In this document: in pieces, positions 1-40,441 of the stretch
Layout: every line of letters starts with the position of its first letter
Numbering within the stretch: the stretch's first letter is position 1
IMG/VR virus record: IMGVR_UViG_3300003323_001309
Location: 1 to 40,441 of that record
Direction: 5' to 3' (one strand)
Source: a virus
Length of the DNA: 40,441 nucleotides
The notes under the pieces: model-generated
What the model was told of the DNA's origin: nothing
Databases searched by the model: none
The model's input: the letters and a program-made list of their open reading frames with translations, nothing else
Made by a program: the position numbers and the translations under genes

Positions 1-1022
1 TTCTTCCTCCTCCTCCTCCTCCTTTTAAGTTTGGCTCATTTAAGGATTTACTTAATAATGTTGAGGTAATTCAAACTACTGGACCAGATGGAAAAGAGCA
101 TTTTGTACAGAAAGAAATAACATTAGATCCTTTGGCTCAAGCTTTTGTAGATCAAGCAAAACAAAGAATTGGTGGCTTAATTAATGATATTATGACTGTT
201 GCTCAAGAAAATCCTAGATTGATTGCTCCTTTTCAAGGATTTCTTAATGAAGTTTCCCAGTTAAATGATCAAGATTTAGCAGATTGGACAGGAACAGTAC
301 GTCCAGAAGACTTCTCTAATTTTAAACGACAGTTAATTGAAACTAATACTTTTCTAAATAATGAAAAGTGGGATGATTATGATCATCAATTAGAACTTAA
401 TTTAACTGCTCGGGGTCTTGCAAATAGCACAGTTGCGAATGAACAACGTGCTCTTTCTATGCGCAATAGGCAACTTACCAATAATCAAATTAGACTTGAT
501 TCAGAAATAATAGGAGATCAATTAGTAAATACTGATTTGGCAAGAAAAACAGCTTTATATCAAGGGAGAAGTGCTTCAAGAAGTCGCTCGGCTGATATTT
601 CAAGCCAAAAGTTTGGATTAGAACAAGAGGCTGTTAATCGTGAGCTTCTAGGTCGTGATGATCGAATGAATAAATTAATGCAACTTCTAGGTATTAATCA
701 GAATGTTGTTAATGAAGATATAAATCGTAAACGAGGGGCAAACATTGCACCTACTGTCCTAGGTGCTCAAGACGCCATTACAGGACATCAGAAATCAGCA
801 TGGGCGCAAGATAATGCAAACCGATTAAGTCTCTATAATATAGAAAACCAGAGTTATGCTAATAATAATGCGTTGACAGGAAGCTTAATAGGAGGCGCTA
901 TGAATTTAGGGGGAAGTTTAGCTCTAGCTTATGGCACAGGAGGTGCTAGTATGGCAGCGCCTACTATTGCCTCAAGAGTAGTCTCACAAGCAAGAAACAG
1001 AAATGCGAGTATGCCATTATGA
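1..1022 (+). CDS. Internal virion (T7 gp14-like position) protein, 3' part; gene spans the window ends
   Basis: The frame is open from base 3 to the TGA at 1020-1022 and joins in frame to the ORF starting at 40402, giving about 353 residues. The joined N-terminus begins MGGIFGG, followed by a proline run encoded across the junction. The body is rich in Q, N and charged residues and looks helical. A Gly/Ala-rich hydrophobic stretch near the C-terminus (GGAMNLGGSLALAYG) could insert in membrane. It follows the tail-collar and GNAT-like genes and precedes two large genes with ATGA overlaps, the usual order of the gp14-gp15-gp16 ejection proteins in T7-like phages. The role as an ejection or internal protein is inferred from position and composition. 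I do not see a diagnostic motif. The ATG at 132 sometimes chosen as start is internal. Confidence 0.8.
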   Translation, partial: LPPPPPPFKFGSFKDLLNNVEVIQTTGPDGKEHFVQKEITLDPLAQAFVDQAKQRIGGLINDIMTVAQENPRLIAPFQGFLNEVSQLNDQDLADWTGTVRPEDFSNFKRQLIETNTFLNNEKWDDYDHQLELNLTARGLANSTVANEQRALSMRNRQLTNNQIRLDSEIIGDQLVNTDLARKTALYQGRSASRSRSADISSQKFGLEQEAVNRELLGRDDRMNKLMQLLGINQNVVNEDINRKRGANIAPTVLGAQDAITGHQKSAWAQDNANRLSLYNIENQSYANNNALTGSLIGGAMNLGGSLALAYGTGGASMAAPTIASRVVSQARNRNASMPL

Positions 1023-2578
1023 CCTCACCCTTATATGGAAATATAAAAGCAGCTAATGAAATTTCTTTAGGGATTCGAAAAGATAAGGAATTAAAGCAAA
1101 AACGAGATTTAAAAAATTCTGATTTAAAGCTTAAAAAATCTCAATTATTAGCTTCTGTTCCTTCCTCCGAAGAAATCGCTGGTGATAATCTTTTAGCTGG
1201 TGCTGAAAGAATGTCTAGGGGTCCTCAAAATGCCGCCACAGGACTTCTAGAAGGTTTAATGCGGGCTTTTGGGGGTAATTTAAAAGGTAAAGCTTCTGAA
1301 GAAAAAAAGAAGCAGCTTATGGATGCTTTGGATGTTCTTGATTATGCTATGCAAGGAGAAGAGTATCTTCAAAATACCCAAGCTCAAATCGCAAAACAAA
1401 GAGAAGCTCAAAAGTATGCTCCTTCTCAAAATCAATATGAACAATCTTATTCAGATGGAACCCTTAAGGCAACTTTAACACCTCTTTTCCAACAATTAGG
1501 TGTAGATCCTAATAGAGTCTCTCTTTCAGATGATGGGTTAAATGTTTTTATGGAGCGTGATGATGGCACAATCTTAAAAAGGCCTGTCTCTGATTTTTTT
1601 TCTCCTGAAGATTCTAAAGAGTTTCAATTTTTAAATACAATGCAAAAAACAAATTTGCTTAGGACAGAAAATAAACAAGTTCAAGGATTAGCACAAGAAA
1701 ATACACAACTTAAAAGTCGCTTGCAACAATTAGAGGAACAATTTGCAAGCATGGAAGGTATAAATCCAGCGACAGCAAGATTACTTGCTGAAGATACTAT
1801 TAGAGGAGAAGAACGCTTAGCGCACCAGCTTAATAATGAAACAAGAAAAGCCGATGCTTCTGTTCGAAAGGCTGAGTTGGATGCTCACTATAGGCCTATG
1901 GAGTTAGAACAACGTAAGAGGGCGATTGATGTTTCAGAAATAAATGCTAATTCCAAGCTCGAAGCTCTTGGGCTTAAGAATGTTAAAGAAATATTACCGC
2001 GTCTTGAAGCTTCTGCTTCTACAGTTAAATATGCCGATGATCTTCTTAATGATGTTAAAAAGCATAGAGAATTATTTGGATCCGCTCTTTCTACTTGGAT
2101 TGATACAAAAGGAGATTCAGGAGCATTTTCTCTTAAAATGCAGCAACTTTATGGAGGAAAAGATAGAGATGCTGCAATGCGTATTGCTAAAAATATTAGC
2201 AGTCTTATGCTAGCCGATGCTAAAAGCTTAGGAGGACAGAATAATATGACATTAGATTCATGGATTCAACAATCTTTCCCTAATATTCAATATAGCCCAG
2301 ATAACTTTAAATATATTGTTGAACAAATAAAGAACAAAGCTGAATTTTATCGCGATATTTATCGTGATACCCTTAATCAATCTTCAAATGCTCATATAGG
2401 ACAATCTTATGATACCAGATTAGGAGAATTTAATTTAAAGTCTCAACAATCTAGGAATTCTTTAGATCTGTTAGAAGGTAATATTTATGTTCAAGATCCA
2501 AAAACTGGAAAAACAGCATTATTATCTCCTCAGGATGCAAAAAAGGCCATTAGTCGAGGTGGTATTATTGTTAAATGA
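1019..2578 (+). CDS. Large helical virion protein (gp15-like position)
   Basis: This 519-residue protein starts at the ATGA that overlaps the previous stop (1019-1022) and ends in another ATGA overlap (2575-2578), so the three genes are translationally coupled. It is highly charged and glutamine-rich. A clear coiled-coil stretch lies around residues 220-245 (ENTQLKSRLQQLEEQF), followed by more helix up to about residue 330. There is no signal peptide or TM segment. A lone ATG ORF in another frame at 1944 is a shadow. By position it corresponds to the second of three ejection/internal core proteins of T7-like phages. Sequence alone does not prove this, and a minor tail role is possible. Confidence 0.75.
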   Translation: MTSPLYGNIKAANEISLGIRKDKELKQKRDLKNSDLKLKKSQLLASVPSSEEIAGDNLLAGAERMSRGPQNAATGLLEGLMRAFGGNLKGKASEEKKKQLMDALDVLDYAMQGEEYLQNTQAQIAKQREAQKYAPSQNQYEQSYSDGTLKATLTPLFQQLGVDPNRVSLSDDGLNVFMERDDGTILKRPVSDFFSPEDSKEFQFLNTMQKTNLLRTENKQVQGLAQENTQLKSRLQQLEEQFASMEGINPATARLLAEDTIRGEERLAHQLNNETRKADASVRKAELDAHYRPMELEQRKRAIDVSEINANSKLEALGLKNVKEILPRLEASASTVKYADDLLNDVKKHRELFGSALSTWIDTKGDSGAFSLKMQQLYGGKDRDAAMRIAKNISSLMLADAKSLGGQNNMTLDSWIQQSFPNIQYSPDNFKYIVEQIKNKAEFYRDIYRDTLNQSSNAHIGQSYDTRLGEFNLKSQQSRNSLDLLEGNIYVQDPKTGKTALLSPQDAKKAISRGGIIVK

Positions 2579-4599
2579 AAGATATTTTTGAAGGCTTAAA
2601 TGCCAAATTCGTAGATAATTTTCCGCCACAAGATTCCTCACAAAATGATATTTTTGAGGGATTAGATGCTAAATTTGTAGATTATCCTCCTAATTCTTCT
2701 GAGGAATCGGTTAATTCTGAAAAAGTAAATCCAGAATCCATTTTAGAATCGCACACTATTCCTCAAATTTTACAATCAGCTTATGATAATTTTTCAAAAT
2801 TACCTGATGAATCTAGAAAACAGCTTTTTAACGATATCTTAAGAGTTGCTGTAAAAGCCCCTATTTCTGGTGCTTCTTCTATTGTAGATTTTGTAACTAC
2901 ATTACCATTAAATGCTTCAAAAGCTATTTATAACACTATTGCATCAAAAGATGCGCAAGTTCCATATATTACCCCTTGGTCAGAAAAAACAGAGACGGCG
3001 GTTGATTCTCTAGCCCAACAAGCTGGTTTCGATACTTCTGGCACAGGTCCAATAACTGAAGGAGTAAAGCTTGCTACAGGAGTGCTAACAGGAGGAGGAA
3101 TTGCAAAAACTTTAACTTCTATTCCAAAAGCTGCAGCTTCTCTGATAGGGTCCACAAAACCTCAAGTTTTGGTAGGGGCTGCCGGAGCAGGCGCTTCTAT
3201 GGAGGCAGCGAAAGAACATGGATCTGGTATAGTAGGACAAATAGGATCAGGGATTGTTGGAGGTACTCTCGCCGAATCATTACCGTTTGTATTAAATAAA
3301 CAAAATTGGATAAATGCATTAGAGAAAGGCTTAATAAAAGGATTTGGTCTTGATAAAAAAAATATAAAATTAAATGCTTTAGAATCTGCCGAAAAATTAG
3401 GTATAGATTTACCTGCTGCCGCTGCTACGGATAGCGTTACAATGGCTTTTGTTAATCAAGCCATTAGTAAATTACCTCATTTAGGTAATAAATTAAGAGA
3501 CCAAGTAAAAAAAACATCTCATCAATTTCAAGAAGCTTGGGATGATATGCTTAATTCTGTAGCGCCTAAAATTTCTATAGAATTAAATAAGGAAGCAAAA
3601 TCAATTTATAAGGTTCCAAATAATCTTCTTAAGAATTCTGAGGATACCGTTTCTCCTCAATTAATTTTGAATAAAATTAAAGAAACACGAGAAGTTTTAA
3701 AATCTCCTATTCATTCGGAGCCTACAAAAAAATTGCACTCGTATATGAATGAACTTGAAAATTCTTTATCTCCTCAAGGATTAAAAATTTCTCTTAAGGA
3801 TTTATCAGGTCATGAAATTAGTATCGGAGGAGTTAAAACTAAATTTAATGAACTTCCTCAAGATATGAAAGATCAAATCTTATCTAGAGTCAAATCTGAA
3901 ACTTCTTTCTCTCATATTCCAATTCAAGAAGTTTTAAGGTCAAAAATAGAGCTTAATAAGATTATGAGGGATAGAAATTTATTTGATAGAATGGATACAG
4001 ATACATTAAGTTTTTTAAATGGCATTAAATCAAGCATTGATGAAACTTTAAATGAATATGGTTTAACAAATCCAAAATGGTTTTCATCTTTTGAAAAAGC
4101 GGAAAAGCAATATGCATCCCTTGCGAAAAGAGAAAATTTAGAAGATTCATTTGCAGGAAAAATTGTAAATCCAGCAACACAGGAAGTTTCTTATACTCCT
4201 CTTGTTAAAATGCTTGAAGATCGTTCTCAACAGAAATTTTTAAAAAATAATCTTGGAGAAGAAAATTATAAGAAATTAAATGATTTTGTAAATGTTGCTA
4301 GAGCTATGGATAATGCTAAAAGAAATATATTGAATCCTTCTAGTACGGCTCTCGTTAATGGAGCTATGGGCTTAATTCAAGGATTAGTTTTTGGAACTAA
4401 TCCAGTTCCTGCCCTTTTTATATCTGCCTCTGCTGCGGGCGCTACTAAGCTTTTAACTGATAAAAGATTTTTGAATATTGCTATGGATTTTGCAAAAAAA
4501 CCTTCTGAATCTTTAGCTCAAAGATTAGATAAAATTGTAAATGATCGCTTAGGAATTGGGATTCATGCTTTAATGAAGCAATCCCAATCTAATCAATAA
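2575..4599 (+). CDS. Large virion protein with hydrophobic segments (gp16-like position)
   Basis: The 674-residue product begins at an ATGA overlap. Its N-terminus carries a duplicated motif, DIFEGLNAKFVD at residues 3-14 and DIFEGLDAKFVD at 25-36, separated by a Pro/Ser linker. A Gly/Ala-rich hydrophobic region at about residues 160-240 and another near the C-terminus (GLIQGLVFGTNPVPALFISA) look able to contact membrane, as expected for a protein that forms part of a trans-envelope DNA channel. The rest is charged and helical. It is the last large gene of the virion block, the position of gp16 in T7. I see no lytic transglycosylase motif, which T7 gp16 has, so any wall-degrading activity is absent or unrecognised. 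Confidence 0.75.
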   Translation: MKDIFEGLNAKFVDNFPPQDSSQNDIFEGLDAKFVDYPPNSSEESVNSEKVNPESILESHTIPQILQSAYDNFSKLPDESRKQLFNDILRVAVKAPISGASSIVDFVTTLPLNASKAIYNTIASKDAQVPYITPWSEKTETAVDSLAQQAGFDTSGTGPITEGVKLATGVLTGGGIAKTLTSIPKAAASLIGSTKPQVLVGAAGAGASMEAAKEHGSGIVGQIGSGIVGGTLAESLPFVLNKQNWINALEKGLIKGFGLDKKNIKLNALESAEKLGIDLPAAAATDSVTMAFVNQAISKLPHLGNKLRDQVKKTSHQFQEAWDDMLNSVAPKISIELNKEAKSIYKVPNNLLKNSEDTVSPQLILNKIKETREVLKSPIHSEPTKKLHSYMNELENSLSPQGLKISLKDLSGHEISIGGVKTKFNELPQDMKDQILSRVKSETSFSHIPIQEVLRSKIELNKIMRDRNLFDRMDTDTLSFLNGIKSSIDETLNEYGLTNPKWFSSFEKAEKQYASLAKRENLEDSFAGKIVNPATQEVSYTPLVKMLEDRSQQKFLKNNLGEENYKKLNDFVNVARAMDNAKRNILNPSSTALVNGAMGLIQGLVFGTNPVPALFISASAAGATKLLTDKRFLNIAMDFAKKPSESLAQRLDKIVNDRLGIGIHALMKQSQSNQ

Positions 4600-4603
4600 T
4601 GGA

Positions 4604-4762
4604 ATGGACAAATTTCCTAATGAGCGTGATAAGGAGATTATAATTCTTATTTTAAAAATTATTTTATATGGAATTATAATCTATTTTTCTATTTATGAAA
4701 AAGAAACTGAAACTGTAAGCATTCTTTTAAAAATAACACAATCTTTAAGAGAGATATTTTGA
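4604..4762 (+). CDS. Small one-TM protein
   Basis: This 52-residue ORF starts 5 bases after the stop of the preceding gene and ends at TGA 4760-4762. The sequence starts MDKFPNERDKE and continues with a hydrophobic segment of about 20 residues (IIILILKIILYGIIIYFSIY), then a charged tail. The charged N-terminus, single TM and close coupling to the virion block suggest a small inner-membrane protein. A holin or holin-regulator role is possible but unproven. No good Shine-Dalgarno is visible, so translation would depend on coupling. Confidence 0.5.
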   Translation: MDKFPNERDKEIIILILKIILYGIIIYFSIYEKETETVSILLKITQSLREIF

Positions 4763-4770
4763 AGTATGAT

Positions 4771-5019
4771 TCAATGTTTTTTTCTCTTAGCTTTTCGCCA
4801 TGATATATCATAAAACTCACATAATATCCATATACTTAATGTAGACCATATGCTCGTAGAAATGAATCCTCTTGTCTCATTAAAAAATTCAATCCAAACA
4901 TAGATTATTGTATATATTGGTAGTGCTGATATTACTAATTCTGAAATAGAAATGCTTACTTTTTGATAAGTGGTAATTGGTTTTTCATGCTCATATTTGT
5001 ATTTATTTTTATTTTCCAT
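4771..5019 (-). CDS. Two-TM small membrane protein
   Basis: This leftward 82-residue protein is preceded by a good ribosome binding site (GAGGAG about 8 bases upstream). After a charged N-terminal tail of about 20 residues it has two hydrophobic segments (about 27-47 and 55-71) and a strongly basic C-terminus (RKAKRKKH). It is convergent with the small ORF at 4604-4762 and divergent from the patatin gene. The size and two-helix layout fit a class II holin, and the endolysin at 19540-20037 has no signal peptide and so needs a holin somewhere. It is far from the lysin, so this is only one of several candidates. Confidence 0.6.
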   Translation of the reverse strand: MENKNKYKYEHEKPITTYQKVSISISELVISALPIYTIIYVWIEFFNETRGFISTSIWSTLSIWILCEFYDISWRKAKRKKH

Positions 5020-5099
5020 TTCAATTTTCTCCTCTCATTTCACATGATCTCATACTTTCTATAAAAGTCAATAGTTTATTTTAAAATGTATCTTAAATT

Positions 5100-5145
5100 T
5101 TATCCACATTCTTGTGGATAAGTCTGTTGATAACATTGTTGATAA
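5100..5145. repeat. DnaA-box cluster with 12-bp period, site 1
   Basis: A perfect DnaA box TTATCCACA (5100-5108) faces its inverse TGTGGATAA (5113-5121) across 4 bases, and two variant boxes TGTTGATAA follow at 5125-5133 and 5137-5145. The three same-strand boxes start exactly 12 bp apart. The 21 bp from 5113 to 5133 recur identically at 34360-34380. The site lies in the 204-bp gap between divergent genes, ahead of the patatin gene. It could be a DnaA- or initiator-binding site used as a secondary origin, a titration site, or an operator for the flanking genes. Confidence 0.75.
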
Positions 5146-5223
5146 GATGTTAATATTTTTTTACTAAACTATATCTCATATAAGGTTCCATGATTTTTAT
5201 TTCTTCTTTAAAAGATTCCCAAA

Positions 5224-6369
5224 ATGGCTGATACAAATACGAATAGAATTTTAGTTTTAGATGGAGGAGGAGCTCGAGGATATTTTACGCTTCAATGGCT
5301 TAAGTATTATCTTCCTTTGATAGGAGAAGATCCTGATGACAGAACAGTTTTTACAAGAAGATTTAATGTTGTAGGGGGAACTTCTGTAGGAGCTTTAATT
5401 GCGCTCGCTCTTGTCACAGAAAAGAAATCTGTTAATGAAATGATTTCATTTTTTGAAGAACATGGTCCATATATTTTCAGTTTAACTTCTCTTTTCCCCT
5501 CTTGGAGGCCTAATGAACTTTTTAAGATCGCTTTGGTAATTTCTCAGATTCCTTTTTATCAATCTTCCGGTCTTACAGAAAGCTCCTATGGCTCTGGTCT
5601 TTTAAGGACCTTAGTCCAAGATATTTTTGGTTCTGATACAATGGCAGATGCTAAAACAAATATAATTATACCAGGATATCAATCAGATACTAAAACTTAT
5701 GTAACTTTTTCTAATATATCTAAAGGTGGTTTTATTGGACAAGACTTCCTTATGAGTGATGTTGCATTAGCAACTTCTGCGGCGCCCGTATACCTACCTG
5801 CATGGTCATTTGGAGGGCATACTTATATTGATAGTGGTCTTTATCAGAATAATGCTTCTTTTTTTGCATATGTATATGGAAAGGCTTTATATCCTACTTC
5901 TTACAGAACATGTCTTCTTTCTGTAGGAACTGGGTTAGGTCAATTAGGTTTTGATCCTTCTGGAAATTCTGGTCCTCCTTCTTTATTTAATAAATCTGGA
6001 ATTTCTGAAGAACAATTTAAACAAGTTCCTATCTATCAACAACTTCTAGAAAATTGTCCTTCTTGCACTCCTTCTCTTTTAACTCAAGCAATGACAGATA
6101 TTTGTCCTGTGGAACAAGTATATGAATATTTTGAAATTGCTTGCGTGGGAGGACAGGAATCAATTGCCAAGTGCTTCGAGGTTCTTGCAGATTCTTCGCT
6201 AGATCCTTTTTATCAATATAGAGCAAATCTAGTTTTAGACCCAAATCAAAATACTGAAATTGATAATACTGAATCCGCTTATTTTTTATATTTAAAAGAT
6301 CTTGCTCAATCTTTTCTTAATAGTGACATCGATAAAGTTTCCAATTTTAATGGACATTTTAACGCATGA
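5224..6369 (+). CDS. Patatin-like phospholipase
   Basis: The 381-residue protein shows the hallmarks of patatin/cPLA2-type acyl hydrolases: the oxyanion motif DGGGARG at residues 13-19, the nucleophile elbow GTSVG at 52-56 with Ser54, the ATSAAP block near 183, and the dyad Asp203 in YIDSGLYQNN. The usual DGG/DGA becomes DSG. The family hydrolyses membrane phospholipids. No signal peptide is seen. Its stop overlaps the start of the long fibre gene in an ATGA, so it is co-translated with adsorption genes. This suggests a virion-associated or entry/exit role rather than general metabolism, but that is inference. The ATG at 5224 has only a weak ribosome site. It is the first gene after the divergent, DnaA-box-containing gap. 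Confidence 0.88.
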   Translation: MADTNTNRILVLDGGGARGYFTLQWLKYYLPLIGEDPDDRTVFTRRFNVVGGTSVGALIALALVTEKKSVNEMISFFEEHGPYIFSLTSLFPSWRPNELFKIALVISQIPFYQSSGLTESSYGSGLLRTLVQDIFGSDTMADAKTNIIIPGYQSDTKTYVTFSNISKGGFIGQDFLMSDVALATSAAPVYLPAWSFGGHTYIDSGLYQNNASFFAYVYGKALYPTSYRTCLLSVGTGLGQLGFDPSGNSGPPSLFNKSGISEEQFKQVPIYQQLLENCPSCTPSLLTQAMTDICPVEQVYEYFEIACVGGQESIAKCFEVLADSSLDPFYQYRANLVLDPNQNTEIDNTESAYFLYLKDLAQSFLNSDIDKVSNFNGHFNA

Positions 6370-8396
6370 AGCCAATTTATGAAGATTTTTCTCATGTCAT
6401 TTCTCCCATTACAGGAAGAATAAGAATTTCTGGGGTTCAAGATTTAAAGCAAAATTATATTTTTTTGGGTGGAATAGATAATATTGCTTTTGAAAGTCCT
6501 GCTTTAATTGATGTTCGGTTAGATATTATTGAACTTCGAGCTCTTTTAGAGAAGATTTCTCAATTAAAATTTATTCTGCAGTCTGGGAATTTTATCGTTC
6601 CTAATGCTCAAGTGCTTGATCAATTGACTTCTGGATTTCTTTATAATAATGCAAATGGTATTCTCTCTATAGAAGTTCCTGGCACTGGAACTCTCTCACT
6701 TCCTTATAAAAATGTATTTTTGGGAGATTCAAGTGATTTGGCTCAGGCGAGCCCAACGATTTTACTTGATAATCTTCCTGATCTTACAGAAAACTATTTT
6801 TGGATAGGAAATTCTTCTAATAGACCTGTTGCAACAAATATATTTCCTATTGGTGGGCTTCCTGATCTCTCTTTTCATAATATATGGATTGGAGATAATA
6901 CAAATAGACCTTTTCCTCAACAAAGAATTGATAATTTAAATCTTCCTCCTTTTTTATCGGCAGATCCTACTGTTAATTATGGAATTTATAATCTTTATAC
7001 AGGTGGCATTAATCTTGTTCCTTCTGAACCAATTGCTCCATCAACTACTTTAAGAATAGACAAAAGCAATCTTCCTAATCTTTCGAAAGGAAAGATATGG
7101 ATGGGAAGCGTGAATATTGTTCCTCCCATTATTTCTATTGGGGTTGATGGAGTTACGATCAGTGGAAATTTAAATTGGGATGCACGAGGAGCTTTGCCAA
7201 TTGTTGGAGATGGATATGCAGTTCCTCAAGAAGTTGGATTAGATCCTGGAACTATTTTTATGGGGGATTTTTTAAATCCCGGTCAGATCATTCAAGTAGG
7301 TCTTGAATGGGGACAAATGTTTATAGGAAATGGTTTTGGACAAATTACTACTACTGGGTTACTTCCTTTCCAACTTTTCAGTGGAGATCCAACTGGATCG
7401 GGACGAATTATTCCTATTACCATTTTAGACCGTACCAATTTACCAATTCTACCTTTTAATAATGTATGGATAGGTGATGGTTTAGATCAAGCATTCCCCA
7501 TTCCTATTGGTCCCAGCCTCCTTACGGCTCCCGAACTTACAATAGCTCCTACTGGAGTTGTAGCAGGAGCCTATCCATGGCCAGCAATTACAATCAACGC
7601 AGAAGGTCGTATTTTAATTGCCGCTGATAACACTTCAACAATTGAAGATATGCAGGAAAATATCGCAAATAACACAACGAATATTGCTGAAAATACGAGT
7701 GCTATTAATACAATTAATACTACTTTGTTTGACCCAGTCACTGGATTGGTAACGGCAGTTGGATTATTAAACGTAGCTGTTTTTGCGCCTGTAACAGGTC
7801 TTTTAGCGATTGTTGGAAGTTGGTCAAACTCACAAAGTATAAGTGATACTATTGGAGCATGGACGAATCCTAATAGTATCAGCGAAGTTGTAAATAATAA
7901 CACATCAGATATAGAAGGAATAATAGCAGGAACTATTCCTATCTCTACTAATTTCACAGGGGTTGGAGATGTCTCGGGTTCAGGTCCTTTATCTTCTCCT
8001 ATTACCCTAACTCTAAATACTACATTAAATAATGTTCCTTTGGCTACAGGAGACATTAATGTCAATAATCATAAAATAATTAATGTCAATGATGCTACCA
8101 ACCCTAAAGACGCCGTTAATTTAGAAACTTTAGAAGCTTATGTCGGTGGCTTAGCTGTAGAATTAGATGGATTTGTTGTAGGAGGTCCCGCCGTTGGCGG
8201 AATCCTTACAACCACCCGAGGACCTGATTGCACCTTAGATGTCATCCCAGCCGCTGCCGATGTGTCTTTTGATAATTTTGCCCTTACTGATCTTAAAACC
8301 CTTGATTTTAGCAGTTGGTCTGACATGGAAGCCAAGGAACAAAATGCAACGAATTGGTTATTTTTTTGGAAATTTTTTGGAGGAGGAGTGAGTTAA
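6366..8396 (+). CDS. Long tail-fibre/adhesin protein with [WF]-[IL]-G-[DN] repeats
   Basis: This 676-residue protein starts at an ATGA overlap with the patatin gene. Residues from about 30 to 390 contain roughly ten copies of a beta-strand motif such as YFWIGNSSNRP, IWIGDNTNRP, KIWMGSVN and VWIGDGLDQA, separated by 20-45 residues and often preceded by NLPxL. Around residues 425-525 lies a heptad-like trimer segment (EDMQENIANNTTNIAENTSA). The C-terminus contains NHKIINVNDATNPKDAVN, a pattern common in phage fibre shafts and knobs. It is followed by two further fibre genes. The role in host recognition is inferred from repeat architecture and position. Confidence 0.8.
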   Translation: MKPIYEDFSHVISPITGRIRISGVQDLKQNYIFLGGIDNIAFESPALIDVRLDIIELRALLEKISQLKFILQSGNFIVPNAQVLDQLTSGFLYNNANGILSIEVPGTGTLSLPYKNVFLGDSSDLAQASPTILLDNLPDLTENYFWIGNSSNRPVATNIFPIGGLPDLSFHNIWIGDNTNRPFPQQRIDNLNLPPFLSADPTVNYGIYNLYTGGINLVPSEPIAPSTTLRIDKSNLPNLSKGKIWMGSVNIVPPIISIGVDGVTISGNLNWDARGALPIVGDGYAVPQEVGLDPGTIFMGDFLNPGQIIQVGLEWGQMFIGNGFGQITTTGLLPFQLFSGDPTGSGRIIPITILDRTNLPILPFNNVWIGDGLDQAFPIPIGPSLLTAPELTIAPTGVVAGAYPWPAITINAEGRILIAADNTSTIEDMQENIANNTTNIAENTSAINTINTTLFDPVTGLVTAVGLLNVAVFAPVTGLLAIVGSWSNSQSISDTIGAWTNPNSISEVVNNNTSDIEGIIAGTIPISTNFTGVGDVSGSGPLSSPITLTLNTTLNNVPLATGDINVNNHKIINVNDATNPKDAVNLETLEAYVGGLAVELDGFVVGGPAVGGILTTTRGPDCTLDVIPAAADVSFDNFALTDLKTLDFSSWSDMEAKEQNATNWLFFWKFFGGGVS

Positions 8397-9350
8397 ATGC
8401 CAACAACATCAGCAGGTCTTAACCTTAATTCTCAAGCCTTTGCAGCTAATGTCAATATTCCAGGACAAACCCAAAGTCTGACGTGGACAACTCCTATTTC
8501 TCAATTACAACTTATTAATAATTACACTCCTACCTCTCTTGTAAATTCTCAAAATTGTTTCGAGTTAATTAATGTTAATAATGCAGGATATCGATTTAAG
8601 CATATAGTTAATAATACTCTAACTATTGGGAATCTTGTCTTAGAAAGTTTTTCAAGCGGGGCTCTTCCAGGAACTCCTTTAATCTTAATTGATCCTGAAC
8701 AAAATCCGACGATTCCTATTTCATTTTTGGGGAGTTCAGGACTCAGTAGTTTTTCTATAGCAATACAAACTTTAAATCCTTCTGCAGGATTTGTTGGAAA
8801 TGTATTTGTTGATAGCGCAGGCACTTCTCAAGTTTTAATTGGATTTAGCCCTTCAAATAATTATGGAATTCTCAGCACTCAAACCACAAATCCTCTAGTT
8901 CTAGGCGCAAATAATGGAAGAGCCATTACTATACTTTCTAATGAAAATGTAGGTATTGGAAATTCTGTGACTTCACCTGCCTATCCTCTTGATATTGGAG
9001 GGGCAGCACGTGCCTTCCGTATATTAGGAAATGCCAATGCTCCAACCGTAGTGCTTGGAAGTGCGGCAGGCACTTCTCCTTCCTATACGATTACGGGTTC
9101 TGAGTTGGGTGGAAGGTTTTCTGTAACACCAGGAACGGGAGCTACTACAGGATTGATTGGTACTTTTACTCTTTCTTCAGGGATGCCTTCTTCAACCTTC
9201 CCTGTTTTATTTACACCCGCTAATGCGGCAACTGGAGCTATATCAAAATGGGAAGCTTCCTCTAACTCTACAACTTTTACTTTAAATGCTCTCACAGCTT
9301 TAACAGCATCTACTACTTATCTTTGGAATTATCACATCATCGGTTATTAA
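8397..9350 (+). CDS. Fibre-tip/adhesin protein, short paralogue
   Basis: This 317-residue protein starts directly after the preceding stop and has a strong AGGAGGAG ribosome site. It is rich in S, T, N and G with alternating hydrophobic residues (beta structure) and has no cysteines clustered for zinc. Its first about 95 residues and last about 115 residues match the ends of the next gene: PLSQFQLVN/PISQLQLIN, NNSGYRFHQL/NNAGYRFKHI, GNGNAPSF/GNANAPTV, FTLSSAMP/FTLSSGMP, and a C-terminal YxWNYxIIG. It therefore looks like a paralogue lacking the long repetitive middle. A receptor-binding or fibre-tip function is inferred. Confidence 0.75.
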   Translation: MPTTSAGLNLNSQAFAANVNIPGQTQSLTWTTPISQLQLINNYTPTSLVNSQNCFELINVNNAGYRFKHIVNNTLTIGNLVLESFSSGALPGTPLILIDPEQNPTIPISFLGSSGLSSFSIAIQTLNPSAGFVGNVFVDSAGTSQVLIGFSPSNNYGILSTQTTNPLVLGANNGRAITILSNENVGIGNSVTSPAYPLDIGGAARAFRILGNANAPTVVLGSAAGTSPSYTITGSELGGRFSVTPGTGATTGLIGTFTLSSGMPSSTFPVLFTPANAATGAISKWEASSNSTTFTLNALTALTASTTYLWNYHIIGY

Positions 9351-9362
9351 TGGAGTAAATAA

Positions 9363-12260
9363 ATGGGCGGTCAGCAACTCTATGCAGGAAGCATTTTATC
9401 AAATGTTTTTTTGGAAGGACAAACACATCGTTTTACTTTTGAACGGCCTCTTTCTCAATTTCAATTAGTTAATACACTTTCTCCAACTGCGCTTACTAAT
9501 AATCATAGTTTTTTTGATTTTATTAATACAAATAATTCTGGTTATAGATTTCATCAATTAACTTCACTTACATCTTTAAGAGGAGATTTTATATTAGAAC
9601 AATTCAATAATGGAACGATCCCAGGAACCCAACTCTTATATATTCAAGAAAGCACAGGGAATTTTATTTTTTCTCCTCAATCCTCAGGAGCGATTCAACT
9701 TAAAAATGGAGTTTCGGCGATTCCTTTGCAATTTTTTAATGCGGCTGGAACACATTATGCTGCATTAAAAGCAGGAAATTTAAGCTCTGATATTACATGG
9801 ACTCTTCCAACGACAGATTCTACAGGGATACAAGCCGTAGTCTCTAACGGAAGTGGAACATTATCCTTTAGTTCATTTGCTGATAATCTGGCAAAATATA
9901 TTATTCAAACAGCAGATGCGGGACTTCCTAATGCGCAGGTTCTGGCTTCTCTCTCCACGGGAATTGTTAAGAACACAACGACTACAGGTGTCTTAAGTAT
10001 CGCAACACCTGGCACTGATTATTATGCTCCAGGATATCCTACCACTATTAAAGATGATTTTAGCTTCAATGGAGATCCTTTTCTTTCTACGGGAAATACT
10101 TCTCTAGGAATGACTGCTCTTAATTCTTTAGTCTTAAATAATCCTCCTAATACTTATAACGTCGCACTTGGTTCGGAAGCCTTATACCATTTTACAACTG
10201 GATATCAAAATACCGCTGTAGGTCAATCTTCTTTATTTTCTTTAGTTTCAGGAAATAGTAATACCTCAGTGGGTTTTTATAATTTTGCTAGCTTAACATC
10301 TGGAAATAACAATTGTTCTCTAGGAGATGAATGTTTTCCTAGTTTATTAACAGGAGATGATAATATTGGAATAGGAAAGTATGTAGCTCTTTCTTTATCC
10401 AGTGGAAATAATAATCTTATTATTGGCATAAATTCATTATGGGCAGCAACTTCAGGAACTTCTAATACAATTTTAGGAAATTATGCAGCTCAAAATCAAA
10501 CTATCTATAATGATTGTGTATTTATTGGTACAGGGAGTGATGCTTCCGTAAATAATTTAAGTAATGCTATTGCAATTGGTAAAAATTCATCCGTAGGAAC
10601 AAGTAATACTTGCGCAATAGGTGCAATTGGAACCGCTATGAATCTTATTGTGAATGGGGCGGGAGGAGCTGGGACAGGCACCATAAATGCTATATGGAAT
10701 GGATCTATTATTAACTTATCCTATGGGGGTACAAATGCTAATTTAACAGCATCAAACGGAGGTATCGTCTATTCAACCGCCTCAGCATTAGCCATTCTTC
10801 CCGCGGCCTCAATAGCTCATTTACCTTTGTTTTCTGGCGCGAGTGGCGCTCCATCATGGTCTAATACCACATATCCCAATACGATTCTTGCAGGCCAATT
10901 ATTATATGGTTCTGGTTTGAATGCGATTTCAGGGTTGACGTCTGCCCCTAATGGAGTTCTGATTACGGATTCAGGAGGAATACCCTCCATTTCTTCAACG
11001 CTTCCCACATCGGTCCAATCAAATATTACTTCTGTAGGAGTTCTTACTGGGGGAACGTGGAATGGAAATATCATTTCTCTACAATATGGTGGAACAGGTG
11101 CCAATCTAACAGCCTCCAATGGAGGAATACTTTATTCAACCGCAACCACAGCCGCAATTTTGAGTGGAACCGCCACAGCCCGACAAATTATAATGTCAGG
11201 TGCCTCTACTGCTCCTTCTTGGTCAACAGCAACATATCCTTCCACAACTACCATTAACCAAATTTTATATTCTTCTTCCGCAAATACAATCTCTGGTTTG
11301 GTTACCGCGAACAATGGTATTTTAATCACAAGTTCAGGAGGTGTTCCTTCTATTTCTTCAACGCTTCCTTCTGCCGTCCAAGGCAATATTACTACCGTTG
11401 GAACTATTTCTTCTGGAACTTGGAATGGGAGTGTTATCCCTCTCCAATTTGGAGGAACGAATTCAAACTTAACGGCCTCGGCAGGTGCAATACCTTACTC
11501 TACTCCTTCAGCTCTTGCTCTTTTAGCTCCTACTACCGCAAACAAGATCTTCATGTCTGGAACAGGCACAGTTCCTGCCTGGTCAACAGCAACATATCCT
11601 GTAACTACTACTGCCAATCAACTTCTTTATTCTTCATCAGGAAATCTTATTACAGGACTTCCAACAGGAAACAGTTCAACACTTATGACAAATGGAAGTG
11701 GTGTTCCTGCTTGGCAATCAACTAGTGCAAATTTTGTAACTGCTATTATTGGAACTGCAAATCAAATCACAGCAAATTCTCCTACGGGAACTGTGACGTT
11801 ATCTTTGCCAGCAGATGTAAGTATTTCTAATACTTTAGCTGTTGGAGGAATATCTGCTTCTTATACAGGGGATTTTAATGGAACGGTTAGAAGCAAAAGA
11901 TTACTTGGAAATGGAAATGCTCCTAGCTTTTCTGTTGCTTCGGGATCTGGAACAGGCGCCACCGCTTCTATTGCAGGTTCTGAAATAGCAGGCGTATTTA
12001 CATTAAATACAGGAACAAGTCCAGCAGGTGGACTTATGGTAACTTTCACTTTATCTTCAGCAATGCCTAATACTAATTATAGTGTAATATTTATGCCTGC
12101 TACTCCAAGCGCAACAATCACAACTCTTTTTAATGCCAGCAGTTCCCAGGGAACTTATATTGATAAAATATCAACCACTCAATTTTCTCTAAATATTTTA
12201 TCTACCATATCTCCTTCTTTCACTTATAAATGGAATTATATAATTATTGGAGCATCTTAA
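9363..12260 (+). CDS. Large fibre/adhesin protein with YadA-head-like and 121-residue repeats
   Basis: The 965-residue protein starts 12 bases after the preceding stop, with GGAG 7 bases ahead of the ATG. Residues 1-100 and the last about 115 are paralogous to the neighbouring short protein. Between about residues 240 and 420 there is a series of GNxNxxxG turns such as GNNNLIIGINSLW and SGTSNTILGNYAA, like the left-handed beta-roll heads of trimeric autotransporters (YadA/Hep_Hag). Residues from about 445 to 790 hold a tandem repeat of exactly 121 residues, each opening with WNGxxIxLxYGGTxxNLTAS. The architecture is an elongated trimeric adhesin, probably the main host-range determinant. Assignment to a particular virion part is inferred. 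Confidence 0.8.
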   Translation: MGGQQLYAGSILSNVFLEGQTHRFTFERPLSQFQLVNTLSPTALTNNHSFFDFINTNNSGYRFHQLTSLTSLRGDFILEQFNNGTIPGTQLLYIQESTGNFIFSPQSSGAIQLKNGVSAIPLQFFNAAGTHYAALKAGNLSSDITWTLPTTDSTGIQAVVSNGSGTLSFSSFADNLAKYIIQTADAGLPNAQVLASLSTGIVKNTTTTGVLSIATPGTDYYAPGYPTTIKDDFSFNGDPFLSTGNTSLGMTALNSLVLNNPPNTYNVALGSEALYHFTTGYQNTAVGQSSLFSLVSGNSNTSVGFYNFASLTSGNNNCSLGDECFPSLLTGDDNIGIGKYVALSLSSGNNNLIIGINSLWAATSGTSNTILGNYAAQNQTIYNDCVFIGTGSDASVNNLSNAIAIGKNSSVGTSNTCAIGAIGTAMNLIVNGAGGAGTGTINAIWNGSIINLSYGGTNANLTASNGGIVYSTASALAILPAASIAHLPLFSGASGAPSWSNTTYPNTILAGQLLYGSGLNAISGLTSAPNGVLITDSGGIPSISSTLPTSVQSNITSVGVLTGGTWNGNIISLQYGGTGANLTASNGGILYSTATTAAILSGTATARQIIMSGASTAPSWSTATYPSTTTINQILYSSSANTISGLVTANNGILITSSGGVPSISSTLPSAVQGNITTVGTISSGTWNGSVIPLQFGGTNSNLTASAGAIPYSTPSALALLAPTTANKIFMSGTGTVPAWSTATYPVTTTANQLLYSSSGNLITGLPTGNSSTLMTNGSGVPAWQSTSANFVTAIIGTANQITANSPTGTVTLSLPADVSISNTLAVGGISASYTGDFNGTVRSKRLLGNGNAPSFSVASGSGTGATASIAGSEIAGVFTLNTGTSPAGGLMVTFTLSSAMPNTNYSVIFMPATPSATITTLFNASSSQGTYIDKISTTQFSLNILSTISPSFTYKWNYIIIGAS
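10695..11735 (+). repeat. 363-bp tandem repeats inside the large fibre gene
   Basis: The codon pair for Trp-Asn that opens each unit (TGGAAT) occurs at 10695, 11058 and 11421, so the unit is exactly 363 bp (121 codons). The first two units are complete and the third is shortened near 11735. The units have diverged in DNA but keep the protein motif. Such arrays expand or shrink by recombination and can change fibre length. Confidence 0.85.
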
Positions 12261-12328
12261 GTAAAATATATTGATTTTTTTGTCTTAATTGTTTAATAAT
12301 TTTTATATGTTAAAAATAGGAGAAAGAA

Positions 12329-12523
12329 GTGATTATTGATTCAAATGCTATGCATGCTATTAATCAAACAATTTCAATTGCGCAACGTTCTCAATTTATT
12401 GCTGATAAAGTTTTTAGTGGTGAAGGTAGTGAAGAAGATTTCAAACAACTTCGGAAAAGTGCTGAAGATTTAAGAGTGCAAATTCATTTATGGGAATCTT
12501 TTATTCCTATTCAAGAAAATTAA
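12329..12523 (+). CDS. Small helical protein of unknown function
   Basis: This 64-residue ORF uses a GTG start preceded by AGGAGAAAG about 6 bases upstream, which decides the start. The product is polar and predicted helical (EEDFKQLRKSAEDLRVQIHLWE), with no membrane segment. It is the first of three closely spaced genes after the fibre genes (12329, 12539, 12790). I do not recognise the family. Small helical proteins after fibre genes are sometimes fibre assembly chaperones, but nothing here proves that. Confidence 0.6.
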   Translation: MIIDSNAMHAINQTISIAQRSQFIADKVFSGEGSEEDFKQLRKSAEDLRVQIHLWESFIPIQEN

Positions 12524-12538
12524 GAAAGGAACGTATAT

Positions 12539-12793
12539 ATGACAACTGTACAACCTAATGCTTGTGCATTAAAAGCCCTTGAAAATATAAGAATTGATTT
12601 TAATAATTTCTTATATCAAAGAGTTCGGCTTTTATTTGAATCTGCAGGGGAACCTAACGAAAAATATAAAGAAATTTTAAGTGAATTACGGCCTTATATG
12701 GAGTCATTAAAGAATAATATAACAACATTAGATTCTGAATTTTCAGCACTACATTTGTTGTGTTTTCCTTTAGAAAAATCACAATTGGTATGA
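12539..12793 (+). CDS. Small protein of unknown function
   Basis: This 84-residue ORF starts 15 bases after the preceding stop with AAGGA about 7 bases upstream of the ATG. The product is mostly helical, with a mixed charged middle (SAGEPNEKYKEILSELRPYM). Its stop overlaps the next start in an ATGA (12790-12793), so it belongs to the same transcription and translation unit. I do not recognise the family. A minor virion or fibre-assembly role is possible from position only. Confidence 0.6.
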   Translation: MTTVQPNACALKALENIRIDFNNFLYQRVRLLFESAGEPNEKYKEILSELRPYMESLKNNITTLDSEFSALHLLCFPLEKSQLV

Positions 12794-13152
12794 CAATTTT
12801 AAAATTTGTAGAATATGATAAAACTATAACAAAAGGCATAGGATATATTCCTATGCCAATTGTTGGAACAGACCAATTTACGATCAAAATAAGAGATATT
12901 CATTTAGTAAATACATTGGATATTCCTATTATTGTTAAAATATTTCAAAAATCTGAAGAAATTGTTGATCAGCCCGTAGATATTGAATTTGAGCCAAGAA
13001 TTGATATACCTGCGAATACAAGAGTATCTATTCTTTTAGAACAAGGAATGACATTAAAACCCGAAAGTGGTGATACTTTATTTGCTTATTGTGATGAGCC
13101 CGAAGGTAGTTTTAATTCTTTTGTTTATTTTGATAAGTTTCTTGAAACATAA
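12790..13152 (+). CDS. Beta-rich small protein of unknown function
   Basis: I choose the ATG at 12790 because it overlaps the previous stop as ATGA, the coupling used many times in this genome. An upstream ATG at 12760 would add ten residues. The 120-residue product alternates hydrophobic and polar residues (DQFTIKIRDIHLVNTLDIPI, RIDIPANTRVSILLEQGMTL) and looks like an all-beta domain. Its 3' end overlaps the convergent gene at 13112-13426 by 41 bases. It is the last rightward gene of the adsorption block. A structural or decoration role is possible but not shown. Confidence 0.65.
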   Translation: MTILKFVEYDKTITKGIGYIPMPIVGTDQFTIKIRDIHLVNTLDIPIIVKIFQKSEEIVDQPVDIEFEPRIDIPANTRVSILLEQGMTLKPESGDTLFAYCDEPEGSFNSFVYFDKFLET

Positions 13153-13426
13153 AATTATCCATATTCTTTTTAGGTTTTATCTTATAAAAGTTTTTTCTTA
13201 TCATTAGACACATTGTTTTTTCTGAAGGGATTAATGTTTCAGTTATAGCTAATATCAAAAATATGCTTATAATTTTTCTTCTTTTTTTTCTATTTTTAAC
13301 CTCACATATTTCATCATATCGTATAATCCAATCTACTAAATAAATAATGGTCCCAATTATTAATATAATGAATATTGTTACTTTAAGATTAGATAATAAG
13401 TCTGCTAAATATAACCAAAATGTCAT
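13112..13426 (-). CDS. Two-TM membrane protein, holin candidate
   Basis: This leftward 104-residue protein has a strong hydrophobic segment at residues 16-34 (VTIFIILIIGTIIYLVDWII), a basic loop (KNRKKRRK) and a second segment (IISIFLILAITETLIPSEK). The ending of the second helix resembles the IPS-x-x-TMY pattern I know from small phage membrane proteins of unknown function. It starts just after the stop of the nuclease gene and is the last gene of the 15235-13112 leftward operon. Its 3' end overlaps the convergent gene by 41 bases. It could be a holin or a superinfection-related membrane protein. Confidence 0.65.
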   Translation of the reverse strand: MTFWLYLADLLSNLKVTIFIILIIGTIIYLVDWIIRYDEICEVKNRKKRRKIISIFLILAITETLIPSEKTMCLMIRKNFYKIKPKKNMDNFMFQETYQNKQKN

Positions 13427-13427
13427 T

Positions 13428-13958
13428 CTATTCTATTTTTCCTATAGTCTTTTCCCAATTGTTTTTATATATATCTGTAACTTCTTTGCTTTTTATAAAA
13501 TTAACATTTTCTTCATTTCTTAAAGCATTCTGACTCCAATTAAAAGAACCTGTAATTATTAAATCATCATCTATAATCATAATTTTATTATGTGCTATTC
13601 CTTTCTTGAATTTATCTTGAACAATGATAGGAACTTTATGTGCTCGTAATTTTTGTGTTTTAGAAAATTTTTCCTTTTCTCTTCCTTTATCTATATATAC
13701 GATAACTTTTATTCCTCTTTTATTCGATTTTATTAAAGCATCTGCAATTTCATTATTAGTAAATGAATAAGCATGCATATAAATACTTTTTTTAGCTGTT
13801 TGAATAGATTTTATAATTTTCTGCAGACAATTCTGATTAGGTGAAAAACAAACGCATATATGTGCATTATTTTTTTGTTCAGATAATGTTTTTCCTTCTG
13901 AATTGGCAGGATATATTATCCCTAAAAAATATAAGATTATAATAATATTTTTAATCAT
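13428..13958 (-). CDS. Secreted PLD-family endonuclease (Nuc-like)
   Basis: The 176-residue product has an N-terminal signal peptide (MIKNIIIILYFLGII, cleavage probably near residue 20) and one HKD motif: His123-x-Lys125-x4-Asp130 followed by GSFN at 137-140 with Ser138. One HKD motif in about 155 mature residues matches Nuc-type DNA endonucleases, which act as dimers via a phospho-histidine. Family members are periplasmic or secreted and cut double-stranded DNA. It overlaps the IHF-like gene ahead of it by 8 bases and has AAGGG before its ATG. In a phage, a periplasmic nuclease could destroy incoming rival DNA or released host DNA. That role is inferred. Confidence 0.85.
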   Translation of the reverse strand: MIKNIIIILYFLGIIYPANSEGKTLSEQKNNAHICVCFSPNQNCLQKIIKSIQTAKKSIYMHAYSFTNNEIADALIKSNKRGIKVIVYIDKGREKEKFSKTQKLRAHKVPIIVQDKFKKGIAHNKIMIIDDDLIITGSFNWSQNALRNEENVNFIKSKEVTDIYKNNWEKTIGKIE

Positions 13959-14241
13959 TTCCCTTAATTTTCTTTTTTAGAATTGTTGAAGGAATAAATT
14001 TAATGATATTTCTTGATGAAATTATATAAGGCTCTCTTGTATTAGGATTACGACCTGGCCTTGACTTCTTATGATGAAGATAAAATGTCCCAAAATTACA
14101 AATTTTTACCTTTCCTTCTTTTTTTAAGGTAATTCCTATCATATAAATCATCTCTCTATAAAAACTTTTTCCATTTTTTATAGAACATCTTAATTTAGTT
14201 GAAAGTAAGGGAAGAATTTGTTCTAAGGTGGTTTTTTTCAT
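13951..14241 (-). CDS. IHF alpha/HU-family DNA-bending protein
   Basis: This 96-residue protein has the HU/IHF fold signature: an N-terminal helical dimer region, the VKICNFGTFYLHHKK strand pair and the DNA-intercalating arm motif RPGRNPNTREP at about residues 66-76 with its proline in place. The length matches IHF subunits (about 95). IHF bends DNA sharply in the minor groove, serving recombination, replication origins and packaging. Immediately upstream in the operon is a second, different HU/IHF-family gene, so the two probably form a heterodimer. Closer assignment to alpha is a guess based on pairing. A phage-encoded pair is uncommon. Confidence 0.85.
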   Translation of the reverse strand: MKKTTLEQILPLLSTKLRCSIKNGKSFYREMIYMIGITLKKEGKVKICNFGTFYLHHKKSRPGRNPNTREPYIISSRNIIKFIPSTILKKKIKGND

Positions 14242-14259
14242 TTAAAAGATATTTCTATT

Positions 14260-14538
14260 TTATTCATTAACAATTTTTTTTAAAAAATCAGATTGTTTAA
14301 ATAATATTTTTTTACTTTTTGGTACGTAGACTTTTTCTCCATTTTTAGGATTTCTATATTTTTGTCGATTTGTTTGTTTTATAACAAAAACCCCAAATCC
14401 TCTCAATTCAATATTGATTTCATCAATTAATGATTGACTCAATGTATCAAAAAAAATATTAATGCAATTTTTTATATCATCATCTTTTAGATGAGGGTTA
14501 TTATATTGCATTAATTTTATTAATTCGCTTTTTTTCAT
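14260..14538 (-). CDS. IHF beta/HU-family DNA-bending protein
   Basis: This 92-residue protein opens with MKKSELI like IHF beta. It has IELRGFGVFVIKQTNRQ at about residues 42-58 and the arm motif YRNPKNGEKV, in which the intercalating proline (NP) is conserved. The C-terminus (KKILFKQSDFLKKIVN) matches the final strand and helix of the family. It starts at an ATGA overlap with the preceding coiled-coil gene and is followed by the second IHF-like subunit. A heterodimer of the two is likely. The target could be the phage origin, packaging site or host promoters. Confidence 0.87.
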   Translation of the reverse strand: MKKSELIKLMQYNNPHLKDDDIKNCINIFFDTLSQSLIDEINIELRGFGVFVIKQTNRQKYRNPKNGEKVYVPKSKKILFKQSDFLKKIVNE

Positions 14539-15041
14539 ATTTTATAATCTTTTTTCTTTTCTATCCTTATATTTTGTTCTAGTCCAAATATTTTTGTTCT
14601 CATGATATGTAATTCAGATAAAAGTTTATTTTTTAATTTTTCAATTTGTTTTTTATCTTCTTCATTTTCATTATTGAAATCTTTTTGTATGATTTTTTGG
14701 AGTATTTCATCAAATATTATTTCTCTTATTTCATACATTATATTATTAGCTCTTAATTTATCTTCGATGACTTCTTCTTCTGTAATATGTGCTCTTCCTG
14801 CTTTTATTAGAACAGCTTTTTCATAAAGATTATTATCTTTAAATCCTAATAGAGATTTAGCATGCCATTTAAGTTCTGTTTCTAAGGCTGCTATATCCTT
14901 GGCCTCATCTAAAGATTTTTTTAAACAACTTTTAATATGACATAATCTTTTTAATATCCTTGCTAAGGATTCTATGATTGTATCTATATATGCAGCAAGC
15001 ATAATAAGGTTTTTTAAATTATTTTTAATTTCTTCATCCAT
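14535..15041 (-). CDS. Coiled-coil protein of unknown function
   Basis: This 168-residue leftward protein is rich in K, E, I and L and predicted almost wholly helical, with heptad-like stretches at both ends (LARILKRLCHIKSCLKKSL, KKQIEKLKNKLLSELHIM). GAAGAGA lies upstream of the ATG. It overlaps the previous gene by 28 bases and the next by 4, so it belongs to the 15235-13112 operon. No catalytic motif is recognisable. The opposite-strand ORF at 14602-14826 is a shadow of this biased composition. Confidence 0.65.
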   Translation of the reverse strand: MDEEIKNNLKNLIMLAAYIDTIIESLARILKRLCHIKSCLKKSLDEAKDIAALETELKWHAKSLLGFKDNNLYEKAVLIKAGRAHITEEEVIEDKLRANNIMYEIREIIFDEILQKIIQKDFNNENEEDKKQIEKLKNKLLSELHIMRTKIFGLEQNIRIEKKKDYKI

Positions 15042-15235
15042 TTTATCTCTTCTTCACTTTCTCTTTTAAAGCATGATATACATTTTGAATATTCTTTTAT
15101 TTCTGTGGTATTTTCTTTAAAAATTGAAAGATAAATCTCAGCATTCTGTAATGCTTCTCTCAAGTTTTCATATATTTTTTCATTTCTTTCAATCATAGCC
15201 TCTAAAATTTTTATATTTTCTTTATTATTCTCCAT
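15014..15235 (-). CDS. Small coiled-coil protein, first gene of the IHF/nuclease operon
   Basis: I place the start at the second ATG (complement of 15235) because GGAGAAAGAA lies just ahead of it. The first ATG (15247) lacks a ribosome site and would add four residues. The product of about 73 residues is helical (KILEAMIERNEKIYENLREA), with a CISC pair near residue 57. It overlaps the next gene. A likely promoter lies upstream at 15316-15346. Function unknown. Confidence 0.6.
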   Translation of the reverse strand: MENNKENIKILEAMIERNEKIYENLREALQNAEIYLSIFKENTTEIKEYSKCISCFKRESEEEIKWMKKLKII

Positions 15236-15315
15236 TTCTTTCTCCATTTTTTAATTTTTGTTAAAAAGGATAAGTTTGGATATATTTTGAATATCAAGAT
15301 TCCTCTTTAACTTTT

Positions 15316-15346
15316 ATAGTATTGATATAAATCAACCTATTGTCAA
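15316..15346 (-). promoter_or_regulatory. Candidate sigma-70-type promoter for the IHF/nuclease operon
   Basis: On the minus strand a perfect -35 box TTGACA (complement of 15341-15346) is followed by AATACT at 17-bp spacing or TACTAT at 19-bp spacing. It sits about 80-110 bases upstream of the first gene of the 15235-13112 operon and within a 105-bp non-coding gap. Confidence 0.5.
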
Positions 15347-15352
15347 TAGAAT

Positions 15353-15976
15353 TTATATTCTCTTTGATTTAAGCTGTACTTCGTTATCAATTAAATGCGT
15401 TATGATATAAGCTTGATAGTCGGTTAATAACCAATTTTGTTCTTCTAGGGCTTGATTTGAAATAACCTTATGTGGGTATCTACGTGCAGGATTAAAAAAT
15501 ATCTTATAGGGTTTATATTGGTTTATACTTTCCAAGTATTCTTTATTTTTTTTCTCTAGTTCTTCAATTTTTTTTTCCATTTTATGGATTAATTCAAAGG
15601 ATTCATTTTTTTCCTGTTCTAATTCCTCATTTTTCTTAAAAATATTATTAATTTTTTCCTGAGATAATCTATTTTCCTCTTTGCTTTTTTTTAATTTCTC
15701 TTTAGAATTACTTGCTCTTCTAGAAATTACAAGAATAGATTCTTCATGTTCTTTTTTCATAATCTCCACAGCTTTTTCTTTTTCTTTATTTTCGTCTATT
15801 CTTTTTTTGTTTAGAACGAAATAATCTTCATTTAATTTATCGATATATGTGTTCTTCTCTATAAGAAGTGTTTGAAATCTTAAATCTGTCCATTCTTCTT
15901 CTTCTATTTCTGAAATATTTTCTGATGCGTAAATATTAAAGTTTAAAAAGATTATGGTAAATATATATATAATCAT
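15353..15976 (-). CDS. Secreted coiled-coil protein
   Basis: This 207-residue leftward protein has a signal peptide (MIIYIFTIIFLNFNIYA), GGAG 6 bases before the ATG, and then a long charged coiled coil at about residues 45-150 (EEHEESILVISRRASNSKEK region and LEQEKNESFELIHKMEKKIE). The C-terminal domain holds NPARRYPHKVISNQALEEQN and ends in a basic tail. It would lie in the periplasm. It is next to, and codirectional with, an outer-membrane barrel gene, so the two may work together at the envelope. No family recognised. An i-spanin is unlikely since a cleavable signal is predicted. Confidence 0.65.
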   Translation of the reverse strand: MIIYIFTIIFLNFNIYASENISEIEEEEWTDLRFQTLLIEKNTYIDKLNEDYFVLNKKRIDENKEKEKAVEIMKKEHEESILVISRRASNSKEKLKKSKEENRLSQEKINNIFKKNEELEQEKNESFELIHKMEKKIEELEKKNKEYLESINQYKPYKIFFNPARRYPHKVISNQALEEQNWLLTDYQAYIITHLIDNEVQLKSKRI

Positions 15977-15986
15977 TCCTATCTCC

Positions 15987-16694
15987 TTAAAAATAATAAA
16001 TTATTCTAAATGATAAAATTGATGCATCTAAAGTATGTTGGCTTTTAATATTCTCTATGTTATGGGTCATTTTTTTTGGTACTTTATAATCATATCCTAT
16101 TCCTAAAGCTAGCCTACTTGAAATAAGCCAGTCGGCTCCTACTCCTAATTTTGCATGAGGATTTTTTTTATTTATTCTTTTATTTATGTGATTTATTCCA
16201 TCTTCTAACAAATAAGTGAATGTTAAATCTTCAATTCCACCCTGAAACTTTGTATATATCAAGAATCTTTCATCTAATAATTTTCCAACACGAATAGAAA
16301 TTGAAATATCATTGTTTTTTCTAATGGTATGATGAAGACGATGGATTTGAGCATAATTATCTACAGCATGAGATGTAGCGCCTCCGTGAGAATCAATATA
16401 ATGAAAAGAGAATTCAGTTCCTGTGTAGACTTCATTTAATGTTTTTCCATATCCTAATAGGAGCCCTCCAGAATATCCATTAAAAGATACATGGGAATTA
16501 TGATAAAATGATGGATGTTCAGCATTTACTTTATTTTGAGAATAGTCTAATCCTAGATTAATTCCCATATAGGCGCCATCATATGGATTTTCTTTTATAT
16601 TTCGTGGGTCCCAAGGATTATTAGCATGAGTATTAATAGAGATTGTTATGAACATCGAAAATATATTAAAAATTATAGCAATTTTTTTTAGCAT
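15987..16694 (-). CDS. Outer-membrane beta-barrel protein
   Basis: I choose the ATG at complement 16694, preceded by AGGAAG, which puts the signal peptide (MLKKIAIIFNIFSMFITISI, cleavage after THA) at the true N-terminus. An ATG at 16715 would add seven basic residues. The mature protein of about 210 residues has alternating strands with glycine/aromatic turns (GAYMGINLGLDYSQN, GGLLLGYGKTLNEVYTG, HAKLGVGADWLIS, LALGIGYDYKVP) and ends in a phenylalanine (FRIIYYF), the C-terminal signal for barrel insertion. It resembles 8-stranded opacity/OmpA-type porins. Phage-borne barrels are lysogenic-conversion or exclusion genes in some systems. Here the role is unknown. Confidence 0.8.
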   Translation of the reverse strand: MLKKIAIIFNIFSMFITISINTHANNPWDPRNIKENPYDGAYMGINLGLDYSQNKVNAEHPSFYHNSHVSFNGYSGGLLLGYGKTLNEVYTGTEFSFHYIDSHGGATSHAVDNYAQIHRLHHTIRKNNDISISIRVGKLLDERFLIYTKFQGGIEDLTFTYLLEDGINHINKRINKKNPHAKLGVGADWLISSRLALGIGYDYKVPKKMTHNIENIKSQHTLDASILSFRIIYYF

Positions 16695-16719
16695 TTTTTT
16701 CTTCCTATCTTTCATATAT

Positions 16720-16760
16720 TTTTTATATGATTTGACTTAAAAAGTCAATGAAAGTATTAT
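16720..16760. promoter_or_regulatory. Divergent promoter region with TTGACT dyad
   Basis: TTGACT (16732-16737) and AGTCAA (16743-16748) form a perfect 6-bp dyad, so both strands carry a -35-like TTGACT. On the plus strand TATTAT lies at 17-bp spacing (16755-16760) but abuts the ATG at 16762, so it cannot give a normal leader. On the minus strand TATAAA lies at 15-bp spacing, ahead of the barrel gene. The dyad could be an operator for the divergent pair. Confidence 0.4.
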
Positions 16761-16761
16761 T

Positions 16762-18414
16762 ATGATTCTTTTTATATTTGTATTTATTTGTTTTTTTAAT
16801 ATTTCTTTTGCATCTGATAATGATTATTCAGATATTGTAATTCAGGACTCGGCTCCAAAAATCCAACATGTTTTGAAGCCTTATGTAAAACGAGTTCAAA
16901 ATTTTCATTTATCCTCCTCTAACGAGAGTGATGTTCATTCTATTTCCCTTGTTACTTATCCTCTTTTATCTCAAGAAAAAGATCTCGAAAAGTTTTCTCA
17001 AAAATTAGATAGGAATTTCTTTTCTTCTTATTCTACAAAAATAATAATTTCTTCTTTAATCTGTTCATTAGTAGGTGGAATTGTTCCTCATCCTTCTTGT
17101 GGATATATAATTGATAATATTGGCAATTTTTTAAAGGTTCCTATTTCTAGTGTAGGTTCTAATCTTTTAATTTCATGGATTACAATTTCGATGACTCCTG
17201 TTTTTATGGTTCAATCCTATAATTTAGGAAAGAAATCTTTTTCTTTTTTATTTGGAGATAGGAAATTTACATCTTCTACGGATTCTGAAAAGGATATTGA
17301 TCCTCATTTTTTGAAGTGGAGTACAAAACATTATATTGCTAAGGGAATACTTATTACAAGCGCTTCTATTAACGCTCTCATCCCTCTTGTTTTAATGAAA
17401 GATTCTGAGAAAGATTTTCCCTTATTCTTTCAAATTACAGCTTTTCCTTTTTATATAGCGTGGTTTGAAAATTATTATAAAGTTGGTTCTTTCAATATTG
17501 ATTATCTTTTTAGATTTTATGGTTATACGGTAAAAAGCAATTTCGAAAAAAGAGAGATTCTTAAGAAGAAAATTCTTATTTTTAAAGAGTGCATTACTCA
17601 AGATAGCGCTCTTTCACAGGATATTTACCACCTTATTTCAGAAAGAAAAAAGAAAAATTTTTCTTTAGAAGACGGCGCTCCATTTTCTCTCAGTCTCTTA
17701 TTTTGTAGAGATTATTCACGTCTTGATACTGATGAGCAACTAGATGAGAGTGAGAATTTTGGGAAAATAAGCTTTTTATTAAATTTTAAAAAAGACTTTG
17801 ATTCAAATTCTCATTCTATTTTTGATGATATTTGTCAATGGACAAGTCCCTTTATTATAGGAGCAGCTTTTTACTCCCGCTATTGCATTAATGAATATCT
17901 GCTAGATATTTTCTTGAAAGAAATTGGAGTTCCTTCTGATGTTTCTCTTATAACGGCTACCACGTTTTCTGCTTTTGAAGCTATTTATAAAGCTACGATG
18001 ACTAATTATACTCAACAATCTTATTTAAAAAGCTGGGGTGGACTTTTTAGGAAAACTAGCAATTTCCCTTACATAAGGAAATGCATGAATGGAGTGTCAC
18101 TTATAAATGGTGTTTTATTTTCACTTCCTAATCTTGTAGCAGGCCTAGAAGTTTTTAAAGGTTATAGTACCTTAACCCAAGTTTCTTATTTAGTGCCTCA
18201 ATTTTTAATGGATTTCTCTTATTATGATTCTTTCTTCTCTCGTCAATATCAGAATCTCTTTACTAAAGTTTCTTCCATTAAAGAAAAAAATATTGGTATA
18301 AGTGGAAAGAGGGCTCATTTGATTTCTTATGCTGATAAACTTTATAAAGACATTGATAAGTTTGATTTTGAAACAATTGAGAAAATTTATCAACTCACTC
18401 AGCAGGGTCTTTAA
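16762..18414 (+). CDS. Large multi-TM membrane protein of unknown function
   Basis: This 550-residue protein starts with a signal-like segment (MILFIFVFICFFNISFAS). After a polar region of about 75 residues come several hydrophobic segments: about 95-115 (IIISSLICSLVGGIVPHP), 130-155, 195-215, 220-235, 370-385, 398-410 and 450-470. Polar loops contain FLFGDRKF and long acidic stretches. It is the only rightward gene between two leftward operons and looks like an independently acquired cargo gene divergent from the barrel gene. The family is not recognised. An envelope-modifying or exclusion function is only a guess. Its last 20 bases overlap the convergent gene at 18395-18658. Confidence 0.7.
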   Translation: MILFIFVFICFFNISFASDNDYSDIVIQDSAPKIQHVLKPYVKRVQNFHLSSSNESDVHSISLVTYPLLSQEKDLEKFSQKLDRNFFSSYSTKIIISSLICSLVGGIVPHPSCGYIIDNIGNFLKVPISSVGSNLLISWITISMTPVFMVQSYNLGKKSFSFLFGDRKFTSSTDSEKDIDPHFLKWSTKHYIAKGILITSASINALIPLVLMKDSEKDFPLFFQITAFPFYIAWFENYYKVGSFNIDYLFRFYGYTVKSNFEKREILKKKILIFKECITQDSALSQDIYHLISERKKKNFSLEDGAPFSLSLLFCRDYSRLDTDEQLDESENFGKISFLLNFKKDFDSNSHSIFDDICQWTSPFIIGAAFYSRYCINEYLLDIFLKEIGVPSDVSLITATTFSAFEAIYKATMTNYTQQSYLKSWGGLFRKTSNFPYIRKCMNGVSLINGVLFSLPNLVAGLEVFKGYSTLTQVSYLVPQFLMDFSYYDSFFSRQYQNLFTKVSSIKEKNIGISGKRAHLISYADKLYKDIDKFDFETIEKIYQLTQQGL

Positions 18415-18658
18415 ATTCAGGAATTTCTATAATTTCTCTTTTTAGCTCCATAAATCCTTTTTCTATATCTATTTTTGCTATTGAACTCCATCTCCCAACT
18501 CCAGATATTGTTTTATCTGTATCTAAATAAAACACATCATTTCTAATTTTACTTATATAATTAAGTATTTCTATCTCCATATTATTAATTTTTTCTATTT
18601 CATATTCTTTTGATTCTTTTGTCATATATAATTTATTGCCCACGTACCTTAAGCTCAT
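18395..18658 (-). CDS. Acb2/Vs.4-like small protein (candidate anti-CBASS/anti-Thoeris nucleotide sponge)
   Basis: This 87-residue leftward protein is predicted to be two helices joined by a short linker. Its C-terminal half, RWSSIAKIDIEKGFMELK (from residue 56) and the ending IxxPEF, closely follows the pattern I know from the Acb2/T4 Vs.4 family (RWLxIAxTDLQxGFMALxRxxxxPxxF), small hexameric proteins of about 90 residues that bind cyclic nucleotides and blunt CBASS and related signalling. The N-terminal helix (KINNMEIEILNYISKI) fits the family's first helix. The match is from memory of the motif, not a search. It is the last gene of the long leftward block, directly after the SLATT-like gene. 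The stop overlaps the convergent 550-residue gene by 20 bases. Confidence 0.6.
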   Translation of the reverse strand: MSLRYVGNKLYMTKESKEYEIEKINNMEIEILNYISKIRNDVFYLDTDKTISGVGRWSSIAKIDIEKGFMELKREIIEIPEFKDPAE

Positions 18659-18681
18659 TATCTTTTACTTTCTCTTTTTAA

Positions 18682-19158
18682 TTATTTATCTATCTTCTTC
18701 TTGGCTTTCTTAAAATAACGCTCTGGAGGGGTTGGAGAGACATCACGCTCATTATCCATACGTTCCATCAATATTCTAAATTCTAAACTAAATTTTTCAA
18801 AATCGGCAAGTGCTGTAATCAAATGTGCTTGACGAAAACGATCTTGTAGTATTTTGAATTGCACGGCACTCTTACTTATGGAAGCCAAGTTCTGATCAAA
18901 ACCAAGTGCTCTAAATATTGCCGGCAGTACTCCAGCTAGCAAACCACAAAAACTGCTGACCCAACTCCACTGCGCACATTGAGTCAGAAGGGGGCAAGCA
19001 TAGAAAGATATTCCACCTAAAACAATCTCAATAACTATAAATGCTTGTCGATAAAAATAAAGTCTTTTTAGCCATTCATAAAATGTAGTAGAAGTATAAA
19101 GACAGGATTCTTCCTGCCGTTTGCATTCATCAACAAGAGTCTGTATGCGATCTTCCAT
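18682..19158 (-). CDS. SLATT-like two-TM protein
   Basis: The 158-residue product has an N-terminal helix with CLYTSTTFYEWL (residues 19-30), two TM segments (about 38-58 and 66-84) and a long amphipathic helix, and ends in PPERYFKKAKKKI. This is the layout of SLATT domains, 2-TM proteins predicted as membrane-perturbing effectors in nucleotide-sensing defence systems, where the CxYTS motif and a proline-rich end before the last helix are common. Its base composition looks less AT-rich than the neighbours, hinting at separate origin. It lies next to the Acb2-like gene, which is suggestive for a role around CBASS-type defence. A phage membrane or holin-like role cannot be excluded. Confidence 0.65.
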   Translation of the reverse strand: MEDRIQTLVDECKRQEESCLYTSTTFYEWLKRLYFYRQAFIVIEIVLGGISFYACPLLTQCAQWSWVSSFCGLLAGVLPAIFRALGFDQNLASISKSAVQFKILQDRFRQAHLITALADFEKFSLEFRILMERMDNERDVSPTPPERYFKKAKKKIDK

Positions 19159-19227
19159 TATTTAGTACTTTCTTTTATCTTTCGTTAGCGTATTCTCACT
19201 AATGAAATTTAGAGTATTATCTTTCCA

Positions 19228-19515
19228 TTATCCTTTTCTTTCTTGGAAAAAGGGAGTGTTAAGATGATATATTGCCATTCTTCTAAAATCAAAATCTTTT
19301 AAATATTCATCAAATAATTCAGCACTGTAACAAAGAGGATCTGAATTTTTTAAAGCTTCTATTGCTTCTTTCTCTATTTCTTCTATCCAATTTAGAAATT
19401 CATATTTTTGTTCTGAAAATTCTTTGAGTTTTGATTCAAATCTTTTTCTCATATAAATCTCATCATAATATTTTTTAGGATTATTATTTTTAATTGGAAA
19501 TTGTATTACATTCAT
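19228..19515 (-). CDS. Small acidic protein of unknown function
   Basis: This 95-residue ORF has a strong ribosome site (AGGAG 7 bases before the ATG). The product is helical and charged (EEIEKEAIEALKNSDPLCYS) with an aromatic C-terminal part (FDFRRMAIYHLNTPFFQ) and no TM segment. It sits between the endolysin and the SLATT-like gene in the leftward block. The 68-base gap following it up to the SLATT gene start holds no feature I can name. Family not recognised. Confidence 0.65.
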   Translation of the reverse strand: MNVIQFPIKNNNPKKYYDEIYMRKRFESKLKEFSEQKYEFLNWIEEIEKEAIEALKNSDPLCYSAELFDEYLKDFDFRRMAIYHLNTPFFQERKG

Positions 19516-19539
19516 TTTTCTTCTCCTTGCTTCTCCTGT

Positions 19540-20037
19540 TTATATAAACAAACTTTCTTTTTCTATCTCCGATAAATAAATATGTTGATGGTCAAAGGTA
19601 TGTATTTCTTTTTTACGACGCATTATAAGACCTTGTAGAATATTTCCTTTAGAATCTTTCGTCCATTTGCTCCACCATGTTAATGCTGCCTTGTGTTCAT
19701 TTTTTCTTAGATTTTTATATACATTTGATTTACTAAAGTTTCCTATTCCTATGTTATATGTAAAACTTACTAATGAATCATACTTTTTTTGTTCAAGCTC
19801 TTCTAAAAATGTTCTTCCAAAAAGATTAAAGAGTCCTCTTTCTAAAGAGTAAATATCTTTTTTAAAAAGCTCTTCTGCGTCTTCATAAGTAATTTTATTA
19901 AAGTGGTGTTCATCATCTTTCAAAGCATGACCCCATCCGATTGTTTTAATTCCGCCCGAATCCAAATATGCGTTTAAACGTAGACCTTCGAAGTTCTTAA
20001 TAAGAGATTCTCCTTCTAAAGAGAGTTTTTTATTCAT
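19540..20037 (-). CDS. Endolysin, T4-type lysozyme (GH24)
   Basis: The 165-residue protein is a muramidase that cleaves the MurNAc-GlcNAc bond of peptidoglycan. It has the GH24 catalytic pattern Glu17-x8-Asp26-x5-Thr32 in NFEGLRLNAYLDSGG and KTIGWGH, equivalent to E11/D20/T26 of T4 lysozyme. It also has the C-terminal-lobe motifs LVSFTYNIGIGNF and LIMRRKKE. The length equals T4 lysozyme. There is no signal peptide, so it accumulates in the cytoplasm and needs a holin. Its start overlaps the upstream HD-domain gene by 8 bases. The spanins at 24965-25421 are separate and on the opposite strand, so lysis genes are split over the genome. Confidence 0.93.
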   Translation of the reverse strand: MNKKLSLEGESLIKNFEGLRLNAYLDSGGIKTIGWGHALKDDEHHFNKITYEDAEELFKKDIYSLERGLFNLFGRTFLEELEQKKYDSLVSFTYNIGIGNFSKSNVYKNLRKNEHKAALTWWSKWTKDSKGNILQGLIMRRKKEIHTFDHQHIYLSEIEKESLFI

Positions 20038-20566
20038 TGTCTTTTAACTTTTCCTCTGCCTCTCTAATAATATCCTTAGCCATACTCATAAAAAGGGGAT
20101 TTCCCTTTGTTAAGTGATTTAAAAGTTTCTTTTTTTCTTCAAGGTAAATGCTTGCAAATTTGGGGTCATATTCAACAATCGAGCTAGTATTACTTATAAG
20201 GTCACAAATTTTTATATCTTGCACCCAATAAGGTTGGAGAATTAATCTTTCTATGGATTTTTTATTTCTTTCTTGTCGGTTCCCTTCTTCAAGATCAGAA
20301 AGCCCTCGGACTGCGTATAAAATTTCTTCTCCAAAATTAATGCTAATGGTAGAAGATCCTACATTGCAATCTTCCATGCAATCATGAAGCCAGCTTGTTG
20401 CTATTACTACGGGTTCATCACCGTATAAGGTGCTAATTAATCCTGCTACTTCTGCTAAATGGTTCCAATAAGGAAGTCCTGTATATTTTCTCTTTTGATT
20501 TTCGTGAATTTTCATAGCAAAACACATCGCAGTATGAGCTACATTAAAATCTCCTATCTTAGGCAT
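20030..20566 (-). CDS. HD-domain hydrolase of the Mesh1/SpoT (alarmone hydrolase) type
   Basis: This 178-residue protein carries the full metal and catalytic set of small (p)ppGpp hydrolases: HENQKRK at 21-27, PYWNH with His36, the HD pair His61-Asp62, Glu65-Asp66, and Asp122 with Asn126 in KICDLISN. Spacing and length agree closely with human MESH1 and the SpoT hydrolase domain. The synthetase domain is absent. Such enzymes remove the 3'-pyrophosphate of ppGpp. MESH1 also acts on NADPH, so the substrate is not certain. The start has GGAG 8 bases upstream and overlaps the RuvC-like gene by 8 bases. A phage could use it to keep the host out of stringent arrest. Confidence 0.82.
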   Translation of the reverse strand: MPKIGDFNVAHTAMCFAMKIHENQKRKYTGLPYWNHLAEVAGLISTLYGDEPVVIATSWLHDCMEDCNVGSSTISINFGEEILYAVRGLSDLEEGNRQERNKKSIERLILQPYWVQDIKICDLISNTSSIVEYDPKFASIYLEEKKKLLNHLTKGNPLFMSMAKDIIREAEEKLKDNE

Positions 20567-21071
20567 TATCTAATCTCCAGTAAAGCAATGCCAACGCATC
20601 TGCTTCATTATCATCATGAGGCTTATGTCCCCGTCCTCTAATGGCCTGAATCACTTCCTCTTTGCTGGCATTCCCTTTCCCTGTAATAAACTTCTTAATA
20701 GTCCCTACAGGGATGCCTTGATAAGGTATTTCTCTTTTCTCGCACCAAGATGTTAAGGTTCCCATAAAACCCCCGTAGGCATGTGCTGCATCCACCCCTA
20801 TGTGTCTTCTGACTTCTTCAAAGACGACTTCTTTTATATTTGTACGTTGAAAAGCGTGAGACCTATTAAAACTATTGGGAGGATTATCGGGAGGCGATAC
20901 CAAAAAGTTTATCCTTTCAAGGAACTTTTCAAACTTAAGAAACCTCATCCCCCCCCCGCTATAACGATCATTTTTAAACGATTCTGTGCCACTAAAAATT
21001 TTAGTGATTTTGTTTTCTTGATAGATAGCCCACCCCATTGTTGTAGCGAGATCAAGTGCTAGTATGGTCAT
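20559..21071 (-). CDS. RuvC-like Holliday-junction resolvase
   Basis: The 170-residue protein has the RNase H-fold acidic set expected of RuvC-type resolvases: Asp7 in ILALDLATTMGWA, Glu85/Glu86 in VVFEEV, and Asp153/Asp154 with Glu156 and Asp158 in HDDNEADALALL. It would resolve branched recombination or replication intermediates before packaging, in line with the RecT and YqaJ genes of the same block. It starts at an ATGA overlap with the upstream gene. The length is typical. A G/C-rich tract (CCCCCCCC near 20950) in its coding sequence could cause slippage. Confidence 0.85.
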   Translation of the reverse strand: MTILALDLATTMGWAIYQENKITKIFSGTESFKNDRYSGGGMRFLKFEKFLERINFLVSPPDNPPNSFNRSHAFQRTNIKEVVFEEVRRHIGVDAAHAYGGFMGTLTSWCEKREIPYQGIPVGTIKKFITGKGNASKEEVIQAIRGRGHKPHDDNEADALALLYWRLDNA

Positions 21072-21334
21072 TTTTTTCTTTTCTTAATACTCATTTCTAA
21101 TATTTTCTTTTCTGCTACTAATTCTTTTATTTCCATATGATAGTTGTATAAGCTTCCTTCTATGCTTTTCAGTAAAAAATCAAAATCGTACAACTTCTTT
21201 TCTCTTATTATTATTTTATTTAATTCTTCTTTTATTGAATTCATTTCATTTTGAAAATTTATTATTATTTTTTCTAAACGGATATCTTTTTCTTTTATAT
21301 TCCATATGTATTTTAATCGATTAAATATGTTCAT
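21068..21334 (-). CDS. Small coiled-coil protein of unknown function
   Basis: This 88-residue helical protein is rich in K, E and I (NFQNEMNSIKEELNKIIIRE; MEIKELVAEKKILEMSIKKR), with no TM segment or catalytic motif. It begins in an ATGA overlap with a 35-residue ORF and ends in an ATGA overlap with the resolvase gene, so it is translated with it. Function unknown. It may be an accessory of the recombination genes. Confidence 0.6.
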   Translation of the reverse strand: MNIFNRLKYIWNIKEKDIRLEKIIINFQNEMNSIKEELNKIIIREKKLYDFDFLLKSIEGSLYNYHMEIKELVAEKKILEMSIKKRKK

Positions 21335-21438
21335 TTATTTTTTTCCTTTTTTTCTTCTAATTTTGAAACCTTATCTTTAATATTTTTAATTTCTTCATCA
21401 ATTTCTTTTATATAACTATAACTTATAATAGATGGCAT
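21331..21438 (-). CDS. Tiny helical ORF (35 residues)
   Basis: The product starts MPSIISYSYIKEIDEE, then is a charged helix. The stop TGA overlaps the start of the next gene as ATGA, the coupling typical of this genome, which is the main support. No clear ribosome site is seen, so the call is weak. Confidence 0.35.
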   Translation of the reverse strand: MPSIISYSYIKEIDEEIKNIKDKVSKLEEKKEKNK

Positions 21439-21451
21439 ATGCAAAATTTGT

Positions 21452-21763
21452 TTACTTATACTTTTTTTCCCTCATAAATCCTATATCCTTCATTGTTGTT
21501 GAATAAGAATCGGAGTTTCCGAAATTATCATCGTATCTTTTTTTATCATCTGATTTTTTGAAGACTCGTATTGTAGAAATAGAGTTTTTATAGACGAGTT
21601 GATCATCTCCTTCAAAGTCTGGTATGTTAATGGTAAACTTATCAAAATCAGCTATCCTTCCTGTTATTTTGATTCCATTATATAAAAATATATTTACTAT
21701 CTTTTTCTTTTCACTCATTTTTTTAAGAAATATTTCTTGAGTGGTGAGTTTTTGTTTGGACAT
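21452..21763 (-). CDS. hfq: Hfq-like RNA-binding protein
   Basis: The 103-residue protein aligns well with bacterial Hfq. TTQEIFLKKM at 7-16 corresponds to LQDPFLNAL, the Sm1 motif is VNIFLYNGIKITGRIADFDK (23-42), and the Sm2 motif is QLVYKNSISTI (55-65). Hfq forms a hexameric ring that pairs small RNAs with mRNAs and binds poly(A) and poly(U). The conserved YKH of the uridine pocket is YKN here, so His57 (E. coli numbering) is replaced by Asn60. A charged tail of about 35 residues follows, ending KYK. AAGGA lies 7 bases before the ATG. Neighbours include an RNA ligase and small membrane genes. Phage-borne Hfq would let the phage retune host RNA control or replace host Hfq. Confidence 0.87.
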   Translation of the reverse strand: MSKQKLTTQEIFLKKMSEKKKIVNIFLYNGIKITGRIADFDKFTINIPDFEGDDQLVYKNSISTIRVFKKSDDKKRYDDNFGNSDSYSTTMKDIGFMREKKYK

Positions 21764-21774
21764 TTTGTTTCCTT

Positions 21775-21903
21775 TTACATAAAGATTTTTTTGAACATAT
21801 ATAAAGCAACGCTTGCTGTTATAAGAATAATCGTATAATAATATATTTTACTTTTTTTCTTTTTTTTGCATTTCTGTAAACTCATTAAGTAATAATATCT
21901 CAT
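21775..21903 (-). CDS. Small one-TM protein (42 residues)
   Basis: The product has a basic N-terminal half (QKCKKKKKSK) and one hydrophobic segment (IYYYTIILITASVALYMF). The stop is 11 bases ahead of the Hfq-like start. AAGAGAAA lies upstream of the ATG. It could be a small inner-membrane protein, possibly a holin or antiholin, but no family is recognised. The 93 bases between it and the next upstream gene contain an open frame without a usual start codon. Confidence 0.45.
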   Translation of the reverse strand: MRYYYLMSLQKCKKKKKSKIYYYTIILITASVALYMFKKIFM

Positions 21904-21996
21904 TAATTTTCTCTTATGTTTTTTAATGATTTAATTTTTTAATTAAGTCATCACTTCTAAAATCAATAAACTCTTTTAATAAATCTCTTAAGATAT

Positions 21997-22188
21997 TTAT
22001 TTTTTTTCTCTCTCATTAATGTTTATAATTAGAGCACTAAATATATATCTAACTATTCTCATCATGATGATATGTGCAAATTCACTTGATTTTTCCTTTT
22101 GAATCTCTTTTATTTTTTCATCTAAATAATCTATTATATTAGATGATTCTCTCTCTAAATCTTCAAGATTTAATTTTTCTATAGTCAT
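21997..22188 (-). CDS. Small helical protein of unknown function
   Basis: This 63-residue ORF starts 5 bases after the stop of the RNA-ligase gene. The product has an acidic helix (EDLERESSNIIDYLDEKIKE) followed by a moderately hydrophobic one (AHIIMMRIVRYIFSALIIN). No good ribosome site is seen, so translation may be coupled to the ligase. Family not recognised. Confidence 0.55.
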   Translation of the reverse strand: MTIEKLNLEDLERESSNIIDYLDEKIKEIQKEKSSEFAHIIMMRIVRYIFSALIININEREKK

Positions 22189-22193
22189 TTAAT

Positions 22194-22829
22194 CTAACTT
22201 TCAAAATCTTTTGTTTTTAACTTTAAAATTAATCTATCTCCGTTTGGTGTAATCAGAGGTTCCGAAGTCCTACCTATAAGACCTTCGGCCTGTACTGGAA
22301 TTTCAGATGCTTTACTAAAAAAACCTTTTTTTACGAATTCAACTGCTTCCTTAAGAGAGCTCGTAAACAAAAATGGTACTGTTTCAAATCCAGCTTTTTG
22401 TATAATTTCAAAAGCATTTTTAGAAGAAAGCCATTTTCCATTAACCTTTACATCAAATCCAATAAATCTTTCTGTAAGGCATCCACTTTTACCTCTTTGG
22501 ATTTTTCCTCCAAATCCTTCTCCATAAATGATTAATTCTTTATCTTCAAATTCTTCATTTAAATATTTGAGATTAATTTTATCATTGATAAAATTAATTA
22601 TTTCTTTTATGGGTTCTGCTTTCTCTGTTCTTCCTCTTATTGTTATCTCTTTCTTAGAGTACAATATAGAAATATTAGCTCCATCTAATTTTTCAGTAAA
22701 ATCCCATTTATTTATTAATGGATATATAATATAAAGAGGTGAGTATTCTGTAAATCTTTCTATATTTACTTTTTTATTTTTTTCATCTCTATGAAAGGGT
22801 GTCCATATTTTTGGATAAAAGTTACTCAT
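22194..22829 (-). CDS. RNA ligase
   Basis: The 211-residue protein has the nucleotidyltransferase motifs of ATP-dependent RNA ligases: motif I EKLDGANI at 46-53 with the adenylated Lys47, IRGRT at 64-68 (Ia), FIGFDV at 122-127 (III), AEGLIGR at 181-187 (IV) and LKLKTKDF at 202-209 (V). It would seal 3'-OH/5'-phosphate RNA ends. Phages use such enzymes to repair tRNAs cut by host anticodon nucleases. No partner kinase/phosphatase (Pnkp) is seen in the window. It starts right after the RecT stop, with GGAG inside the RecT end, so the two are co-translated. Confidence 0.87.
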   Translation of the reverse strand: MSNFYPKIWTPFHRDEKNKKVNIERFTEYSPLYIIYPLINKWDFTEKLDGANISILYSKKEITIRGRTEKAEPIKEIINFINDKINLKYLNEEFEDKELIIYGEGFGGKIQRGKSGCLTERFIGFDVKVNGKWLSSKNAFEIIQKAGFETVPFLFTSSLKEAVEFVKKGFFSKASEIPVQAEGLIGRTSEPLITPNGDRLILKLKTKDFES

Positions 22830-23642
22830 TTAATCTAATTCTCCTATTCTCATGGCTACTTCATCTGATTTACTTGTCTCTTCCATAAAAGATATCTCTT
22901 TTATTTCATCTAAGGATTCGCTTTCTAAAACAAAAGATTCTTTAATTGGATCTCCTCTTTCATAAGCATCTTCTTTTGCTAATAATTGAGTGACTTCGGC
23001 ACTTACTGGTAGTAGATTAAATAATCTTCTAATAGAAGTTTTCTTTCCCATTGCATTATAATGTTTATCCCAAATGGAAGAAGATTTTGAATTTTTTTTG
23101 ATTTCATCTACTTCTTCTTTTCTTAAAACAACATATTGAAATCCTCCTCCCATAAGAGAAGCGCAAGCGTAGAAATGAGTGATATTTCCATTATTATCAT
23201 GTATATTTGGTTTATGTTTTAGAAAAGGATCAGATCCATATTCAAAATCAAAAAAGTCATTAGAATATACTACATCGGCATGTAGATTTTTAATTTTTCC
23301 AGACCTATGAGCAAGATCTATCATTCCTTTATACCCTAAAATAAGTTGGCATTCTTGTTGGCCGTCTTTTTTATTAAGAAAAGGTACCAGATATCCTTGA
23401 CCAAAAGCGCTTCCTAATTCTAATCCCATTTGAGAAGCTGTTAATATAGAACCTGCAAAAGATTCTACAGTGCATTCTTTTAATTTCGGGTTTTTTCTTA
23501 CTTCTGTTAAAGCAATTCTTGCAAGCCTGTCTGCTGTTAAATGACGTGGCAGCGCATTTTTTATTTCTTTTTTAAAGTCTGGACTAATAAGCATACTTGC
23601 AATTGTTAAAGGTCGTTTCTCTATTTTTTGAACTTGTGTCAT
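22830..23642 (-). CDS. recT: RecT-family single-strand annealing protein
   Basis: The 270-residue product has the RecT signatures: SILTASQMGLELG at about 65-77, YLVPFLNKKDG, CQLILGYKGMIDLAHRSGKI at about 98-117, then the YSNDFFDFEYG segment and the acidic C-terminal tail. RecT-type proteins coat ssDNA and anneal complementary strands and work with a 5'-3' exonuclease. The YqaJ-type exonuclease gene lies just upstream in the same operon, so the pair is equivalent to RecE/RecT or Red. GAGGAAAG precedes the ATG. The size is typical (about 270). Confidence 0.95.
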   Translation of the reverse strand: MTQVQKIEKRPLTIASMLISPDFKKEIKNALPRHLTADRLARIALTEVRKNPKLKECTVESFAGSILTASQMGLELGSAFGQGYLVPFLNKKDGQQECQLILGYKGMIDLAHRSGKIKNLHADVVYSNDFFDFEYGSDPFLKHKPNIHDNNGNITHFYACASLMGGGFQYVVLRKEEVDEIKKNSKSSSIWDKHYNAMGKKTSIRRLFNLLPVSAEVTQLLAKEDAYERGDPIKESFVLESESLDEIKEISFMEETSKSDEVAMRIGELD

Positions 23643-23665
23643 TTTACTTTCCTCTATTTAATATT

Positions 23666-23824
23666 CTATAAATGTTTTTCTTGTAGAACTGACGTGCCAA
23701 GATTGGATATTTTTTTCAAATTCGAGTTATCTAACTTTCGAGCACATGAGTCACATACATAATGTACGCGTGGGTTTTTAAAAACTTCTTCGCTCTCATA
23801 CCATATGAAAAACCTTTTTTTCAC
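23666..23824 (-). CDS. Small CxxC protein (52 residues)
   Basis: The ORF has a GTG start with AAGGA about 8 bases upstream, 11 bases after the stop of the exonuclease gene. The product begins MKKRFFIWYESEEVF and contains HYVCDSCARKL, a single CxxC that could bind zinc as a dimer. It sits between exonuclease and RecT, so it is co-transcribed with them. Function unknown, perhaps a regulator or accessory of recombination. Confidence 0.55.
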   Translation of the reverse strand: MKKRFFIWYESEEVFKNPRVHYVCDSCARKLDNSNLKKISNLGTSVLQEKHL

Positions 23825-23834
23825 TTATCTATCC

Positions 23835-24833
23835 TTAATCCCCAACAAATCTAAAAACTCTAAACTCTTCGTCTACATAATAATTTTTCGCGATTTCAGG
23901 GTGATCAGCCACAAGTTCTTTTTGCTTAAGTCTTTTTCTTCTCTGATTTTTCCATATCACCAAATTTTTTCCTTCTGGGTTTTTTAGGAAAGAAGCATCT
24001 TTCATTTTTCCACGTAATAATATACCTATTTTTTCTATTTCTTTTTCCAATATTTCAATTTCTTTCTTTTTTATCTCCCTTTCTGTAACCATATTTATCT
24101 CTTCTTGATTTGCTATAACGCTCTTTTCTTTGGCAACAGGGAAAAGTTTGGCCAAGTCATCTCTTGTTGTCCATGTTGGAGGTATTCTTTTTAGAACATT
24201 CTCATGCCAGAATTCTTTCTCTATTTTAATTATCTTATTGATTAATTTTTCATGTGGATAGACTTCATATATTTTTAATGGTTTTAAAGGAAGCCATTCT
24301 GATTTAACAAATTCTAAAGCTTTATGAATACCTCCATCTTCAGAAATAATAATCTTATAAAGAGATTCAAAAATGGATTCTTCAGCAAATTGTACAATCA
24401 CTAAAGCTTTTTTTAATTTTGTTACTGCAAGGTAATGTTGCATCTGAAGGAGATAATCTTCTGGGATTTGATCAGACCACTCTTCTTCCCATTCCTTTTC
24501 CTTAAATCTATTGTAATGTTTAAAATCCACAAGGACTTCTTGATCTCGCAAAACCCCATCTAAGTTTGCAAACATAAATGCGTGTTCTTTACTCCAAATC
24601 GTGTCCAAAGTTTGAACATTAACGTTGAATTGTTTGTTAAAAAGTTCTTTGAGCAGAGGCTCAAGAATATTTCCTCTCTCAAGAGTATGATTTGAATATT
24701 CTTTTATTTCTTCTGTAGTTTTATCTAGATAAACATCTACAGGAGTTTTCCATTTTGAAAGTCCACAAATAGCTGCTGCATCACTTCCACCAATGCCTTT
24801 TTTTCTTTCTCTTAATTGATCTGGTGTTAACAT
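23835..24833 (-). CDS. YqaJ/lambda-Exo-type recombination exonuclease
   Basis: The 332-residue protein has the YqaJ signatures: GIGGSDAAAICGLSKWKTP at 13-31, ERGNILEP at 52-59, NLDGV with Asp92, VDFK with Asp103 and Lys105 (the usual ExK is DxK here), and YLLQMQHYL at 127-135. This is the metal-dependent PD-(D/E)XK fold that degrades the 5' strand of duplex ends to feed RecT. A coiled-coil C-terminal part (residues 235-280) is extra to the core. AAGG precedes the ATG and a strong promoter lies upstream at 24877-24905. It is the first gene of the leftward recombination block. Confidence 0.9.
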   Translation of the reverse strand: MLTPDQLRERKKGIGGSDAAAICGLSKWKTPVDVYLDKTTEEIKEYSNHTLERGNILEPLLKELFNKQFNVNVQTLDTIWSKEHAFMFANLDGVLRDQEVLVDFKHYNRFKEKEWEEEWSDQIPEDYLLQMQHYLAVTKLKKALVIVQFAEESIFESLYKIIISEDGGIHKALEFVKSEWLPLKPLKIYEVYPHEKLINKIIKIEKEFWHENVLKRIPPTWTTRDDLAKLFPVAKEKSVIANQEEINMVTEREIKKKEIEILEKEIEKIGILLRGKMKDASFLKNPEGKNLVIWKNQRRKRLKQKELVADHPEIAKNYYVDEEFRVFRFVGD

Positions 24834-24876
24834 TTTTACCTTTTATATTATTTATGTGTAATATACATATATCCTA

Positions 24877-24905
24877 TATATATGTAGTAATAAGTGAGAT
24901 GTCAA
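24877..24905 (-). promoter_or_regulatory. Strong sigma-70-type promoter for the leftward recombination block
   Basis: On the minus strand TTGACA (complement 24900-24905), a 17-bp spacer and TATATA (complement 24877-24882) lie about 45 bases upstream of the exonuclease ATG. This is near consensus and probably drives YqaJ, RecT, ligase and the genes after them using host RNA polymerase. Confidence 0.7.
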
Positions 24906-24964
24906 GGTTAAAAATTAAGATATCACCCACTCTTATATATAAATTTTAAAATGGAGTAATGATA

Positions 24965-25249
24965 ATGAAAGAGTTTTTAAAGAATTTATATAAATTAATT
25001 TTAGGTATTTATTCTTTTATAGTAACTTTGATATGGAATAAAAAATCTGTTGAGCATGCTAAAACAACACAAATAAATAATCATTTGAAAAAGAAAGTAA
25101 ATAAAATTGAAGAAAAATCACAAAAAATTCTTAATAATCAAAGAGATCAAGCTAAAGTATCGGCTTATATTTCTATGGATAGGAATAAGTTGCATAACTG
25201 GTTGCAAGAACATCGTCAACGATGTGGAAATAGAGATAGAAAAAATTGA
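24965..25249 (+). CDS. i-spanin (Rz-like)
   Basis: I use the second ATG (24965), which has GGAG 8 bases upstream. The first (24959) is too close to it. The product of about 94 residues has an N-terminal TM anchor (YKLILGIYSFIVTLIW) and a charged periplasmic coiled coil (HLKKKVNKIEEKSQKILNNQ), the plan of lambda Rz. Its 3' half overlaps, in another frame, a lipoprotein gene of the Rz1 type. Together they would fuse inner and outer membranes at the last step of lysis. The endolysin lies 5 kb away on the other strand, so the lysis cassette is split. Confidence 0.75.
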   Translation: MKEFLKNLYKLILGIYSFIVTLIWNKKSVEHAKTTQINNHLKKKVNKIEEKSQKILNNQRDQAKVSAYISMDRNKLHNWLQEHRQRCGNRDRKN

Positions 25250-25421
25250 TCGGTTAATTGTTTCAGCCTGTCCTATATTTCCATCCCCGCATCCTGATAT
25301 TGTGAAGGAATTAAAGGAGGTATGTCCTAAAGACAAATGTTTACATCTCTATGAATGGTTGGAGAAGTTAAGGATATTGGATGAGCAGTTACAGATTTAT
25401 CAGGAGCTTTTTGAAAATTAA
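25107..25421 (+). CDS. o-spanin lipoprotein (Rz1-like), overlapping Rz out of frame
   Basis: The 104-residue ORF uses a TTG start inside the Rz-like gene. A basic n-region is followed by LIFLWIGISCITGC, whose ITGC is a lipobox for signal peptidase II, so the mature lipoprotein begins at the Cys near residue 33. The mature part has Cys-Pro elements (ACPIFPSPHP, VCPKDKC) and a C-terminal helix (YEWLEKLRILDEQLQIYQEL). Overlap of 143 bases with the i-spanin in a different frame is the classic Rz/Rz1 arrangement. The exact start is uncertain. Confidence 0.75.
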   Translation: MKKNHKKFLIIKEIKLKYRLIFLWIGISCITGCKNIVNDVEIEIEKIDRLIVSACPIFPSPHPDIVKELKEVCPKDKCLHLYEWLEKLRILDEQLQIYQELFEN

Positions 25422-25466
25422 ATGATACCAAAATTCAGGGGGAGTGGTTATACCGTCGAATATAGT

Positions 25467-25482
25467 TCCTTTATTTAAAGGA
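25467..25482. terminator. AT-rich inverted repeat between convergent genes
   Basis: TCCTTTA and TAAAGGA (7-bp arms, 2-bp spacer) lie at the meeting point of the spanin genes and the leftward gene ending at 25471. It may help bidirectional termination, but the stem is weak and lacks a T tract. Confidence 0.3.
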
Positions 25483-26109
25483 TAATAATATCCATCTTCC
25501 GTTTCCGTCTTCCGTTCCCGTATGTTTTTTAGCTGCTTGCATAATTTCATCATAAAAACATGTCTCGCACGTTAAATAATCTTCTTCTAAAGATTTACAA
25601 TATTCCTCAATCCATTTCTTTGAAGTTTTTACTTCCTTATCTTCTTCGATTGCCTCTTCTTCAGCTTCCTTAAATACTTTTCCTAAAGGAATTTCATCAG
25701 GAAATGCAGGATGAGTCCAAACATGCCGTAAAGAATTAATCGGTCGTGGATAGATCACAAGCCAGAATCTCTGTCCTGGATTAACAAGTTCTTTTAAAAA
25801 TGGATCTACAATTCCTACTGGATTATTCTTGGTTCCATCGGCACCAACATCCTGTGCAGGATATAGCTTCTCTTGAGCTACCACAGGTTCTACAGCAAGA
25901 TGGATTGCGTCTCGCTTCTCATGTTCATCTATAATGGTTCCTAGAGTCTCTAGCGCGTCTGTGGAGACTTTTCTTTTGTCGTTATTTTTCATCTTCTCTT
26001 CTTTCTTTTTATCCATTTCACCTTCACCCATTAAAATTTTGTGTAACCTAGTAATATGATTAAACTCAATATTAATAAGTTCATTTTCTGAATCTGAATT
26101 ATAATTCAT
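25471..26109 (-). CDS. Conserved phage protein of unknown function
   Basis: The 212-residue protein begins at an ATGA overlap. Its central region (STDALETLGTIIDEHEKRDA, IHLAVEPVVAQEKLYPAQDV, GIVDPFLKEL, RFWLVIYPRPINSLRHVWTH, PAFPDE) follows a pattern I have seen in many unrelated phage genomes as a protein without assigned function. The C-terminus has a CETCFYDE motif and ends RWILLSFK. No signal peptide or TM. The strong conservation of a 'FWLVIYPR' core suggests an enzyme or structural domain, but none is known to me. It is the last of four leftward early genes. Confidence 0.7.
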   Translation of the reverse strand: MNYNSDSENELINIEFNHITRLHKILMGEGEMDKKKEEKMKNNDKRKVSTDALETLGTIIDEHEKRDAIHLAVEPVVAQEKLYPAQDVGADGTKNNPVGIVDPFLKELVNPGQRFWLVIYPRPINSLRHVWTHPAFPDEIPLGKVFKEAEEEAIEEDKEVKTSKKWIEEYCKSLEEDYLTCETCFYDEIMQAAKKHTGTEDGNGRWILLSFK

Positions 26110-26549
26110 CTACTCTTCACCTCTAGCTTTTTTTCTTCTTCATTAGACATGTTTGTCATTAGAAAATTTCTCCTCTCTTGAATTTTTTCAGAGTATACTT
26201 TCATATTTTTTTCATGAGCTATTTTTATTTGAAAATCTTTTAAATTAGGATGATTAAAATCAAATTTTATTTTTTGTTCATACGCTAATCCCGTTACAAT
26301 ATAATATCCTCCGTAAATGCCTTTTTTTGTTATTCTAATAATCATAGTCTCATTATCGTCAATAAATTTTTTTAAGTTATCACTTTCTTCTATAAGAAGT
26401 TGTAAAATTTTAATAATAAACTTTTCTTCTTCCTCTTTTTTCTTTATATATTCTTCTGATTCTTCTTTGGAAATCAATCCACTTTCTAAAAGTAAATTCC
26501 TTTTCTTTATTATCTCATTAATTTCATTTTCTATTTCCTTTATTCCCAT
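26106..26549 (-). CDS. Helical charged protein of unknown function
   Basis: This 147-residue ORF has a good ribosome site (GGAGAGAAGGAA) and a coupled ATGA junction with the next gene. The product is rich in E, K and I with coiled-coil stretches (EENSDNLKKF region, EYIKKKEEEEKFIIKILQLL) around a short beta segment (IRITKKGIYGGYYIVTGLAY). Family not recognised. The opposite-strand ORF at 26317-26712 is a shadow. Confidence 0.6.
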   Translation of the reverse strand: MGIKEIENEINEIIKKRNLLLESGLISKEESEEYIKKKEEEEKFIIKILQLLIEESDNLKKFIDDNETMIIRITKKGIYGGYYIVTGLAYEQKIKFDFNHPNLKDFQIKIAHEKNMKVYSEKIQERRNFLMTNMSNEEEKKLEVKSR

Positions 26550-26821
26550 TTCCTTCTCTCCTTTTCATATTTCAATTTTTCTTTTAACAATTCAACTCGT
26601 TCTTCCTCATTCATATTTTTCCAATTCTCTGGAAATGTATGATCCATTAAAGGCTGAAGTCGCATATCATAGATTCCTTGCCTCAATTCCTTTACTTTTA
26701 TATATAGCATAAAATGTTTAAACATATTTTCGATAGTATCGAAGAATAATATGCTCTTAATTTTGTCCTCATATATAAAATGGATAGCCCAATAATATTT
26801 TGTAGTTTTATCTTTCGTCAT
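26540..26821 (-). CDS. Small protein of unknown function
   Basis: I take the ATG at complement 26821, with GGAGTGGG upstream, over a TTG at 26866. The product of about 93 residues has an aromatic N-terminal half (YYWAIHFIYEDKIKSILFFD) and a charged helical end. It overlaps the next gene by 10 bases. Family not recognised. Confidence 0.55.
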   Translation of the reverse strand: MTKDKTTKYYWAIHFIYEDKIKSILFFDTIENMFKHFMLYIKVKELRQGIYDMRLQPLMDHTFPENWKNMNEEERVELLKEKLKYEKERRKWE

Positions 26822-26888
26822 TGAATTTCCCACTCCAAAAGCTTTCTGCAGGTCGATTTGTTGCAATAATACTATTGGGAGAATGCTT

Positions 26889-27221
26889 TTATCTTATGGA
26901 GCTGGATTCATATTTTTGGAAAATATCAAACGATAACCATTTCCCTTGAGTCCTATGGGAATCTTCATTATGAATAACAAATAAATCCTCCTTAGTAGAG
27001 CAAGGAACTTGTACAGATAAATCAGGTGTAGGAATAGGAGGATATTTGAATTTTCTTTCTTCTCCTTCCATACTTTTCGAAACTTTTTCCCTATACTTTT
27101 CAATTCTATTTTTTGCTTCATCTAAGTTAGAAGAGATAATAACGATAGATAGAATTTCTAAACTAAAATCCTCAGTTATTTTATATATGTTATTGAATAT
27201 ATATAAGTATTTATTATCCAT
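26889..27221 (-). CDS. Small protein of unknown function, first of the leftward early genes
   Basis: The 110-residue product has a beta-rich N-terminus (YLYIFNNIYKITEDFSLEIL) and ends with a polar segment containing KWLSFDIFQKYESSS. AGAAAG precedes the ATG. It is the first gene leftward of the regulatory region 27242-27534, so it probably belongs to early transcription. Family not recognised. Confidence 0.55.
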   Translation of the reverse strand: MDNKYLYIFNNIYKITEDFSLEILSIVIISSNLDEAKNRIEKYREKVSKSMEGEERKFKYPPIPTPDLSVQVPCSTKEDLFVIHNEDSHRTQGKWLSFDIFQKYESSSIR

Positions 27222-27241
27222 TTTTTTATTTTCTTTCTCAA

Positions 27242-27281
27242 ATTATATAAAAAGAAAGCGCTGGATTATACCAAACGCTTT
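27242..27281. promoter_or_regulatory. Hairpin element A (ATTATATAAAAA plus AAAGCG/CGCTTT stem)
   Basis: ATTATATAAAAA (27242-27253) is followed by the arms AAAGCG (27255-27260) and CGCTTT (27276-27281) around a loop holding GGATTATACC. A close relative with changed but still pairing arms lies at 29297-29333. On the minus strand the stem is followed by CTTTTTATATAAT, which could act as a terminator or as the -10 region of the leftward early promoter. No typical -35 is visible. Confidence 0.5.
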
Positions 27282-27293
27282 AAGTTTACAGGG

Positions 27294-27312
27294 AGAGATT
27301 ATTGCAATCTCT
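27294..27312. promoter_or_regulatory. Operator-like dyad AGAGATT-N5-AATCTCT
   Basis: Perfect 7-bp arms at 27294-27300 and 27306-27312 lie between the leftward early genes and the replication leader. It could be a binding site for a regulator of the divergent transcripts. No repressor gene was recognised. Confidence 0.4.
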
Positions 27313-27378
27313 TATTCCTTTATATAACACTTTTTATATATGTCAAGGGGATTTTAAAAAAGATAATTTTAATAAAAA

Positions 27379-27421
27379 ATACCAAGACATTTTTCTTTTT
27401 TTAGAACGAATGTCTTGGTAT
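27379..27421 (-). terminator. 13-bp perfect hairpin, terminator-like on the minus strand
   Basis: Arms 27379-27391 (ATACCAAGACATT) and 27409-27421 (AATGTCTTGGTAT) are perfectly complementary with a 17-base loop. Read leftward the stem runs into a T tract (TTTTTTATT), as for a factor-independent terminator. The only leftward transcript it could end is one antisense to the initiator leader. Confidence 0.5.
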
Positions 27422-27435
27422 AAGTATTCATAAAG

Positions 27436-27457
27436 AATCCATGTATACGCATGGATT
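27436..27457 (+). promoter_or_regulatory. 8-bp hairpin in the initiator leader
   Basis: AATCCATG (27436-27443) and CATGGATT (27450-27457) form a perfect 8-bp stem with a 6-base loop in the probable 5' leader of the initiator mRNA. Only four T follow, so termination is doubtful. A structural or protein-binding role is as likely. Confidence 0.4.
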
Positions 27458-27479
27458 TTAAGGCAAATAAACTTAAACA

Positions 27480-27520
27480 GGAGGCTCCTATGAGCGCTTA
27501 CGTTTTGATCAGGAGCTTCC
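27480..27520 (+). promoter_or_regulatory. Stem that sequesters both ribosome sites of the initiator leader
   Basis: GGAGGCTCCT (27480-27489) can pair over ten positions (one G-T wobble) with AGGAGCTTCC (27511-27520). The left arm contains the AGGAGG ribosome site of the leader peptide at 27490. The right arm contains the AGGAGC site of the initiator at 27527. Translation of the leader would break the stem and free the second site. Confidence 0.6.
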
Positions 27521-27534
27521 AAAACTATGTGTAA
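27490..27534 (+). CDS. 14-residue leader peptide of the replication initiator
   Basis: The ORF has the best ribosome site in the region (AGGAGG, 5-base spacer) and encodes MSAYVLIRSFQNYV. Its stop lies 5 bases inside the initiator gene, overlapping the initiator start by 8 bases in another frame. The position and overlap resemble the tap-repA coupling of IncFII plasmids. The peptide sequence itself may not matter. Confidence 0.55.
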   Translation: MSAYVLIRSFQNYV

Positions 27535-28711
27535 CATCATAAATTCCACTAAGTCAATAAGATATTTTCAATCATATAAAATTTCTCACATATTCAATTA
27601 TTTGGAATTTAGATTTAAAGCGAATTTTAAAGGGTTTTGGAAATTTTATGAACCGTGCAAAAAGCATGTTTCTTATAAAGAGGGAGATAGCTTATATGAA
27701 GAAATAGGAATGTGTCGAAAATCCTTTAAAAGATTTTTTTCTAAAATAGGAATTCATTATTCTAGTAAACAGGCCTTCAAGAAGGAATCAGATCCTTTTC
27801 AAGGAAAACTCTACGTTAGTTATTATGACCGAAAAACAAACAAAACTTATTTTTTCAGAAATCATGATCTTCTCAAATCCATTCTTAAAGAGATAGAGGA
27901 AGGTAATTTGAAGTATCATCCTGTGGATAACTTTGTGGATAAATCTGTGGATAATTTTGAACCTAAAGAAAAAAATAAACCTTCCTGGAACGGCCTAAAG
28001 TGGCCTCTCCCTCTTCTCTTCGAGAAGAGACATAATAAAACTCCAATAACGCGCGCGCGCGAGGAGCCTGCGCAGGTATCTTACCCTGATCGAATTGCAG
28101 AACCTCCCAGAGAAGGGGAAAAGATTTTTAAAAAAATGTTTGAATTTTGGATAGCCAAGGTAGAGAAAGAGTTGGTTCCTAGGAAGAGAACCATCCTGAC
28201 AAAATGGCGATGTAAAGAGCTTCGAGAACGGTTTCAGGACTGTTTTGAGGGGAAATGGGACAAATGGAAGGATTATTGCGAGAGGATAGAGGCTAACGAA
28301 TTTCTGATGGGAGGAGGACCTCGAGGATGGAAAGTAAGTTTTGATTGGGCTCTACGTCCTGAAAACATTGACAAGGTGTGGAGGGAGCACTATACAGGAC
28401 AAGGAAAAACAAGAAGTGAGAAGCTAATGCAAGCACAAAAAGAATCACCAGTGACAGAAGAGGAAATTGAAGGAAGTGAGCTTTGGAAGCAGTTTTGCGT
28501 TAAGTTAGCGCAGGTTATTGGCCCCGCAAGTTTTAGAGCATGGTTTAAAGAAGGGGTTCGGCCCGTTGATTTTGAGGGAGAAAATCCGTGTCTTGAATTT
28601 ACCAGCAATTTTAAGTTGCAAACTATTTCAAATAGATATAGATTCCAGTTGGAAAATGTGATGCCACTCTTCCTGGGAAAGAAAAAACTGAAATATGAGG
28701 TTAGGAGATGA
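27527..28711 (+). CDS. Replication initiator with DnaA domain I-like C-terminus
   Basis: This 394-residue protein has three parts. Residues 25-120 are basic and aromatic and look like a winged-helix DNA-binding domain (DSLYEEIGMCRKSFKRFF; KLYVSYYDRKTNKTYFF). Residues about 205-290 follow a phage replication-protein pattern (WKDYCERIEANEFLMGGG, FDWALRPENIDKVWREHY). Residues 314-392 match DnaA domain I (LWKQFCVKLAQVIGPASFRA, WFKEGVRPV, LEFTSNFKLQTISNRY), which in DnaA binds DnaB helicase. Codons 132-143 carry three DnaA boxes. The 3' half is less AT-rich than the rest, hinting at a domain fusion. It would open the origin and load host helicase. No phage helicase or polymerase is seen, so replication depends on host enzymes. 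Confidence 0.78.
   Translation: MCNIINSTKSIRYFQSYKISHIFNYLEFRFKANFKGFWKFYEPCKKHVSYKEGDSLYEEIGMCRKSFKRFFSKIGIHYSSKQAFKKESDPFQGKLYVSYYDRKTNKTYFFRNHDLLKSILKEIEEGNLKYHPVDNFVDKSVDNFEPKEKNKPSWNGLKWPLPLLFEKRHNKTPITRAREEPAQVSYPDRIAEPPREGEKIFKKMFEFWIAKVEKELVPRKRTILTKWRCKELRERFQDCFEGKWDKWKDYCERIEANEFLMGGGPRGWKVSFDWALRPENIDKVWREHYTGQGKTRSEKLMQAQKESPVTEEEIEGSELWKQFCVKLAQVIGPASFRAWFKEGVRPVDFEGENPCLEFTSNFKLQTISNRYRFQLENVMPLFLGKKKLKYEVRR
27922..28061 (+). other. Probable replication origin inside the initiator gene
   Basis: Three perfect TGTGGATAA boxes start at 27922, 27934 and 27946, an exact 12-bp period that also encodes VDNFVDKSVDN. About 60 bp downstream is a perfect 8-bp hairpin (28011-28018 with 28022-28029, loop TTC), then an alternating CGCGCGCGCGCG tract (28050-28061), exceptional in this AT-rich DNA. 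Iterated boxes inside the initiator gene parallel the lambda origin in gene O. The boxes are the E. coli-type DnaA box, so host DnaA or the initiator itself could bind. Confidence 0.65.
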
Positions 28712-28721
28712 AAAATAGAGA

Positions 28722-28967
28722 ATGAGCACTTACTTTACAGTTGAAAATTTAAGAGCCGCCCTATCTGGTCATCCTGCTGACTAAAAAATATGTACATATT
28801 GTGAAGAGGTTGAATCTATATTTATTCTGGAAGAAGTTAGTGAATCTTCAAAATGGATAGTTGATCCAAAGGGGCTTCTTCTAATTAAATTAAAGTATGT
28901 GCCTGAATCATACGAGGTTGATGATTCTTCTGTAGGTTGGGTTCGAGCCTTAGGGTATGAGTGTTAA
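28722..28967 (+). pseudogene. Small CxxC protein gene interrupted by an in-frame TAA
   Basis: One frame runs 82 codons from ATG 28722 to TAA 28965-28967 but has a TAA at 28782-28784 (codon 21). Both sides look coding: MSTYFTVENLRAALSGHPAD before the stop and KICTYCEEVESIFILEEV after it, with a CTYC zinc-type pair and a regular beta-strand pattern to the end (GWVRALGYEC). No usual start codon follows the stop before an internal GTG at about 28893. Options are a nonsense-inactivated gene, suppressed stop or a base error. It lies directly after the initiator gene, linked by ATGA overlaps through a 5-codon mini-ORF at 28708. Confidence 0.6.
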
Positions 28968-28986
28968 AGGCTCCACTCCCATTTCT

Positions 28987-29169
28987 TTACCTCAAAAATC
29001 TTTCTTCTTCAGCTATCTGATAACTCTTAATCTTTACTTCTAATTCTTTAATAAGAATTTCTAATTTTTGTTCAACGAGGGTTGTCGCTGTGCAATTATG
29101 AATTTTTCTTAATTCTTGCAAAAGCTGTTTAACTTTTTCGAATTGCATCAAAATGATTTTTGGTGTCAT
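28987..29169 (-). CDS. Small helical protein of unknown function
   Basis: The 60-residue product is helical with heptad leucines (FEKVKQLLQELRKIHN, VEQKLEILIKELEVKIKS), likely a small coiled-coil dimer. The ribosome site is weak. It stands alone on the minus strand between the replication and packaging modules. The DNA upstream (29195-29207) has the small palindrome TCCTAA-T-TTAGGA flanked by two GTTAAATC repeats, which may be its operator. Function unknown. Confidence 0.5.
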   Translation of the reverse strand: MTPKIILMQFEKVKQLLQELRKIHNCTATTLVEQKLEILIKELEVKIKSYQIAEEERFLR

Positions 29170-29296
29170 TAATATCTTTTCTTTCTATTTGTTAAATCCT
29201 AATTTAGGAAAATGTTAAATCTTCATTCTTTTTAAGAAAAATATTTCTTTTATCTTTCAATGTTTTTTATTCTTATTTTTTTAAATCATCTCTCCT

Positions 29297-29333
29297 ATTA
29301 TATAAAAAAATGGCGCGGGATATACCTCGCGCC
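29297..29333. promoter_or_regulatory. Hairpin element B (related to element A)
   Basis: ATTATATAAAAAAA (29297-29310) is followed by arms GGCGCG (29312-29317) and CGCGCC (29328-29333) around a loop with GGATATACC. Compared with element A the arms changed together and still pair. On the minus strand the stem is followed by ATTTTTTTATATAAT (terminator-like). On the plus strand it precedes the packaging operon. Confidence 0.55.
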
Positions 29334-29343
29334 TTTCACACGT

Positions 29344-29451
29344 ATGGAGAATAACTTTAATAATGATTTGAGAAAGAGAAAAAGTTATTCCCAAAAAGAT
29401 ATATATAAGATATATATGAATAAATCAAGAAATAAGAGGAAGAAAATATGA
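29344..29451 (+). CDS. Tiny basic protein (35 residues)
   Basis: The product begins MENNFNNDLRKRKSYSQKDI and ends in a basic tail (NKSRNKRKKI). Its stop overlaps the next start as ATGA, supporting expression. There is no ribosome site ahead of the ATG. An upstream ATG at 29260 would place hairpin B inside the gene and is less likely. Function unknown. Confidence 0.4.
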   Translation: MENNFNNDLRKRKSYSQKDIYKIYMNKSRNKRKKI

Positions 29452-29540
29452 ATAGTAGATATTTAGGAACCTCTCCATTTTTTAATCAATACATTCCTTC
29501 TCATTGGAATACTTATACTTCTTCTATAAATGGATTTTAG
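29448..29540 (+). CDS. Tiny aromatic protein (30 residues)
   Basis: The ORF starts at the ATGA overlap with AAGAGGAAG upstream, a good ribosome site. It encodes a Tyr/Phe/Ser-rich peptide beginning MNSRYLGTSPFFNQYIPSHW. No family recognised. Confidence 0.45.
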   Translation: MNSRYLGTSPFFNQYIPSHWNTYTSSINGF

Positions 29541-29543
29541 GAT

Positions 29544-29648
29544 ATGCTTATTAATTCTGACGGTAAAATATTTTTAAATTATAAACTTTTAAAAGAAAGC
29601 GAAGATCATTTAAAGAAGTCTTGTTTAGAACATATGATAAAAATATGA
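29544..29648 (+). CDS. Tiny helical protein (34 residues)
   Basis: The ORF starts 4 bases after the previous stop. The product begins MLINSDGKIFLNYKLLKESE and is a charged helix to its end. Close spacing with the two preceding tiny ORFs supports it. The 94 bases between it and the small terminase gene hold a 10-bp direct repeat AACCGAAAAA (about 29719-29739). Confidence 0.4.
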   Translation: MLINSDGKIFLNYKLLKESEDHLKKSCLEHMIKI

Positions 29649-29742
29649 TTTTCTCTTGATCTAAATAATTGTATGATTTACTTTTATAAAATTTGATGGA
29701 TAGTTTGTTTTTTGAGTATAAACCGAAAAAAACCGAAAAAGT

Positions 29743-30066
29743 ATGAAGTATAATATTGGACATGATAATTTAACTCCTGGAAATCCTACTGGAGGATTAA
29801 GTAAATCAAAGCTTGCAAGAATGGAAGCTATGGCAGCTTTTGGAGAACTTGTTGAGAAAAAACTAGAGAATGCAATTCTTACGTCTCTGGATGACCCTGA
29901 TTTAAAAAATGCTCTTCGCGCTTGTGAACTTATTCTTAAATATACTTGCCCTATTCCAAAAGATACATCTGATGAAAATAAGGAAATGAGTCCATTGAAT
30001 CAAATTTTGCTTGAGAAGATGGCTGAGCTTCAAGAAGAAAACAGAAGGCTTAAATCCAAGCAGTGA
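29743..30066 (+). CDS. Small terminase subunit (probable)
   Basis: The 107-residue protein lies directly upstream of the large terminase and overlaps it by 4 bases (GTGA). It starts MKYNIGHDNLTPGNPTGGLS, a basic Gly/Pro/Asn tail typical of the N-terminus of many small terminases. Then come helices (MEAMAAFGELVEKKLENAIL; LKNALRACELILKYTCP) and a coiled-coil C-terminus (LLEKMAELQEENRRLKSK) suited to oligomerisation. Small terminases form rings that recognise the packaging site. Assignment rests on position, size and composition. Confidence 0.75.
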   Translation: MKYNIGHDNLTPGNPTGGLSKSKLARMEAMAAFGELVEKKLENAILTSLDDPDLKNALRACELILKYTCPIPKDTSDENKEMSPLNQILLEKMAELQEENRRLKSKQ

Positions 30067-31520
30067 AAAATATAACCTTTGACTATGATGATTCATTTAA
30101 ACCCCATCAAAAGCAATTAAGATTTTTTGAGGCTGGTAAATATCATCGTTTCAGATTGGCTTTATGGGGGAATAGAACTGGGAAGACGTTTGGAGTTGGA
30201 AAAGAGCTTTTTTATGATAGCTCTGGAATGTATCCTTCTTGGTGGCCTGGTTATAGATATAGTCGCCCTATTCAAATATATTGTCTTACTGAAAATATAG
30301 ACTTATGTAAAAGGAATCTTGTTCGTCTTTTATTTGAAGGTGATAAGGAAAATAAACCTGCAATTCCTCCTGAATTTGTCATTAGGATGGAACCTAGTCC
30401 TTGTAAAATTCATACTCGATATATTCAACATGTTTCTGGTGGCGAGAGTGTATTTTCTTTTATGTCATATAAAAGTGGCGCTCAAGCTATGCAGGGGTTT
30501 AAGGCCGATAAAGCATTATTTGATGAACGTCCTCCATTGTCGGTTTTTGATGAAATGACTAAGAGGCTTGCATCTTTTGATGGAGAAAAAACTCAGGCTA
30601 TTATTACAACTTGGCCTGAAGGTGGATATACAGATATCGTTCATTATTTTATGAGTGGGACAGAAGAAAATTATATTATGGGTCTGGACGCTGAACGGGA
30701 CTTAAGTAAAAACCCTAAAATAGAAAAGCCTAATAAATTTATTTATTATTCTCATGCATCTTGGGATGACAATCCTTATTTGTCTGATTCTGAGAAAGAA
30801 ATGATGGAATTTTCTACTCCCCCTCATTTATTAGAGGCTAGGAGGTCTGGAATTCCTTACTTTGGGTCAGGAAATGTATTTTATATGCCACAAAGTAAAT
30901 ATATTTGCGATTATATTGAACCTAAAAAACATTATGCTTATTTATTAGCAGTTGATCCTGCTGTGACAGAAAATGGTTTCTGGGGAGCTGTTCTCTTAGC
31001 TTATGATAGAGATATAAAGCCAGGAGGAGTAATTTATGTAATGCAAAATTATTATATGTCAGGAATTTCAAAGTCTCAGCATGCTTTTAACCTTGAAAAA
31101 ATGCTTCCTTTCCCTAGGTGTCCTGTGGTAATTGACCCTGCTGGAGGAGGTGAAGATCAAATTACGCGTCAAGGAATGGCAGATTATCTTTCTAATGAAT
31201 TGAGAATGAATGTCCATAAAGCTAAGAAAGGTAAGGATAGTGTAGAACTTGGTATTACGGTTCTTTGTGAGAAAATGTTAGATGATGGCCTTAAAATTGT
31301 TTATAATTCTAGAGATCATACAGGCTGCGTGAAGTTAATAGAGCAAATTATGCGTTATGCTAGAAACGACAAAAATGAAATTATCAAAGCAAATTTTGAT
31401 CATATTATAGACGCGCTGAGATATGGTGTAACTCATATTGATCTTTCAAAGAAGAAAGATGAGATGCACAGAGAATTTTATCAACACCAAGGTTATCAGG
31501 CGGAGTCATCATGGTATTAA
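30063..31520 (+). CDS. terL: Large terminase subunit (packaging ATPase/nuclease)
   Basis: The 485-residue protein uses a GTG start overlapping the small subunit stop. The ATPase domain has Walker A WGNRTGKT (35-42), Walker B KALFDE (151-156) and the coupling motif ITTWPEGG (181-188). The C-terminal RNase H-like nuclease has Asp298 in LLAVDPA, Asp358 in VVIDPAGGG and Asp450 in FDHIIDALRYG. It pumps DNA into the prohead and cuts it. The length and motif spacing are normal. The ten-base overlap with the portal gene supports operon expression. Confidence 0.95.
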   Translation: MKNITFDYDDSFKPHQKQLRFFEAGKYHRFRLALWGNRTGKTFGVGKELFYDSSGMYPSWWPGYRYSRPIQIYCLTENIDLCKRNLVRLLFEGDKENKPAIPPEFVIRMEPSPCKIHTRYIQHVSGGESVFSFMSYKSGAQAMQGFKADKALFDERPPLSVFDEMTKRLASFDGEKTQAIITTWPEGGYTDIVHYFMSGTEENYIMGLDAERDLSKNPKIEKPNKFIYYSHASWDDNPYLSDSEKEMMEFSTPPHLLEARRSGIPYFGSGNVFYMPQSKYICDYIEPKKHYAYLLAVDPAVTENGFWGAVLLAYDRDIKPGGVIYVMQNYYMSGISKSQHAFNLEKMLPFPRCPVVIDPAGGGEDQITRQGMADYLSNELRMNVHKAKKGKDSVELGITVLCEKMLDDGLKIVYNSRDHTGCVKLIEQIMRYARNDKNEIIKANFDHIIDALRYGVTHIDLSKKKDEMHREFYQHQGYQAESSWY

Positions 31521-33355
31521 CTTCTGAAGAGCGTAATGCAAAAATTCTTCAAAAATCTCAAGCTTTTTGGAAAAGTACAATAGATAGTATTGCGTATAAA
31601 GAATGGTTTAATATTGCCCTTAAATGCGAACGTTTTGCGAATGGAAATTCTTGGAATGAAATAGAATCTACTGATCCAAAAAATCTTAATTTTAATCTTA
31701 TTGCTGGATACATTCATTCTTTAATAGGAGAACAATTAAAAACAAAGACAAGTGTATCTGTTCGATCACATGAACTTTTAAGTAACCCTGATAAAATGCC
31801 CAATATTGTAGGGCTTATGGAGAATGAATATCAGGATATCGTTTTAGCTTACAATTCTGCTCTTTATAGAGAATATGAAGTTAATAATATCCTTTATTAT
31901 CAAAGCCAGACTATGAAAGATACACTCGTATATGGAATGGGAGGAGCATTTTTTGATATTGTAAATGGAGAGAGAAAATATAGTCGTCTTAATCCACTTT
32001 ATATTGTTCCTGACTTATCTGATGAAACAATTGGTTTTGATGATAGTGAATTTGTTGGACAACTTATTCCTATGTCACGTAGACGCGCTCTTATTTTGTT
32101 TCCAAAAATTTCCCAAGTTATTGGAAATTATGTAGATGAAACTTATACGCAAAATTATGTCCCTCCTCGTAATGTTATGATGGAAGGACTTACTCAAACA
32201 GATGATGGACGTACTGTTTTTATTAAAATGATAGAATGGAAAACATTGGAGACTTCTTATTCAGGATTTTCTCATAATGGTAGAACATTTATTACTTTTG
32301 ATGAAGAAATAGCCGAAAAAAATTCTGTTTCTAAAAATGACATTGTGGAGGGAAAACATGATCAAATACATCGTTCTTATTTTTGTGGAGATGTTTTATT
32401 AAATTATTACCCTCTTAAAATGTCATTTCCTCGTGAACAATTCTCTATTGTAACAACATGTTTGTCTAAAAAAGCTTCAAAAGATGGATTCTATATACCT
32501 AAATCTCTTGTTGAATCTTTGCTTGATTTGCAAAAAAGCTTTGATACGTTACAATCTAAAGCTGTTTATTTATCTGATTCCAAGAAGATGATTCTTGATC
32601 CTTCGGTGACAGATTCTTTCGGTCATTCTAGTCCAGAAGATATAAAAAGAGAAATTACGAGCTCTACTTCTCTTTTATTCCTTAAGGATCCTAAAAATAA
32701 TGTAGTAGATTTTTCTTTGCAAACCGATATCCGATCTTCGATGGGTCTTGCAGAGGATCGTATAAGACTTTTTGATCTTGTTACAGGAATTAATAGAGAA
32801 CAGCGAGGATTTCCAACAAATGCTCAGACTGGTATAGCTATACGGGAAAGACAAATCCAATCTATAACAAGTAATATTTATGCATTTAATGAATTTGCGA
32901 TGTTTAAAAAGAAAGTAGGGCGTTTGTTTATTCAACAGATGCAAATGGAAATGCTAGGTATAGAAGACATCTTTATGCCTGCTCATCCTATTAAAAGTGG
33001 AAATATTGTTTTAAATCAAAAAGAAAAAAATAAAGATAAACTTATTAGAGATGTGAACTTTTTACCGCTCGATATTTATATAGAAGAATCTCCAGAATTC
33101 TTAACATCTAAAGATGAGCAAAGAGATCTTATCTCTTCTATTTTACAGCATCCTTATGGGATGGTTTTCCTTTTGAGTCCTACTTTAAGGAAATCTTTAG
33201 GAATATATATGGAGGATTCTGTTGCTCAAGAATTTATTGAGGGAATGAAAATGATGCAAGGTCTTCAACAAGGTGTTTCTCCCAATCAACCATCTGAAAT
33301 ACCTATGAATGAGAATCAAAATAGTAATAATTTAATGGAAAATATAGGAATATAA
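31511..33355 (+). CDS. Portal protein (P22-like)
   Basis: The 614-residue protein follows the large terminase with a 10-base overlap and has GGAG before the ATG. Features fit podovirus portals of the P22 type: an N-terminal helical region with YKEWFNIALKCERFANGNSW, the central VYGMGGAFFDI segment, GFYIPKSLVESLLDLQKSFD, and the long helical segment with GIAIRERQIQSITSNIYAFN at about 430-450. The last about 40 residues are Gln/Asn/Met-rich and disordered. It forms the dodecameric ring through which DNA enters and leaves and to which the tail is attached. Confidence 0.85.
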   Translation: MVLTSEERNAKILQKSQAFWKSTIDSIAYKEWFNIALKCERFANGNSWNEIESTDPKNLNFNLIAGYIHSLIGEQLKTKTSVSVRSHELLSNPDKMPNIVGLMENEYQDIVLAYNSALYREYEVNNILYYQSQTMKDTLVYGMGGAFFDIVNGERKYSRLNPLYIVPDLSDETIGFDDSEFVGQLIPMSRRRALILFPKISQVIGNYVDETYTQNYVPPRNVMMEGLTQTDDGRTVFIKMIEWKTLETSYSGFSHNGRTFITFDEEIAEKNSVSKNDIVEGKHDQIHRSYFCGDVLLNYYPLKMSFPREQFSIVTTCLSKKASKDGFYIPKSLVESLLDLQKSFDTLQSKAVYLSDSKKMILDPSVTDSFGHSSPEDIKREITSSTSLLFLKDPKNNVVDFSLQTDIRSSMGLAEDRIRLFDLVTGINREQRGFPTNAQTGIAIRERQIQSITSNIYAFNEFAMFKKKVGRLFIQQMQMEMLGIEDIFMPAHPIKSGNIVLNQKEKNKDKLIRDVNFLPLDIYIEESPEFLTSKDEQRDLISSILQHPYGMVFLLSPTLRKSLGIYMEDSVAQEFIEGMKMMQGLQQGVSPNQPSEIPMNENQNSNNLMENIGI

Positions 33356-33356
33356 A

Positions 33357-34355
33357 ATGATTGAACCGAATAATATAAATAACCAAAATAAGAATGATGA
33401 AATTGTACAAGAATGGATGGCAGCTTTTTCATCAAAAGCAGAAACCGAAGCTTTAAAAGAATTTAAGGAAATTGAAAAAAAAGATAATGATAAAAAAATA
33501 GAAGAAGAGCCAAAAAAAGATCCTAATAAAGAAAATTTATCTGAAGGAAAACCCAAAACTCCTTTATCCCCAGATTTGGATCCTTCTCAAGAAACGCCTA
33601 AAGAAAATTATGAAGATCTTTATAAGAAGCTTAAAAAAGACTCAGAGGATAAAGAAAAAAGAGCTAATGATAATTTAAGATATTCTCGTCAACTTTCTAA
33701 TACAATTGGAAATGTTAAAAACCATATAGCTTCTTTAGAAGAAAATGGAGAAATTGATGAAGACACAGCTAATTCTCTTCGTGAAATAATGAACAAACAT
33801 GTAGAAGTTGATAAGCTTGAAATAAAAGAGGAAAATACAAAATTACCTGCTCATCTTCAAGAAATGACAGATCTTAAAAATAAAGCGCGAGATGCTTTAT
33901 TAAAATATGTAGAAGTTGCTCCTAATTCTGAGGTTGAACAGAAATATGCGATAGGATTTGATAATTATTTTAATATGCTTAATGAAGAAGAGACCAAAAA
34001 AATGGTGTCTGATCTTAAAAAACACGCCTCTTCTCCAAAAGATCTTTTAAAAGAAATGCTTTCAATCGGTAAGGAATTTTGGGAAACTCCTATTGGAAAA
34101 GGTCTTGATGAGCATGGTAATTTTATTGATTTAGTTTATGCGAGGGAAAATCAAATTGAATCTCTTAAAAAAGAAGTTGAATCTCTTAAAAAGAAATTAA
34201 GTAAAGAAACAGAAAGAGATCAATCTGTTTTAGGAAGCCCTGGACCCGCTGAAGAAATTCATAATTCAAGTTATGACGCAGGATCAATGATGAAAAGACA
34301 ATTTGAGCATTTAGGGATGCGAGATGCTTATAATGCTCTTATTCAAAAAAGATAA
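33357..34355 (+). CDS. Scaffold-like protein
   Basis: The 332-residue protein lies between portal and capsid and starts one base after the portal stop. It is highly charged: an acidic/basic low-complexity stretch at residues 35-80 (KKDNDKKIEEEPKKDPNKEN) and coiled coils near the end (IESLKKEVESLKKKLSK, residues about 268-284), with no cysteine or TM segment. Position, charge and helical nature match capsid scaffolding proteins. The basic C-terminal end (LGMRDAYNALIQKR) could contact the capsid. A protease is not visible. Confidence 0.75.
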   Translation: MIEPNNINNQNKNDEIVQEWMAAFSSKAETEALKEFKEIEKKDNDKKIEEEPKKDPNKENLSEGKPKTPLSPDLDPSQETPKENYEDLYKKLKKDSEDKEKRANDNLRYSRQLSNTIGNVKNHIASLEENGEIDEDTANSLREIMNKHVEVDKLEIKEENTKLPAHLQEMTDLKNKARDALLKYVEVAPNSEVEQKYAIGFDNYFNMLNEEETKKMVSDLKKHASSPKDLLKEMLSIGKEFWETPIGKGLDEHGNFIDLVYARENQIESLKKEVESLKKKLSKETERDQSVLGSPGPAEEIHNSSYDAGSMMKRQFEHLGMRDAYNALIQKR

Positions 34356-34359
34356 TATC

Positions 34360-34380
34360 TGTGGATAAGTCTGTTGATAA
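34360..34380 (+). repeat. DnaA-box pair with 12-bp spacing, site 2
   Basis: TGTGGATAA (34360-34368) and TGTTGATAA (34372-34380) are 12 bp apart. The 21 bp are identical to 5113-5133. They begin 5 bases after the scaffold stop, in the 219-bp gap before the capsid gene. Confidence 0.75.
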
Positions 34381-34460
34381 GATGTGTATAGTTTGATATG
34401 TTCTTTTTGTTAGGCCTTGTTTCTAAGTAAAAGAGCCTCGGATAATAATAAAGAAGCCTT

Positions 34461-34534
34461 ATTTGATTTTATCAAATGACTACCTTCTAAAATATTTGAT
34501 GACTACCTCTTAAAACTTTAGGAAATAACTACCC
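34461..34534 (+). repeat. Tandem T(G/A)ACTACC repeats and ATTTGAT hairpin ahead of the capsid gene
   Basis: TGACTACC at 34477, TGACTACC at 34500 and TAACTACC at 34526 are each followed by a CTTAAAA- or CTAAAA-like stretch. The first is preceded by the hairpin ATTTGAT-TTT-ATCAAAT (34461-34477). The repeats may be a protein or RNA binding site governing the capsid message. Confidence 0.5.
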
Positions 34535-34552
34535 TAAAAGTTGTTGTTTTTT
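34514..34552 (+). terminator. Weak terminator-like hairpin before the capsid gene
   Basis: AACTTTAGG (34514-34522) pairs with CCTAAAAGTT (34533-34542) with one bulge, followed by GTTGTTTTTT. It would partly separate capsid transcription from upstream genes. It is AT-rich and so probably leaky. Confidence 0.4.
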
Positions 34553-34574
34553 AATTATTTTAAGAGGTTTTATT

Positions 34575-35789
34575 ATGGACAGAAATACTCCATTATCAGG
34601 CGTTCCAGTCGGTTTATTACCCTTCCATGTTCTTGCAAGAGTCATGATGGAAGCGGTGAATGATACTCCATTCAAAAGTTTAATCGGTACAGATCCTTAT
34701 ACAAGTCCTATTGTTTTAAGACTTAAACCCTTAGGAGAGGGATTCGTGGATTCATGGGGTGCTACCCGTGACATGAATCCAGAAAATGTTGCGGTTGATC
34801 TTGAACCTTATTCTACAGCCGTAGAATCAAAGAAATATGCTCAAGAATCTTGTACGATTTCTAAATTTAAATGGGAAAATCTTGAGAAGTTCCCGGATCT
34901 TCAAAGAATAGGAACTCCTTTAGAATCTGCTGTCCCCCTTCTTCTGCAATTAGCGCGCCGTAAATATGCTCAACGGTTTGTCTATGAAGTTATTAAGGCA
35001 ATGACCACAGGGGGACGCGGTATAGAAGGGCGATATGATTATACTCAAAATGGTCAAGGTCCACTTGTTGGCCGAGCTATGTATGGGACTCAAGATGATG
35101 GAACATATAATCCTTACGTTGCTGTTGCTGGAAATGCTACATTCCCTGCTACTGTACATGGGGTTTTGAATGGAGTCACTGCTAATTTAAGCGTTAAAGC
35201 CATTCGTCGGTTACAGAACATGGCTATTGCTAAATTGCCTCAACCTGCTCTCCATCCTGCTGCCATTATGAAGGAAAATGGAAAATTTTCTGAGGTAAGA
35301 AAGTTCTATCTTTTTGCAACACCTGAATCTATTGAATGGATGCAAAATAATGATACTGATTTCAAAAGCCAGCAGCTTGAGAGAGGAGTAGATTTAGCGC
35401 GTCAGGCAAATCCAATGATTGCCGATAGATTAGCAGCTACTACAAGCAGTATCGATGTTATTAGCTGTCCTGAACTTAAACAGTATGCTGCTTTTGATCA
35501 GAACGGTCTTAATCCTTCTGGTCCTTATCATATGAATTTACTATTAGGATGTGATGCGCTTCGTATGACTCAATCCACTCTTGATAATGGTCTTCAAATT
35601 ATGATGAATCAAGGGTCATTCCAAGCCGAAGAAGATGAGGCCGTTAAAGTCTTGTACAGCTACTTCAAGGGTTATAAATGTCCCGCTTATTTTAACTATG
35701 CTACAGGTGCATATGCAGGAGATGCGGGTGTTAATAAATGGAATTTAGCTGAATCTGGTGTTATCCAATTCATTACAAAAGTAGCTTAA
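34575..35789 (+). CDS. Major capsid protein (HK97 fold inferred)
   Basis: The 404-residue protein has AGAGG 7 bases before the ATG and follows a scaffold-like gene and a structured 219-bp leader, as expected for the most abundant virion protein. Its codons are less AT-rich and more regular than in neighbours, consistent with high expression. Segments such as LLQLARRKYAQRFVYEVIKA, YLFATPESIEWM and the C-terminal EDEAVKVLYSYFKGYKC resemble large podovirus capsid proteins (N4/P22 class). The N-terminus (MDRNTPLSGVPVGLLPFHVL) has no scaffold fusion. Identification rests on position, size and composition rather than a single motif. Confidence 0.8.
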   Translation: MDRNTPLSGVPVGLLPFHVLARVMMEAVNDTPFKSLIGTDPYTSPIVLRLKPLGEGFVDSWGATRDMNPENVAVDLEPYSTAVESKKYAQESCTISKFKWENLEKFPDLQRIGTPLESAVPLLLQLARRKYAQRFVYEVIKAMTTGGRGIEGRYDYTQNGQGPLVGRAMYGTQDDGTYNPYVAVAGNATFPATVHGVLNGVTANLSVKAIRRLQNMAIAKLPQPALHPAAIMKENGKFSEVRKFYLFATPESIEWMQNNDTDFKSQQLERGVDLARQANPMIADRLAATTSSIDVISCPELKQYAAFDQNGLNPSGPYHMNLLLGCDALRMTQSTLDNGLQIMMNQGSFQAEEDEAVKVLYSYFKGYKCPAYFNYATGAYAGDAGVNKWNLAESGVIQFITKVA

Positions 35790-35800
35790 GGAGATATTAA

Positions 35801-36154
35801 ATGAGTTTAACTTCGCATTTTTATGCCAAAACAACTGCAGATTCAACAGCACGTTCTTATGCTAGTGACGGAGAGGGAGAATTAATAGAAAAGTTTACTA
35901 AAGCTTATACTATTTCAACTGCTGTCGCTGCGGATGCAACGCTTGTTTTGCCTCTCATTAGTCCTCTTCGTAAAATTTACGCATGGACTGCTCAAATTCG
36001 TACAGCCGCTGGTGTGATAGTAACTTTGGATGCGGATGTTCATGAATTTGTTTTAGATGATGAAACAAATGTTTTGACTATTACTGCTAAAGGAGGAGGT
36101 ATTCCCCAAGATGCTATTTTGACTATTTATTTTGATGTTGGGTCAGTACATTAG
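35801..36154 (+). CDS. Small structural/decoration protein (probable)
   Basis: The 117-residue protein starts 11 bases after the capsid stop with AAGGAG 8 bases before the ATG. It is Thr/Ala-rich and beta-structured (TISTAVAADATLVLPLISPL; VLTITAKGGGIPQDAILTIY) with no TM segment. It ends just ahead of a strong terminator, so it forms an expression unit with the capsid gene. This suggests a capsid decoration or head-stabilising protein made in quantity. The family is not recognised. Confidence 0.65.
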   Translation: MSLTSHFYAKTTADSTARSYASDGEGELIEKFTKAYTISTAVAADATLVLPLISPLRKIYAWTAQIRTAAGVIVTLDADVHEFVLDDETNVLTITAKGGGIPQDAILTIYFDVGSVH

Positions 36155-36163
36155 ACATAGATT

Positions 36164-36188
36164 AGCCCCGTAGAAATGCGGGGCTTTT
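36164..36188 (+). terminator. Factor-independent terminator after the capsid unit
   Basis: AGCCCCG (36164-36170) and CGGGGCT (36179-36185) form a 7-bp GC-rich stem with an 8-base loop, followed by TTTT. It lies between the capsid unit and the tail genes. The next ribosome site starts directly after it, so read-through probably feeds the tail genes at a lower level. Confidence 0.8.
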
Positions 36189-36198
36189 AAAGGATATC

Positions 36199-36837
36199 AT
36201 GAGAGTCTACGAAGTATTAGATAATCTGAAGTACAAATCTTTTGGTTCAGATGATGATAGTGATGAAATAAGACAAAGAAATCTTTCTTATCTTAATGAA
36301 GCCCATATTGAAATGTGGAGTGCTATCGCCCGTTTAGATGATCGATATCTTTTAAGAAAAACAATAACTCTTAATTTCAATAATGAATATAAAATTCCTT
36401 TGATTCCTGCTGAGATAGCTCGCTTAGAAATATTTGATTCTAATGGGAAGCCTTTAACAAAAGTTAATCCACAAGATCTTTTAGAAAGTCCAAACCTTAA
36501 TGTGAGAACTGATACTTACATTGTCGAATCTCCTTCTCTTGTTAAATTAACATATGCTCCTTCTCAACAAGATGCTATAGATCTTTCTCTTTCGTATATT
36601 TATACGCCTGAAGCTCAACTTCTAAACGAAACAGATGATTTAGATGCTATTTATTCTTTAGATCTCCAAAAACTTTTAGAAGATGGTGCTTTTGAATATA
36701 TTGCTATCTCGGAGGAAGGAATAAGATCATCAAGTCAAAAGCAACAATCCGCTCTTAAATGGATTACAAAATTAAACGATAAAAAAGCCTCTCTTATGAA
36801 TGCTCGACCATTTTCTACTTATGGTAAATGGCGATGA
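36199..36837 (+). CDS. Head-tail adaptor/tail tubular A-like protein
   Basis: The 212-residue protein follows the terminator, with AAAGGA before the ATG. It is helical at the N-terminus (RQRNLSYLNEAHIEMWSAIA) with a beta-rich middle (KTITLNFNNEYKIPLIPAEI) and a helical end with a basic tail, matching the plan of podovirus adaptor proteins (T7 gp11 or P22 gp4 position) that extend the portal. The next gene starts within its stop as ATGA. The function is inferred from order and size. Confidence 0.7.
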   Translation: MRVYEVLDNLKYKSFGSDDDSDEIRQRNLSYLNEAHIEMWSAIARLDDRYLLRKTITLNFNNEYKIPLIPAEIARLEIFDSNGKPLTKVNPQDLLESPNLNVRTDTYIVESPSLVKLTYAPSQQDAIDLSLSYIYTPEAQLLNETDDLDAIYSLDLQKLLEDGAFEYIAISEEGIRSSSQKQQSALKWITKLNDKKASLMNARPFSTYGKWR

Positions 36838-38843
36838 TATATGATGAATTTAAAATTTCTGCTCCTATTAAAGGAATGAATATGAATTTAGAGGAAGAAA
36901 AACTTCCATCTTCTTATGCTGCAAGTCTGGTTAATTTTATTCCTGATCCGTTGGGTTCAATTACACTTAGGAATGGGACAGAGATTTTTCAAAATTTTGA
37001 AGGCGCTCAAAGGGTAAATATTATTCCATTTTCTAAAAAAGATGGAACAGAAGATATTTTATCTGTCTATATTGAAAAAATAACAATTCAAGCATATCAA
37101 AATCTAGAGCAATTCGAAAATTATATTACCTTTGAAAAAGGTGCAGATGATCAAGAACTAAAATATATTGTTAAAGATAACAATTTTCTTCTTAAAACAT
37201 CAAAAGGATCTTTTATAAGAAAAATTCAGGTCTCCTCTTTTGATTTTGATACAGAAATATGGACAATTCAATTTTATGAATCTATTGATCAGAATATTAT
37301 AGGTTCTATAAATCAGATTTCTTATTATAAATCTGGTGTATATTATGAAGATACACTTCTTTATGAATTTCTGCCTATTTATAAAATGAGAGGTTTTTCT
37401 TGTTTAAATAAACTTCTTTTATGTACTGGAGCAGATCCTATTCATATTTTTAATGAGGAAGATCATACTGTTTCTCCTCTTGAACAAAGAGTTTTTCTTC
37501 CTGTGGTAAAAGAAGATGATTTATTTAGAATAAATATTCAAAACTATCCAAATTGTCACTTAAATAAATATGTTTATGTTTTAAATAATGATATTCGTTA
37601 TGATCTTTATGAAAAAACAGATAATTCATTTAAATTAAGAGATTCAAATGGTGATCCTCCTATAGATGGAGGTGTATTTACTTTCGTTGTTTATCCTCCT
37701 TATTCAGCTTTTACTACAATTATAGCAAATCGTTTGTGGACTTTAGGAGAAGGAGGAATTTCTCTTGCTTTTAAAGATCAAGAGGAAGCGTTAATTTCAT
37801 ATTATAGTTTTCGACCCGGATATTTAAATCAATTTTTAAGTCCTGTAACAGGATTAATGCCTTTTTTAGATTTAAGTGGTATTTCCAATTCACAAGATTC
37901 TCTTGAAAGAATAGAACAATTTTTTAATTATCTTGTTTTCTTTGGGAAAAAAAACATTTTTTTCTATAAAGGATTTTTCCCAGATGTTAATGGGGCCTTT
38001 AATTTTTCAAATAACATCCCGGTTGGGATATATCATCCTGATCTACTGAAGAAAGTAGGAAATGATATTATTTTTGTGACTGAGGGAGGAGTAAGCCGTC
38101 TTTCTACACTTAATATAGGTCAGCAAACAGAAATATCGGATATTAATGGTTTGGATTCTTTTATTACTGGAATTCAATCTAAAATTGAACAAGATAATTA
38201 TCTTTATTTTGATAGTGCTTATTATGATTATAAGAAACAGCTTATGTTTAAGCTAGGTTCTTATGAAGTTCCTATATTTTCTGTATATAATAATCAATAT
38301 ATTCCTTATTTATATTCTGGAGATTTTCAATCATGTACTTCTCTTACAGAAGGAAGAAATGGTGTTTATCTTTGTCATGAAGGGAATGCTCTTTTTTATC
38401 AAGAAGAAAATATTAATGAAAAAGATTACGCTGGAGATTTTATTCCATTTTTATGGAAAACACCTACTTACTCTTTTACATCGCGTCCGTTTGCTACTCA
38501 AAGAGTTATTTTTAATGCGGAATGTGATCCTTCTTTTTCGGAAGGTTTAAAAAATAAGAAATCTCGGCTTTTTTTAAAATTTAATGGAATTAAGGGAATT
38601 TCAGGAAGAAATTTCCAAATTCAAAAAGACATTCCTATCGAATCTTTTGGAGATCTTTTGGATGGATTTTCAGTTAAAACTTCCGCAACATATGGAATCC
38701 TTTCTGCTATTCAAAAAATAAAATCTATAAAACTTATTTTAAGTAAGTCTTCTCTTATTGTTTCAGGTGAAACTTCCTCAGGTCGATTGAGAATAAAAGA
38801 TTTAATTGTTTTAGGTGTGATGACGAGGGCTCAAAATGGTTAA
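36834..38843 (+). CDS. Tail hub/nozzle-like protein
   Basis: I prefer the ATG at 36834, which overlaps the previous stop as ATGA, over the ATG at 36828. The product has about 669 residues. It opens with a pattern common to large podovirus tail proteins (APIKGMNMN, LPSSYAASLVNFIPDPLGS, then LRNGTE) and consists of many beta strands, like the nozzle proteins (T7 gp12 or P22 gp10). KDGTEDILSVYI and FTTIIANRLWTLGEGGISLA look like blades of a beta-propeller. Position between adaptor and tail-collar genes supports it. Confidence 0.72.
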   Translation: MIYDEFKISAPIKGMNMNLEEEKLPSSYAASLVNFIPDPLGSITLRNGTEIFQNFEGAQRVNIIPFSKKDGTEDILSVYIEKITIQAYQNLEQFENYITFEKGADDQELKYIVKDNNFLLKTSKGSFIRKIQVSSFDFDTEIWTIQFYESIDQNIIGSINQISYYKSGVYYEDTLLYEFLPIYKMRGFSCLNKLLLCTGADPIHIFNEEDHTVSPLEQRVFLPVVKEDDLFRINIQNYPNCHLNKYVYVLNNDIRYDLYEKTDNSFKLRDSNGDPPIDGGVFTFVVYPPYSAFTTIIANRLWTLGEGGISLAFKDQEEALISYYSFRPGYLNQFLSPVTGLMPFLDLSGISNSQDSLERIEQFFNYLVFFGKKNIFFYKGFFPDVNGAFNFSNNIPVGIYHPDLLKKVGNDIIFVTEGGVSRLSTLNIGQQTEISDINGLDSFITGIQSKIEQDNYLYFDSAYYDYKKQLMFKLGSYEVPIFSVYNNQYIPYLYSGDFQSCTSLTEGRNGVYLCHEGNALFYQEENINEKDYAGDFIPFLWKTPTYSFTSRPFATQRVIFNAECDPSFSEGLKNKKSRLFLKFNGIKGISGRNFQIQKDIPIESFGDLLDGFSVKTSATYGILSAIQKIKSIKLILSKSSLIVSGETSSGRLRIKDLIVLGVMTRAQNG

Positions 38844-39990
38844 TTATACAATTCCAGATTTTCTTTTAACAACAAAATATAATCCTGAAAATATTAGCCC
38901 TAATAGTGATTTATTCACTCAAAATAATGAATCAAGAAAACCAATTCCCACTTTAGGTTTGGATAATATAGTTACTTGGAATAGTGATGTTTTTCAGGAT
39001 ATAAATACTAGAATTAATGATATTAATTCAGATAAAATTGGGGTTGATGGAGAATCTGGTCAATTATTAGGATTTGTCGATACTAATGTTTTAGCTGCTT
39101 TAAACCTTCAAGATCTCATTACTTCTCAAGGTCCTCTCATTATGGATGGGAGTAATTTTGTAACTAATACGATACCAGGAAGAGCATTACGAACTAATTC
39201 TATACCTGATGGAATATTGGGTCCTCTTTCCGTTTCTCTTGCAAACATGCAAGAGGATTCTGTGGGTGAAGATCAATATATAGATGGAAGCATCCATACA
39301 GACGCCTTAGCTGATTTAAATGTAACGGAATCTAAAATAGCATCAAGAGCAGTAACATCTTCTAAAATAGGCCTTAGTGATGTTTTAACAGAACATATAA
39401 ACAATGGAGCAGTAACATCTTCTAAAATAGGTATTAACTCTGTACTAACAGAACATATAAACAATGGAGCAGTAACATTGGAAAAATTAGCTGCGGCATT
39501 AGCAGTATTCTTAGTCCCAATAGGTACTATCCATGCTTATGGAGGAGTTGCTGCTCCAGAAGGCTTTTTATTATGTGATGGAAGTGAAGTTAGCAGAATT
39601 ACTTATGCTGCCTTGTTTAATGTTATAGGAATTTCATATGGGAATGGTGATGGAAACTCTACATTTAATTTGCCCGATCGTAGAGGGAGATTTAGTGCTG
39701 GATTTGTTAATGGAAGTGCAGCAGGAAGAATTACTATAGCGAGTGCATTACAAATAGGTGGAACGGGTGGTCGAGAAACAACTACATTAACACCTCAAAA
39801 TCTACCTAATTTTTCTCTAGAATATATTAGAACAGATCCATCAAATATAAATGTTGGGACTGACGGAGTTTCTAATACACGTCCTTTCACTGTAACTCAA
39901 TCTCAGCAACAAACGTCTTCTATTGGAAATGATGTTCCATTTAATCAGATGAATCCTTTTGTTTTTGATAATTACATCATTAAGTATTAA
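38836..39990 (+). CDS. Tail-collar domain fibre protein
   Basis: The 384-residue protein overlaps the previous gene by 8 bases. Residues 1-150 form an N-terminal attachment part with heptads (DINTRINDINSDKIG). Residues 170-215 contain 20-residue repeats of the AVTSSKIG...LTEHINNG type. Residues 230-300 form a phage tail-collar domain: VPIGTIHAYGGVAAPEGFLL, CDGSEVSRITY, YGNGDGNSTFNLPDRRGRF. The ending VPFNQMNPFVFDNYIIKY is typical for this domain. It is probably a fibre or spike attached to the hub. Confidence 0.88.
   Translation: MVNYTIPDFLLTTKYNPENISPNSDLFTQNNESRKPIPTLGLDNIVTWNSDVFQDINTRINDINSDKIGVDGESGQLLGFVDTNVLAALNLQDLITSQGPLIMDGSNFVTNTIPGRALRTNSIPDGILGPLSVSLANMQEDSVGEDQYIDGSIHTDALADLNVTESKIASRAVTSSKIGLSDVLTEHINNGAVTSSKIGINSVLTEHINNGAVTLEKLAAALAVFLVPIGTIHAYGGVAAPEGFLLCDGSEVSRITYAALFNVIGISYGNGDGNSTFNLPDRRGRFSAGFVNGSAAGRITIASALQIGGTGGRETTTLTPQNLPNFSLEYIRTDPSNINVGTDGVSNTRPFTVTQSQQQTSSIGNDVPFNQMNPFVFDNYIIKY
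39349..39480 (+). repeat. 60-bp tandem repeat in the collar-fibre gene
   Basis: Two units (39349-39408 and 39409-39468) and a partial third encode a 20-residue repeat starting AVTSSKIG. Long stretches, including ACAGAACATATAAACAATGG, are identical, so the duplication is recent or under gene conversion. Confidence 0.85.
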
Positions 39991-39992
39991 TC

Positions 39993-40400
39993 ATGATTTT
40001 TTTCCAAAAAATATCTTATCAACATCTTCCTAAGATCATGGCTGAACATAAGTTATCGATAGATATTATATATCCATTTGATTGCTTTTCTTTAATTAGG
40101 AATAATGAAGAAGTAGGATTGATGTGTATTTCAGATAGAGGAAAAGAAATAGCAGAAATTTCTTTATCTATATTTAAGAATTATAGATATAAAGTATTAT
40201 CTAAAAATATTTTTTTAAAAATTATTAATTTCCCTTTTAATTTAGGGTATAAAAAAGTAATAGCTTACACAAAAATAAAAAGCTTTGCTCGTCTACTTGA
40301 GCGTTTTTCTTTTTATGGAGTAAAACTATTAGAAAACGGATTAGAAGAAGATTCAGATAAAGAAAAAATATGGTTTTCTAAGACAAAAGGAGAAAAATAA
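39993..40400 (+). CDS. GNAT-like small protein (T7 gp13-like position)
   Basis: The 135-residue protein starts 3 bases after the collar gene stop. It follows the GNAT acetyltransferase fold pattern: a strand with EVGLMCISDR, the beta-bulge region EIAEISLSIFKNYRYKVLSK, a helix IFLKIINFPFNLGYKKVIAY, then the RLLERFSFYGVKLL ending. The usual acetyl-CoA loop (Q/RxxGxG/A) is not visible, so it is probably not an active acetyltransferase. T7-like phages carry a similar small protein just before gp14, needed for virion assembly. Confidence 0.65.
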   Translation: MIFFQKISYQHLPKIMAEHKLSIDIIYPFDCFSLIRNNEEVGLMCISDRGKEIAEISLSIFKNYRYKVLSKNIFLKIINFPFNLGYKKVIAYTKIKSFARLLERFSFYGVKLLENGLEEDSDKEKIWFSKTKGEK

Positions 40401-40401
40401 T

Positions 40402-40441
40402 ATGGGTGGTATTTTTGGCGGCGATGGACCTGAACCTCCTG
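40402..40441 (+). CDS. Start of the internal virion protein gene that continues at base 1
   Basis: The ATG at 40402, preceded by AAGGAG, opens the frame MGGIFGGDGPEPP. The last base (40441) plus bases 1-2 make the codon GTT, and the frame then reads through a proline run (CCT repeats at 6-23) into the ORF ending at 1022. This shows that the window ends are adjacent in the real molecule. Confidence 0.9.
   Translation, partial: MGGIFGGDGPEPP

Follow-up and report, generated by a model that had tools for sequence, protein, structure and literature searches.

We analysed a viral DNA of 40,441 bases (IMG/VR record IMGVR_UViG_3300003323_001309, positions 1–40,441; hereafter the window), in which a replication initiator gene near 27.5 kb contains three DnaA boxes inside its coding sequence. 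No exact terminal repeat was found in the 40,441-base record, and the record is probably a complete circle because its two ends read through as a single open frame (MGGIFGGDGPEPPVLPPPPPPFKF...). The closest terminase to that encoded at 30063–31520 is from a Megaira (Rickettsiales) phage and relatives of the initiator (27527–28711) lie on plasmids of Holosporales and Rickettsiales, which together suggests an alphaproteobacterial endosymbiont as host. The features of the initiator gene and of two further box arrays are listed here, with G001 denoting the relative described below.

27527–28711, + strand: phage replication initiator gene, 394 aa, carrying the array (open reading frame; PHROG; Pfam DnaA_N)
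27533–27910, + strand: N-terminal domain, about residues 3–128 (tblastn, alignment)
27922–27930, + strand: DnaA box 1, TGTGGATAA (TTATCCACA on the − strand)
27934–27942, + strand: DnaA box 2, TGTGGATAA
27946–27954, + strand: DnaA box 3, TGTGGATAA (TGTTGATAA in the relative G001)
28001–28157, + strand: block with unusually few synonymous changes relative to G001 (codon comparison)
28011–28029, no strand assigned: inverted repeat of 8 bp with a 3-nt loop (exact pairing)
28050–28061, no strand assigned: (CG)6 tract, identical in G001
28110–28159, no strand assigned: AT-rich stretch of low stability, candidate unwinding element (stability profile; identity to G001)
28184–28420, + strand: DnaD/O-like helicase-loader domain, residues 220–298 (PHROG)
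28475–28657, + strand: DnaA domain I-like C-terminal domain, residues 317–377 (Pfam, AF2 model, fold search)
5100–5145, no strand assigned: second array, intergenic, one inverted box followed by three boxes at 12-bp period
34360–34380, + strand: third array, intergenic, two boxes with 12-bp period preceding the probable major capsid gene

The array in the initiator gene consists of TGTGGATAA repeated exactly three times at 12-bp spacing (starts 27922, 27934 and 27946) with no mismatch, as the preliminary description had reported, and the superposition of protein and DNA repeats that it proposed is borne out by the reading frame of 27922–27954, in which the boxes are read as VDN/VDK within VDNF/VDKS/VDN. 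The 9-mers are identical while the spacers between them differ (CTT, ATC). By sequence, the boxes are of perfect consensus, tandem and helically phased, like those of plasmid origins of the P1 and RK2 kind. The window contains the two-box unit TGTKGATAA at 12 bp five times, at 27.9 kb (twice), 5.1 kb (twice) and 34.4 kb (once), compared to none in 100 dinucleotide shuffles. Both further arrays of 12-bp period are intergenic, with boxes at 5113, 5125 and 5137 accompanied by an inverted box at 5100, and boxes at 34360 and 34372; since neither array encodes protein, codons alone do not account for the 12-bp period. The 5.1-kb array lies upstream of a patatin-like phospholipase gene in very AT-rich DNA, surrounded by tail and structural genes and far from the replication genes, and two of its boxes are kept in G001 at the same position and with the same sequence. 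The 34.4-kb pair directly follows a probable scaffold gene, and no box pair was found upstream of the G001 gene that corresponds to the probable major capsid gene.

The N-terminal domain of the initiator is common to plasmid proteins of Bealeia, Methylovorus and Cupriavidus (tblastn), and the loader domain matches PHROG 10469 (E 2.4e-11) and PHROG 345 (E 2.9e-7) as well as PHROG 19658 and 5810. The array encodes residues 133–142, placing it in the linker between these two domains and within a stretch predicted as coil (residues 125–194; low-confidence model). An AF2 model of the whole protein was poor (pLDDT 37), and the C-terminal domain was therefore modelled separately (pLDDT 77). The DnaA domain I-like segment noted earlier at the end of the gene was confirmed by a Pfam DnaA_N match across residues 317–377 (E 6.8e-7; 29.3 bits, cut-off 24.6) and by fold searches, in which the best matches of the C-terminal model were DnaA domain I of B. 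subtilis and H. pylori. Foldseek ranked DnaA domain I at the top (prob 1.00, E 1.3e-3), and VIA-align 2 returned Z 8.3 and 7.9 with rmsd 2.9 and 2.4 over 77–78 residues, the best match being 4tps (Z 8.3, rmsd 2.9 over 78 residues). Other KH-like folds followed with Z about 7, among them the DnaB loader DciA. The equivalents of E. coli DnaA Trp6 and Phe46 are kept and that of Glu21 is absent, these three being dimerisation and DnaB-contact positions (review, PMC5448010). Judged by sequence profile and predicted fold, the initiator C-terminus is a true DnaA domain I. A PDB sequence search returned nothing useful, and Rfam gave no match above gathering score.

A Pfam scan of the initiator returned DnaA_N only, and neither the window nor G001 contains a match to DnaA domain IV (Bac_DnaA_C), the part of DnaA that binds DnaA boxes. 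Because neither phage encodes domain IV, the binder of the boxes is likely to be host DnaA rather than the phage initiator. The earlier proposal of a DnaA-like initiator carrying its own box array is thus not supported, as the protein has domain I alone.

The only relative recovered by protein and motif scans across viral and genome contigs was G001 (L119; IMGVR_UViG_3300003321_000988, 37,603 bp), whose initiator is 78% identical, and tblastn and blastn found no relatives among phages. Plasmids searched for initiator relatives gave four distant matches, all without the array, so the array is a feature of this lineage. G001 keeps TGTGGATAA, TGTGGATAA and TGTTGATAA at 12 bp with spacers CTT and GTC, and the change in box 3 is synonymous and remains within TGTKGATAA. 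The preliminary description had raised the prospect that relatives would keep the VD repeats of the protein and not the boxes; G001 retains both. Most of the codons just after the array (27953–27998) carry amino-acid changes in G001. All three valine codons of the array are GTG, which makes up 9% of valine codons in the phage, and GAT makes up 89% of aspartate codons; given the peptide and phage codon usage, three perfect boxes have a probability of P = 1.4e-4. The array DNA, besides the protein, looks to be selected, and conservation of the array form is drawn from two genomes, the window and G001.

Downstream of the array, the hairpin and the (CG)6 tract named in the preliminary description are both present, and the two arms of the hairpin have changed in G001 with pairing kept (CTCTTCTC/GAGAAGAG to CTCTTCTT/AAGAAGAG). 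Codons over 27911–28156 are 85% identical to G001 (over 60 codons) compared to a mean of 63% in ten compared genes. The block with few synonymous changes comprises two runs, 28001–28066 and 28085–28157, and is a candidate for the remainder of an origin. The RuvC-like gene has a block with just as few synonymous differences from G001, so mosaic exchange could contribute to the frozen block, and we dropped the synonymous freeze as sole proof. The stability profile reveals AT-rich DNA at 27940–27979 and 28110–28159 with a GC-rich stretch between, and across 27880–28200 only short two-copy repeats and inverted repeats were found, with no iterons recognised. Outside the gene, similar elements at 27220–27300 and 29275–29350 (77% over 47 nt) flank the initiator; in them a GC-rich dyad, for example GGCGCGGGATATACCTCGCGCC, comes after TATTATATAAAAA, and they are a possible promoter/operator pair. 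The non-coding, AT-rich segment 29164–29318 matches G001 without a difference for about 155 bp, though the initiator is only 78% identical, and the G001 counterpart of this segment, about 162 bp long, is a terminal repeat.

Scanning IMG/VR for three TGTKGATAA at 12 bp returned at least 119 contigs, and a second scan of viral contigs took perfect boxes at free spacing. Consecutive perfect boxes across viral contigs are mainly 11–12 and 21–23 bp apart, the spacing predicted if DnaA molecules sit on the same face of the helix. With host ORFs defined as at least 120 aa and on the same strand as the array, 38 of 125 array clusters among the 12-bp matches listed lie in such an ORF, compared to 2 of 111 at free spacing. 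Boxes are all in the VDN/VDK frame in 39 of the 40 ORF-embedded arrays among the matches listed; one alternative frame is impossible because the box contains TAA in that frame. The array ORFs among the matches listed form 17 clusters, one with 20 members, and many are replication initiators with an N-terminal winged helix. Within this set of listed matches, 14 of 32 array ORFs have a match to the same initiator PHROG, 11 have one to an O-like PHROG, HTH_36 occurs in 13, and a few are clearly spurious or unrelated. For 42 random ORFs from the same contigs, no initiator family appeared among the 25 commonest of 64 families. Ten phage records among the matches listed have the ORF-internal array as the sole array in the record.

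Base composition around the recurring arrays was compared for 18 dereplicated examples among the matches listed. AT content is up by about 0.10 at 60–150 bp downstream and not upstream, with an AT-rich stretch in that interval in 15 of 18 arrays; the P values (Wilcoxon 0.003, permutation 0.0002) are optimistic, by up to about 20-fold, because the interval was picked after the profile was seen. The window and G001 are exceptions to this pattern, with 49–53% AT there. Across 29 units from dereplicated arrays among the matches listed, box letters are fixed except for G/T at one site and the spacer varies. As the arrays were retrieved by box sequence, box conservation is not itself evidence, and the evidence from the scanned arrays is their frame, their host families and their AT profile. 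Two occurrences were observed in other settings. A plasmid gene of Methylocystis parvus, annotated as replication initiator protein A (L241, 2001–2029), has two DnaA boxes at 12 bp that encode its terminal ...RPVDNSVDKL, so this plasmid initiator shows the same arrangement, and Wolbachia phage WO has two perfect DnaA boxes at 12 bp in a baseplate (gpJ-like) gene (L243, 2001–2022), on the strand opposite to that gene.

The array, its frame and the domains of the protein are direct observations, and so are the retention of the array by one relative and the reappearance of the design in initiators of other phages. We favour, with reasonable though not strong confidence, the view that the phage has a replication origin inside the linker-coding part of its own initiator gene, where the array serves for recognition by DnaA. 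Domain IV of host DnaA would contact the three phased boxes, and DnaA and the phage initiator would open nearby AT-rich DNA, for which 27940–27979 and 28110–28159 are the candidates. The DnaD/O-like domain of the initiator would then recruit the host helicase, and the C-terminal DnaA domain I may dock on domain I of box-bound host DnaA, on the helicase, or on both. We infer these steps, with binding, opening and loading modelled on DnaA-box plasmid origins (PMC4980987), lambda and SPP1 (PMC6022878, PMC5499656). Cumulative GC skew, proposed in the preliminary description as a check for an origin at 28 kb, did not single out this site. The raw curve has its minimum at about 27 kb, where gene direction also flips, but no switch at 28 kb was found in skew corrected for strand and amino-acid composition, and at corrected third positions the minus-strand left-arm genes lack a leading-strand signature. 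The raw minimum is explained by gene direction, and GC skew was dropped as proof of a 28-kb origin.

Other roles for the boxes have to be weighed against origin recognition. The boxes might bind host DnaA for regulation or titration, controlling transcription of the initiator or early genes or competing with host oriC, a role that would suit the intergenic arrays just upstream of the patatin and capsid genes and the conservation of the former in G001, and in T5-like phages DnaA boxes lie in the injection-stop region, with a different role (PMC13250531). We judge this unlikely, as ten other phage records among the matches listed have only an ORF-internal array, the AT-rich stretch downstream in most cases among the matches listed is origin-like, and titration needs no location within initiators, which the array ORFs among the matches listed preferentially are. 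The conserved 5.1-kb array might represent an additional DnaA site or indeed the main origin, and a related explanation holds that replication truly starts there, or at the near-identical non-coding block at about 29.2 kb, with the intragenic array as an accessory. Such an arrangement draws on the four boxes at 5.1 kb, one of them inverted, in very AT-rich DNA, on the 155-bp identity at 29164–29318, and on a skew that does not mark 28 kb. However, the first candidate sits among tail and structural genes, the second has no DnaA boxes, and the location within an initiator gene recurs in other phages among the matches listed; an origin elsewhere we likewise regard as unlikely.

The remaining alternatives concern the nature of the repeats themselves. 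Their position within the gene is that of the lambda iterons (PMC6022878), and they might be iterons bound by the phage initiator itself, with the resemblance to DnaA boxes merely being the sequence chosen. The sequence is nonetheless the perfect general DnaA consensus, and unrelated initiators use the same 9-mer although a private specificity would not be common to them, which makes iterons quite improbable. That the repeats arose by chance, or by recent duplication in tandem of a functionless 12-bp unit, is the least credible account and one we consider very improbable: slippage can give tandem 12-mers, but beyond the repeat itself nothing favours it, and the identical 9-mers of the window are separated by differing spacers, the spacers of G001 also differ, a pattern of fixed box and variable spacer holds across the 29 units among the matches listed, and GTG is a rare codon in the phage.

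It is already known that origins can lie inside initiator genes (lambda, SPP1) and that replicons use host DnaA boxes. In the literature searched, which covered few subscription papers, we found no account of phage initiators containing DnaA-box arrays in frame, and the combination of the two known principles as a VDN/VDK array recurring in unrelated phage initiators, accompanied in the window by a C-terminal DnaA domain I, did not turn up there. We suggest tentatively that these phages could form a recurrent, undescribed replicon class in which host DnaA recognises the origin through boxes lying in frame (VDN/VDK) in the initiator linker, and that the initiator of the present lineage has acquired a DnaA domain I through which it would join the DnaA orisome directly. 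If so, many metagenomic phages would carry a self-contained origin readable from sequence, phages with in-frame arrays would be tied to host initiation control, and origins could be found by the simple motif of VDN/VDK repeats with GTG GAT codons. The lineage would also allow one to ask, in a natural system, whether DnaA domain I by itself can recruit a foreign helicase loader to box-bound DnaA.

Comparison with known systems places the locus among several partial parallels. Rickettsial plasmids carry 'DnaA-like' replication genes (PMC3244465), and the Rickettsiales Ac37b plasmid proteins have a related DnaD-like and C-terminal region and probably share with the window an alphaproteobacterial endosymbiont host range; unlike the initiator described here, the Ac37b genes are not phage genes and have no DnaA-box array. 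The plasmid origins of P1, F, RK2 and pSC101 contain DnaA boxes (PMC4980987) that, as proposed here, act for host DnaA together with a replicon-encoded initiator, but those boxes lie in an origin with separate iterons and are not described within the initiator reading frame. In SPP1, oriL lies in gene 38, and the same has been proposed for ORF20 of phage 80alpha (PMC5499656), so that an origin embedded in the replisome-organizer gene would be shared, whereas G38P binds its own origin and a perfect tandem array of DnaA boxes is not part of that description. A similar layout is that of phage lambda, in which ori-lambda lies inside gene O with four iterons and an AT-rich region (PMC6022878, PMC5043065), and the preliminary description's analogy to lambda O is supported by the position of residues 133–142 between domains. 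Both systems have a repeat array inside the initiator coding sequence, between the N-terminal and helicase-side domains, and the AT-rich DNA near the array here, interrupted by a GC-rich stretch, is a candidate counterpart of the lambda AT-rich region. Binding of the repeats by the phage initiator itself, as by lambda O, is doubtful here because the boxes match host DnaA. In lambda, O itself binds the repeats, which are inverted-repeat iterons about 18 bp long, whereas here 9-bp DnaA boxes recur at 12 bp in a gene whose protein ends in a DnaA domain I.
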